Source of the DNA: Lachnospiraceae bacterium | GTDB taxonomy: Bacteria; Bacillota; Clostridia; Lachnospirales; Lachnospiraceae | Assembly (NCBI GenBank): GCA_024403485.1 | Contig: JAKSRT010000005.1 | Coordinates: 1-46,428 of the forward strand | Direction of reading: 5' to 3' | Length of the DNA: 46,428 bases | In this document: in pieces, positions 1-46,428 of the stretch | Layout of the letters: each line of letters opens with the position of its first letter | Numbering within the stretch: position 1 is the first letter of the stretch | Made by a program: the position numbers and the translations under genes | The notes under the pieces: generated by a model | The model's database searches: none | Seen by the model: the letters and a program-made list of their open reading frames with translations, nothing else | What the model was told of the DNA's origin: nothing

Positions 1-9
1 GAGTGCTAA
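1..9. promoter_or_regulatory. Right half of a CIRCE (HrcA) operator, cut by window edge
   Basis: The first nine bases read GAGTGCTAA, exactly the right arm of the CIRCE consensus (TTAGCACTC-N9-GAGTGCTAA) bound by the heat-shock repressor HrcA. The left arm would lie outside the window. It sits directly upstream of a good promoter for htpG. With only one arm visible the call is an inference, although a nine-base exact match just before a heat-shock gene is unlikely by chance. Confidence 0.6.
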
Positions 10-16
10 TTTTGTG

Positions 17-45
17 TTGACTTTTATATTTTCCGTTACTAATAT
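17..45 (+). promoter_or_regulatory. Sigma-A-type promoter of htpG
   Basis: TTGACT (17-22) and TAATAT (40-45) are separated by 17 bases, so transcription would start near base 52 and leave a leader of about 115 bases before htpG. The CIRCE-like arm ends seven bases before the -35 box, close enough for a bound repressor to block polymerase. Confidence 0.7.
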
Positions 46-166
46 TGTTTTTGTAGAGTAGATGAAGCGTTAAGAATTAAAGAGTATTTCTTTTTGTGAG
101 AGCGCTTTTTGAAAAAACAGACAGAAATATTATTCAGAAAAATTATTCAGAAAGAAGGAATAGAAA

Positions 167-2197
167 ATGTCAAAACAGGGTAGTTTATCAATTAACAGCG
201 AGAATATTTTTCCAATTATAAAAAAGTGGTTATATTCCGATCATGATATCTTTTTCAGGGAGCTGATTTCCAACGGATGTGATGCTATTACCAAGCTTAA
301 AAAGCTTTCGATGATGGGCGAGTATGAAATGCCGGAAGGCTATAAAGGAAGGGTTGATGTTATTGTCAATACATCTGACAAGACACTAACTTTTATCGAT
401 AACGGTCTTGGCATGACAGAAGATGAAGTTAATGAATATATTAATCAGATTGCTTTTTCCGGTGCTACGGATTTTATAGAGAAATATAAGGATAAAGCCA
501 ATGATGATCAGATTATAGGCCATTTCGGTCTTGGCTTTTATTCGGCATTTATGGTAGCTTCCGAAGTACATATTGATACACTTTCTTATAAAGCAGATGC
601 TAAGCCGGTTCACTGGGAGTGTGACGGAGGTACCGAATACACAATGGCAGAGGGTGACAAGAGCGAAGTGGGTACAAAGATTACTTTGTTTGTTAACGAC
701 GATGTGCTTGAATTCTGCAATAAATATAAGGCCAGAGAAGTTATAACAAAATACTGCTCATTTATGCCTACGGAAATTTTTATTTCCGAAGCTCCCGACA
801 ATGGAACGGAAACCATCAAACTTGATGACAAGCTTGACAGCGATGAGATAGTTGAGACAATTACTCCCGAAAAAGAAGGCGAAGACATTAAATTAAAGAT
901 TAAAAAGCGCCCTGAGCTTCTTAATGAAACAAATCCATTATGGAACAGACATCCAAATGAATGTACGCCTGAAGAATATAAGAAGTTCTACAGAGATGTT
1001 TTTAATGATTACAAGGAGCCTTTGTTCTGGATTCATCTTAATATGGATTATCCTTTTAACTTAAAGGGTATTTTATATTTCCCCAAGATTAATATGGAAT
1101 ATGAGTCTATCGAAGGAACAATCAAGCTATATAACAATCAGGTATTCATTGCAGATAATATTAAAGAAGTTATCCCTGAGTTTTTGATGTTATTAAAGGG
1201 TGTTATTGATTGTCCTGATTTACCTCTTAATGTATCCCGTTCAGCTCTTCAAAATGACGGGTTTGTTAAGAAAATATCCGATTACATTACTAAGAAAGTT
1301 GCAGACAAACTTTCAGGTATGTGCAAAACGGAAAAAGAAGAATATGAGAAATATTGGGAAGATATCAGCCCCTTTATTAAGTTTGGCTGTTTAAAGGATG
1401 ATAAGTTCTGCGAAAAGATGACCGACTATATTCTTTTTAAGAACCTTGACGGAAAGTATTTAACTCTTCCCGAATGTCTTGAGGTAAAGCCAATTGACGT
1501 AGAAGAAAATGCTACCGATGAAAATGGTGAAAAGGTTGAGGCGGAAGTGGTTGATGAGGCTGAAGCCGATGAAGAAAAGAAAGAAAAGGTTATTTACTAT
1601 GTAACCGATGAACAGCAGCAGAGCCAGTACATCAATATGTTCAAGCAAGCTAAGATGGATGCTGTTATATTAAAGCATAACATTGATCAGCCTTTTGTAT
1701 CACAGCTTGAAGCTAAAAATGAAGGAATCAAATTCTCAAGAATTGATACCGATATTACCGACTCGCTTACAAACAAGACCTCAAAAAAGACCAGAGAGGA
1801 ACTTGATAAGCAGGCGGAAGTTCTTAAGGGAATATTTGAAACTGCTCTTAAGAAAAAGGATATGAAGGTCAGTGTTCAGAAACTTAAGAACAAAAAAATT
1901 GCATCAATGATTACTCTTTCAGAGGAAAGCAGAAGAATGCAGGATATGATGAAGATGTATGCTATGCCCGGAATGGATCCTAACATGTTTGGCGCCGGAG
2001 ATGGTGAGACTCTTGTCCTTAATGCAAATCATCCGCTTGTTACATATATAACCGAAAATCAGAAATCCGAAGATTCTGAAATGTTTGCTAAGCAGTTATA
2101 TGATTTGGCTAAATTACAGCATACTCCTTTAAGCCCCGAAGAGATGACTGAGTTTGTACAAAGAAGCAATGATATTCTTTTAAAACTTGCAAAGTAA
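167..2197 (+). CDS. htpG: Molecular chaperone HtpG (Hsp90)
   Basis: Cytosolic ATP-dependent chaperone of the Hsp90 family. The 676 residues cover the N-terminal GHKL ATPase domain (roughly 1-220: ELISNGCDA, DNGLGM and GHFGLGFYSAFM motifs), the middle domain with the family's LPLNVSR segment, and the C-terminal dimerisation domain. The motif usually read as ELISNASDA is ELISNGCDA here, but the Asn and Asp that contact nucleotide and Mg are present. An acidic, charged stretch (about 445-480) is inserted before the C-terminal part. The start follows GAAGGAATAGAAA, a good ribosome site. A heat-shock promoter lies upstream and a DegV gene starts 74 bases downstream. Identification is secure; HrcA control is inferred from the half operator at the window edge. 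Confidence 0.96.
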   Translation: MSKQGSLSINSENIFPIIKKWLYSDHDIFFRELISNGCDAITKLKKLSMMGEYEMPEGYKGRVDVIVNTSDKTLTFIDNGLGMTEDEVNEYINQIAFSGATDFIEKYKDKANDDQIIGHFGLGFYSAFMVASEVHIDTLSYKADAKPVHWECDGGTEYTMAEGDKSEVGTKITLFVNDDVLEFCNKYKAREVITKYCSFMPTEIFISEAPDNGTETIKLDDKLDSDEIVETITPEKEGEDIKLKIKKRPELLNETNPLWNRHPNECTPEEYKKFYRDVFNDYKEPLFWIHLNMDYPFNLKGILYFPKINMEYESIEGTIKLYNNQVFIADNIKEVIPEFLMLLKGVIDCPDLPLNVSRSALQNDGFVKKISDYITKKVADKLSGMCKTEKEEYEKYWEDISPFIKFGCLKDDKFCEKMTDYILFKNLDGKYLTLPECLEVKPIDVEENATDENGEKVEAEVVDEAEADEEKKEKVIYYVTDEQQQSQYINMFKQAKMDAVILKHNIDQPFVSQLEAKNEGIKFSRIDTDITDSLTNKTSKKTREELDKQAEVLKGIFETALKKKDMKVSVQKLKNKKIASMITLSEESRRMQDMMKMYAMPGMDPNMFGAGDGETLVLNANHPLVTYITENQKSEDSEMFAKQLYDLAKLQHTPLSPEEMTEFVQRSNDILLKLAK

Positions 2198-2271
2198 TGA
2201 TAGAATAGCGGTATTAAATGTACTTATGCTTTCTATGCTAAACTGCGATAGAGAGAGAATGAGAGGAATTT

Positions 2272-3123
2272 ATGGCTATAAGATTTGTTGTCGATTCTGC
2301 ATCGGATATTCATCCCAGTGAGGCTGAAACTCTTGGATTGTATTATGCACCTATGCTGGTCAGCTTCAATGATGAAGAGTTTTATGATGCGGTGGAGATT
2401 TCGCATACACAGTTTTATGAGAAACTGATTGAAAGCGATGTTCTTCCTACTACATCCCAGATTACGCCTTCAAGATTTGAAGAAATCTTCAAAGAGATAA
2501 CCGATAACGGAGATATAGCGATTGTTATTACACTGTCTTCTTTCCTTTCGGGAACATATCAAAGCGCCTGCGTAGCTGCTTCGGAGTTTGAGGGAAAGGT
2601 ATTTGTTGTGGATTCGCTGACAGTAACCGTAGGCGAAAGAATTCTTGTAATGCGTGGACTCGAGTTAAGAGACAAAGGACTTTCCGCTCAGGAAATCGTT
2701 GATACTCTTAATGTGGAAAAAGAACATATAATGACAATGGGTGTTCTTGATACTCTGGAATATTTGAAAAAGGGTGGAAGAATATCTGCTGCAACTGCAT
2801 TTGCAGGCAGTGTTTTATCCATAAAACCTGTTGTTGCCGTAGTAGGCGGTGTAGTTGAGATGGTCGGAAAAGCACGTGGGTCTAAAAACAGCGAAAACCT
2901 GCTTCGAAAGAAAATAGAAGAAAGCGGGGGTGTGGATTTTGAAAGACCGTTCTGTCTGGCATATAGTGGCCTTAGTGATGTAATGCTTAAAAAATATATC
3001 GAAGACAGTGCGGATTTGTGGAAAGATCATGTTGATGAGCTTCAGGTTTCAACGGTAGGTTCGATAATAGGTACTCATGTGGGCCCCGGCGCTATAGCAG
3101 TAGCATATTTTGCCAATAATTAG
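2272..3123 (+). CDS. DegV family fatty-acid-binding protein
   Basis: DegV/FakB-type protein that holds a single fatty acid between two alpha/beta domains; some members present the acid to the kinase FakA for phosphorylation. The 283 residues match the family length. They begin with the characteristic VVDSASDI segment, contain TTSQITPSRFEEIF and SSFLSGTYQSA (the conserved lipid carboxylate-binding region), DTLEYLKKGGRIS in the middle, and end with the HVGPGAIAVAY motif. The start follows GAGAGGAATTT. It lies 74 bases after htpG and may be co-transcribed with it; a clear terminator follows. Which fatty acid is bound, and whether it works with a FakA, cannot be told from the sequence. Confidence 0.93.
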   Translation: MAIRFVVDSASDIHPSEAETLGLYYAPMLVSFNDEEFYDAVEISHTQFYEKLIESDVLPTTSQITPSRFEEIFKEITDNGDIAIVITLSSFLSGTYQSACVAASEFEGKVFVVDSLTVTVGERILVMRGLELRDKGLSAQEIVDTLNVEKEHIMTMGVLDTLEYLKKGGRISAATAFAGSVLSIKPVVAVVGGVVEMVGKARGSKNSENLLRKKIEESGGVDFERPFCLAYSGLSDVMLKKYIEDSADLWKDHVDELQVSTVGSIIGTHVGPGAIAVAYFANN

Positions 3124-3169
3124 CCACGAATTTGTTAACAATATACAATTATTATGTAATTTATCTTTA

Positions 3170-3196
3170 GACCCGGTCATATGCCGGGTCTTTTTT
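3170..3196 (+). terminator. Intrinsic terminator after degV
   Basis: A GACCCGG/CCGGGTC hairpin with a six-base loop (tcatat) followed directly by TTTTTT. It ends the htpG-degV unit. Confidence 0.9.
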
Positions 3197-3461
3197 ACTC
3201 TATTAGGAATGATGAGCCGAGCGCGGATTTGTGCTTACAAAAGAAGCTGCAGTTTGTTTGAACAGTTGCCGTAAATAACAATATAGGCGATTATTAATTG
3301 AAAAAGTTACAAGATTTAGCGTTTTTTGTATTAAGTCTTGTTGCGTATGATTATCCATAAATGCTATAATGAAACTCAAGATTGCGTTTTTATGCGCTTT
3401 TATTTAATGCTCCGGGGAAAATCCGTTGGAGTAAGCGAATTATTAATGTTTTTGGAGATTT
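3197..3461 (+). promoter_or_regulatory. Intergenic region with extended -10 promoter for the unknown operon
   Basis: No gene is visible here. A TATAAT box (3365-3370) preceded by TGC gives an extended -10, with TTGCGT at 3341-3346 as a weak -35 (18-base spacing). Transcription would start near 3377. The leader of about 85 bases holds a small CTCC/GGAG hairpin (about 3411-3432) and the site TTGGAGATTT just before the start codon at 3462. Bases 3197-3330 show nothing recognisable. Confidence 0.6.
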
Positions 3462-6400
3462 ATGAAAGCAACCGTTGACCGCATTTTAGAAGGAAAATTT
3501 AATTACGATAAAGGCTTTTTGGAATTTTCCTGTCAGCGCCTTGAAATTAATGTTTCGGCGGGGGAAGTGTTCACAGGTTCCTTTGGCATTAAGTGTGCTC
3601 CCGGAAAACTTTCCGAAGGCTTTATTTCCACCGATGATGTTAGAATGCAGCTTCTTTCGGATTATTTCAGCGGTTCGGCTGATGAAATCGGATTTACTTT
3701 TTCTGCAAAGGGACTCAATGAAGGTGATGCGGTAAAGGGTGAAATATCCGTTATTTCCAACCAGGGTGAATATTACCTTCCTTATCTTGTAAATGTGTCG
3801 TATTCAACAATGGAGTCAAGTCTTGGAAGCATCAGAAATCTTTTTCATTTTGCAAATCTTGCAAAAATGAACTGGGACGAAGCGGTTAGTCTGTTTTACT
3901 CCGATGAATTTATTAACTTGTTTAAGGGAAATGACAAGCAGTATCTGAAGACATATATCGGATTGTCGGCTTACTACGGAAACGAACAGAATGTAGAAGA
4001 ATTCCTTTTACAGATTAATAAGAAGCAGCCTACCGAATATATTATTGAGCAGAAAGTAATTAATCTTGAAGATCCTCAATTTGTAGTTCAGGAATATATA
4101 GATATAACAAGAAACGGATGGGGATATACTTCTCTTTCTGTTGTTTGTGATGCTGATTTTATTACATTGTCTAAAGTAAATATCAGTGATTCGGATTTTC
4201 TTGGTAACTATCTTCATTATGATTTTCTGGTTGATCCGGCAAAATTTCATCAGGGAAATAATGTTGCGACCATTCGATTTTTTAACTCTTTTACGTCGTT
4301 TGAAGTTACCGTAAAGGTAACCTGCAATATAATGGAAAAGCCTGCAATTGCGAAGGGAATCGAATATTCCCGTGCAATGATGGATATTGTGACTTTTTAT
4401 AAGGCATTTCGCCTAAAGAAAATATCCGTAGATTCATGGATTGCGGAGACGGGAATTATAGTTGATCGCCTGTTATCAACAAGATCTGATGACAGAGTTG
4501 TTAAGATGCTGAAGACGCAGCTCTTAATTGTAGAGGAACGCTACAATGAAGCCAAGTGGATTCTTGACCAGGTTGAGGATACATTTGAGGAAGATGAAAC
4601 ATATTCCAGTCCTTTGTGGGCATATTATTTATATCTGACTTCGCTTGTGAATCGCGAAGAAATATATATTGACCATATAACCGAGGAGGTTGAGAGGATA
4701 TATAACCTTGACAATTCGCAGTGGAGAGTTGCATGGCTTCTTTTATATCTTTCGGCAGAATATGCGGTTAGCCCTGCAAAAAAGTGGTTGTTTATCGAGA
4801 ACCAGCTTAATTTAAACTGTATAAGCCCTGTAATGTTTGTGGAAGCTGCCAATATGTTTATGGTGGATTCCGCTTTACTCACAAAGCTTGAGAATACAGA
4901 GCTCAGAGTACTTAATTTTATGATTAAAGAGGGCATAATGACATGGGAAATAGCCCGACAGACAGTATATTTGGCTAGTTCCGGTAAATGGTTTTCGAAG
5001 CGACTTATTGAGATACTTAAGAAATGCTATGACATTTTGGGCGATGAAGAGTCTTTGACAACAATTTGTTCTTTACTTATAGCAAATAATAAATGTGGTT
5101 CCGAGTACTATCAGTGGTATAAGCTTGGCATTGAAGAAGAAGTCAGAGTCACCAATATATACGAGTACTATATGATGTCGCTTGATCTTTCGAGTGTAAT
5201 CGAATTGCCTAAAATGGTATATTTGTATTTTTCATATGAAAACGATTTAGATTGGGAACACTCGGCATATTTATACGCAAGAATCATTGAAAAGCGCGAA
5301 GAAATGGAAGCTGTATTTTTGTCATACAAAGATCAGATTGACCGCTTTACGATAAATCAGATAGCACAGGGACACATGAACAAAGACCTGGCGATTATAT
5401 ACCGCTTTGTTATTAACGAAAATATTATTTCAAAGGATATGGCCAGAAAACTGGTGCCGCTCATTTTTACACACCGCATCAGTATTAACTCGGATTTGCC
5501 TTCTAAGGTTATAGTATATCAAAGCAGGGAATGTGTTGCCGAAAGCTATCCGATAGTGGACAAAGAAGCGTATGTTCCTTTATATAACAAAGATTATTAT
5601 GTAATGTTTGAAGATAATTTCTCGAATCGTTACATTAAATCGATTGATTATGATATAGAAAAGCTTATAATCCCTGGAAAAATGGCGACGATGCTGTTTC
5701 CGTATGTCGAAGATAACCTTTCGTTTGATGTTTATGCAGTGGAAAGTTCCAGCGAAATGGTGGATATCACAAAGGAAAACAGAGGAAGATACCAGCACAT
5801 TTTAGACTCGTTTGAGATAGAAAATTCCTATAAGACTGAAATTCGAACAAAACTTATGGAATATTACTACGAGCACGATGAAATACGTGAATTGGATGGA
5901 ATTCTTGACAGCTTAAATCCTGATGAGATGGTGGCAAAAGAACGTCGAGCCTGCATAAGATTTATGATTATGCGCGGAATGTATGACAGAGCCTTTGAAT
6001 GGATTTGCGATTACGGTATCGAAGGAATGGAACCTAAAGATTTGGTGAGATTATGCTCGAATCTTTTGTCCAGAGGTGAGACCGAAGTCAATCCCAGATT
6101 AACTTCGATTTGCGCAGCATGCTTCTTTAAGGGAAAGTATGACGAGGAAATACTTAAATATCTTTGCACATACTATTTTGGTATGTCAAAGGATATGAAA
6201 AAACTGTTTAATGCTGCTTCGAACTTTGAAATAGAGATGTATGGAATGTGTGAAAATATTCTGGTGCAGACGCTGTTTACCGGATATTACATTTCAGAAC
6301 GTATGAATATATACAGAAGATATATTCAGGGAGGCGCTTCAAGCCGCATTCAGATGGCATTCCTGGCTCAATGCTGTTTTGACTATTTTGTTAAAGAACA

Positions 6401-7031
6401 ACTTACGGAAAGTTATGTTTTTGAAGAACTTACAAGGCTTAAGAGTCAGGGCGAAGAATTCCTAACGGTTCAGAAACTTGCGTATGTCAAATACTACTCC
6501 GAAAATCCGGAGGGAATCAATGATACGCAGAGAGAGTATATAAAAGTATTTCTTGATGAATTGATTTCTGAGGGAATATATCTTTCGTATTTTAAAGAGT
6601 TTATGGAGCAGGGAATGGAAGAGATTAACCGCTTCACCGACAAAACCTTTATTGAATATAAGACAGATCCCGGAAAGAAGGTTGTTATTCATTACATTAT
6701 TGAAAAAGAAAGTGGATCAGGCAGCGGTGAATATATAACAAGGGAAATGCCTGATATGTACGGTGGAGTTCATTCCATGGCTTTTGTACTTTTCTTTGGC
6801 GAGAATCTTCAGTATTACATTACGGAAGAACAGGGTGATGAAGAACAGCTCACTGAATCCGGAAATATTACCAAGAATGATATCGGAAGTGATATTACCA
6901 CAAGCAGATTCAGCGAAATAAATGACATAGTTATATCCAATACACTTGGAGACTATGAGACGCTTGAACATCTTGTTTATGAATACAGGCGCAAAGAATA
7001 CATGATTAATAAGTTATTTACTATGAAATAA
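3462..7031 (+). CDS. Giant uncharacterised protein, DUF5717-like
   Basis: A 1189-residue protein of unknown function. From memory it resembles the Lachnospiraceae family labelled DUF5717; this was not checked by search. Residues 1-120 look beta-rich (alternating hydrophobic strands, probably an Ig-like sandwich) and 205-290 look like a second beta domain. About 300-1060 is a long run of amphipathic helices rich in Tyr, Leu and Glu resembling TPR-like or other helical repeats. The last 125 residues again look beta-rich, with an acidic loop. No signal peptide or membrane helix is seen, so it is probably cytosolic and could act as a scaffold. It is the first gene of an operon with an Hsp70-like protein, a TPR protein and a coiled-coil membrane protein, which suggests one shared complex. 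Start chosen for its GGAG site. Confidence 0.85.
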   Translation: MKATVDRILEGKFNYDKGFLEFSCQRLEINVSAGEVFTGSFGIKCAPGKLSEGFISTDDVRMQLLSDYFSGSADEIGFTFSAKGLNEGDAVKGEISVISNQGEYYLPYLVNVSYSTMESSLGSIRNLFHFANLAKMNWDEAVSLFYSDEFINLFKGNDKQYLKTYIGLSAYYGNEQNVEEFLLQINKKQPTEYIIEQKVINLEDPQFVVQEYIDITRNGWGYTSLSVVCDADFITLSKVNISDSDFLGNYLHYDFLVDPAKFHQGNNVATIRFFNSFTSFEVTVKVTCNIMEKPAIAKGIEYSRAMMDIVTFYKAFRLKKISVDSWIAETGIIVDRLLSTRSDDRVVKMLKTQLLIVEERYNEAKWILDQVEDTFEEDETYSSPLWAYYLYLTSLVNREEIYIDHITEEVERIYNLDNSQWRVAWLLLYLSAEYAVSPAKKWLFIENQLNLNCISPVMFVEAANMFMVDSALLTKLENTELRVLNFMIKEGIMTWEIARQTVYLASSGKWFSKRLIEILKKCYDILGDEESLTTICSLLIANNKCGSEYYQWYKLGIEEEVRVTNIYEYYMMSLDLSSVIELPKMVYLYFSYENDLDWEHSAYLYARIIEKREEMEAVFLSYKDQIDRFTINQIAQGHMNKDLAIIYRFVINENIISKDMARKLVPLIFTHRISINSDLPSKVIVYQSRECVAESYPIVDKEAYVPLYNKDYYVMFEDNFSNRYIKSIDYDIEKLIIPGKMATMLFPYVEDNLSFDVYAVESSSEMVDITKENRGRYQHILDSFEIENSYKTEIRTKLMEYYYEHDEIRELDGILDSLNPDEMVAKERRACIRFMIMRGMYDRAFEWICDYGIEGMEPKDLVRLCSNLLSRGETEVNPRLTSICAACFFKGKYDEEILKYLCTYYFGMSKDMKKLFNAASNFEIEMYGMCENILVQTLFTGYYISERMNIYRRYIQGGASSRIQMAFLAQCCFDYFVKEQLTESYVFEELTRLKSQGEEFLTVQKLAYVKYYSENPEGINDTQREYIKVFLDELISEGIYLSYFKEFMEQGMEEINRFTDKTFIEYKTDPGKKVVIHYIIEKESGSGSGEYITREMPDMYGGVHSMAFVLFFGENLQYYITEEQGDEEQLTESGNITKNDIGSDITTSRFSEINDIVISNTLGDYETLEHLVYEYRRKEYMINKLFTMK

Positions 7032-7033
7032 GG

Positions 7034-7052
7034 GGCAAAGTTTTCTTTTGCC
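7034..7052 (+). promoter_or_regulatory. Small intercistronic hairpin before the Hsp70-like gene
   Basis: GGCAAA and TTTGCC pair around a seven-base loop immediately after the stop codon of the giant gene and before the ribosome site AGAGGA of the next. There is no U-run, so it is more likely an mRNA stability or processing element than a terminator. Confidence 0.35.
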
Positions 7053-7071
7053 TATAGAGGAACCGTAAACA

Positions 7072-8349
7072 ATGGCATCTGTTGAAACAGAACATAAAAA
7101 ACGAAATATTGAATATGCAGTGGGTCTGGACCTGACAGATGCTTTTTCTCAGGTCAGTGTGGGCCCGGTAGATTCCGAAGAGGTTGAAACCGTATCTACG
7201 GTTCCGGGTCAGACCAGTTACCTTGTACCTACCGCTTTATTTAAAAGAAGCGAAGTAAATCAGTGGTTTGCGGGTAATGAGGCTGTAAAGTACAAAGAAA
7301 CTGAAGGACATTTTGTTGATAAACTGGTATCCAAGGCTCGTCTCGGAGAAAATATTACCGTGGGCAGTGAGTCCTTTAGGCCCTCTGCTTTATTGGCTTT
7401 ATATTTGAAACGAATATTGGCATTGGTAAATTTGATCACACCCATGAATAATGTAACATCTTTGATGATTACCGTGGATGTATTGGATACTACATTGATT
7501 GATGTGCTTACTGAGGCAGTTAAATCTCTTGGTTTAAAAACAAAGGAAGTTCATTTCCAAAATCATATGGAAAGCTTTTATAATTATATGCTTTATCAGC
7601 CAAGAGAGCTTTGGAACCGGGATGCCATGCTCATTGACGGCACAGGTGAATACATAAAGAGTCTCAGAATGGAGTGCAACAAAAATACAACACCTATTGT
7701 GGCTGTTATTGACTCTACGGAGGAAATAAATCTTCCTATCGGCGACACCGGCGTTTCGGGATATGGTGCTGCTTTTAAAGGCTTTTCGGAAAAGATTGTT
7801 GAAGGCAGAATGATATCTTCCGTATATCTTATCGGCGATATTTTTAAGGGTGAATGGTGCAAAGAAGGAATCACCGCTCTTTGCAGAAAGGGCAGAGTAT
7901 TCCAGGGGAATAACTTGTTCTCAAAGGGTGCATGCTATGCCGCAAAGAATCTCATTCAGCCTAATTATATAAGTGAGGGGTATGTATTTCTTGGTAATGA
8001 CAAGCTTAAGGTTAATGTGGGCATTGAAGTCAAAAGAAGAGGAGAAGACGGTTATCAGGTGCTGCTAAACGGCGGTGTAAACTGGTTCGATGCTAAAGTA
8101 GAGTGCGATTTTATTCTTGATGAAGGCAATAAGCTTTTCCTGGTGGTCATTCCGCTTACCGGGAAACGGCATGAGTACAGGGAAATGACATTAAATTCTT
8201 TGCCCAAGAGACCGCCCAAAACCACCAGGCTCAGAGTCAGCATTGAAATGCAGTCTGAAAACAGAATGGCTGTGAATGTCAAGGATTTGGGATTCGGAGA
8301 GCTGTTTCCTGCGGAAAATATGGAATGGAATGAGGTGTTTAGCGTATGA
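7072..8349 (+). CDS. Diverged Hsp70-like protein, DUF5716-like
   Basis: A 425-residue protein I read as a distant Hsp70 relative. Residues 16-30 (YAVGLDLTDAFSQVSV) align with the phosphate-1 loop of DnaK (GIDLGTT...). Residues 186-199 (AMLIDGTGEYIKSL) occupy the phosphate-2 position but lack the canonical GGGT. Residues 249-292 include a VYLIGD segment and a KGACYAA segment, matching the DnaK C-lobe VLVGG...GAA pattern. Residues 300-410 resemble the Hsp70 beta substrate-binding domain, including a segment before IEMQSENRMAVNVKD that mirrors the IPPAPRG...FDIDANGIL region. The alpha lid is missing. ATP hydrolysis is therefore doubtful. The stop overlaps the next start (ATGA), implying translational coupling to the TPR gene. 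The DUF5716 name is recalled, not searched. Confidence 0.8.
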   Translation: MASVETEHKKRNIEYAVGLDLTDAFSQVSVGPVDSEEVETVSTVPGQTSYLVPTALFKRSEVNQWFAGNEAVKYKETEGHFVDKLVSKARLGENITVGSESFRPSALLALYLKRILALVNLITPMNNVTSLMITVDVLDTTLIDVLTEAVKSLGLKTKEVHFQNHMESFYNYMLYQPRELWNRDAMLIDGTGEYIKSLRMECNKNTTPIVAVIDSTEEINLPIGDTGVSGYGAAFKGFSEKIVEGRMISSVYLIGDIFKGEWCKEGITALCRKGRVFQGNNLFSKGACYAAKNLIQPNYISEGYVFLGNDKLKVNVGIEVKRRGEDGYQVLLNGGVNWFDAKVECDFILDEGNKLFLVVIPLTGKRHEYREMTLNSLPKRPPKTTRLRVSIEMQSENRMAVNVKDLGFGELFPAENMEWNEVFSV

Positions 8350-9215
8350 ACCGTGTACTGACAACTGTTGGTGACTACGCTGAGTCACCCTATTATGTAG
8401 ATAAAGTATTTGTTAATGTATATAGCGCCGAAGAACTTTGCTACGTTCTTTACGAAAATGCATTTATTCTGGACCAATCGATTTTGGATAAGAAACTGGC
8501 TCTTTGGGTAGACCGGGAACTTCATCTTCCCGATCTTGCCAGAGATTTGATTGTTCTTGCTAATCAAAATGCTTCTCCTTCGGCATTTGTAGGAACTATT
8601 CTCACATATGTCGGTTTTTATTCGAAAAATGAAATCAGCAGAGTGGAAAATATTCTTCGCATGAATGTTTCCATGAATGTATTTGAAAAGTGGAAAGCTA
8701 AGGCTGACTTTCTTGTGGAAAATAAGCATTATGCGCTGGCAATCAGGGAATATGAAAAACTCCTTAAGGTACTTCCGGAAGATGAGCAGGGACTGCTTTC
8801 TGCCATATATAACAATATGGGTATCACCTATATGAATCTTTCTCTCTTTGATTCGGCTGTTAAGTTTTTTTTGGCATCATTTGATGTGGATGGCAACGAG
8901 GATGCTTACAGGCACTATCTTACCGTTAAGAGAATGAGTCTTAGAGATGATGAATATGTAAGATTTATTGCATCAAGGGATGACGCATACAATCTTTCTA
9001 TTGAACTTGAAAGCAGAATGGAGGAGCTTAATCAAGGCTTCGACAAGAGCGATGAGGCACAGGCACTCAATGAACTTTTTGCATTAAGATCAACAGGTGA
9101 GAGTGCCAAGTACTATGAAGAGATAGGCAAGATAACCGAAGAACTTAAGGAAGACTACAGAGATATTGTATTAGATTCCGGTCAGAGTGAGAGCTTTACG
9201 GAGACTTTTAACTAA
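8346..9215 (+). CDS. TPR-containing partner protein
   Basis: A 289-residue, mostly helical, apparently cytosolic protein. Residues about 115-185 hold two recognisable tetratricopeptide units (KWKAKADFLVENKHYALAIREYEKLLKVLP and YNNMGITYMNLSLFDSAVKFFLASFDVD, abbreviated to the consensus A, Y, A and P positions). The N-terminal 110 residues are helical without a known motif, and the acidic C-terminus looks flexible. TPR domains often bind Hsp70 or Hsp90 or assemble complexes. The gene overlaps the Hsp70-like gene upstream by four bases and the next gene by one, so the products are probably made in fixed proportion. A co-chaperone role is inference from this context; no enzyme motif is visible. 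Confidence 0.8.
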   Translation: MNRVLTTVGDYAESPYYVDKVFVNVYSAEELCYVLYENAFILDQSILDKKLALWVDRELHLPDLARDLIVLANQNASPSAFVGTILTYVGFYSKNEISRVENILRMNVSMNVFEKWKAKADFLVENKHYALAIREYEKLLKVLPEDEQGLLSAIYNNMGITYMNLSLFDSAVKFFLASFDVDGNEDAYRHYLTVKRMSLRDDEYVRFIASRDDAYNLSIELESRMEELNQGFDKSDEAQALNELFALRSTGESAKYYEEIGKITEELKEDYRDIVLDSGQSESFTETFN

Positions 9216-10417
9216 TGGGATTTATTAAAAAGATATTTACCGGGAAAACTGAATATTCCGAAGAAGACTATTACGACTACGATCTTGAATATGAAGATCC
9301 CGACTGGGACAGATTGGCAGGAGACAGGCAGCCGCTTGAGCTGAATGATGTCAGTGTTTGTGAAACATATGTAAAGAACTGCCTTGAAACCATGAAAGGT
9401 GCATCCGACGAAATTGATCGTTTGAACAAAGAGTATGAGCAGGTTAATGATCAGCTTAAAGATCTTGAGGTAGTCAGCGAGTTACCGGAAATAGACCAAA
9501 GAGAACTGGCCGGAATAGCCAAAAGCATCAAGCAGCTTCGAGGAGACCACGATTCTTATGTGCTGAAAGAAAGCACAATGACAGACAGAGAATATAAGTT
9601 GGTGGAATCAATCGAAGATGATATTGTGGAAGCTATTAAAAAACTTGAAGAACAGGAAGACTACAAAAAGAAGATAAAAGCCGATCTTAAGCGAATTGAC
9701 AGAGAACGGCACGCATGTGACTACCGAAAAAAAGAATTGGAAATTAATCTTGATAATTCAAAAAGTGCTGCTTTAGTTGCAATTGGGGCAGCAGGATTTC
9801 TTTTTTTGATTCTTTTTCTTATGCAGGTAGGCTTAAAGCTTGATGTAGTCATAGGTTACTATATAACCATAGGCCTGGCAGCAATAGCATTAACGGCTAT
9901 TTATGTGAAATATGCCGATTTTTCATCAGAGAAAAGCCGGGTAAACAGTACGATTAATGAATTGATTCTTCTTGAAAATAAGGTTAAGATTCGATATGTC
10001 AACAACAAAAATCTGCTTGACTATTTATATATGAAGTATGATGTTGTGGATGCTTGGACACTTAAGGATCTTTATGCCCGCTTCGATGCAGAGCGAGAGG
10101 CTCGTTCCAAATTTGAAAAGAACGAGAAATATTATCAGGAAGAACTGGCTAAACTGGTAAGAACATTAAGAGCCTGCCATGTTATAGATCCGGAAGCCTG
10201 GGTCCACAGAATAGATGCGCTTCTTGATCAAAGAGAGATAGTTGAAGTTCGGCACAGTCTTATTCAAAGAAGGCAGAAGCTTAGAAAACAGATTGAATAT
10301 AATCAAAATCTGGCCAAGGAATCCGGGGATTCCATAAAGGCATTAATTGAAGAACGGCCAAGATTTAAAGATGATATATTAAAAATTATTAATTCATACG
10401 AAGGTGAGGAAGAATAA
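9215..10417 (+). CDS. Coiled-coil protein with two central membrane helices
   Basis: A 400-residue protein of unknown function. After an acidic, Tyr-rich start (13-30), residues 50-180 form a long charged coiled coil. Two hydrophobic helices follow (about 185-206 and 211-231) with a tight turn. Residues 233-395 are a second coiled coil. Both coiled coils therefore lie on the same, presumably cytoplasmic, side, and the protein makes a hairpin in the membrane. It overlaps both neighbours by one base (TAATG), placing it in one translational unit with the TPR protein and purB. It could anchor the Hsp70-like/TPR/giant-protein complex at the membrane; that is inference. No catalytic motif is recognised. 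Confidence 0.8.
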   Translation: MGFIKKIFTGKTEYSEEDYYDYDLEYEDPDWDRLAGDRQPLELNDVSVCETYVKNCLETMKGASDEIDRLNKEYEQVNDQLKDLEVVSELPEIDQRELAGIAKSIKQLRGDHDSYVLKESTMTDREYKLVESIEDDIVEAIKKLEEQEDYKKKIKADLKRIDRERHACDYRKKELEINLDNSKSAALVAIGAAGFLFLILFLMQVGLKLDVVIGYYITIGLAAIALTAIYVKYADFSSEKSRVNSTINELILLENKVKIRYVNNKNLLDYLYMKYDVVDAWTLKDLYARFDAEREARSKFEKNEKYYQEELAKLVRTLRACHVIDPEAWVHRIDALLDQREIVEVRHSLIQRRQKLRKQIEYNQNLAKESGDSIKALIEERPRFKDDILKIINSYEGEEE

Positions 10418-11850
10418 TGGCTACAGATGTTTACTCAAGTCCTTTATCGGAACGTTACGCCAGCAAGGAAATGCAGTACATTTTTTCACAGGATTTCAAG
10501 TTTAGAACCTGGAGAAAACTATGGATTGCCCTTGCTGAAACTGAAAAAGAATTAGGGCTCAATATTACCGATGAACAGATCGAAGAACTTAAGGCTCATG
10601 CCGACGATATCAATTATGATGTTGCAAAGGCAAGAGAAAAGGAAGTTCGCCATGACGTAATGAGCCATGTATATGCATATGGCGTTCTTTGCCCCAAGGC
10701 AAAGGGAATTATCCATCTTGGTGCGACAAGCTGTTATGTTGGTGATAATACAGATATTATTACAATGAACGAAGCTCTTAAGCTTGTTAAAAAGAAACTG
10801 GTAAATGTAATTGCAAAGCTTTCTGAGTTTGCGGATGCGAATAAAGCCATTCCTACTTTGGCATTTACACATTTTCAGCCGGCACAGCCTACTACCGTAG
10901 GTAAGAGAGCAACACTTTGGACTCAGGAATTTTTAATGGATCTTGAAGACCTTGAGTATGTTCTTTCCACATTAAAGCTTTTGGGATCTAAGGGAACCAC
11001 CGGTACTCAGGCCTCCTTCCTTGAACTTTTTGAAGGCGATACTGAAAAAATCGATCAGATTGATCCCATGATTGCAAAGAAAATGGGCTTTAGTGCATGT
11101 TATCCCGTATCCGGTCAGACCTATTCAAGAAAGGTCGATACCCGCGTTATGAATATTTTGGCAGGCATTGCAGCAAGTGCGCATAAGATGTCCAATGATA
11201 TTCGTCTTCTCCAGCATTTAAAAGAAGTAGAAGAACCCTTTGAAAAGAGCCAGATAGGTTCTTCTGCAATGGCTTATAAGCGTAATCCCATGAGAAGCGA
11301 AAGAATAGCTTCATTATCAAGATATGTGATGATTGATGCATTAAATCCGGCAATTACCAGTGCTACACAGTGGTTTGAAAGAACTCTTGATGATTCTGCA
11401 AATAAGAGAATCTCTATTCCGGAAGGTTTCCTTGCCATCGATGGAATTCTTGATCTTTGCTTAAATGTAGTTGACGGTCTTGTTGTATATCCTAAGGTTA
11501 TTAACAAGCGCCTTATGAGTGAGCTTCCTTTCATGGCTACAGAAAATATTATGATGGATGCTGTTAAGGCAGGCGGTGACCGCCAGGAACTTCATGAAAA
11601 AATCAGAACCCTTTCAATGGAAGCAGGAAAGAATGTTAAAGTTGAAGGCGGAGACAACAATCTGCTTGAACTTATTGCAGAAGATGATTCCTTTAATCTT
11701 ACTTATGAAGAACTTCTTGAAACTATGGATCCTTCAAAGTATACCGGCCGCGCTACACTTCAGACCGAAAGATTTATTAAAGATGTGGTTAAGCCTGTGC
11801 TTGATGCCAATAAGGAACTTCTTGGAGCTAAAGCCGAGATTAATGTATAA
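10417..11850 (+). CDS. purB: Adenylosuccinate lyase
   Basis: Fumarase/aspartase-superfamily lyase that releases fumarate from SAICAR and from adenylosuccinate, serving two steps of purine synthesis. The 477 residues contain GATSCYVGDN, THFQPAQPTT and the superfamily signature SSAMAYKRNPMRSE beginning near residue 282, whose mobile loop carries the catalytic serine. Length and motifs are normal for the homotetrameric cytosolic enzyme. The start codon overlaps the stop of the coiled-coil gene (TAATG), so purB seems to be translated from the same message as the four unknown genes. That is an odd partnership, because no other purine gene is nearby. Confidence 0.96.
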   Translation: MATDVYSSPLSERYASKEMQYIFSQDFKFRTWRKLWIALAETEKELGLNITDEQIEELKAHADDINYDVAKAREKEVRHDVMSHVYAYGVLCPKAKGIIHLGATSCYVGDNTDIITMNEALKLVKKKLVNVIAKLSEFADANKAIPTLAFTHFQPAQPTTVGKRATLWTQEFLMDLEDLEYVLSTLKLLGSKGTTGTQASFLELFEGDTEKIDQIDPMIAKKMGFSACYPVSGQTYSRKVDTRVMNILAGIAASAHKMSNDIRLLQHLKEVEEPFEKSQIGSSAMAYKRNPMRSERIASLSRYVMIDALNPAITSATQWFERTLDDSANKRISIPEGFLAIDGILDLCLNVVDGLVVYPKVINKRLMSELPFMATENIMMDAVKAGGDRQELHEKIRTLSMEAGKNVKVEGGDNNLLELIAEDDSFNLTYEELLETMDPSKYTGRATLQTERFIKDVVKPVLDANKELLGAKAEINV

Positions 11851-11903
11851 GTCCGTTCCTATGTCCAAGTTTTTAATGGGGCAAGAGTGAATAAAGAGAA
11901 AAT

Positions 11904-12500
11904 ATGATAAAAAATATTATTTTTGATATAGGAAATGTCTTGGTAGAGTTTGGCTGGGAAAGGTTCCTTAAACGATTTTCGGACAATCCGGAAGAATTTG
12001 ACAGGCTGGTTAAGGCAACGGTAGGAAATCCTGATTGGGCCGAAATGGACCGAGGCGTTCTCTCTGATGAAGAAATTCTTGATTTGTTTATTGAGAATGA
12101 TCCCGAGTTGGAACCGAAGCTAAGAACTATGTATAAGGACTACAATGGCCTTCTTGTTCAGTTTGGTTATGCAAAAGAATGGATAGATGATTTAAAGAAG
12201 AGAGGCTATAAAGTGTATGCTCTCTCAAACATGTCCTATAAGGCTATTCGCGAATGTGCCGATTCCATGGATTTTCTTTCTATGATGGACGGAAGCATAT
12301 TAAGCTGTTACTACAAGCTGATAAAGCCTGATCCGAATATATACAGACTACTATTTGATACCTTTGATTTGATTCCGCAAGAGTGTGTTTTCTTTGACGA
12401 TCTTGAGAAAAACATTGAAGCTGCAAGAGCATCCGGTATGAGCGGAGTGGTATTTAAAAACAAAGAACAGGCAGAAGCGGAACTGGCAAAGCTTTTGTAG
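11904..12500 (+). CDS. HAD-superfamily phosphatase, YihX-like
   Basis: Haloacid-dehalogenase-fold hydrolase of 198 residues. Motif I is FDIGNVLVEF (nucleophile Asp8; the second position of the usual DxD is Gly, as in YihX-type sugar phosphatases), motif II is the Ser in ALSNMS, motif III the Lys in KLIKPDP, and motif IV FFDDLEKN. A helical cap lies at about 15-90. YihX acts on alpha-glucose 1-phosphate; substrate here is unknown. The start lies 54 bases after purB with an AAAGAGAAAAT site. A CCCGG/CCGGG hairpin (12518-12543) follows but without a U-run. Confidence 0.88.
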   Translation: MIKNIIFDIGNVLVEFGWERFLKRFSDNPEEFDRLVKATVGNPDWAEMDRGVLSDEEILDLFIENDPELEPKLRTMYKDYNGLLVQFGYAKEWIDDLKKRGYKVYALSNMSYKAIRECADSMDFLSMMDGSILSCYYKLIKPDPNIYRLLFDTFDLIPQECVFFDDLEKNIEAARASGMSGVVFKNKEQAEAELAKLL

Positions 12501-12654
12501 CAGCGAAAGTTCTTAGGACCCGGAAAGTGATTTTAAGCCGGGTAAAAAATTACTAATAATAAGAAAATGTTGAAAATAGGCTTTTCTTGTGATAAACTAC
12601 GCAAGGAAATGCAGAGAAAAAGCAGGAATTCCTGCCCGAAACTTTGGAGGAAAT

Positions 12655-13161
12655 ATGACATTACTTGAAAAATGGCGCAATACCGCGTATAACGAACAGG
12701 AAGATTCCCGAGTTCTTCAGGCTATTTGGGATGATTATTTTACAAAAGAAAAAGCTATTTATGAAAAGCTTTTAAAGAACCCCGATGATGTTGTAACCGG
12801 TACAGTAGCAGAACTTGCTAAGAAGTACAAGGTTTCACAGGTAATCATGGCAGGTTTCCTTGATGGTATTAACGATTCACTTATTAATCCCAACCCCATC
12901 GAAACAATGGAAGCGGATACAGTAGTTAACCTTGGCTTTGATAAGGCTTTGCTTTACAAGAACATGGTTGCTGCAAAGGCTGAATGGCTTTATACTCTTG
13001 ATGGCTGGAATAAAATCTTTACAGAAGAAGAGCAGAAGGCTCTTTACAAGGAACAGAAGGATTCTCAGACTATCCGTAAAGAAACCAAGGTATATCCCAA
13101 CGATCCCTGTCCTTGCGGAAGCGGTAAGAAATATAAGAAGTGTTGTGGCAAGAACGCTTAA
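12655..13161 (+). CDS. SEC-C metal-binding motif protein
   Basis: A 168-residue protein ending in a SEC-C zinc motif ([15 protein letters not shown]), the Cys-rich tail also found on SecA, where it binds zinc and helps bind SecB or ribosomes. The first 145 residues are helical without a known fold. I chose the ATG at 12655 because TTTGGAGGAAAT lies just before it; the reading frame stays open upstream to 12589 but without a ribosome site. It stands alone between a HAD gene and the infC promoter. A role in secretion or translation is possible but only inferred from the motif. Confidence 0.85.
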
Positions 13162-13215
13162 TTTATTTTTTGAATGTAACTTTTTTAGTCGGCAGAAAAA
13201 GATGATTAAATTTTG

Positions 13216-13244
13216 TTGACAACACATATTTGTTGTGTTATCTT
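13216..13244 (+). promoter_or_regulatory. Promoter of the infC-rpmI-rplT operon
   Basis: TTGACA (13216-13221) and TATCTT (13239-13244) are spaced by 17 bases. Transcription would start near 13251, giving a leader of about 210 bases. Confidence 0.75.
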
Positions 13245-13250
13245 TTATTA

Positions 13251-13461
13251 GCACATGTGTGCACTAAAGCAAGCAGAGTTTATCTCTCACCCCGTGGCAA
13301 TTGGGTCGACGGGCGTTCACATTTTTCTTAATACCCCAAATGGGTAATGATGGAAGTTGAATGGACAAGCTTGTTTTAGCTTGTCCGTTTTTATGTATAT
13401 GAGCAAAATGCTCGACGCGAGAATTTCTGAGAGAAGTTCTTATTTATAGGAGGGTACAACC
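13251..13461 (+). ncRNA. infC operon leader (L20-leader-like attenuator)
   Basis: The untranslated leader holds a GCACA/TGTGC hairpin right at the start, a CCCGT/ACGGG stem (13291-13313), a TACCC/GGGTA stem (13332-13346) and then a complete intrinsic terminator (13363-13392). In Bacillus subtilis this operon is controlled by L20, which binds a leader RNA and promotes premature termination. Position and architecture fit such an L20 leader; whether the fold matches that family was not tested. Confidence 0.65.
13363..13392 (+). terminator. Attenuator terminator in the infC leader
   Basis: GGACAAGCT and AGCTTGTCC form a perfect nine-base stem with a six-base loop, followed by GTTTTT. It lies between the promoter and infC, so it must be read through for the operon to be expressed. 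Confidence 0.85.
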
Positions 13462-13971
13462 ATTAGCGAATTAATGATTAATGAACAGATCCGAGACAAG
13501 GAAGTAAGAGTCATCGGAGAAAACAACGAACAGCTTGGAATTATGTCTTCGAAGGAAGCACAGGCCTTAGCTGATGAGGCAGGTCTTGATCTTGTAAAGA
13601 TTGCACCTACTGCTCAGCCCCCTGTTTGCCGTATTGTAGATTATGGTAAGTTTAAATATGACCAGATGAAGCGTGAAAAGGAAGCGAAGAAGAAACAGCA
13701 CGTTGTTGAAGTTAAAGAAATTCGTCTTTCACCCAATATTGATACAAATGATTTGAATACCAAAATCAGTGCTGCAAAGAAGTTCCTTACTGCCGGAGAC
13801 CGAGTAAAGGTTACTCTTCGTTTCAGAGGCCGTGAAATGGCACATATGCAGACAACAAAGCACATCCTTGATGACTTTGCGGAAGGTCTTACAGATGTAG
13901 CTGTTATTGAAAAGGCTCCCAAGGTTGAGGGCCGTAGCATGACAATGTTTTTAACCGGTAAGAAGAACTAA
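13462..13971 (+). CDS. infC: Translation initiation factor IF-3, AUU start
   Basis: IF-3 binds the 30S subunit, discriminates against wrong start codons and keeps subunits apart. The 169 residues have the N domain (MINEQIRDKEVRVIGENNEQLG), a Lys-rich linker and the C domain (RFRGREMAH). I set the start at ATT 13462 because AGGAGGG (13448-13454) is spaced seven bases from it; the first ATG at 13474 would be 19 bases from that site. E. coli infC also uses AUU, allowing IF-3 to repress its own translation. It is the first gene of a three-gene ribosomal operon behind an attenuator. Confidence 0.94.
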   Translation: MSELMINEQIRDKEVRVIGENNEQLGIMSSKEAQALADEAGLDLVKIAPTAQPPVCRIVDYGKFKYDQMKREKEAKKKQHVVEVKEIRLSPNIDTNDLNTKISAAKKFLTAGDRVKVTLRFRGREMAHMQTTKHILDDFAEGLTDVAVIEKAPKVEGRSMTMFLTGKKN

Positions 13972-14016
13972 GCCCGGATAAAATGATAGATTTTTAGAAT
14001 TCAGGAGGAAACAACA

Positions 14017-14214
14017 ATGCCTAAAATGAAAACAAGCAGAGCTGCTGCAAAGCGCTTTAAAGCTACAGGAACCGGTAAGTTAAAGAGATCTAAGGCTTAT
14101 AAACGCCATATCTTAACCAAGAAGACTACCAAGAGAAAGCGTGCATTAAGAAAGCCCGCTATGACAGACAAGACAAACATCAAGAACATGAAGAAGATTT
14201 TACCTTACATGTAA
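14017..14214 (+). CDS. rpmI: 50S ribosomal protein L35
   Basis: Small basic protein (65 residues) of the large ribosomal subunit. It begins [20 protein letters not shown] and has the Lys/Arg-rich middle ([17 protein letters not shown]) typical of L35. It follows infC by 45 bases with an AGGAGGAAACAAC site and precedes rplT by 21 bases, the universal Firmicute order. Its length is normal. Confidence 0.97.
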
Positions 14215-14235
14215 GTCGAATGGAGGATATAAGAA

Positions 14236-14589
14236 ATGGCAAGAATTAAAGGTGGCATGAATGCCAAGAAAAAGCATAATAGAGTATTAAAGCTCGCTAA
14301 AGGTTACAGAGGAGCTCGTTCTAAGCAGTACAGAATCGCTAAGCAGTCTGTTATGAGAGCACTTACTTCTTCCTACGCAGGACGTAAGGAAAAGAAGCGT
14401 CAGTTCAGACAGTTATGGATTGCTCGTATCAATGCTGCAGCAAGACTTAACGGTGTTTCATACTCCAAATTTATGTTTGGATTAAAGAATGCCGGAATCG
14501 AAATGAACAGAAAGATGCTTGCTGAGATGGCAGTAAATGATGCTGAAGGTTTTGCAGCATTAGCTGAAATCGCAAAGAAGAACGCTTAA
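14236..14589 (+). CDS. rplT: 50S ribosomal protein L20
   Basis: RNA-binding protein of the large subunit, needed early in 50S assembly, and in Bacillus the repressor that binds the operon leader. The 117 residues start [19 protein letters not shown] and include the long N-terminal basic helix and the globular C-terminal domain ([28 protein letters not shown]). A terminator follows, making this the last gene of the operon. Feedback on the infC leader is likely by analogy only. Confidence 0.97.
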
Positions 14590-14612
14590 TTCGTTTTGTA
14601 ATTATAAATATC

Positions 14613-14645
14613 ATCCCGCAGGTTACAAATAACTTGCGGGATTTT
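14613..14645 (+). terminator. Terminator of infC-rpmI-rplT
   Basis: ATCCCGCA pairs with TGCGGGAT around a loop (ggttacaaataact, partly paired further) and is followed by TTTTATT. Confidence 0.88.
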
Positions 14646-14660
14646 TATTGCTGGTGATTT

Positions 14661-16064
14661 ATGACTTATTTAGATTATTTCAAAGAATTATGTAAAATTC
14701 CCCATGGTTCGGGTAATACAAAGGCAATAAGTGATTATCTTGTTTCTTTTGCAAAAGGCCATGAACTTGAATATTATCAGGATGAAATTAACAATGTCGT
14801 GATTATCAAAGAAGCCTCGCAGGGTAGAGAAGGTGATGAGCCTATTATTATTCAGGGCCATATGGACATGGTGGCTGTAAAAGACGACGACTGTGATATT
14901 GATATGTTAAAAGATGGCCTTCGCATTAAAGAAGAAGGCGACTTTATTTTTGCTGAGGGAACAAGTCTTGGTGGTGACGACGGTATTGCGGTTGCTTATG
15001 CGCTTGCGTTATTGGCGTCTGATTTGAGTTTGCCCAGGATTGAGGCGGTTATAACCGTTGACGAGGAAGTCGGAATGGACGGGGCTTCAGCAATTGATTT
15101 ATCAATGCTTAAGGGCCATACCATGTTGAATGTGGATTCCGAAGAGGAAGGCATTTTTTTGGTAAGCTGTGCAGGAGGTGCAAGGGTTGACTTTGAATAT
15201 GACTGCACTGTAGAGCCTGTTGTTGAAAAAAAGGAATCCGAAAAGATTTATGAAATTGATATGTCCGGCTTTATTGGCGGTCATTCGGGAACTGAAATAG
15301 ATAAAAACCGTGCCAATGCCATTCGTATAATGTGTAAGCTTCTAAAGAAACTTTCCGACAGTGGATTTATGCAGGGACTTGGAAGCTTCGATGGTGGTGT
15401 TGCCGATAATGCAATCTGTAATGCATGTAAAGCGGTAATTTTGTGTAAACCACTTGAACCGGAACTTTTTGATATGCTTAAGTACGAATCAATGGATGCG
15501 TTCCTGGGAACAGAAAAGACTGCGGCTATTACGTTTAAAGAAGTAGATTTTGCCGGAGATTTTTATCAGGCCGGAGATTTTTTGCATTTCCTAACATCTT
15601 TGCCTAACGGTGTAATGGCTATGAGTAAGGACGTCGAAGGCCTAGTTGAGACTTCTCTTAACCATGGAATTATCCATATGAATGCCGGTAAGGTAAACTT
15701 AAGTCTTTCAGTAAGAAGTAATATAAATGATAAGAAATATGAACTAATAAAGACACTCAGGGAACTTTCAGAGATTCGTCCCGTCACTATGGGTATTCGT
15801 GGAGACTATCCCGGATGGGCATACCGCGAGAACTCACCGCTTCGTGAGAAGATGATTTCCGTTTACAGAGAAATGTATGGTAAGGAACCTCTCGTAAATG
15901 CGCTTCATGCAGGCCTTGAATGCGGTATTCTATCTGAAAAGATACCCGATCTTGACTGTGTTTCATTTGGGCCGGATATTTTTGATATTCATACGACAAA
16001 AGAAAAATTAAGTTTGTCATCGGCTGAAAGAACCTGGGAGCTTATTTTGAAGATTGTGGAATAA
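14661..16064 (+). CDS. pepD: Aminoacyl-histidine dipeptidase (PepD-type, M20)
   Basis: Cytosolic zinc dipeptidase of family M20C that splits Xaa-His and other dipeptides. The 467 residues show the metal-site motifs in order: GHMDMV (His/Asp), the GTSLGGDDGIAVAYALALL bridging-Asp region, DEEVGMDGA (catalytic Glu pair) and, after a dimerisation domain, GLECG near the C-terminus. The start lies only 16 bases beyond the rplT terminator and follows GCTGGTGATTT, a modest ribosome site; I see no strong separate promoter. A terminator follows directly. Confidence 0.93.
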   Translation: MTYLDYFKELCKIPHGSGNTKAISDYLVSFAKGHELEYYQDEINNVVIIKEASQGREGDEPIIIQGHMDMVAVKDDDCDIDMLKDGLRIKEEGDFIFAEGTSLGGDDGIAVAYALALLASDLSLPRIEAVITVDEEVGMDGASAIDLSMLKGHTMLNVDSEEEGIFLVSCAGGARVDFEYDCTVEPVVEKKESEKIYEIDMSGFIGGHSGTEIDKNRANAIRIMCKLLKKLSDSGFMQGLGSFDGGVADNAICNACKAVILCKPLEPELFDMLKYESMDAFLGTEKTAAITFKEVDFAGDFYQAGDFLHFLTSLPNGVMAMSKDVEGLVETSLNHGIIHMNAGKVNLSLSVRSNINDKKYELIKTLRELSEIRPVTMGIRGDYPGWAYRENSPLREKMISVYREMYGKEPLVNALHAGLECGILSEKIPDLDCVSFGPDIFDIHTTKEKLSLSSAERTWELILKIVE

Positions 16065-16074
16065 AAATAGGATT

Positions 16075-16106
16075 ACAGCCATGAGCATATGCTCATGGCT
16101 GTTTTT
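16075..16106 (+). terminator. Terminator after pepD
   Basis: ACAGCCATGAGCAT and ATGCTCATGGCTGT form a long perfect stem with almost no loop, followed by TTTTT. Confidence 0.9.
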
Positions 16107-16262
16107 GCGTGATGGGCTTCGCTGAGCGGCGGGCTTTTGGGGCCGGGGTCAGTAGGTAAAAGGTAAGCGGGAAGCGCGGGTGATGCATAGCATCTGGCAA
16201 AAACACCAAAAATACGTAGTTATTTTTGGTGCTTTTTTTGTAGGAAAAGATGGCCAATAATC
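16107..16262. other. Post-terminator G-rich spacer with a second hairpin
   Basis: No gene. Bases 16139-16156 hold a GGGGCCGGGGTCAGTAGG motif that recurs in variant form at 33591 after another terminator. A second terminator-like hairpin (16204-16231, CACCAAAAAT/ATTTTTGGTG) with T7 follows, so the pepD unit is closed twice before the galactoside operon begins. Confidence 0.6.
16204..16239 (+). terminator. Second terminator before the galactoside operon
   Basis: Ten-base perfect stem CACCAAAAAT/ATTTTTGGTG, eight-base loop, then GCTTTTTTT. Confidence 0.8.
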
Positions 16263-16331
16263 TTGAAAACGGAAAGATAAGGTGTTACATTAAAGGAAAC
16301 CAAGAAACTAAAAACAGTTTCGCAGTTTCTT
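16263..16331 (+). promoter_or_regulatory. Promoter and putative TetR operator of the galactoside operon
   Basis: TTGAAA (16263-16268) and TACATT (16286-16291) are 17 bases apart with a TGT extension before the -10, so transcription would start near 16298. Directly downstream lies the inverted repeat AAGAAACT (16302-16309)/AGTTTCTT (16324-16331), with a third AGTTTC half site at 16316-16321. Its place between promoter and the tetR gene is what an autoregulatory TetR operator should look like. Confidence 0.55.
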
Positions 16332-16365
16332 AAAAGAATTGAGAAATAAAGAATGGAAAATCAAA

Positions 16366-16950
16366 ATGCCTAAATTACAGAAGAGTTTTACAGAAGTAAA
16401 AACCGACATCATGGAAGCTACAATCGCTGTTTTCAACGAAAAGGGACTTAAGTTTACAATGGATGATATTGCAAAAGCCTGTCATATAAGCAAGAAGACC
16501 ATGTATGTCTATTTTGAGGATAAAGAAACATTGTTTTTACAGATGGTCGATTATATATTTGATCAGATTAAGGATGCTGAGTCAGCAGTTCTTAGTGATG
16601 ACAGTTTATCTACTGTGGAAAAAATAAAAAAGATTCTTTGTGTTCTGCCCGAAGGGTATCAGGAAATTGATTTTACGCAGCTTTACTCACTAAGGGAGAA
16701 ATATAACTCAAGCTACAAGCAGGTTGAGGAAAGACTGGAAACCGGTTGGGAAAATACAATTGCTCTTATTGAGAAAGGTATGGAAGAAGGCGTAATTCGA
16801 AAAGTGAACATATCCATTGTGAAAATGATGCTTGAAGCTTCGCTTGAGCAGTTTTTCCAAAGAGATATTCTGGTAAGGAACAAACTGTCCTATAAAGATG
16901 CAACCAATGAAGTGGTGAATATTCTGATGGAAGGTATTATTTCGAAGTAA
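16366..16950 (+). CDS. TetR-family transcriptional regulator
   Basis: One-component repressor of 194 residues. The helix-turn-helix is at about 30-51 (FTMDDIAKACHISKKTMYVYF), followed by the family's typical FEDKETLF and a helical ligand domain of low conservation. I use the ATG at 16366; the frame is open from a TTG at 16339 but neither start has a strong ribosome site. It is the first gene of a five-gene operon (13 bases to the GH2 gene), so it most likely represses its own operon through the inverted repeat upstream and is released by a sugar or sugar derivative. The ligand is unknown. Confidence 0.9.
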   Translation: MPKLQKSFTEVKTDIMEATIAVFNEKGLKFTMDDIAKACHISKKTMYVYFEDKETLFLQMVDYIFDQIKDAESAVLSDDSLSTVEKIKKILCVLPEGYQEIDFTQLYSLREKYNSSYKQVEERLETGWENTIALIEKGMEEGVIRKVNISIVKMMLEASLEQFFQRDILVRNKLSYKDATNEVVNILMEGIISK

Positions 16951-16963
16951 AAAAGAGGTAGAA

Positions 16964-19456
16964 ATGTCTTCAAGAGTATATATAAACGACAACTGGAAAT
17001 TTGCTGAGCAATTCAACGAGGAAATGATAAAGAAGTCTTTTGACGATTCTAAGATGGAAACAGTCAGAATTCCTCATACCGTTAAAGAAACACCCTTTAA
17101 TTATTTTGATGAAAGTGACTACCAAATGGTAAGCGCTTACAGAAGGAAACTGATTATTCCGCAGGAACTTACAGGCAAATCGATTCGCCTTGTGTTTGAA
17201 GGGGCAGCGCATGAGGCTACGGTATTTTTTAATGAAAAAGAAATGATTACTCACAAATGTGGATATACAGCATTTGAAGTTGACATAACAGAAGAAATTA
17301 ATTGGGAAAAAGAAAATATTATTACAGTAAGGCTTGACTCCAAAGAGACATTAAATCAGCCGCCGTTTGGTTATGTTATTGACTATATGACTTATGGCGG
17401 AATTTACAGGGATGTATATCTCGAAATCAGCAATATGGTTTACATAAGAGATACATTTCATTATTGTAGTACGGAAAATGTTCGCAAGTTGGTATCCGAA
17501 GTTTCAATCATAAACCCCGAAAACAAGAAACTTTTGCTTAAACAGTTTTTGATTGATCCGGAAACGGATACAGAAATGCTTATTCACTCGGAATTAGTGT
17601 CCGACAACCATGACGCCCGTGAGAATCGGGAAATGGCTGCAAGCACCCATGACGCCCGTGAGAATCGTGAACCGGTCGTAGACAGCCGGGTCACATTTGA
17701 AACCCAAGAATTAAAAGTTCATTTATGGGATATAGAGTATCCGAATTTGTACAAGATAAAGACATCTGTTATGGACCCGTTAAGCGGTGCCTTAATCGAT
17801 GAAAAAACAGTTTCTTTTGGATTCAGGAAAATAGAATTTAAGCCGGATGGTTTCTTTTTGAACGGTCAAAAAATTAAAATCAGAGGACTCAACAGACATC
17901 AAAGTTTCCCTTACGTTGGTTATGCCATGCCGGATTCCATGCAGGAGCTGGACGCCGTAATCCTAAAAAAAGAGCTTGGTGTCAATGCGGTAAGAACATC
18001 TCATTATCCTCAAAGTCAGTCGTTTATTAATAAATGCGATGAGATAGGTTTGCTTGTATTTACCGAAATACCTGGATGGCAACATATTGGCGATGCAGAG
18101 TGGAAAAAACTGGCCGTTACAAATACAAAAGAGATGATACTTCAATACAGAAATCATCCTTCCGTTATTATGTGGGGCGTAAGAATTAACGAGTCGGTGG
18201 ATGACGATGAGTTTTACGAAAAAACCAATGATGCGGCCCATAAACTCGATCCGACTAGGCCTACCGGTGGAGTCAGATGCTATAAAAACAGCAATCTTCT
18301 TGAGGACGTATATACATATAACGATTTTTTACATGACGGAAAAACGTCCGGTTGTGAAAAGAAAAAGAATGTTACAAAGAATGCTGACAAGCCTTATCTG
18401 ATAAGTGAATATAACGGTCATATGTATCCGACAAAGTCATATGATGATGAAGAACAGAGACGGGAACATGCGCTGAGACATGCAAGAGTTCTTGATGCAG
18501 TGGTCGGCGAGGAAGATATAGTCGGAAGCTTTGGATGGTGTATGTTTGATTACAATACACACAAAGATTTCGGAAGCGGAGACAGAATCTGCTACCACGG
18601 TGTAATGGATATGTTCAGAAATCCCAAGGAAGCTGCAGATATATACGCCGCTGAGGGAAGAAAGGATATATTGCTTGAACTGTCTTCTACGATGGATATA
18701 GGAGAGCATCCCGGATGTAATCGTGGGGATACATATATTTATTCCAATGCCGATTCGGTAAAGATGTACAAGAACGGCAGATTTATTAAAGAATATTATC
18801 CCGGAAACTCACAGTTTAAGAACCTAAAGCATGGCCCCATAAGAATTGATGATTATATAGGTGATGCTATTGAAAAGGGCGAGAAATATACCAAAAAACA
18901 GGCAAAACTCAGCAAGGAAATATTAAATGCCGCAGCACTCTACGGAATGGGAAATCTTCCGAAGTCTGTCTGGATTAAAGCATTAAGGCTTATTGTTCTT
19001 TATAAAATGAGATTTTCGGATGCGGTATCTCTCTACAACAAATATGTTGGAGACTGGGGACAGACTTCAACCGAATACCGTTTTGAAGCAATAAAAGGCG
19101 GAAGTGTAGTAAAAACCGTTATCAAATGTCCGTCTTCGGGAATACACCTTGAGCTTGATGTGAGTGAAACGCAGCTTAAAGAAGGAAAAACCTATGATGC
19201 AGCGCTTGTAAGAATTAAAGCGGTTGACGATTTCGGAAACAGGGTTTTCTTTATGAATGAACCGATTGTATTGGAATCATCCGGGGACATTGAGGTTATA
19301 GGTGAAAAGATAATAAGTCTTAAAGGCGGAATGGGCGGTGTATATGTAAAGACCGTCGGAAAAGAAGGACAGGGAAAACTTACGGTAAAATGTGCCCAGA
19401 CAAAAAGTGCAGATGTGGATTTTACTGTGACCATGGATAAAGTAAATAAAGGATGA
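16964..19456 (+). CDS. Glycoside hydrolase family 2 (beta-galactosidase-like)
   Basis: Retaining exo-glycosidase of 830 residues. The N-terminal jelly roll (1-155), an immunoglobulin-like domain (about 160-290) and the TIM barrel (from about 295) follow family order. Acid/base Glu410 lies in WGVRINES and nucleophile Glu482 in LISEYNGH; GLNRHQSFP is the barrel-entry motif. No signal peptide, so it acts inside the cell. The partners (GH36, GPH transporter) point to beta-galactosides, but beta-glucuronidase or another GH2 activity cannot be excluded. Odd point: the second domain carries a duplicated 13-residue segment starting HDARENRE (216 and 229). Start follows AAAGAGGTAGAA. Confidence 0.9.
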   Translation: MSSRVYINDNWKFAEQFNEEMIKKSFDDSKMETVRIPHTVKETPFNYFDESDYQMVSAYRRKLIIPQELTGKSIRLVFEGAAHEATVFFNEKEMITHKCGYTAFEVDITEEINWEKENIITVRLDSKETLNQPPFGYVIDYMTYGGIYRDVYLEISNMVYIRDTFHYCSTENVRKLVSEVSIINPENKKLLLKQFLIDPETDTEMLIHSELVSDNHDARENREMAASTHDARENREPVVDSRVTFETQELKVHLWDIEYPNLYKIKTSVMDPLSGALIDEKTVSFGFRKIEFKPDGFFLNGQKIKIRGLNRHQSFPYVGYAMPDSMQELDAVILKKELGVNAVRTSHYPQSQSFINKCDEIGLLVFTEIPGWQHIGDAEWKKLAVTNTKEMILQYRNHPSVIMWGVRINESVDDDEFYEKTNDAAHKLDPTRPTGGVRCYKNSNLLEDVYTYNDFLHDGKTSGCEKKKNVTKNADKPYLISEYNGHMYPTKSYDDEEQRREHALRHARVLDAVVGEEDIVGSFGWCMFDYNTHKDFGSGDRICYHGVMDMFRNPKEAADIYAAEGRKDILLELSSTMDIGEHPGCNRGDTYIYSNADSVKMYKNGRFIKEYYPGNSQFKNLKHGPIRIDDYIGDAIEKGEKYTKKQAKLSKEILNAAALYGMGNLPKSVWIKALRLIVLYKMRFSDAVSLYNKYVGDWGQTSTEYRFEAIKGGSVVKTVIKCPSSGIHLELDVSETQLKEGKTYDAALVRIKAVDDFGNRVFFMNEPIVLESSGDIEVIGEKIISLKGGMGGVYVKTVGKEGQGKLTVKCAQTKSADVDFTVTMDKVNKG
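17609..17671 (+). repeat. 39-bp tandem duplication inside the GH2 gene
   Basis: The segment CATGACGCCCGTGAGAATCG occurs at 17609 and again at 17648, 39 bases apart, encoding HDARENRE twice in a loop of the Ig-like domain. It keeps the frame. Confidence 0.85.
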
Positions 19457-19466
19457 GAGGGAGAAT

Positions 19467-20966
19467 ATGGAAAAATCTAAGGTGATTTTTGGCAATGAAA
19501 TGCCTTTGAAGGTATATAAGAAGGCTTGCCGCTCAAAGAAAAAATATATTAAAAAATACGGTGACGACTCCGGCAGCAGTTACGAGGTTCGACTGGAAAA
19601 GAATGCTTACATCGGAGATTCGCTTGGCGTAGTCAATGTTCTGGTTGGTTCTCCCGAAACTAATGCTCATTATGATCCTTCAAGAAATGCGGAAACACTT
19701 TCTTTTGACACTGAAAAGGGAATTATAGTCGGAAATATCAGAATGGGATTCGGCCATTACCGAATTTCCATGGCTATAGCTTCAGCGGCGAAGTCGATGG
19801 GATATGTTCCATACTGGATGGATTTGAATTCGTACAAAGAAACCACCTGTACAAAAGTAATCGGCGCGCAGAATGATTTGTATTCACTTGGTTCAAGATT
19901 ATCAAAGAATCCAATATTCAATAAGCTTGTATGGGAACCTGTTAACTATGAAGGCTTCAGAGCACTTTCCTATAATGCTGCGGATCAAAAGAATGCAGAA
20001 TTAATGGCACCGGTTTACGCCAACATTCCCAAAGACATTCCGGTAGTCGGTACTCATGTATGGCCGGCTCAGGCAGCAATTCATGCCGGCATGAAAAATG
20101 TTGTAAACGCTATTCCGGATAACTGGCCTATGGCACTTCATTTTGCGGAGGGCGCAGTTCATACAATTCAGTGCAGAAATGCTTATCAGGGCTACAGAAT
20201 ATTAAACGGTATGAATAAAAAGACCGTTTGCAGGGAAATGCCTGAAGACAGCCTGTTATATACAGGACATTATATAGATCATGAGCTTGTTTCAAACATT
20301 GAAGCGGACTGTGATGCAAGGATTCAAAGAAAAAAAGATGGAAAGCCTATAAGATTTTTACTTACAATCGGGGGCGCCGGTGCGCAAAAAGAAATATTTG
20401 CTGCCATAATAGAGTTTCTTTTGCCCTACATCAAAGAAAACAAAGCAGCTTTGTATGTTAATGTAGGTGATTACAAAAACGTTTGGGATAATCTCATAAA
20501 AGAAATACCTGCCATGAAGGAAGTTTCCACAGAACATTTTGATAATTGGAAGGACACCGAAAAATTCTGCGAGGAAGCATTGGATCCTTCGACTTTGATA
20601 TCAGGCATTCACGGATTCTGGCATAAGAACATTTTTGAAGCGGTATATTGCACCAATTTATTAATGCGATCCTGCGATGTGCTTGTGACAAAACCTTCAG
20701 AACTGGCATTTTATCCGGTTCCGAAGCTTTTTATAAAGAGAGTTGGTAAGCATGAAATGTGGGGTGCGATTCATTCTGCTGAAATGGGAGACGGAACGCT
20801 TGAGTGCCGCGACATTGCGCATACACTTCAGATGGTTAAGCTCTTTATGGAGAGCAGCATTGAACTGACAGATATGTGTGAGGCGATAAAAGCCAATAAA
20901 AAGGCCGGTCTCTATGATGGGGCTTATAAAGTAGTTGAAACGGCAATGGCACTTAAGAACAAATAG
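19467..20966 (+). CDS. GT-B-fold glycosyltransferase-like protein
   Basis: A 499-residue protein that looks like a two-domain GT-B glycosyltransferase of the MurG/MGDG-synthase kind. The first half has GNIRMGFGHYRIS (90-101), matching the GxGH acceptor-side loop; the second half has LTIGGAGAQ (299-307) and TKPSELAFYPVPKLF (from 408), matching the nucleotide-sugar binding region. Residues 180-225 (VVGTHVWPAQAAIHAG, PDNWPMALH) are strongly patterned but unknown to me. No signal peptide or membrane helix. It sits between two hydrolases in a sugar-use operon, where a transferase is unexpected. It might instead be a phosphorylase-like or regulatory relative. Donor and acceptor are unknown. Confidence 0.7.
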   Translation: MEKSKVIFGNEMPLKVYKKACRSKKKYIKKYGDDSGSSYEVRLEKNAYIGDSLGVVNVLVGSPETNAHYDPSRNAETLSFDTEKGIIVGNIRMGFGHYRISMAIASAAKSMGYVPYWMDLNSYKETTCTKVIGAQNDLYSLGSRLSKNPIFNKLVWEPVNYEGFRALSYNAADQKNAELMAPVYANIPKDIPVVGTHVWPAQAAIHAGMKNVVNAIPDNWPMALHFAEGAVHTIQCRNAYQGYRILNGMNKKTVCREMPEDSLLYTGHYIDHELVSNIEADCDARIQRKKDGKPIRFLLTIGGAGAQKEIFAAIIEFLLPYIKENKAALYVNVGDYKNVWDNLIKEIPAMKEVSTEHFDNWKDTEKFCEEALDPSTLISGIHGFWHKNIFEAVYCTNLLMRSCDVLVTKPSELAFYPVPKLFIKRVGKHEMWGAIHSAEMGDGTLECRDIAHTLQMVKLFMESSIELTDMCEAIKANKKAGLYDGAYKVVETAMALKNK

Positions 20967-20975
20967 GGGAAATGT

Positions 20976-23309
20976 ATGATTTACGAAGAAAACAAACATT
21001 TTATATTGAGCACGGACAATACGTCTTATGCGTTCTTTATAAATGAGCTTGGGCTTCCGGAACATCTACACTACGGAAAGCGACTGAACCCGGGCGAGAA
21101 TAACGAAGATTTCTTTAGGGCGCTTAAAGAAAAGTACAGTCACGGCAAAGGTACAACAACCAATTATGTAAAAGATAATGAGGCGGTTCTTGAAGATATG
21201 CTTTTAGAGATGTCTTCGGTGGGAAAAGGCGATATCAGAGAACCCTTTGTAATAATTAAGTACCCTGACGGAAGCCGCACAAGTGATTTTATTTATAAAA
21301 ATCACGAAATAACGGACGGTCCTGTTGCAGTTAAGACTATGCCGTCAGCTTACAGCGAAACAGGAGCGAAGACATTAAAGCTTGTTCTTGAAGAGAGAGT
21401 AAATCCTGTCGAACTGATTCTTTATTACACCGTATTTGAGAAAGCGGACGTAATATCAAGGAGAGCGGTTCTGGTCAATAAAGGCGACGAAGACATTTTT
21501 ATTGAGAAAATAATGAGTACGCAGCTTGACCTGGATTCCATGGGATTAAAGGTCACTTCTTTTGGCGGAAACTGGACCAGAGAAATGGAACGATTTGAAA
21601 CCGTTTTGAATCATGGAACCTTTACGGTATCTTCAAGAGCCGGAGTATCGTCTAACAGAAGCAATCCCTTTGTAATGTTAAGCGAGGCAAAGAGCAGCGA
21701 GACCTTCGGGGAAAGCTACGGATTTAATCTGATTTATTCGGGCAATCATTATGAGGCTTTTGAAGTAAGCGGATTTGGCAAAACGAGGTTTGTAAGCGGA
21801 ATTAACCCGGAAGGGTTTGAGTGGAAACTGGAAAACGGCGGAGAATTTGAAACTCCCGAGGCTGTGATGACTTACTCCCCTATGGGATATCGTGCAATAT
21901 CAAAGAATATGCACTACTTTGTCAGGCAACATATCGTAAGAGGAGAGTTTAAAAATAAACCTAGACCCATTCTTTTAAACTCCTGGGAAGCGGCATATTT
22001 TAATATATCTGAACACCGTCTTTTGAATCTGGCAAAAAAGGCCCAAGAAGCCGGTATTGAACTGTTTGTTATGGATGACGGCTGGTTTAAAGGAAGAAAC
22101 AGTGATAAATCATCACTCGGTGACTGGGTTGTTGATAAAAAGAAGCTGCCCGGCGGCCTTTCGAGACTTTCAAAGAAAATACATGATTTAGGTCTTGACT
22201 TTGGTATATGGGTTGAACCTGAGATGATAAACGAAGACAGTGATTTGTTCAGGGCACACCCGGAATATGCAATGACAATTCCCGGAAGAGACAATTCCCT
22301 TGGGAGAAATCAGATGTTTCTTGATCTGACCAATCCGGAGGTAGTGGAATACGTTAAAGCTTCCATGAGAGATGTGTTTAAGACTGAAGGCCTTAACTAC
22401 GTTAAGTGGGACATGAACAGAATGTTCTCGGATGTATTTTCAAAAGTTTTGGATAAGGACAGACAGGGGGAGACCCTTCACCGCTATTATATGGGCCTTT
22501 ACGATATTATGGGCACCTTAACAAGGGAGTTTCCTCATATTCTTTTTGAAGGTTGCGCCTCCGGAGGAAACAGAACCGATCTTGGCATTTTGAGTTACTT
22601 CCCTCAGATATGGGGAAGCGATGACACCGATGCGATAGAAAGAACGGGAATTCAGGAAGGCCTAAGCTACGGATATCCGCTTTCCACCGTTACGGCTCAT
22701 GTTTCGGGATGCCCGAATCACCAGACACTCAGAAATACGCCTATGGAAACCAGATTTAATGTTGCGGCATTCGGTGTGTTAGGTTATGAAATAAATCTCA
22801 CTGAGTGCAGCAAAGATGAATTTGAGGCAATTAAGCAGCAGATAGAAATATATAAAAAATGGCGGGATGTTTTCTTTGGCGGAGACTTTTACAGACTCGA
22901 CGAAGATAAATGGATGGTGGTGTCTTCGGACCAGAAGAAGGCTGTGGCTATGTCCTGGAATAAATTATGTAAACCAAATGATTTTTATCTTAAATTGCAG
23001 ACTACAGGACTTAACCCGGAATATACATATCATGTGTATAACATACCCATGAAATACAATCTGAAGCTTTTTGGCGATCTGGTAAATCAGGTGGCACCGA
23101 TTCATGTAAAAAAAGATTCTTTTCTTCATAATACGCTGGCCAGGTTTATAAAGATGGACGGTGAAAAAGAAGATTACAGGGTTTCGGGAGAATTATTGAA
23201 TAACTCGGGAATTAAGCTGACACAGGCTTTCGGTGGAACCGGCTACAACGGTGAAACCAGACTTTATCAGGATTTTTATTCCAGAATGTATTTTTTTGAA
23301 TCTATATAA
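20976..23309 (+). CDS. Alpha-galactosidase, GH36
   Basis: Retaining alpha-galactosidase that removes terminal alpha-galactose from raffinose-type sugars or melibiose. The 777 residues have the N-terminal beta-supersandwich, the catalytic barrel (about 330-690) and a C-terminal beta domain. Nucleophile Asp479 lies in KWDMNR and acid/base Asp549 in WGSDDTDA, nearly the same numbering as the Geobacillus AgaA pair (478/548). DDGWFKGRN and WVEPEMIN are further family motifs. No signal peptide: it is cytosolic and depends on the transporter downstream. Ten bases separate it from the previous gene. Confidence 0.95.
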   Translation: MIYEENKHFILSTDNTSYAFFINELGLPEHLHYGKRLNPGENNEDFFRALKEKYSHGKGTTTNYVKDNEAVLEDMLLEMSSVGKGDIREPFVIIKYPDGSRTSDFIYKNHEITDGPVAVKTMPSAYSETGAKTLKLVLEERVNPVELILYYTVFEKADVISRRAVLVNKGDEDIFIEKIMSTQLDLDSMGLKVTSFGGNWTREMERFETVLNHGTFTVSSRAGVSSNRSNPFVMLSEAKSSETFGESYGFNLIYSGNHYEAFEVSGFGKTRFVSGINPEGFEWKLENGGEFETPEAVMTYSPMGYRAISKNMHYFVRQHIVRGEFKNKPRPILLNSWEAAYFNISEHRLLNLAKKAQEAGIELFVMDDGWFKGRNSDKSSLGDWVVDKKKLPGGLSRLSKKIHDLGLDFGIWVEPEMINEDSDLFRAHPEYAMTIPGRDNSLGRNQMFLDLTNPEVVEYVKASMRDVFKTEGLNYVKWDMNRMFSDVFSKVLDKDRQGETLHRYYMGLYDIMGTLTREFPHILFEGCASGGNRTDLGILSYFPQIWGSDDTDAIERTGIQEGLSYGYPLSTVTAHVSGCPNHQTLRNTPMETRFNVAAFGVLGYEINLTECSKDEFEAIKQQIEIYKKWRDVFFGGDFYRLDEDKWMVVSSDQKKAVAMSWNKLCKPNDFYLKLQTTGLNPEYTYHVYNIPMKYNLKLFGDLVNQVAPIHVKKDSFLHNTLARFIKMDGEKEDYRVSGELLNNSGIKLTQAFGGTGYNGETRLYQDFYSRMYFFESI

Positions 23310-23325
23310 ATATTGGAGGAACATT

Positions 23326-24804
23326 ATGAAAGAAAAACAAGAAAAACGCAATTTGTTTTGCTATCCTTTAGGAACCGTAGGCCGAGATTTTGTCTACAAC
23401 CTGTTCACTAATTATATTTTGCTGTTCATTCTTTTTACCAAAAGACTTACAGCAGGTCAGCTTGCCGTAATTACCGGCATAATGGTGGCAGCACGTATAT
23501 TTGATGCATTAAATGACCCGGTTATGGGTAATATCATTGAACGTACAAGAGGCAAATTCGGAAAATTTAAGCCCTGGCTTTTGGCCGGTGTTATTTCTAC
23601 CAGTGTTGTTATATATCTTGCATTTAATGTAAAACTTGACGGCTGGAACTTTGTTATTTTCTTTGGAATAATATATTTTGCATATTCAATTACCTATACA
23701 ATGCATGATATTTCCTATTGGGGAATGGTTCCCGCTCTTTCAAAGAACGGTGATACAAGAAACAGACTTACTTCAATGGCTTCGTTTTGCGCAGGTGTTG
23801 GCGGAACTCTCGCTTCAATTCTGATTCCTCTTTTGACTACCGGTGACATGGCTCTTGGCGGAAACGCCCAGACGGCATATGGATATATCGCATTAATTGC
23901 AGCCGTTATCAGCATTCTCTTTATTCTATTCCCTGTTATCGGCGCAAAAGAAAATCGTTCGGATATGGACACTCCTGCTCCCAAAGTAAGTTTTAAGAAA
24001 ATCATCTCCACAATCGGAGGAAATGATCAGCTGTTGTGGATTTCACTCATTTTCCTTATTCAGGAAGTCGGAAACGGTATAGTTCTTGGCGGAGCAGGTG
24101 CTAACTATATCTACTTTGAATTCGGTTATGAAGGTGGACTTTATTCTACTTTCTCAACCGTAGGTATGCTTGCAACAGCGGTATTAATGATTATTTACCC
24201 TTCTCTTTCAAAGAAATACCACAGAATGGCGCTGGCTAAATTCATTACATGTGTAGCTGTAGGCGGTTACGCTGTTCAGCTTCTTGCCGGTATTTTCATG
24301 CCTGCAACAATGATTAAATTCTGGGTTATAACAGTGGGCTTTATGTTCTCTAACCTTGGCCAGTACGGTTTATATCTTATTATGATGATTTCCATCATCA
24401 ATACCGTTGAATACAACGAGCTTAAGAAGGGAACCCGTGATGAAGCAATTATCACTTCAATGAGACCTTTCCTTACCAAGATGGCAAGTTCAATCACAGT
24501 AATAATTGTCAATCTTACATTTATTCTTTCTAAGGTTATTTCATATACAAACCAGATTTCCGATTATGAAGCTCAGGCTAATCAGGGAGTCATTACTGCA
24601 GAAGCAAAGGGTGCGCTTATTAAGACTGTTACAGATTCTGTTTCAGCAGGTCAGAAGAACGGTCTTCTTATAGCAATGACTGTCATCCCCTGTGCCCTTA
24701 TGGTTACTTCAGTGGTTCTCTACAGAAAGTTCTATAAGCTTGACGAGGAAACCTATGAAGACATCTTAAAGCAGCTTGATGACAAAAAGGCTCAGGAAAA
24801 ATAA
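23326..24804 (+). CDS. GPH-family sugar:cation symporter
   Basis: Membrane transporter of 492 residues with about twelve hydrophobic helices. YPLGTVGRDFVYNLFTNYIL at the start, FDALNDPVMG and GKFGKFKPWLL are the signatures of the glycoside-pentoside-hexuronide family (MelB, LacS without the IIA domain). It should import galactosides with Na or H. I place the start at ATG 23326 because TTGGAGGAACATT precedes it; the upstream extension overlaps the GH36 stop. It is the last gene of the operon, feeding the two cytosolic hydrolases. Confidence 0.93.
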   Translation: MKEKQEKRNLFCYPLGTVGRDFVYNLFTNYILLFILFTKRLTAGQLAVITGIMVAARIFDALNDPVMGNIIERTRGKFGKFKPWLLAGVISTSVVIYLAFNVKLDGWNFVIFFGIIYFAYSITYTMHDISYWGMVPALSKNGDTRNRLTSMASFCAGVGGTLASILIPLLTTGDMALGGNAQTAYGYIALIAAVISILFILFPVIGAKENRSDMDTPAPKVSFKKIISTIGGNDQLLWISLIFLIQEVGNGIVLGGAGANYIYFEFGYEGGLYSTFSTVGMLATAVLMIIYPSLSKKYHRMALAKFITCVAVGGYAVQLLAGIFMPATMIKFWVITVGFMFSNLGQYGLYLIMMISIINTVEYNELKKGTRDEAIITSMRPFLTKMASSITVIIVNLTFILSKVISYTNQISDYEAQANQGVITAEAKGALIKTVTDSVSAGQKNGLLIAMTVIPCALMVTSVVLYRKFYKLDEETYEDILKQLDDKKAQEK

Positions 24805-24865
24805 CATACATTTTGGGGGTAAGATGCCCATATTCTTTCATTGATAAACATAATAGAATAAAGTA

Positions 24866-24903
24866 AAATATAGCGAGGGTCATTATCGGCCTTCGCTATA
24901 TTT
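24866..24903 (+). terminator. Terminator-like hairpin after the galactoside operon
   Basis: AAATATAGCGAGGG pairs with the facing CCTTCGCTATATTT (one G-T pair) around a ten-base loop. The following T-run is short (TTTG), so termination may be partial. Confidence 0.6.
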
Positions 24904-24940
24904 GTTATGACAAAGGTTAACTAATCGAGTAGGAGTCAAC

Positions 24941-25363
24941 TTGAATATTCTTGATATTGTAAATGAAAAGTTTGAACTTGATAATAAAAAGCCTGAAGAG
25001 ATAACGCCTTTAATGCTGGCGTACATCGGTGATGCGGTATATGAGGTGGTTTCCAGGACCATAGTCATGTCGGGAGGCAATCGTCCCATTAACCAGGTTC
25101 ACAGAGACAATACCAAAATTGTTAATGCAACCACGCAGGCGAGAATGGCTGAAGTCTTGATGGATGTTTTTGATGAGGCTGAGGCAAGTCAGTACAGACG
25201 CGGTAAAAATGCAAAATCTCAAACATCGGCTAAAAATTCAAGTCTTGCCGATTACAGAAAGGCAACAGGACTTGAAGCGGTTATCGGTTACCTTTATTTA
25301 AAAGGGAACAATGACAGGCTGATAGAACTTATTAATACAGGATTTGAAAAACTCGGTTTATAA
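24941..25363 (+). CDS. mrnC: Mini-ribonuclease III
   Basis: Stand-alone RNase III catalytic domain that matures the ends of 23S rRNA. The 140 residues include AYIGDAVYE (catalytic Asp/Glu) and the second acidic site near the C-terminus (ATGLEAVIGYLYLKG). There is no double-stranded-RNA-binding domain, as expected. The start is TTG at 24941, six bases after TAGGAG. It leads the mrnC-rlmB-sigH cluster, the same order as in Bacillus subtilis. Confidence 0.95.
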   Translation: MNILDIVNEKFELDNKKPEEITPLMLAYIGDAVYEVVSRTIVMSGGNRPINQVHRDNTKIVNATTQARMAEVLMDVFDEAEASQYRRGKNAKSQTSAKNSSLADYRKATGLEAVIGYLYLKGNNDRLIELINTGFEKLGL

Positions 25364-25381
25364 AAGAGAGGTTATATATTT

Positions 25382-26125
25382 ATGCAGCAGGTTAACGAAT
25401 TTCAAATAGAAGGAAGAAATGCCGTAATTGAAGCATTCAGAAGCGGCAAAACGATTGATCGTTTGTTTATTTTGGACGGATGCCAGGATGGCCCTATCTC
25501 AACAATCAAGCGCGAAGCAAGAAAACAGGATACGGTTATAAAATATGTAGCTAAAGAACGCCTTGATCAGATGTCGGAAACCGGAAAGCATCAGGGTGTT
25601 ATAGCTGTTATGGCAGCCTATGAATATTCAGAACTTGAAGATATCTTTAAGAAGGCAGAAGAAAAGGGTGAGGATCCGTTTATTTTTCTTTTGGACAATA
25701 TCGAAGATCCGCATAATTTGGGCGCAATCATAAGAACTGCCAACCTGGCCGGGGCACATGGAGTCATTATTCCCAAAAACCGTGCGGTTGGCCTTACGGC
25801 TACGGTTGCAAGAACTTCCGCAGGAGCACTCAATTATACACCGGTCGTTAAAGTAACCAATCTTTCACAGACAATAGAGGATTTAAAAAAGCGCGGACTT
25901 TGGTTTGTATGTGCGGACATGGATGGTGATGTGATGTATCGCTGTAATTTAAAGGGACCGATTGGTCTTGTTATTGGCAACGAAGGGGAAGGTGTGGGTC
26001 GCCTTGTAAAAGAAAAATGCGATTTTGTGGCATCAATTCCCATGAAGGGAGATATCGATTCACTTAATGCTTCGGTGGCAGCAGGAGTACTGGCTTACGA
26101 AATTGTAAGGCAGCGTTTTCAGTAA
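25382..26125 (+). CDS. rlmB: 23S rRNA (guanosine-2'-O-)-methyltransferase
   Basis: SpoU/TrmH-family SPOUT enzyme that methylates the ribose of G2251 in 23S rRNA using S-adenosylmethionine. The 247 residues have the L30e-like RNA-binding N domain (FQIEGRNAVIEAF) and the knotted catalytic domain with the three motifs DNIEDPHNLGAIIRTA, VIGNEGEGVG and IPMKGDIDSLNASVA. It lies 18 bases after mrnC and both act on 23S rRNA. Confidence 0.94.
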   Translation: MQQVNEFQIEGRNAVIEAFRSGKTIDRLFILDGCQDGPISTIKREARKQDTVIKYVAKERLDQMSETGKHQGVIAVMAAYEYSELEDIFKKAEEKGEDPFIFLLDNIEDPHNLGAIIRTANLAGAHGVIIPKNRAVGLTATVARTSAGALNYTPVVKVTNLSQTIEDLKKRGLWFVCADMDGDVMYRCNLKGPIGLVIGNEGEGVGRLVKEKCDFVASIPMKGDIDSLNASVAAGVLAYEIVRQRFQ

Positions 26126-26161
26126 GCCTTCATTTGAAGCGATTGCGAGACAGGGGGAAAG

Positions 26162-26785
26162 GTGATGGACACAAAAAAGTATTCTGATGTAAAAGACGAG
26201 GTACTTGTTGAAAGGCTTCGAGACGGAGAAAGCGAAGTGGAAAGCTTTCTTTTGGATAAATACAAAAATTTGGTAAAAGTGAAGGCTCATTCAATGTTTA
26301 TTCTTGGTGCCGAACCGGATGATTTAATTCAGGAGGGCATGATTGGTCTGGTTAAAGCCATCAGGGACTATGATGCCGGAAGAGATGCCAGTTTTTATAC
26401 TTTTGCGGATTTGTGTGTGTCAAGGCAGATATATACGGCAGTTAAGGCTTCGGGCCGAAAAAAACACATGCCGTTAAATACATATGTTTCTATTTCCTCA
26501 GAAAATGATTCGGAAAACGGCGGAGAAATAAGAACTTCCATGGCCAGGGCAAATGTTTCCAATCCGGAGGCTATGCTTATAGACAAGGAAAACGTCGAGA
26601 AAATAGAAAACTATATTGAAAACGAGTTGTCGGATTTTGAAAGACAGGCTTTGGAACTTTATATTACAGGAATGAATTATTCAGCAATTGCAAAAGTTCT
26701 TGGAAAAGAAGAAAAGGCAACGGACAATGCACTGACTCGTGCAAAAAGCAAGCTAAGAAAATTTCTTGATGCAGAAAGAAACTAA
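26162..26785 (+). CDS. sigH: RNA polymerase sigma factor SigH (Spo0H-like)
   Basis: Alternative sigma factor of 207 residues. Region 2 (DLIQEGMIGLVKAIRDYD...FYTFADLCVSRQI) recognises the -10 element and melts DNA; region 4 (LSDFERQALELYITGMNYSAIAKVLGKEEKATDNALTRAKSKL, split here by function only) binds the -35 element. The cluster mrnC-rlmB-sigH supports SigH rather than an ECF factor. In spore formers SigH drives the transition to sporulation and competence; many Lachnospiraceae keep it without known sporulation. Translation may begin at GTG 26162 or ATG 26165 after GGGGGAAAGG. Confidence 0.9.
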   Translation: MMDTKKYSDVKDEVLVERLRDGESEVESFLLDKYKNLVKVKAHSMFILGAEPDDLIQEGMIGLVKAIRDYDAGRDASFYTFADLCVSRQIYTAVKASGRKKHMPLNTYVSISSENDSENGGEIRTSMARANVSNPEAMLIDKENVEKIENYIENELSDFERQALELYITGMNYSAIAKVLGKEEKATDNALTRAKSKLRKFLDAERN

Positions 26786-26811
26786 AAAAGGGAAAGCTTA
26801 GGAGGAACAAA

Positions 26812-27096
26812 ATGATTGATATTAATAATGTAAAAGAAAAGTTATTCGACTGGTCAGGAAAGGCCATGAGCAAAGGAAAAACAGCCAAGGATTATATTCA
26901 GCTCAAGGCTGAAATCAATACCTGTGAGAATGTTATTAACCGTTCTTATGCGACCCTTGGAAGAAAATATTATGAAATGTATGCAAACGGAGGCTTTAAT
27001 CCCGAATTTGAAAAACAGATGAAGGATATTGCAAATGCCAAAAAGGCAGCAAAAGAGTTAGAAGAAAAACTCGAAGATATGAAGAATGTTAAATAA
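26812..27096 (+). CDS. Small coiled-coil protein of unknown function
   Basis: A 94-residue soluble protein, almost wholly helical and rich in Lys, Glu and Ala. Residues 28-55 hold NTCENVINRSYATLGRKYYE and 66-92 a heptad-like KQMKDIANAKKAAKELEEKL, suggesting a coiled coil. The site TTAGGAGGAACAAA makes the start clear. It follows sigH by 26 bases. I do not recognise the family. Confidence 0.8.
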   Translation: MIDINNVKEKLFDWSGKAMSKGKTAKDYIQLKAEINTCENVINRSYATLGRKYYEMYANGGFNPEFEKQMKDIANAKKAAKELEEKLEDMKNVK

Positions 27097-27123
27097 TAAT
27101 GACATTTATGTTGCATATGAGAG

Positions 27124-27197
27124 GGCAGAAGGAATGGCTTGCGTACCGTGCGGATAAGCCGCACATGGCTTTAAAAGTCGGGTTCTTCTGCCTTTTT
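27124..27197 (+). terminator. Terminator with nested hairpin (structured RNA)
   Basis: GGCAGAAGGA (27124) pairs with TTCTTCTGCC (27183-27192) and T5 follows, so it can terminate. Its unusually long 50-base interior contains a second perfect stem, GTGCGG/CCGCAC (27148-27164). This is larger than an ordinary terminator and could be a small regulatory RNA element. Confidence 0.65.
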
Positions 27198-27214
27198 GTT
27201 GGAGAATAAATACT

Positions 27215-28036
27215 ATGAGCTTTACTTATTTGGACAATGCCGGGGATACCCGCATAGCATTATATTTTGTCACAAGTGAAAATGCGCTGTTTAGAATAAA
27301 TGAACCAAATCCCGGAGTTTTTATTGCTGAAAGCCCAAAGGTTATAGAACGGGCACTGGATGCGGGTTATAAAGCAGAATCGATACTTGTCAATGAAGAG
27401 CTTATCCATCAGGAGGGCAAAGATCTTATAGAAAAGATTTGGTCCAGGGGCAAAGAACAATTCCCAATTTATGTTCTTTCCGATGCCGAATTCAAAAAGA
27501 TAAAAGGCTTTAATATGACAGGCGGCATGATGGCACTGATGGAAAGAAAAAGGAATTTCGACAGCTTTGAAGCGATAAAAGAATGCAAAAGAATCGCAGT
27601 GCTTGAAGATGTGGAGAACCCAACCAATGTGGGCGCAATATTCAGATGTGCCGCAGCACTTGGAATGGATGCGGTTTTGATTACAAAAGACTCGGCGGAT
27701 CCCCTGTACAGGAGAGCGTTACGAGTCAGCATGGGCACTGTATTTTCGATTCCGTGGGCATATATCGAAAAAGACTACATTGGAAAAATAAAGCAGGCAG
27801 GATTTAAAACCGTGGCAATGGCACTTAAAGATGATTCACTGTCTCTTGAAGATAAATGCTTAAAAGAAGAAGCCAAACTGGCGGTTTTGATGGGCAATGA
27901 GGGCAACGGACTAAAAGATGATACTATCAGTCGGTCTGATTATACGGTGATGATTCCCATGGAGCACGGCGTGGATTCGCTTAATGTGGCAGGGGCGGCA
28001 TCGATAGCCTTTTGGGAACTGGGCCGAAGAAAATAA
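27215..28036 (+). CDS. TrmH/SpoU-family RNA methyltransferase
   Basis: A second SPOUT 2'-O-ribose methyltransferase, 273 residues. The N-terminal substrate-binding part (FRINEPNPGVFIAESPKVIERALDAG) precedes the catalytic motifs LEDVENPTNVGAIFRCAAALG, MGNEGNGL and IPMEHGVDSLNVAGAASIAFW, of which only the key residues are given. The target RNA is unknown; it is distinct from RlmB 1.1 kb upstream. Start follows TTGGAGAATAAATACT. Confidence 0.9.
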   Translation: MSFTYLDNAGDTRIALYFVTSENALFRINEPNPGVFIAESPKVIERALDAGYKAESILVNEELIHQEGKDLIEKIWSRGKEQFPIYVLSDAEFKKIKGFNMTGGMMALMERKRNFDSFEAIKECKRIAVLEDVENPTNVGAIFRCAAALGMDAVLITKDSADPLYRRALRVSMGTVFSIPWAYIEKDYIGKIKQAGFKTVAMALKDDSLSLEDKCLKEEAKLAVLMGNEGNGLKDDTISRSDYTVMIPMEHGVDSLNVAGAASIAFWELGRRK

Positions 28037-28124
28037 TGACTGCAAGCGATAAATATGTTAGAATATAAAAGAATTCGGGCGTTTTTCTTTTGCCTGATAT
28101 CTGATTATTACGGAGGATATTACT

Positions 28125-28514
28125 ATGGTATTAATGGGTTTAAAGAAGCAGGGCGGATGGGTTGATTCCCAGTGGGCTACAACATACCCTACTAAATGGG
28201 AGCATATGCGTAAAGCTGCTTATGTATTGGCAGACCATTATGAAGGATATGAAGTTTTGGTAGACGGAAAGAAAATTGAAGCCGCATCCAAAGAAGAATA
28301 CCTTACAATTCCCGAAGCTACAGCACTTACATTCAGAGGTATGTCTACCCTTCTTAAGCACCCTCTTTCAATAACTCTTCATAAAGACAATAACAATGCG
28401 GTTGTCAGTGTTGCGCTCACTACCGATGAATACATTTCTGCTGATTATCAGCAGGTAAATATCATGCTTTCACCTTATCTTGACGGTCTTGAAATTAATA
28501 TTTTCAGAAATTGA
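28125..28514 (+). CDS. Hypothetical protein, 129 residues
   Basis: Small cytosolic protein of unknown function. It has a mixed helix-strand pattern with aromatic residues early (GGWVDSQWATTYPTKWEHMR) and no Cys cluster, signal peptide or membrane helix. The start follows ACGGAGGATATTACT, a strong ribosome site, and a second in-frame ATG lies three codons later. A terminator follows, so it is transcribed alone or with the upstream methylase. I do not recognise the family. Confidence 0.75.
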   Translation: MVLMGLKKQGGWVDSQWATTYPTKWEHMRKAAYVLADHYEGYEVLVDGKKIEAASKEEYLTIPEATALTFRGMSTLLKHPLSITLHKDNNNAVVSVALTTDEYISADYQQVNIMLSPYLDGLEINIFRN

Positions 28515-28541
28515 TAAGGCAATATATCTGATAATCGAAAT

Positions 28542-28566
28542 CGGCAGTTTTAGGACTGCCGTTTCA
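28542..28566 (+). terminator. Terminator after the 129-residue gene
   Basis: CGGCAGT/ACTGCCG seven-base stem with a six-base loop and the tail TTTCATTT; a moderate terminator. Confidence 0.6.
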
Positions 28567-28583
28567 TTTAGGGGAGGACTGGA

Positions 28584-29369
28584 ATGGAAGTAAAATGCGA
28601 ATATTGCGGTTCGATGATACCGGCAACGGCAGATAAGTGTCCCAATTGCGGCGGTACCAACGAAAATATGCAAAGAAGTGTCAATGGGACACCAAAAACC
28701 ATAGCTGAACTGCAGAACTGGTACCGGGCAATGAATCTTCCGCCTGAAAATGTTACCAGATTTTTTATAGGTAAAAATATCAATGAACCCAGAGCTTTCG
28801 GTATTTATGAGCAGGAAGGCGAGTTTATTGTTTATAAGAACAAGGACGATGGTTCAAGAGCGGTCAGATACAGAGGACGTGATGAAGCATATGCAGTTAA
28901 CGAACTGTATCTTAAGTTAAAGGCAGAAATACTTAATCAAAAGAGCAATAATATTGCAAGAAACAGTTCGCGGCCTGCTCCTAAGAAAAAGAGCAATTTA
29001 TGGGTTATTGTATGGGCTGTGTTTGCTATGACCGGCCTCATGGTATCCTGTTTTGATAATCTTCAGCATAAGAATGACGGTTATTATTCAGATGGCTCCG
29101 GAGTTTATTACAATTACGGAAGTGACTGGTATGCCTATGACAGTAACTACGGCGATTATATCTACGTTGACAGTCCCTGGTTTGTTGACAACAAGGAAGA
29201 TTACAATGTAGAAGATTCTGCATATGAATATACTTCTTACGATTTTAAGGACTCCACAGCCTGGGATGATATACAGGCTTCAGAGAGCTATTCAAACGAT
29301 TCGGATTACAGCTGGGACTCAGGTTCCGACTGGGATTCAGGCGGCTCCGACTGGGGCAGTGACTGGTAA
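28584..29369 (+). CDS. Zinc-ribbon membrane protein with Ser/Asp/Tyr/Trp-rich tail
   Basis: A 261-residue protein of unknown function. An N-terminal zinc ribbon (Cys5, Cys8, Cys19, Cys22) precedes a folded region (about 38-118), a basic linker and one hydrophobic helix (139-157). The last 100 residues are low-complexity, dominated by Ser, Asp, Gly, Tyr and Trp and ending in repeats of SDWDSGG type. With the ribbon inside, the tail would be outside. The Cys in VSC (about 156) at the helix end could be a lipid site but lacks a proper lipobox context. Start follows GGGGAGGACTGGA. It precedes the xylanase by 35 bases. Confidence 0.82.
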   Translation: MEVKCEYCGSMIPATADKCPNCGGTNENMQRSVNGTPKTIAELQNWYRAMNLPPENVTRFFIGKNINEPRAFGIYEQEGEFIVYKNKDDGSRAVRYRGRDEAYAVNELYLKLKAEILNQKSNNIARNSSRPAPKKKSNLWVIVWAVFAMTGLMVSCFDNLQHKNDGYYSDGSGVYYNYGSDWYAYDSNYGDYIYVDSPWFVDNKEDYNVEDSAYEYTSYDFKDSTAWDDIQASESYSNDSDYSWDSGSDWDSGGSDWGSDW

Positions 29370-29404
29370 AATATTGGGTATATATGCAAAAAGGGGATTA
29401 TTTT

Positions 29405-31486
29405 ATGCCTACCAGAGAGGAATTTAGTCTTAAGGACATTTATAAAGAATATTTTAAAATAGGTACAGCGGTGGAAAGAAAAACCGAGAAGTTTGCGAAT
29501 AACGAAATCGGCAATCCGGATAAAGAAAAACTTATTACGGAACAGTTTTCCAGTATGACTTTTGCCAATGAACTTAAGCCCATGTATAACATGGGCTTTG
29601 CTTCTGAGAGAGCAAAAGAAGATTACCTTCCGCTGGAAATTAACAAAATCGGCCGGGAAATGCTTGACTGGGCGAAGGCCAATAATATGCCTGTAAGAGG
29701 GCATGTGCTTGTATGGCATTCCCAGTGTCCCGATGAAGCTTTTTGTAAAGGCTACAAGCCAATCAGAATTCCGACAGACCCCGAAAAACTTAAGGAGAAT
29801 CCGATTCTTAAGAGGTTTGAGAAGCTGGATCCGGTATGCTTTGTAGACAGGGATACCATGCTGGCCAGGTTAAAAACATATATCTATGAAGTTATGGATT
29901 ATATGTACAAAGAAGGATTTGGACGTACGATTTATGCCTGGGACGTGGTCAATGAGGCCATAGAGCCTATGGATAAAAGAGAAACAGGTTTAAGAAACAG
30001 CTACTGGCTTCAGGTGATAGGTGAAGACTTTATTTATTATGCATTTAAGTATGCCAATGAAGCTCTTGACGAAGTGATTCCCAAATATGCTTCACTGTAT
30101 AATGTCGATCCTTCCGACGAGGGAGGGCTTAAAGAACTCCGCCCCCTTCTTTTTTATAATGATTACGGTGAATTTGCACCGGACAGAAAGAAGGCAATTA
30201 TCGATATGTTTACTGCTGAGGCTAACGGCCACGGCAGTATTATGAGCGAAAAACTCATTACAGGTATCGGAATGCAGAGTCATATAAGTGATAACATAGA
30301 CCTTGAACAGTACAAAGAAGCACTTTATGAGTATGGTTCTTTTGGCCTTCCGGTTCATATTACCGAGCTGGATGTCAAGTGTACCTGCATGAATAAGAAC
30401 AGGGAATATTATCAGGCTGTATTTTATAAAAAGTACTTTGAACTTCTTATTAAAGCAAAAGAGGACGGCATAAAGCTTGAGTCGGTTACTCTTTGGGGGC
30501 TTACGGATGATAACTCCTGGATAAGAGGAGCCGATCCCCTTCCTTTTAATGCCGAATTACAATCCAAGAAAGCCTTTGATGCCATGGTATATGCCGTTAA
30601 GGGCGGAGAACTTGGTGAACCTGAAAAGATAGAACTTAATCTTGAGGACAGATTTTTTGATTTTGAAGATGCTGCAAACGGAGAAAAGCCCGATCTTGAA
30701 AAGCTTGGCTTTAAACCGCTAGGGTTCTGTCGTATGGAACTTTCGGACAAGGAAGCACATTCCGGTAAGAACTCTGTTTTCAGTCCTTTCAGAGCCGGAG
30801 ACTGGTGTGGCGTGATGTTCGACATTTCAGACTTTATCGGCCAGACAATTGAAGTCAGCGCGTGGGTTAAGAGCCCGGCAAAAGAAGTATTTATCAAAAC
30901 AGATAATGGAGAAAAGACTTTAGCATCGATTAACTGCCCGGGCGGTAACTGGACCGAGATTAAGTCTGTAGTTTCCATTCCGTCCAATCTTCACTCTATT
31001 GTTCTTTATTTTGGAACAATTGAAGAAAGCAGAGAGACGATGAGCCCGCTTTATATTGATGAGGTTTCAATCAAATTAAGGGGAATCGTCGAAAGCTTCG
31101 AAGAAGAGACGAATATTGCATCAATTCGAGGTGCAGGACACCTTCCTTTCTTAAGCGTAACCGATAAGGAATCCGTGGACGGAAGGTCCCATTCTTTAAG
31201 TGTTGTAAGACAGGAAAAGGATGCTACGGTAAAATTCAACATTTCACCATATATTGGCAAAAAAGTTTCTGTTTCGCTGTACATCAAGACTTTGGATAAA
31301 GTTGCGAAGATAGGACTTGAAGGTTCTCCTTCAAAAGAGGTGGCAGCAGTTTCGGTTAAAGACGGGTGGAATCTGATAGAAGGAGTTATTGACATTCCCG
31401 CGGATTTAACGACCGCAGAAGTTTATGTGGAAACAGACGGAAATGCACCGATGTACATCGATGATATTTTTGTAAAGATGATATAA
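29405..31486 (+). CDS. Intracellular GH10 xylanase with two C-terminal beta-sandwich modules
   Basis: Endo-1,4-beta-xylanase of family 10, 693 residues. Acid/base Glu184 lies in WDVVNEAI and nucleophile Glu321 in HITELDVK; RGHVLVWHSQ and TLWGLTDDNSW are the other barrel signatures. Two similar beta-sandwich modules of the CBM4/9/22 kind follow (about 412-550 and 555-693), each ending in a YIDEVSIKL or YIDDIFVKM strand. There is no signal peptide, so the enzyme stays in the cytosol and presumably shortens imported xylo-oligosaccharides, which makes binding modules surprising. Start at 29405 follows AAAGGGGATTATTTT; an ATG at 29384 is also in frame. Confidence 0.93.
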   Translation: MPTREEFSLKDIYKEYFKIGTAVERKTEKFANNEIGNPDKEKLITEQFSSMTFANELKPMYNMGFASERAKEDYLPLEINKIGREMLDWAKANNMPVRGHVLVWHSQCPDEAFCKGYKPIRIPTDPEKLKENPILKRFEKLDPVCFVDRDTMLARLKTYIYEVMDYMYKEGFGRTIYAWDVVNEAIEPMDKRETGLRNSYWLQVIGEDFIYYAFKYANEALDEVIPKYASLYNVDPSDEGGLKELRPLLFYNDYGEFAPDRKKAIIDMFTAEANGHGSIMSEKLITGIGMQSHISDNIDLEQYKEALYEYGSFGLPVHITELDVKCTCMNKNREYYQAVFYKKYFELLIKAKEDGIKLESVTLWGLTDDNSWIRGADPLPFNAELQSKKAFDAMVYAVKGGELGEPEKIELNLEDRFFDFEDAANGEKPDLEKLGFKPLGFCRMELSDKEAHSGKNSVFSPFRAGDWCGVMFDISDFIGQTIEVSAWVKSPAKEVFIKTDNGEKTLASINCPGGNWTEIKSVVSIPSNLHSIVLYFGTIEESRETMSPLYIDEVSIKLRGIVESFEEETNIASIRGAGHLPFLSVTDKESVDGRSHSLSVVRQEKDATVKFNISPYIGKKVSVSLYIKTLDKVAKIGLEGSPSKEVAAVSVKDGWNLIEGVIDIPADLTTAEVYVETDGNAPMYIDDIFVKMI

Positions 31487-31580
31487 TCGTTTTTGATGAT
31501 ACAACCCATATAATGGTGCAAATAATTAGTGCCTCTGTTTTATTATTTACTATTCATGGGGGCACAAATACAAGGAAGTC

Positions 31581-31627
31581 AAACCGACAAAAGTGTGTTT
31601 TTTTCTTTTGTCGGTTTATTTTTTTAC
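31581..31627 (+). terminator. Terminator after the xylanase gene
   Basis: AAACCGACAAAAG and CTTTTGTCGGTTT form a 13-base perfect stem followed by ATTTTTTT. Confidence 0.93.
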
Positions 31628-31698
31628 GCAAAAATTATTAAAGCGCAAAAAAAGCCTGTTTTCGCAAAAAAAGCAACAATTCGTTAATAAAATTTCAA

Positions 31699-31704
31699 TA
31701 TAAT
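31699..31704 (+). promoter_or_regulatory. Probable -10 box of the histidine kinase gene
   Basis: A perfect TATAAT lies 55 bases before the start codon in an A-rich stretch. No good -35 box is visible, so the promoter may need an activator. Confidence 0.4.
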
Positions 31705-31759
31705 CTCTCCGAATGGCTGAAGAGGCATTATTTTGTATGCATTTTTTGAGGATATGTTA

Positions 31760-33502
31760 ATGGAAAGACTGAGTCGGAAAGAACGCTATGAAAAGCATGT
31801 TCTTTTTAGAGAAGAATATACGGATAAGCAGATACTAAAAGCTGTATTTGCAGGCTCTGTGGGTACATTCCACAGCATATTCAGCATGGTGTTTTTGTAT
31901 CGTTTTGCGAGTATGCATACGCATGAATTTTTGATGCAATCAATTCATCTTTTTGCCTATTCACTTTTTATCTTATTTATGGCTGCTTTCTTCAAATGCT
32001 GTAAATGGGAAAATTTAAAAGCTAAAGAAAATTATGGGGCATTTGTTGTTATATCCGGGTCTGTTGCTTATATTTGCTGGGGCTTTCAGGTTATGCATTT
32101 GTCGATAAAGGCGGGAAGGACAACAAATTATATTCCCCTTCTTTTACTGTATACTTTATGTCTGATGGTATTTTATTATTTACCGGCTGTTTATGTTGCA
32201 TTTTATGCTTTTTGCTGTTCGGGAGCGGTTTATTTCTTTATTATTGCTCCGGAAAACAAACCGGATTACCGTATTTTGGTTAATGTATTCATATTCGGAC
32301 TTATTATTACTGTGATTTCGATAATAAGATATTACTCCGACAGAGAACGTTTTTTTGCCGAACGAAGAGCTGATGAAATAAACGAATCAAAGAGACTTTT
32401 CCTGGCATCCATGAATCATGAATTGAGAAGCCCGCTGAATGGTGTCATAGGTTCCATTCAGGTGCTGCGGGATGATGCTTCATTATCTTCAGAACAGAGA
32501 GAAAACCTTAATAATACATATCAGTCAGCGCAAATAATGCTTCAGATAGTTAACGACCTTCTTGATTACTCCAAAATGGAAACAAAAGAGTTTGCTATTT
32601 ACGAGTCGGCGTTTGATTACAGAGATATTATTAATTCGGTAAAGCAGAGCGCTACGGCAACAGCTAAGTCAAAGGGACTTTCTTTTGCACTAAATATACC
32701 TGGCAATACTCCGGGTATTTATAAAGGCGACGCAACAAGAATCGAGCAGATTATTATTAACCTATTGACGAATGCTGTTAAGTATACCGATGAGGGAAAG
32801 GTTTCGCTGGATTCGTTTTATGAAAATGGTGAATTGGTTATAAAAGTGTCAGACACCGGCCAGGGCATTTCGGAAGAAGCTCAGAAGATTCTGTTCTCAC
32901 CATTTGTAAGGCTTAACGAAGAGAAAAATGCTCATATTCAGGGAACAGGCCTTGGTCTTTCCATAGTTAAAAGCCTCGTGGACAGAATGAACGGAACCAT
33001 AGAAGTGGAGTCTAAGCTTACAGTAGGTTCCACATTTATCGTAAGGCTCCCTCTGCCCGTAGAGGATAAGGATGTTTGCTTTGAACAGGTTAAGGTCATT
33101 GAAGAGGTTGTTTCCGATGCGGAAGACTTCAGCAAATTCTCAATCCTTTACGTAGATGACATGAAAGTAAATCTTACCGTTTTTGCGGGACTTCTCAAAA
33201 AAACGGGCATTAAACTTACAACGGCTCTGTCAGGTCCGGCAGCCATTGATCTTTGCAATGAACAGAAATTTGATTTGATTTTCACGGATCATCAAATGCC
33301 TGACATGGATGGTGTTGAAACTTTTGAACATATTCATAATGAAAGTACATACAATAAGGATACAAAGGTCATCATTCTTACTGCGAATGCAGGAAGCGAT
33401 TATGAAGAGAAATACAAAGCAATCGGTTTTGACAGATATATGACCAAACCTGTAATGAAGGGTGACTTACTTAATGTGCTTAATGAAGAGTTAATCGGAT
33501 AG
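31760..33502 (+). CDS. Hybrid sensor histidine kinase/response regulator
   Basis: Membrane-bound signalling protein, 580 residues. Six hydrophobic helices (about 28-190) with short loops form the sensor; there is no large outside domain. HisKA follows with phosphoacceptor His220 in SMNHELRSPLNG, then HATPase with NLLTNAVKYTDEGK, DTGQGIS and GTGLGLSIV. A receiver domain at the C-terminus has phospho-acceptor Asp510 in FTDHQMPDMDG and the conserved TKP lysine. I chose ATG 31760 because GAGGA is spaced correctly only from it. No separate regulator or transfer protein is adjacent, so the output partner is unknown. Confidence 0.92.
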   Translation: MERLSRKERYEKHVLFREEYTDKQILKAVFAGSVGTFHSIFSMVFLYRFASMHTHEFLMQSIHLFAYSLFILFMAAFFKCCKWENLKAKENYGAFVVISGSVAYICWGFQVMHLSIKAGRTTNYIPLLLLYTLCLMVFYYLPAVYVAFYAFCCSGAVYFFIIAPENKPDYRILVNVFIFGLIITVISIIRYYSDRERFFAERRADEINESKRLFLASMNHELRSPLNGVIGSIQVLRDDASLSSEQRENLNNTYQSAQIMLQIVNDLLDYSKMETKEFAIYESAFDYRDIINSVKQSATATAKSKGLSFALNIPGNTPGIYKGDATRIEQIIINLLTNAVKYTDEGKVSLDSFYENGELVIKVSDTGQGISEEAQKILFSPFVRLNEEKNAHIQGTGLGLSIVKSLVDRMNGTIEVESKLTVGSTFIVRLPLPVEDKDVCFEQVKVIEEVVSDAEDFSKFSILYVDDMKVNLTVFAGLLKKTGIKLTTALSGPAAIDLCNEQKFDLIFTDHQMPDMDGVETFEHIHNESTYNKDTKVIILTANAGSDYEEKYKAIGFDRYMTKPVMKGDLLNVLNEELIG

Positions 33503-33523
33503 GAAGTGTTTGGATAATATGGG

Positions 33524-33549
33524 AGGCGGCTTTTATAAGCCGCCTTTTT
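33524..33549 (+). terminator. Terminator after the hybrid kinase gene
   Basis: AGGCGGCTT/AAGCCGCCT nine-base stem, four-base loop, TTTTT tail. Confidence 0.93.
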
Positions 33550-33580
33550 GTTTGCCTTAGGTGGGCCTTTTGGCTACTGG

Positions 33581-33618
33581 TGAGCTGCTTGGGGACGGGG
33601 TTAGTAGCTCATTTTTTT
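33581..33618 (+). terminator. Second hairpin with G-rich loop and T7
   Basis: TGAGCT (33581) pairs with AGCTCA (33606-33611) and T7 follows. The loop carries GGGGACGGGG TTAGTAG, a variant of the motif at 16139. It is either a backup terminator or an intergenic repeat element. Confidence 0.5.
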
Positions 33619-33654
33619 GTTTGGCACGAAAATTGGTAATAAAAGCGAGTTTGT

Positions 33655-34086
33655 TGAATCTGTTACCTAAAGCTGCCGGTTGCGGTCAGGATTTCCGTGA
33701 GAATTAGGTAATGAAAGCAGTATTTTTGAATCTGTTACCTAAAGCAGCCGGTTGCGGTCAGGATTTCCGTGAGAATTAGGTAATGAAAGCGTTATTTTTG
33801 AATCTGTTACCTAAAGCAGCCTGCTGCGGTCAGGATTCCTGCGAGAATTAGGTGATGAAAGCGTTATTTTTGAATCTGTTACCTAAAGCTGCCGGTTGCG
33901 GTCAGGATTCCTGCGAGAATTAGGTGATGAAAGCGTTATTTTTGAATCTGTTACCTAAAGCAGCCGGTTGCGGTCAGAATTTTCGCGAGAATTAGGTAAT
34001 GAAAACGTTATTTTTGAATCTGTTACCTAAAGCTGCCGGCTGCGGTCAGGATTCCTGCGAGAATTAGGTAATGAATGCGTTATTTT
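33655..34086 (+). repeat. Six 72-bp tandem repeats
   Basis: Units begin TGAATCTGTTACC at 33655, 33727, 33799, 33871, 33943 and 34015, exactly 72 bases apart. A partial unit precedes (about 33634) and a decayed seventh copy follows (34086 to about 34160). Each unit has TTACCTAA and, 41 bases later, TTAGGTAA, which are complementary. In copies 3 and 4 the right arm is TTAGGTGA, which still pairs in RNA through a U-G pair. The right arm can also pair with the left arm of the next unit. There are no unique spacers, so this is not a CRISPR array. Confidence 0.95.
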
Positions 34087-34380
34087 GAAAGTTGTTGCCT
34101 TAGATTGCCGATCGAGGACAAAATGTGTGAGTGAAATAGATGATGTGAGTTTGATTTTTGATTTATTGCAAAAATGTGGAAAATAAAAAAGACCATTAGC
34201 TGGTTGTCAACACTCAGGCTGCAATCGCCGTCAGCGACAATCGGATTTGGTCTTGTGGAAAGAATACTACAAATTGCGATTGTTGACAATCTGAATAAGA
34301 AATACTTAATAAATCCGACAAAAAATAATTTAAATGCTACATATATTTATAGTGGACAAAGAAAACTTCGGTAAGAAGGA
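34087..34380. other. Repeat remnant and inverted-repeat region
   Basis: After the decayed seventh repeat copy, TTGTCAACA (about 34205) and TGTTGACAA (about 34279) form a nine-base inverted pair; AAGACCA/TGGTCTT and ACAATCG/CGATTGT pair inside it. An open frame of 66 codons (34174-34374) crosses this structure but has no ribosome site or family resemblance, so I do not call it a gene. Confidence 0.45.
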
Positions 34381-35050
34381 TAAATAAGAATAAGCCACGG
34401 AATTGATTTTGAAATGATAATGATAGAAATTGATAGAATAGAAAGAGGTTAGTACAAGATACTTCCACTGTTTGAAATATTTCAAATAGCTATGAAAAAG
34501 CGCCTATAGTCTTGAGAACATCGGCATTTCTGCCAATCTCAAAGCAGTAAACGCTCATCGGGCCGGAAACGCAGGGGGAGGCTGAAACTTACCGAAACTG
34601 AAACCGAGCAAGAGCACACTAGCAGATGTCTTATTATTAGTCAAGGATTTGTTTGAAAATAAAAACGATTTAATTTATCATTGAAACAATAAGTGCAATA
34701 CCTAACATTCCGGATGAACATTTTGAAAAATATTTTCATGATGCAAGTGGAAATAAATTATACACATTTTAGTGTGCTAACAAATGGATAAAACAAAGGA
34801 TAGTAGGAAGCTCAACCCCAATGGAGTGCGACAAAGTTTGAGAAAAAGGAATAGCAAAATTATGTATAATTTTGCTTACACTCGTAGGCATTTTCTATGT
34901 GGCACCGCGTCATAAATTTGCTTAGGTAAATATATTTATTAATGACGGTAGGTAATGTAAATTTTATTCACGCTTTAGTTGCATTTCATTCACACTTTTT
35001 TCGTTAAACCTACTTAACAATTGTTAAAAATACGTAACATTATAGGCACT
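34381..35050. other. Gene-poor decayed region, possible mobile-element remnant
   Basis: No intact gene. A strong hairpin (34512-34542, TTGAGA/TCTCAA with inner GGCA/TGCC) precedes a locally GC-richer stretch (34540-34615). Protein-like fragments without starts lie at 34615-34772. A 43-codon frame (34784-34915) has no ribosome site. The mixture suggests remains of an inserted element or lost gene; origin is not recognised. Confidence 0.4.
34615..34772 (+). pseudogene. Possible frameshifted gene fragment
   Basis: One frame reads STLADVLLLVKDLFENKNDL and stops at 34682; a shifted frame from 34677 continues IETISAIPNIPDEHFEKYF and ends at a TAG (34770). Both halves look protein-like and a one-base shift would join them. 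No start codon or ribosome site is present and I do not recognise the family, so this is a weak call. Confidence 0.3.
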
Positions 35051-35105
35051 AAAAAACCCTTTAAAACCTTGATTTTTCAATGAAAACCTCGATTTTAAAG
35101 GGTTT
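35051..35105 (-). terminator. Terminator of tRNA-Thr (minus strand)
   Basis: On the minus strand AAACCCTTTAAAA and TTTTAAAGGGTTT pair and a run of T follows, directly downstream of the tRNA. An inner imperfect repeat (CCTTGATTTT/CCTCGATTTT on the plus strand) lies in the loop region. Confidence 0.8.
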
Positions 35106-35114
35106 ATCTGTTTA

Positions 35115-35187
35115 AGCTGATGACGGGAATCGGACCCGTGACCTCCGCCTTACCAAGGCGACGCTCTACCGACTGAGCCACATCAGC
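35115..35187 (-). tRNA. tRNA-Thr (anticodon GGT)
   Basis: Read on the minus strand it folds as a full cloverleaf: acceptor GCTGATG/CATCAGC, D arm GCTC/GAGC, anticodon stem TCGCC/GGCGG with loop TTGGTAA (anticodon GGT), and T arm ACGGG/CCCGT with TCCGATT loop. The discriminator is U and CCA is not encoded. It reads threonine codons ACC and ACU. It is the only minus-strand gene seen in the window. Confidence 0.97.
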
Positions 35188-35199
35188 ACTGCGAAGAAT

Positions 35200-35228
35200 A
35201 TACTATCATGAGAAAAAATGGTTGTCAA
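35200..35228 (-). promoter_or_regulatory. Promoter of tRNA-Thr (minus strand)
   Basis: On the minus strand TTGACA (35228-35223) and TAGTAT (35205-35200) are 17 bases apart, and the tRNA begins 12 bases beyond the -10 box. A near-consensus promoter. Confidence 0.88.
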
Positions 35229-35277
35229 TCACTTTTTTGTTTACAGTTTTTTAATGCTTTTTCACTGTTTTCTTAGG

Positions 35278-35283
35278 TATAAT
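35278..35283 (+). promoter_or_regulatory. Probable -10 box for the acidic repeat protein gene
   Basis: A perfect TATAAT, with TGCTTT 17 bases upstream as a poor -35 box. It would give a leader of about 170 bases (35290-35461), in which no known riboswitch was recognised. It is divergent from the tRNA promoter. Confidence 0.45.
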
Positions 35284-35461
35284 TTGTATAAATGCAAGTG
35301 ATCTGTAGGGTGTGCTTCTCGCTGGTGAGATTGAATCCGGAGTCTATATATGGTATTATTAACGATGGCTTTTTTATATATGGATACAAGTATTTGGAAT
35401 TGCTAAATCAATAAATACCGAATGCAAGTACTTGCATACCGGTAAAAGGGAAGAGTTGATT

Positions 35462-36433
35462 ATGGACGGCCAGATGGATTTTCTTGGTTTGTTAAGTGAA
35501 TATACGGATGACCAGGGAGCCAAGGTTAAGGTTCGTGAACCGGGAGTCAGGCGTTCGCGTCCCATTCCGCCTAAGGATTTTGAACAGATTAGTTTCGATT
35601 TTACAGTAAAAGATGCCGAATTTGAAAAGCCCAAAGCACCTAAACCGGACTTTATGCCGCTTCCGATTGTGGAAGAACTCAAGACTGAAGAATTCGAGAT
35701 CGAAGAACCCAAGGGCGAAGAATTCCTGACCGAAGAAGTTAAGCCAGAACTTGAATCGGTAGAAACCGAGCCGGAGCTTGAGTCGGTAGAAACCAAGCAG
35801 GAGCTTGAAGCGGAAGAAACCGAGCCGGAGCTTGAGCCGGAAGAAACCGAGCCGGAACTTGAGCCGGAAGAAACCGAGCCGAAACTTAAGCCGGTAGAAG
35901 CTAAGGCAGAACTCGAGCCGGAAGAAACCAAGCCGGAGCTTGAGCCGGAAGAAACCAAGAAAGAACCTCAGGCAGAAGAATTCACGCCAGAGACGGTTAA
36001 GACAGAGGAACCTGTAGTAAAGGAATCTAAGTTTGATGAAACCCTGGCAAAAGAACCTTCGGCAAAAGAACCTTCGGTAAAAGAACCTTCGGTAAAAGAA
36101 AACAAGGTCGAGGAACATGAGCCGGAAACAGTCAAACCTAAAAAGACAGCGAATAAGCAGGCGAAACCGGTTAAATCGTTTTTAAAGACCAAGCCGGCAC
36201 CGACAGGTGATTCTCTTTTTGAAGCCTGTGAAAGGTGCTGGTGCAGAGATTGCAGACATAACTCGAGAAATGAGGGAGTCCCGCGTGACATTTGCGGAAT
36301 GATGATGGCCTGCCCGGCCTGTAAAGACTGTATGGATGAAAATATGCCGACAGTTTGTGAAATCGGAAATGCCAAAGAAGGATGTCGGACAAGGGCTGTT
36401 GAAGAGGGCATAGTTAATCCTGAAGAACTATAA
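35462..36433 (+). CDS. Acidic repeat protein with Cys-rich C-terminal domain
   Basis: A 323-residue protein of unknown function. Residues 1-80 are mixed; about 98-169 is eight copies of a nine-residue Glu-rich repeat (consensus ETEPELEPE), then AKEPS/VKEPS five-residue repeats, a basic linker, and a C-terminal domain (about 250-310) with ten or so cysteines including CERCWCRDC, CGMMMACPACKDC and CEIGNAKEGC. That domain could bind metal or be disulphide-bonded. No signal peptide or membrane helix. I chose ATG 35462 after GGGAAGAGTTGATT; the frame is open from 35432. It precedes trkA by about 110 bases. The acidic middle is probably unfolded. Confidence 0.82.
   Translation: MDGQMDFLGLLSEYTDDQGAKVKVREPGVRRSRPIPPKDFEQISFDFTVKDAEFEKPKAPKPDFMPLPIVEELKTEEFEIEEPKGEEFLTEEVKPELESVETEPELESVETKQELEAEETEPELEPEETEPELEPEETEPKLKPVEAKAELEPEETKPELEPEETKKEPQAEEFTPETVKTEEPVVKESKFDETLAKEPSAKEPSVKEPSVKENKVEEHEPETVKPKKTANKQAKPVKSFLKTKPAPTGDSLFEACERCWCRDCRHNSRNEGVPRDICGMMMACPACKDCMDENMPTVCEIGNAKEGCRTRAVEEGIVNPEEL
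35753..35968 (+). repeat. Eight 27-bp coding repeats
   Basis: Eight in-frame units of 27 bases encode nine-residue Glu/Pro repeats. Neighbouring units differ by few bases, consistent with recent slippage. Confidence 0.9.
36047..36106 (+). repeat. 15-bp coding repeats
   Basis: Units of GCAAAAGAACCTTCG or GTAAAAGAACCTTCG at 36047, 36062 and 36077, with a diverged fourth, encode AKEPS/VKEPS. Confidence 0.85.
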
Positions 36434-36472
36434 ACGGGACTTTGAATTTGATATATATGAAATAGTGACAGA

Positions 36473-36500
36473 TTCCATATGTATGGAAATACATATGGAA
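36473..36500. promoter_or_regulatory. Perfect 12-bp inverted repeat upstream of trkA
   Basis: TTCCATATGTAT and ATACATATGGAA face each other across four bases (GGAA), 43 bases before the trkA start. There is no T-run, so it is more likely an operator or an mRNA hairpin than a terminator. Confidence 0.65.
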
Positions 36501-36542
36501 TAATCTCACTGAGGAAGGAAGCCTTTAAAGGCGATCTAAAGA

Positions 36543-37901
36543 ATGAAAATTATTATTGTGGGTTGTGGTAACGTAGGTTCGACCATAGCAAGGCAGTTGA
36601 GTCTTGAAGGTCACAATATTACGCTTGTGGATGTTTCTGAGGCGGCCGTAAGAAATATTACGGAAGGCTATGACGTAATGGGGATGATTGGCAGCGGAAC
36701 ATCCCTCAGCGTGTTAAAAGAAGCAGGTATTACAGACGCGGATCTGGTTATTTCTGTTACGGATTCTGACGAAAGAAACCTTTTATGCTGTCTTCTGGCA
36801 AAAAAAGCAGGGGCTAAACATACCATTGCCAGAGTGCGTAATCCCGAATACAAGGAAGACGTTAATCTTTTGAGAAATGATTTGGGCCTTTCAATGTTTG
36901 TTAATCCGGAGTTTGATGCAGCTGCCGAGATAGCTCGTCTGCTCAGATTTCCGACAGCTATTGAAATTGATACCTTTGCCCGTGGAAGAGTTGAACTGCT
37001 TAAGTTCCTGGTAACTGAAGACAGCCCTCTTTGCGGACTTGCATTGAAAGATATTCCGGCAAAGATTGAAACAAAAATTCTTATTTGTGCCGTAGAACGA
37101 GACAGCGAAGTGCTTATTCCACGAGGCGATTTTGAACTGTGGGAAGGTGACAAGGTTTCTTTTGTGGCTACTACAAAAGAAGCAACCAGATTCTTTAAAA
37201 AGGTTGGAATCAATCAGGGCAAAGCACGTACATGTATGATTGTTGGCGGAGGCGATACAGCATTATATCTAGCACAGAAGCTTATTGCTTCCGGTGTTGA
37301 AGTTAAGATTATTGACAGAAGCAAGGCGCGCTGTGATGAACTTGCTGAGATGCTTCCCGAGGCAGTTATTATAAGAGGCGACGGTCAGGATAAGGGACTT
37401 CTCAGCGAAGAAGGCATTGATAGAACAGAAAGCTTTGTTACACTTACAAACTTCGATGAATCAAATGTTATGATGTCGATTTATGCAAAGAAGATTAATC
37501 CAAAAGCTAAGCTGGTTACTAAGGTTCATAGGTCCACATATGACGATATCATAGATGATATGAATATCGGAAGTATCATTAACCCTAAACTTTTGGCCAG
37601 TGAACATGTGGTGAAATACGTCCGCTCTATGCAGAATACGGTCGGAAGCAACATTGAATCGCTCTATAAGCTCAACGGAGGCCGAATTGAGGCGCTTGAG
37701 TTTAAAGTAAAAGATGTTGAAGGTCTCATTGATACTCCGCTCATGAATCTTAAAATAAAGAACAACGCGCTGATTTGCTGCATAGTTCACAATGGTGCGA
37801 TTGAGATTCCCGGTGGTGGTTCTGTGATAAAGAGCGGCGATATGGTTATTGTTGTAACTACTGAAAGCGGACTTAGTGATATTTCAGACATTCTCGACTA
37901 A
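36543..37901 (+). CDS. trkA: Trk potassium uptake protein TrkA
   Basis: Cytosolic regulatory subunit of the Trk potassium channel/transporter. The 452 residues have two RCK units, each a Rossmann domain (IIIVGCGNVGSTIARQL at 2 and MIVGGGDTALYLAQKL near 231) followed by a TrkA-C domain. They bind NAD(H) and nucleotides and gate TrkH. TrkH lies 152 bases downstream. The start codon follows GAAGGAAGCC at some distance, so translation may be modest. Length is normal for a two-RCK TrkA. Confidence 0.95.
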   Translation: MKIIIVGCGNVGSTIARQLSLEGHNITLVDVSEAAVRNITEGYDVMGMIGSGTSLSVLKEAGITDADLVISVTDSDERNLLCCLLAKKAGAKHTIARVRNPEYKEDVNLLRNDLGLSMFVNPEFDAAAEIARLLRFPTAIEIDTFARGRVELLKFLVTEDSPLCGLALKDIPAKIETKILICAVERDSEVLIPRGDFELWEGDKVSFVATTKEATRFFKKVGINQGKARTCMIVGGGDTALYLAQKLIASGVEVKIIDRSKARCDELAEMLPEAVIIRGDGQDKGLLSEEGIDRTESFVTLTNFDESNVMMSIYAKKINPKAKLVTKVHRSTYDDIIDDMNIGSIINPKLLASEHVVKYVRSMQNTVGSNIESLYKLNGGRIEALEFKVKDVEGLIDTPLMNLKIKNNALICCIVHNGAIEIPGGGSVIKSGDMVIVVTTESGLSDISDILD

Positions 37902-38053
37902 TAATATCGGAGCCAATCCATGTTTGTACTAATAGACAATAATGATGAGAGATATTGATAAAATGTATTAATAGAAGATATTAATAAAAAGATATTGATT
38001 CATGATATTGTTGGATATCATTAATGGCTCAGATTGAATAAAGGATAATTTAT

Positions 38054-39493
38054 ATGAATAAATCTATTATCAGATATATTCTTAGCAGGGTATTGCAGTT
38101 TGAAGGCGTCTTTATGCTTCTTCCCTGCATTGTGGCACTTATATATGGCGAGAAGCATGGACTCTATTTCCTTGCTACTGCAATTGTTTCTTTTGCATTG
38201 GGTACACTTGGCGGCCTGATTAAGCCTAAAAGTACTGTGTTTTATGCAAGAGAAGGTTTTGTGACAGTTTCTCTCTCATGGATTCTTTTATCACTTGTTG
38301 GAGCGATTCCTTTTGTATTAACGGGAGAAATCCCCAATTATGTTGATGCTCTTTTTGAAACGGTTTCAGGTTTTACAACAACCGGTTCGACAATCCTTAG
38401 GGACGTGGAGTATCTTAGCAAAACTTCTCAGTTTTGGAGATGCTTTATCATCTGGATAGGTGGTATGGGAGTGCTTGTATTTATTATGGCAATTCTTCCC
38501 CTTTCCGGAAGCTACAATATGCATCTTATGAGAGCGGAAAGTACCGGAGCGGATGTAGGCAAGCTTGTTCCCAAAGTTAAAAATACAGCAAAACTTCTGT
38601 ATGGAATGTATATCAGTATTTCCTGCATTCTTCTCATTCTTTTGATGATTGCCGGACTGGATTTATACAATGCTTTACTGCTTATGTTTTCAACGGTAGG
38701 TACCGGCGGATTCTGTAATGTTAATGCCAGTCTTGGTGGTTTTTCGCATACGGTTCAGGTTATTACGATTGTATTTATGATACTGTGCGGTATTAACTTT
38801 AATGCCTACTTTTTCCTGGTTATGAGAAAACCCAAGGAAATTCTTAAGATGGAAGAAGTAAGATACTATCTTGGAATGCTTTTTGTAAGTACTGCGGTTA
38901 TCACCTGGTGTATAAGAGGATCTTTCGGCTCCTTGTATGAAGCTTTTCATAATGCTATTTTCCATGCGGCTTCTATTGTTACCACAACAGGTTTTGCACT
39001 AACTGATTATGAAGTATGGCCAATGCTTCCCAAAGCAATTCTTATTATGCTTACCGTTGTGGGTGCCTGCGCAGGTGCAACAGCCGGCGGTATCAAGGTT
39101 TCAAGATTTGTGATCTTGTTAAAGGTATTAAAAAGAGAGCTTGAAAAGCTTACACATCCAAGAAGCGTAAAGAAAGTAAGATTTAACGGACAGACCGTTT
39201 CCGAAGATACCGTTAATTCCATAATCGGATTTTTGATCGCATATTTCTTTGTATTAATCATTTCTTTCCTGATTCTTTCAATCAACGGATTTGATTTTAC
39301 TACAAACATTACTGCGGTTTTGACAACACTTTCAAACGTAGGTCCCGGTCTTGGCGGAGTAGGACCGGCACAGAACTTTGCCGATTATAATATGTTATCC
39401 AAATCGGTTCTTGTTATAGATATGTTGGCAGGCCGTTTGGAAATTCTTCCCATTTTTGTTCTTTTATATGCAGGAACATGGAAAAGAAATTAA
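38054..39493 (+). CDS. trkH: Trk potassium uptake protein TrkH
   Basis: Membrane subunit of the Trk system, 479 residues with about ten hydrophobic helices arranged as four pseudo-repeats around pore loops. The selectivity-type loops read TVSGFTTTGST, FSTVGTGGFCN, IVTTTGFALTDY and LSNVGPGLGG. GGMGVLVFIMAILP is a further family segment. It works with TrkA encoded just upstream. The 152-base gap contains AT-rich imperfect repeats of AGATATTGAT. Start follows AAAGGATAATTTAT. Confidence 0.95.
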   Translation: MNKSIIRYILSRVLQFEGVFMLLPCIVALIYGEKHGLYFLATAIVSFALGTLGGLIKPKSTVFYAREGFVTVSLSWILLSLVGAIPFVLTGEIPNYVDALFETVSGFTTTGSTILRDVEYLSKTSQFWRCFIIWIGGMGVLVFIMAILPLSGSYNMHLMRAESTGADVGKLVPKVKNTAKLLYGMYISISCILLILLMIAGLDLYNALLLMFSTVGTGGFCNVNASLGGFSHTVQVITIVFMILCGINFNAYFFLVMRKPKEILKMEEVRYYLGMLFVSTAVITWCIRGSFGSLYEAFHNAIFHAASIVTTTGFALTDYEVWPMLPKAILIMLTVVGACAGATAGGIKVSRFVILLKVLKRELEKLTHPRSVKKVRFNGQTVSEDTVNSIIGFLIAYFFVLIISFLILSINGFDFTTNITAVLTTLSNVGPGLGGVGPAQNFADYNMLSKSVLVIDMLAGRLEILPIFVLLYAGTWKRN

Positions 39494-39549
39494 TAGCCGG
39501 ATTAGCGGCTGCATTATATTTGTAAATTTACAGTTAGGTTAGAAGCAAC

Positions 39550-40575
39550 ATGGCACTTGTAAAAGAAGAAATTAATTTAAGAAAAGCTATATTACATATA
39601 TTGGATTCAACAACCGGTCAGCCGATTCTTTCCGATCAGCCGCTAGAGTATGGCTCGGAATTCTCGGAGTTTATCAAAGGCCACATTGCCAATGTATTTG
39701 GTGGCGATGAAAGTAAAAAGTGTGCGTTTCATGAAAAAGAATCCGAAGTTTTTGGAATTCTGGACAATTATGACGACGAAAACTTTGTGAATATTTCAAA
39801 GGAACTGGCACAGCTTCTTTATTCCATAATGAATGCCAATATTGATATTCCTTCTGCTGATTTGTTTGTCGTAAGATTTATGAGCGATTCGCTTGAGTAT
39901 CTTGGAATTCTCAAAATGAATTATAAGCCTCAATATACACATAGATGCAGTCCCGGTGAAGGCGGCATGGTAAACGAGATTTACCGCTATAAAGAACTTT
40001 TACCGGCCGGCTCTCAGAAACTGTCAGAAGCAGCAATAATAAGGCTTACCGATCTTGCAGTCTGGGTTGTTGAAAAGAAGGCTGAAATTAACGGAAAAAA
40101 AGAAGATTATTTCAGCGAATACTTCTTAAAGTGTTCTGCGAAACTCAGTGATAAAAAGAAACTCGCTATAGTAACGAAGGCTATTGAAACCGTTAACAAT
40201 CAGGGGTATGAAGATATGTTCAGATATGAACCCCAGATGAAGGCTAAGGCCATAATTAATACGGAACTTGAGAAAAACGGTGGTTTTACGGTAGAAGCAA
40301 TCGCCGATAAGGTTTATGAAGACCGCCCTGATTTAAAGGATATGTTCCACGAAAAAATGGAACGCTTTGATATGAGAAGGGAAGAGGTGGCTCCGGTTAG
40401 CGAGAATACCACTAAAAAATATCAGAAGCAGTGTCTTGTAACCGATAGCGGAATAGAAATAAAAATTCCTATGTCCCAATATGAAGAGGAAGGCAATATC
40501 GAGTTTGTAACAAACCCTGACGGAACTATATCTCTTTATATAAAAAATATAGGAAACATCAGCGCAAAGTTCTGA
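39550..40575 (+). CDS. 37-kDa nucleoid-associated protein family
   Basis: A 341-residue cytosolic protein of the NA37/YejK family, which in E. coli associates with the nucleoid; its function is poorly understood. Recognised from the N-terminal ILHILDSTTGQPILSD, the GILKMNYKPQYTH segment and the C-terminal region ending in NPDGTISLYIKNIG. Length is normal. The start lies 56 bases after trkH; an AGCCG/CGGCT hairpin between them lacks a good U-run. Ribosome site GGTTAGAAGCAAC is modest. Confidence 0.85.
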   Translation: MALVKEEINLRKAILHILDSTTGQPILSDQPLEYGSEFSEFIKGHIANVFGGDESKKCAFHEKESEVFGILDNYDDENFVNISKELAQLLYSIMNANIDIPSADLFVVRFMSDSLEYLGILKMNYKPQYTHRCSPGEGGMVNEIYRYKELLPAGSQKLSEAAIIRLTDLAVWVVEKKAEINGKKEDYFSEYFLKCSAKLSDKKKLAIVTKAIETVNNQGYEDMFRYEPQMKAKAIINTELEKNGGFTVEAIADKVYEDRPDLKDMFHEKMERFDMRREEVAPVSENTTKKYQKQCLVTDSGIEIKIPMSQYEEEGNIEFVTNPDGTISLYIKNIGNISAKF

Positions 40576-40598
40576 TACATTATTATGAATTTGTGAGT

Positions 40599-40630
40599 GG
40601 GCAAAAGTAGTAATTACGATTTATTTGCCC
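40599..40630 (+). promoter_or_regulatory. Hairpin abutting the ribosome site of the Mbeg1-like gene
   Basis: GGGCAAA and TTTGCCC pair across 18 bases and end directly before GGAGAA, the ribosome site of the next gene. It could affect translation or mRNA decay. Confidence 0.4.
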
Positions 40631-40641
40631 GGAGAAATGAA

Positions 40642-41928
40642 ATGCCAGGTATTGTTGAATATATAAAAAAGTTTGGCACAGAAACTATGAAAGAAAGGTC
40701 TTTTTCGACAGAGGACGCTTTGGTTCTGTGCCAGTTTTCATATCTTAAGTTTGATAATCTTTTGGAAACAATGAGCCGGGAGCCGGTTTCTGTTAAAAAT
40801 CTGTTTGAGGATCCTAACAGTGAGAGTCTGTTTCTTGATGATAAGTACAAAAGAGACAGAAAAAAACAGTTGAAAAATATGGTGGAATCCAAAAGGTTTT
40901 CAGATATTAAGCTCATGTTTTATGTAAACCGAATTGAAGCACCGAACCAGCTTAATGATGAAACGCAGAACGTGTTACCGGAAAAAACGCAAAGCATGAT
41001 ATCGGAAAAAGCACAGGACGAGACTCAATTCTGTGCAGTTACATTTGAGATTCCCGATTACGGCTATTTTATTGCTTTTAGGGGCACCGATGAAACTATC
41101 GTTGGCTGGCAGGAGGATTTTCGCCTTGCTTTGGCTAAACCTGTTAAGGGTCAGAAGTTGTCCGCAAAATATATAAATGAAGTGGCTTCAAAACTTGAAG
41201 GAACAATAAGCGTGGGTGGTCATTCAAAAGGCGGAAATCTGGCTTTATACTCGACGATGCATGCCGATGCCAAGGTCCTTGACCGCATTGAAAAAATATA
41301 TTCCTTCGACGGGCCCGGATTCAGACCGGAGCTGCTTAAAGAGTACAACTATGAAGCGATAAGAGAAAAAGTTGTTTCGGTAATCCCTAAATCTTCGGTT
41401 GTGGGACTGCTGATGTCTACAGACAGCAAAACAATTGTCGTTCACGCCAATTCAATCGGTCCAATGCAGCATAATCCGTATACCTGGCTTCTTAAAAGAG
41501 GCCGTTTTTCCACTGCGGAAGTAACGCAGACTCATTTGACACTGGTAAACGCTTTTAATGACTGGGTATATTCTCTCGATGAGGAGCAGGCAAAACGTTT
41601 TGTTCATGTTCTTGAAGAAATACTGGCTGCAACCGGTGCCGAGACTACACTGCAAATATCCGCGGAATTGGTTAAAAGTGCCAGAAATGTTTTTAAAAGA
41701 TCCCAGGAACTCGACGAAGAATCCGAGCAGTTTTTGGAATTTTTGCTTTCTTCTTACTATGAACTGACAAAGGACAGACTGAAGGCAGAATTTACGGAAA
41801 AAATAGACAGTATCGGTAAAGATGCCAAAAGCTTTATCGACGGCTTTGGAGAAGACGCGAAGCTGAAACTGGCAGAGCTTGGCGAAAAGGCTCAGGAGGC
41901 TGTTGCTTCAGGAAGAAAAAAACACTAA
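40642..41928 (+). CDS. Mbeg1-like alpha/beta hydrolase (DUF2974)
   Basis: A 428-residue lipase-like protein of the Mbeg1/DUF2974 family. The N-terminal region has LCQFSYLKF, a segment typical of the family; the core has FAVTFEIPDYGYFIAFRGTDETI-type strands and the nucleophile elbow GGHSKGGNLALY (Ser195). A His after the SFDGPGFR loop would complete the triad. The last 80 residues are helical and charged. No signal peptide, so the substrate is probably a cytosolic lipid or ester; it is unknown. I chose ATG 40642 after GGAGAAATGA; the frame is open from a GTG at 40597, which would cross the hairpin. Confidence 0.85.
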   Translation: MPGIVEYIKKFGTETMKERSFSTEDALVLCQFSYLKFDNLLETMSREPVSVKNLFEDPNSESLFLDDKYKRDRKKQLKNMVESKRFSDIKLMFYVNRIEAPNQLNDETQNVLPEKTQSMISEKAQDETQFCAVTFEIPDYGYFIAFRGTDETIVGWQEDFRLALAKPVKGQKLSAKYINEVASKLEGTISVGGHSKGGNLALYSTMHADAKVLDRIEKIYSFDGPGFRPELLKEYNYEAIREKVVSVIPKSSVVGLLMSTDSKTIVVHANSIGPMQHNPYTWLLKRGRFSTAEVTQTHLTLVNAFNDWVYSLDEEQAKRFVHVLEEILAATGAETTLQISAELVKSARNVFKRSQELDEESEQFLEFLLSSYYELTKDRLKAEFTEKIDSIGKDAKSFIDGFGEDAKLKLAELGEKAQEAVASGRKKH

Positions 41929-41949
41929 TTATTGAAAGTGTGTCAATAT

Positions 41950-42921
41950 ATGAAATGGATTATTCTGGTTCTTATTTACGGTATTCTTAAAGGAATTCGA
42001 GATATTTCCAAAAAGAAAGCGCTGGAAACCTGCGAAGTGGTTGAAACACTGTTTGTTTACACGCTGATTTCTTTTTGCTTTGTAATACCTGATGTTAAAA
42101 ATGTCGGTGGTGTAGCGACAAGAGATATGCTGCTGACCGCATTAAAATCCTTTGTTATTTTCGTGGCATTTTTGTTCAGTTTTTATGCCATAGAAAAAAT
42201 GTCCCTTGGAATTTACGGTATTGTAGATTTATCAAGAATGGCATTTTCGCTTATCCTTGGTGTATTTATGCTGGGTGAAACTCTTGGCGTTAACCAGTAT
42301 GTCGGTATTGCTTTCGTTGCGATAGGTATGATTCTTCTTAAGTATAAGCCGGGATTTTTGTCGAACAAGAGGGCGAACGAGGATACTTCGTCAACTTCGG
42401 CGAACGAGGATACTTCGTCAACTTCAGCAAACGTGGATATTTCGTCAACTTCGAAAAACGGGGTAAAATCGTTAATCAATATTGATAAGAAAGAAACAAC
42501 ATCCGGTTTGATTGTTTTTCTTGCCTTTGCATCTGCGTTTTTGAATGGTATTTCCGGAATAATGGACAAAATATTGACCAGAACCATGAGCAGTGCCCAG
42601 CTTCAGTTCTGGTACATGCTTTTTATGCTGGTCTATTATGGTATTTATGTTCTGATTACAAAAACCAAAATCCATTGGAAAAAACTTCTTACAAATCCTT
42701 ATGTGTGGGTGATTTCGGTTTTGTTTATCATTGCGGACAGGTGTCTTTTTATAGCCAATGCAGATCCCGCTTCCAGGGTTACGGTTATGACTCTGATTAA
42801 ACAGGTCTGCGTTGTTGTAACCATTATCGGCGGGCGAATTATTTATAAGGAAAAGGATACTCTATATAAACTGTTTTGCGCCCTTGTGGTTGTTATAGGT
42901 ATTGCTTTTTCTGCTCTTTAA
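41950..42921 (+). CDS. DMT-superfamily (EamA-like) transporter
   Basis: Membrane protein of 323 residues with about ten hydrophobic helices in two EamA-like halves (5-140 and 185-323), a layout of drug/metabolite exporters. The second half has DRCLFIANADPASRVTVM and ends VVVIGIAFSAL. Substrate unknown. The two halves are joined by a Ser/Thr-rich loop containing three nine-residue repeats (ANEDTSSTS). I chose ATG 41950; an in-frame TTG lies at 41932, and neither has a strong ribosome site. It follows the Mbeg1-like gene closely. Confidence 0.85.
   Translation: MKWIILVLIYGILKGIRDISKKKALETCEVVETLFVYTLISFCFVIPDVKNVGGVATRDMLLTALKSFVIFVAFLFSFYAIEKMSLGIYGIVDLSRMAFSLILGVFMLGETLGVNQYVGIAFVAIGMILLKYKPGFLSNKRANEDTSSTSANEDTSSTSANVDISSTSKNGVKSLINIDKKETTSGLIVFLAFASAFLNGISGIMDKILTRTMSSAQLQFWYMLFMLVYYGIYVLITKTKIHWKKLLTNPYVWVISVLFIIADRCLFIANADPASRVTVMTLIKQVCVVVTIIGGRIIYKEKDTLYKLFCALVVVIGIAFSAL
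42373..42453 (+). repeat. Three 27-bp coding repeats in the transporter loop
   Basis: Units at 42373, 42400 and 42427 begin GCGAACGAGGATACTTCGTC; the first two are nearly identical. They encode ANEDTSSTS in the loop between the two membrane halves. Confidence 0.92.
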
Positions 42922-43010
42922 AACCGATTTTTACCGATTGCTAACCACAAATTTATGGATGATTAATTTCTTTCTTTTGCCATTTGGCAATTAATTTTTG
43001 AGGTATATTA

Positions 43011-45383
43011 ATGAGTATTTACGATCATTTAAATGAACAACAAAAAGAAGCTGCTTTTACCGTAAACGGTCCTTTGCTCATTCTTGCGGGGGCAGGTTCG
43101 GGAAAAACCAGCGTACTTACACATAGAATTGCTTATCTTATAGATGAGGCAGGGGTAAATCCTTATAACATTCTGGCTATAACCTTCACAAACAAGGCTG
43201 CCGGTGAAATGCGAGAACGTGTGGATAATCTTGTGGGCTTTGGCTCGGAACAGATTCATGTATCCACCTTTCACTCCATGTGTGTGCGCATTTTAAGAAG
43301 ATATGCCGACTGTATCGGCTACGACGGTAATTTCACCATCTATGATACCGATGATCAGAAGCATATCATGAAAGAAGTGACCAAGAAACTTCAAATCGAC
43401 ACAAAACAGATAAAAGAGCGTGAGATAATGAATGCTATTTCTCATTGCAAAGACGAACTGATTACTCCTCAGGAATATCTCATTTCCAGTATGGGAGATT
43501 TCAGACAAAAGAAACTGGCCGATTGTTACGTTGAATATCAGGCTGCCCTTAAGAAAAATAATGCTTTCGACTTTGATGATCTTCTTATGAAGACTGTTGA
43601 ACTGTTTAAGTCCTGTCCCGATGTGCTGGCAAATTATCAAAAACGCTGGCAGTACATTATGGTTGATGAATATCAGGATACCAATACCGCGCAGTTTGAA
43701 CTAATAAGATTATTGGCGGGAAGCACAAAAAATCTTTGTGTGGTAGGTGATGACGACCAGTCGATTTATCGTTTCCGAGGTGCAAACATAAGAAATATTC
43801 TTGATTTTGAGCATTATTACCCGGAGGCGAAGGTCGTAAAGCTTGAACAGAATTACCGTTCCTGCCAGAACATCCTTGATGCCGCAAACTCAGTTATTCG
43901 AAATAACTCTGCAAGAAAGGAAAAGGCACTTTGGTCGCAGAAGGACAAAGGAAGCCTTATTCATTTCCGCCAGTTTGATAACGGCTTCGAGGAATCTGAA
44001 TATGTTTCTTCCGAAATCAGAAGAGCGGTAAGAAACGGTGACTGTATGTATGGTGAAAATGCTATTCTCTACAGAACAAATGCCCAGTCCAGACCTCTTG
44101 AAGAACGTCTTGTAAGAGATAACGTGCCATACAAAATTGTGGGCGGCGTTAACTTCTACTCAAGGCGTGAAATAAAGGATTTGCTGGCATATCTTAAAAC
44201 TATAGATAACGGAAGAGACGATCTTGCGGTAAAAAGAATAATAAATATACCTAAGCGAGGAATCGGGGCTACTACAATCAATAAAGTTCAGGATGCCGCC
44301 GATGCTTACGGAATATCCTTCTTTGAAGCTCTTGACCGAAGCGAAATTACCGGTATAAAGGGTGCTACCCAGGATAAGCTTCACAGTTTTGTAAATATGA
44401 TTGGATATCTTCGAGCTGTCCTTGAAAATAAAGGTGTGGAAGCTATTCTTGATGAGGTTTTAGACATTACCGATTATATAAATCAGATGGATGTGGAAAC
44501 CGAGGAAGAAGCCGAGGACAGAGTTGAAAATATCGAAGAATTAAGAAGCAAGGTTGCGTCATACTGCGAGGAGAGTGAAAATCCTTCTCTTTCTGAATTG
44601 CTTGAAGAAATCGCGCTGATAGCTGATATAGATTCCCTTGAAGAAGGCGATGACCGCCTTATTCTCATGACTATTCATGCGGCAAAAGGATTGGAATTCA
44701 AGAATGTTTATCTTGTAGGAATGGAAGACGGCTTGTTTCCGAGTTATATGTCGATTTCTACGGGAGATGTGGAAGTTGAAGAGGAACGTCGCCTTGCTTA
44801 TGTAGCAATAACCAGAGCCAAGGAAGACCTTACAATAACCTGTGCGAGAGCCCGAATGAATCACGGCGAAACTCAGTACAATCCGGTGAGCCGTTTTGTA
44901 AGAGAGATTCCGAGAGAATTGTTTGATATAGCTCCTATGGTTCAAAAGAGGAGAGATGATTATGATGACTTTGACTCACCGTCTTTTGAAAGGAAGCCAT
45001 ACTCTGTAGACGGATTCAGCGGTTTTAAACGAAACAGTGAGAGCAGTTCAAACAGTGGTTACGGTGGCTTTAGCAGAACCCCGTCACAGGGTGGATACAG
45101 CGAATCCTATGGCGGTTACAAGAGAACCGGATCCTCAAGCATGGTTAAGGAAGAAAAGCCTTTTATTGCTACTATGAGCGGAATTAAAAAGGGTTCGGAC
45201 ATTATGGGATCAGGAAGTTCTGCGGACTACGGTGTTGGAGACAGAGTCAAACATATTAAGTTCGGTGAGGGCACAATCCTTAAAATGGAAGACGCCGGTA
45301 AAGACAAGAAAGTTACAGTTCAGTTTGACACTGCCGGTGTCAGAGTAATGATGGCTTCTTTTGCAAGACTTGCCAAAATATAA
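43011..45383 (+). CDS. pcrA: ATP-dependent DNA helicase PcrA/UvrD
   Basis: Superfamily 1A 3'-5' helicase for DNA repair and plasmid replication, 790 residues. Walker A is GAGSGKT (27-33), Walker B VDEYQDT (Asp219, Glu220), and motifs GDDDQSIYRFRGA, LEQNYRS, TIHAAKGLEF and YVAITRA follow in order. After the core, residues about 650-735 are a Ser/Gly/Tyr-rich linker with GGYSESYGGY-like repeats, and the last 50 (GVGDRVKHIKFGEGTI) are the Tudor-like tail that binds RNA polymerase in PcrA. The linker makes it longer than the usual 720-740. Start follows TTTGAGGTATATTA. Confidence 0.96.
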   Translation: MSIYDHLNEQQKEAAFTVNGPLLILAGAGSGKTSVLTHRIAYLIDEAGVNPYNILAITFTNKAAGEMRERVDNLVGFGSEQIHVSTFHSMCVRILRRYADCIGYDGNFTIYDTDDQKHIMKEVTKKLQIDTKQIKEREIMNAISHCKDELITPQEYLISSMGDFRQKKLADCYVEYQAALKKNNAFDFDDLLMKTVELFKSCPDVLANYQKRWQYIMVDEYQDTNTAQFELIRLLAGSTKNLCVVGDDDQSIYRFRGANIRNILDFEHYYPEAKVVKLEQNYRSCQNILDAANSVIRNNSARKEKALWSQKDKGSLIHFRQFDNGFEESEYVSSEIRRAVRNGDCMYGENAILYRTNAQSRPLEERLVRDNVPYKIVGGVNFYSRREIKDLLAYLKTIDNGRDDLAVKRIINIPKRGIGATTINKVQDAADAYGISFFEALDRSEITGIKGATQDKLHSFVNMIGYLRAVLENKGVEAILDEVLDITDYINQMDVETEEEAEDRVENIEELRSKVASYCEESENPSLSELLEEIALIADIDSLEEGDDRLILMTIHAAKGLEFKNVYLVGMEDGLFPSYMSISTGDVEVEEERRLAYVAITRAKEDLTITCARARMNHGETQYNPVSRFVREIPRELFDIAPMVQKRRDDYDDFDSPSFERKPYSVDGFSGFKRNSESSSNSGYGGFSRTPSQGGYSESYGGYKRTGSSSMVKEEKPFIATMSGIKKGSDIMGSGSSADYGVGDRVKHIKFGEGTILKMEDAGKDKKVTVQFDTAGVRVMMASFARLAKI

Positions 45384-45527
45384 TTCATAATGTGTAACTA
45401 TTTATCTTTTATTTACCAATATTTTATGGAAAGTCGTACGTAATAGTGGTATCATTGAATATGTGATATTAATTTTGTGTTATTTACTTTATGAGATATT
45501 AATATAGTATTTTCATGAGAGGTATTT

Positions 45528-45842
45528 ATGAACGTTTCAGGTTTAGTTAAAGAAATAAAGAAGTGGAGGGATTCTTACATGAACACAAAAATTGATGAAT
45601 TAAAGGATCTTATTATGGACGCTGTTGACAGCAAGGTATGTCCTAAAAAGGTTGAAGAAAAGAAGACCAATCCTGTTGTTATTGTATTGGCTGTTATCGG
45701 TATTATTGCCGCAGTTGCAGCAATCGCTTATGCTGTATACTACTTCTTGGTACCCGAAGATTCTGAGGATTTTGAAGATTTCGAAGACTTCGACGATGAC
45801 GACGATGATGACGACTACGAAGATTTAGAAGGCGACGAATAA
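45528..45842 (+). CDS. Small acidic-tailed membrane protein
   Basis: A 104-residue protein of unknown function: a short amphipathic N-terminal part, one hydrophobic helix (about 48-74, VVIVLAVIGIIAAVAAIAYAV) and a tail of almost only Asp and Glu, with Phe and Tyr spaced through it. The tail is probably exposed on one side of the membrane and could bind cations or a basic protein. The start follows ATGAGAGGTATTT; another ATG at 45579 is possible. A terminator follows. Similar small proteins occur in Lachnospiraceae but I cannot name the family. Confidence 0.78.
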   Translation: MNVSGLVKEIKKWRDSYMNTKIDELKDLIMDAVDSKVCPKKVEEKKTNPVVIVLAVIGIIAAVAAIAYAVYYFLVPEDSEDFEDFEDFDDDDDDDDYEDLEGDE

Positions 45843-45857
45843 ATTAGTGAAAGGTTT

Positions 45858-45887
45858 AGGGAGTGTCTTTAGGCACTCCCTTTTTTT
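45858..45887 (+). terminator. Terminator after the small membrane protein
   Basis: AGGGAGTG/CACTCCCT perfect stem, eight-base loop, T7. It ends two bases before the rlmD start codon. Confidence 0.93.
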
Positions 45888-45889
45888 CT

Positions 45890-46428
45890 ATGAAAAAAGG
45901 TCAGGAATTAATAGGAATTGTAAAAGAAATAAATTTTCCCAATAAATCGGTAATCGAAACCGAAGAAGGTTATGTCAGCGCAAAAAATGCGCTTCCTGGT
46001 GATAAAGTTAAAGTAAGGATAAGTAAGCTTCGCAAAGGAAAACCGGAAGCAACGGTACTTGAGGTGGTTGAGAAATCACCAAAGGCTATTGAAAGCCAGT
46101 GCCCGCATTTTGGAATTTGCGGCGGATGCACTTACCTTACCATGAATTACGATGATGAACTTAAGATAAAAGAAGAGCAGGTTAAAAAGCTTCTTGATAC
46201 CATTTTGGAACCTGATTCATATGTGTGGGAAGGAATAAAGGGAAGCCCGGCTTATGAAGGTTACCGTAACAAGATGGAATTTTCTTTTGGCGACGAGTAT
46301 AAGGACGGTCCTCTTAGCCTAGGCATGCATAGAAGAGGCAGTTTCTATGATGTAATTCTTACGGATTCCTGTTATATCTGTGACGGCGATTACAGAAAGA
46401 TTGTTACAGCCGTAAGAGACTACTGGGC
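45890..46428 (+). CDS. rlmD: 23S rRNA (uracil-5-)-methyltransferase, 5' part
   Basis: Start of an RlmD/RumA-type enzyme that makes 5-methyluridine in 23S rRNA; the gene runs off the window after about 179 codons. Residues 1-60 are a TRAM RNA-binding domain (MKKGQELIGIVKEINFPNKS) and 70-80 hold the iron-sulphur cluster cysteines (CPHFGICGGC); the GYRNKMEFSFG segment near 125 is also typical. The SAM domain and catalytic Cys lie beyond the edge. Oddly, the ATG begins two bases after the U-run of a strong terminator, with no ribosome site in between. RlmD versus the RlmCD type cannot be settled from this part. Confidence 0.9.
   Translation, partial: MKKGQELIGIVKEINFPNKSVIETEEGYVSAKNALPGDKVKVRISKLRKGKPEATVLEVVEKSPKAIESQCPHFGICGGCTYLTMNYDDELKIKEEQVKKLLDTILEPDSYVWEGIKGSPAYEGYRNKMEFSFGDEYKDGPLSLGMHRRGSFYDVILTDSCYICDGDYRKIVTAVRDYW

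Follow-up and report, generated by a model that had tools for sequence, protein, structure and literature searches.

Lachnospiraceae are among the dominant bacteria of the gut, and nearly all of their sampled genomes encode DUF5716 and DUF5717, two protein families with no assigned function. Both are encoded in the window (the whole 46,428-nucleotide stretch of Lachnospiraceae DNA analyzed here), within a run of four genes:

3462-7031, + strand: gene 1, DUF5717 giant protein, 1189 aa (open reading frame and Pfam)
7072-8349, + strand: gene 2, DUF5716 degenerate Hsp70, termed B, 425 aa (open reading frame and Pfam)
8346-9215, + strand: gene 3, TPR adaptor, 289 aa (open reading frame)
9215-10417, + strand: gene 4, membrane coiled-coil hairpin protein, termed CCM, 400 aa (open reading frame)
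9767-9823, + strand: transmembrane (TM) helix 1 of CCM, aa 185-203 (hydropathy)
9845-9901, + strand: TM helix 2 of CCM, aa 211-229 (hydropathy)

The reading frames agree with a preliminary description of four overlapping or tightly spaced genes: all lie on the + strand, genes 2 and 3 overlap in ATGA, genes 3 and 4 overlap in TAATG, and genes 1 and 2 lie 40 bases apart. The start of purB, at 10417, is the final base of gene 4. Pfam assigns gene 1 to DUF5717_N (aa 1-873, E 1e-287) and DUF5717 (aa 879-1186, E 4e-95) and gene 2 to DUF5716_C (E 2e-97), families to which no function is attached. Gene 3 has a TPR match (E 2e-5) under the family cut-off and consists of a conserved N-terminal domain followed by TPRs. 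CCM is built of two helical arms with the two TM helices between them; it has no real match in the Pfam scan and finds only TM and coiled-coil look-alikes in the PDB (E 0.012 or worse). DUF5717 matches no PDB sequence, and a search for a domain common to its residues 97-185 and the TPR protein gave an hhalign probability of only 4.9%, to which no weight is given. Weak hydrophobic segments occur in 3 of 60 DUF5717 and 6 of 60 B proteins from family loci.

The set is kept together throughout the family. Of 250 sampled Lachnospiraceae genomes, 245 have DUF5717, 244 have DUF5716, and three have neither. In 60 family loci (the window and 59 fetched loci chosen from the 245 positive genomes, with long contigs favored), the DUF5717, Hsp70-like, and TPR genes adjoin on one strand without exception, each locus having exactly one Hsp70-like frame. 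Measured from the first possible start, so that the values are lower bounds, the gap between genes 1 and 2 is at most 100 bases in 60/60 loci and that between genes 2 and 3 in 59/60, including two loci in which B and the TPR protein are fused into one frame. This constancy of strand and spacing over 60 loci is beyond chance. Purifying selection acts on each of the four, with dN/dS values of 0.020-0.034 between the congeneric species G142 and G717 (own NG86 script; divergence from G806 is partly too saturated). The membrane protein is dispensable: CCM is present in 25/60 loci, where it invariably has two TM helices by hydropathy and follows gene 3 within 100 bases, and 34 of the 35 loci without it have no match elsewhere in the genome either. 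The expectation of co-conservation is therefore borne out for genes 1-3, and gene 4 is not a universal member of the proposed four-gene unit.

The similarity of gene 2 to Hsp70 holds at the level of sequence. When a profile of 57 family DUF5716 sequences, plus a single sequence from elsewhere in the order, is run against the PDB, the top six matches are all DnaK (E 1.2e-7 to 6.5e-6), which identifies DUF5716 as a sequence homologue of DnaK; the window's protein as a lone query finds no PDB match. The phosphate-1, phosphate-2, and adenosine motifs are each found in 0 of 58 family B proteins (the two fused B-TPR proteins being left out of the 60) and in 0 of 16 B proteins from other families of the order, which are termed order B here. 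Taken together, the Hsp70s A, C, and D of those families (described below) and DnaK have them in 48/48, 48/48, and 47/48 cases. GxDxGTT and DxGGGT show the same division, with A 14/14, C 14/14, D 11/11, and DnaK 9/9 as against order B 0/16 and family B 0/58. Because the ATPase motifs are missing, the window's Hsp70-like protein is unlikely to be an ordinary Hsp70 engine.

The losses in family B extend beyond motifs. The stretch matching residues 191-260 of DnaK L126 is unoccupied in the 58 family B proteins (0.00) and mostly occupied in the 16 order B proteins; as aligned, family B lacks a complete four-subdomain nucleotide-binding domain, the stretch matching most of subdomain IIB being absent. 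We take this stretch to be most of the lobe gripped by GrpE. The SBD-beta region is retained and can be aligned through to its end. Four of its pocket positions stay hydrophobic (0.97-1.00), but hydrophobicity is not kept at the positions of A429 and I472 (0.02 and 0.10), which leaves peptide binding by B uncertain; the pocket roles are presumed to be those of the E. coli residues. No helical lid can be aligned in family B, as occupancy drops past L126 residue 470, the few residues aligned beyond it resemble tail padding, and the proteins end soon after. In a quick-method tree of 58 of the 122 Hsp70-like sequences (14 of the 58 being family B, and two B rows being very long-branched), family B forms one clade (SH-aLRT 99) adjoining the B of an intermediate genome, G734, and a branch with support of 100 sets A, C, D, and DnaK apart from B.

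In loci from other families of the order, these genes recur in an unchanged sequence within a longer operon that also encodes three motif-intact Hsp70s and a coiled-coil protein with GrpE at its end. This longer operon was seen in loci L105-L123 and downstream regions L155-L168, from a set of 20 loci chosen from 51 positive genomes with long contigs favored; L124 has DUF5717N alone. The order of genes is DUF5717N, DUF5717C, Hsp70-A, coiled-coil GrpE, B (DUF5716), Hsp70-C, Hsp70-D, TPR, and CCM, which is a composite, since none of the loci read has all nine intact; G734 carries all nine, but its Hsp70-D and TPR genes are split. DUF5717, a single gene in the window, is two genes (~400 and ~900 aa) in 15/20 loci, and several of the larger halves have weak TPR matches. 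Hsp70-A is present in 19/20 loci, the GrpE-type coiled-coil gene in 17/20, and B in 16/20. Past B, Hsp70-C occurs in 14/14 regions and Hsp70-D in 13/14 (split in L158), the latter ending in a C-terminal vWA domain in the single copy scanned. A TPR profile built from the family only recovers the order TPR gene at full length in 12/14 regions (E 1e-23 to 3e-37), in two pieces in L158, and not in L168, and a family-only CCM profile recovers the order CCM gene in 3/14 (E 1e-70 to 2e-40). The idea that CCM is a relic of the operon GrpE protein was set aside, as CCM-like genes lie further along GrpE-bearing operons. Pfam scans gave no J-domain match in the proteins scanned and no FNIII repeats in DUF5717 or the other scanned operon proteins.

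DUF5717 and the operon-type GrpE protein (called at our own cut of E 1e-20) largely co-occur over 105 genomes from other families of the order: 49 have both, two and one have a single member of the pair, and 53 have neither. By our own count on the places listed, the two share a contig and lie no more than about 12 kb apart in 35 of the 49; the remaining 14, eight of which belong to family f188, have them on different contigs (13 genomes) or about 42 kb apart (G796), so that some members of the order have a scattered machine. None of the 11 genomes of the window's own family in the order sample has a long GrpE, and DnaK-type genes are present in 11/11 own-family genomes searched. The extra Hsp70s of four own-family genomes (G222, G389, G447, and G528) are closer to DnaK than to A, C, or D. 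In G482, a 953-aa frame resembling Hsp70 is roughly as close to C as to DnaK (28-31%) and is left unclassified.

Taken together, the locus is probably best explained as the reduced descendant of an order-restricted Hsp70 machine that now serves as an ATP-independent scaffold or holdase. The two parts of this explanation differ in strength. Descent of the four genes from the longer machine is very likely on comparative grounds, although the direction of change is inferred and a four-gene set might instead have grown by insertions. The present role as an Hsp70-derived scaffold or holdase that works without ATP has even chances. The locus in the window's family no longer has the operon GrpE or the motif-intact Hsp70s, and the comparison suggests that a dedicated GrpE was lost along with the lobe that it would grip. 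B would then act without an ATP cycle through its SBD-beta face, the TPR protein would bind B directly, DUF5717 may form a solenoid platform, and CCM, where present, might anchor the assembly at the membrane's inner face; ATP work could perhaps be supplied by the housekeeping DnaK. The full picture, a family-wide, strongly selected, and ATP-free scaffold or holdase on a DUF5717 platform, derived from a multi-Hsp70, GrpE-driven machine, that discarded its engine and lost the GrpE-binding lobe along with GrpE, is plausible at slightly less than even chances. The longer operon and the apparent ancestry of both families in an Hsp70-GrpE machine are new; this ancestry would turn "unknown function" into concrete tests, and the series from intact through intermediate to stripped offers a natural view of how an Hsp70 scaffold functions after losing its ATPase.

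The preliminary description had proposed a dedicated chaperone or membrane-scaffold machine, an idea supported in part. The intact Hsp70s and GrpE of the order relatives speak for the chaperone machine; the missing ATPase motifs in the window and the restriction of CCM to 25 of 60 loci speak against the machine as drawn. An active chaperone, in which DUF5716 either has an altered mode of ATP binding or assists the housekeeping DnaK as a partner of the Hsp110 kind or as an exchange factor, with the TPR protein and DUF5717 as co-chaperones, would account for the homology to Hsp70, the retained SBD-beta region, and the DnaK-type genes in all 11 own-family genomes searched. It is nevertheless unlikely, given that all three motif tests are negative in family B and the IIB stretch is gone, and that B is equally motif-dead across the order (0/16), where motif-intact Hsp70s adjoin it. 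To our knowledge, DUF5717, the TPR protein, and CCM are not co-chaperones of DnaK. An envelope or cytoskeleton-like scaffold, with the Hsp70/actin-like fold as a structural subunit and CCM as its membrane partner, is likewise doubtful. PilM serves PilN as such a subunit, every CCM has its two TM helices, and Hsp70-C weakly matches PilM_2 (E 0.001) and Hsp70-D MreB (E 5e-17); however, Hsp70s often give matches of this type, CCM is missing from most loci and almost always from the rest of those genomes too, and B keeps an SBD-beta region that, as far as we know, PilM lacks.

A role in conflict or defence, akin to the Hsp70-GrpE theme of GAP1-N2 GTPase systems, is very improbable. Those conflict systems (Kaur et al. 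2020, PMC7159879) share with the present operon the ingredients Hsp70, GrpE, vWA, and TPR, the likeness extending to TPR fusions and, in a subset, a second Hsp70 without a peptide-binding domain. In contrast to those systems, the degenerate Hsp70 here keeps its SBD-beta region and has lost its ATPase motifs, the set is near-universal in one family rather than patchy, and no GTPase was recognized among the 25 most widespread neighbor clusters of 80 loci (judged by eye, with part of the neighbors Pfam-scanned). Against PADLOC, Hsp70s A, C, and D of the order give weak matches to the candidate family PDC-M61B (E 1e-4 to 2e-8), as does the TPR protein of the order to two families (E 4e-6), but these could reflect general Hsp70 or TPR similarity, and the four window proteins have no PADLOC match; anti-phage defence was accordingly rejected. 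Least probable is that unrelated housekeeping genes merely stay together. Frequent adjacency to purB and other housekeeping genes and the dispersal in part of the order speak for it, whereas the flanks vary while genes 1-3 remain together in every family locus, the same gene order with additional Hsp70 genes recurs across the order, and B and the TPR protein are occasionally fused.

Among established systems, Hsp70/DnaK with GrpE is one of the closest: DUF5716 is homologous to DnaK and the order operon has intact Hsp70s and a GrpE domain; family B differs in being motif-dead and without the IIB stretch, an alignable lid, or an operon GrpE. Hsp110, Hip, and other Hsp70-derived helpers likewise belong to the Hsp70 family or carry TPRs and operate without a normal folding cycle, as proposed for the DUF5716 set. 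Hsp110 keeps its nucleotide motifs, unlike family B, and we know of no such helper with a DUF5717 platform. Searches of the open-license PMC literature found no description of this gene set; one paper there, PMC8115291, names DUF5716 or DUF5717, as a motif-search match in the protein max.

Several contextual associations do not hold. Hsp90 had been noted as a neighbor of the set, but htpG lies in the fetched neighborhood of only 3 of the 80 clustered loci and is incidental. Sporulation machinery was rejected because Spo0A_C is found in 78/115 family genomes versus DUF5717 in 245/250; 20 of the 37 genomes negative for Spo0A are listed, and all but one of the 20 have DUF5717, a comparison that uses one marker and includes some incomplete genomes. 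Near-universal retention, even where Spo0A is undetected, favors a housekeeping function over one in sporulation or defence. Upstream of the set, a heat-shock CIRCE operator was likewise dismissed, the best site over 60 loci having 6 mismatches of 18. When up to two mismatches are allowed, sigma-A-like sites occur in 29/60 upstream regions versus 5.5 in ten mononucleotide shuffles, which is only suggestive of a sigma-A-like promoter.

The four genes at 3462-10417 lie packed on the + strand with ATGA and TAATG junctions, as the preliminary description had stated and the ORF positions confirm:

within 3462-10417, + strand: gene 1, DUF5717, 1189 aa (Pfam)
within 3462-10417, + strand: gene 2, DUF5716, 425 aa (Pfam)
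within 3462-10417, + strand: gene 3, TPR protein, 289 aa (weak match)
within 3462-10417, + strand: gene 4, two-TM membrane coiled-coil protein (CCM), 400 aa, unclassified, hydrophobic helices at aa 185-203 and 211-229

The giant 1189-residue protein of that description is DUF5717, and its TPR protein does have a TPR match, albeit a weak one. The predicted membrane protein has its two hydrophobic helices but is no constant member of the set, being absent from 35 of 60 loci of the window's own family. Residues 97-185 of the window DUF5717 show very weak profile similarity to the TPR N-terminal domain (probability 4.9%). The set is flanked by htpG and degV upstream and purB downstream; the last base of the CCM gene (10417) is the first base of purB, and a PurB-like cluster occurs in 15 of 80 neighbourhoods.

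The co-conservation anticipated for the set extends across the family to DUF5717, the Hsp70-like gene, and TPR, which keep together on the same strand and in the same gene order in 60/60 loci, each with one Hsp70-like ORF. CCM is present in 25/60; of the 35 genomes without an adjoining CCM, 34 have no match genome-wide and one has a weak match. The Hsp70-like and TPR genes form a single open frame in two loci (L068 and L076; 713 and 709 aa), which argues that both products act together. Between genomes G142 and G717, dN/dS is 0.022 for DUF5717, 0.020 for DUF5716, 0.034 for TPR, and 0.021 for CCM.

DUF5717 is matched in 245 and DUF5716 in 244 of 250 family genomes, with both in 242, DUF5717 alone in three, DUF5716 alone in two, and neither in three (G327, G389, and G522). 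These last are 89-98% complete and represent either true loss or misplaced bins. In the phylum sample, each DUF is found in 4/299 genomes, the identical four, all of the window's family. DUF5717 is matched in 7/196 genomes of the class sample (six own-family and one other below the cut-off) and in 62/116 of the order sample (own-family 11/11, other families 51/105).

Of 20 loci examined in the order's other families, 15 encode DUF5717 by two genes (~400 and ~900 aa) and four by one (L107, L121, L122, and L123), with the N part reduced or undetected in the last three; L124 has the N part only. Hsp70-A (~558 aa) follows in 19/20, a coiled-coil protein with a terminal GrpE domain (mostly ~565-645 aa) is present in 17/20, and B, the DUF5716 orthologue (mostly ~500-530 aa), in 16/20, the gaps at L110, L112, and L120 in these counts being explained by the end of the contig or stretch. 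The GrpE domain has Pfam E values of 4e-7 and 5e-9 in two proteins and 5e-12 in the 279-aa L105 form. In the 14 loci followed further downstream (L155-L168), Hsp70-C (~545 aa) occurs in 14/14 and Hsp70-like D (~690-725 aa) in 13/14, as two frames in L158; the single D protein scanned has a vWA domain at its C terminus. With TPR and CCM profiles built from family sequences only, the gene after D is matched by TPR at full length in 12/14 regions and in two pieces in L158, with no match in L168, and CCM matches 3/14 (L158, L167, and L168). All four window genes thus have orthologues that keep their gene order within longer operons, but none of the loci read has the nine parts complete and intact.

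With an operon-type GrpE protein defined by a chosen cut-off of E 1e-20, DUF5717 and GrpE co-occur in 49 of the 105 order genomes outside the family; 2 and 1 genomes have just one of them, and 53 have neither. In 35/49 the two share a contig at a distance of no more than about 12 kb, in 13/49 they are on different contigs, and in G796 they are ~42 kb apart; hence some of the order has kept the components without always keeping them as an operon. Family f188 supplies 8 of the 14 genomes with separated parts; in several of its genomes (examples from this family being G796 and G815/L124) DUF5717 and a GrpE-type protein are both present without being adjacent. In a phylum sample of 298 genomes, the long GrpE protein appeared in none from outside the order; 44 of the 298 match its profile, in the C-terminal part only (frames of 178-263 aa). 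A search with Hsp70-C, using two short patterns, matched at least 29 of the 80 loci listed at 64-94% identity, in assemblies titled Clostridia-type or Bacillota, and after this group none above 35% among the matches listed.

The Hsp70 likeness first noted for DUF5716 holds at the profile level: DnaK is the top PDB match of a profile of 58 sequences, 57 from the family and one from L105, while the window DUF5716 alone has no DnaK match in PDB. A, C, D, and DnaK retain the phosphate-1, phosphate-2, and adenosine motifs (48/48, 48/48, and 47/48), which none of the B proteins has (0/16 order; 0/58 family, without two fused B-TPR proteins). Since the motifs are missing from both order and family B, the simplest reading is that B had already degenerated when the other Hsp70s were lost from the locus. 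Family B also lacks the stretch matching residues 191-260 of the L126 DnaK; the motifs on either side are separated by a median of 61 residues, compared with 139 for order B and 133 for DnaK. GrpE grips Hsp70 subdomain IIB, and the missing stretch corresponds to most of this subdomain; it is absent in the same lineage as the operon GrpE. The SBD-beta region of family B aligns with DnaK through to its end, and no lid is alignable. Four positions of its pocket are hydrophobic, but those of A429 and I472 are not.

Family B forms one clade (SH-aLRT 99) beside B of genome G734, an apparent intermediate between the longer operon and the family form, in which the following parts were found:

L158:11340-13384 and 10205-11231: split Hsp70-D and TPR frames
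L105:4514-5353: short GrpE protein

The split frames and short GrpE protein are apparent decay or assembly error. Two deletions would account more simply for the four-gene form than two insertions. DnaK is present elsewhere in 11 own-family genomes; the extra Hsp70s of G222, G389, G447, and G528 are closer to DnaK than to A, C, or D. In G482, a 953-aa Hsp70-like frame falls into no class.

The comparisons establish the homology, gene order, losses, gene fusion, and selection of the set. DUF5716 and TPR may act as an ATP-independent scaffold or holdase on a DUF5717 platform, which CCM would tether in part of the family. A sporulation-only role is rejected on distribution, with Spo0A_C in 78/115 family genomes versus DUF5717 in 245/250. 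A defence role is rejected because the four window proteins have no PADLOC match and the set is near-universal in the family, even if the candidate family PDC-M61B draws weak matches from the order-level Hsp70s. The closest published layout found is the Hsp70-GrpE theme of the GAP1-N2 systems, which are centred on a GTPase (PMC7159879). No paper on this gene set was found in the open-licence literature searched, and the set is taken as a variant of Hsp70 machinery.

Other genes accompany the operon. Upstream of DUF5717N, at L108:10828-12150 and L112:10450-11577, lies another kind of membrane or coiled-coil protein, on which Pfam is uninformative; its cluster covers five order loci. A CobD/HisC-like aminotransferase (~365 aa), absent from the window, recurs near the operon, with its cluster in 42/80 loci (31 family, 11 order) and divergent orientation at L118:10912-12039 and L039:10734-11828.
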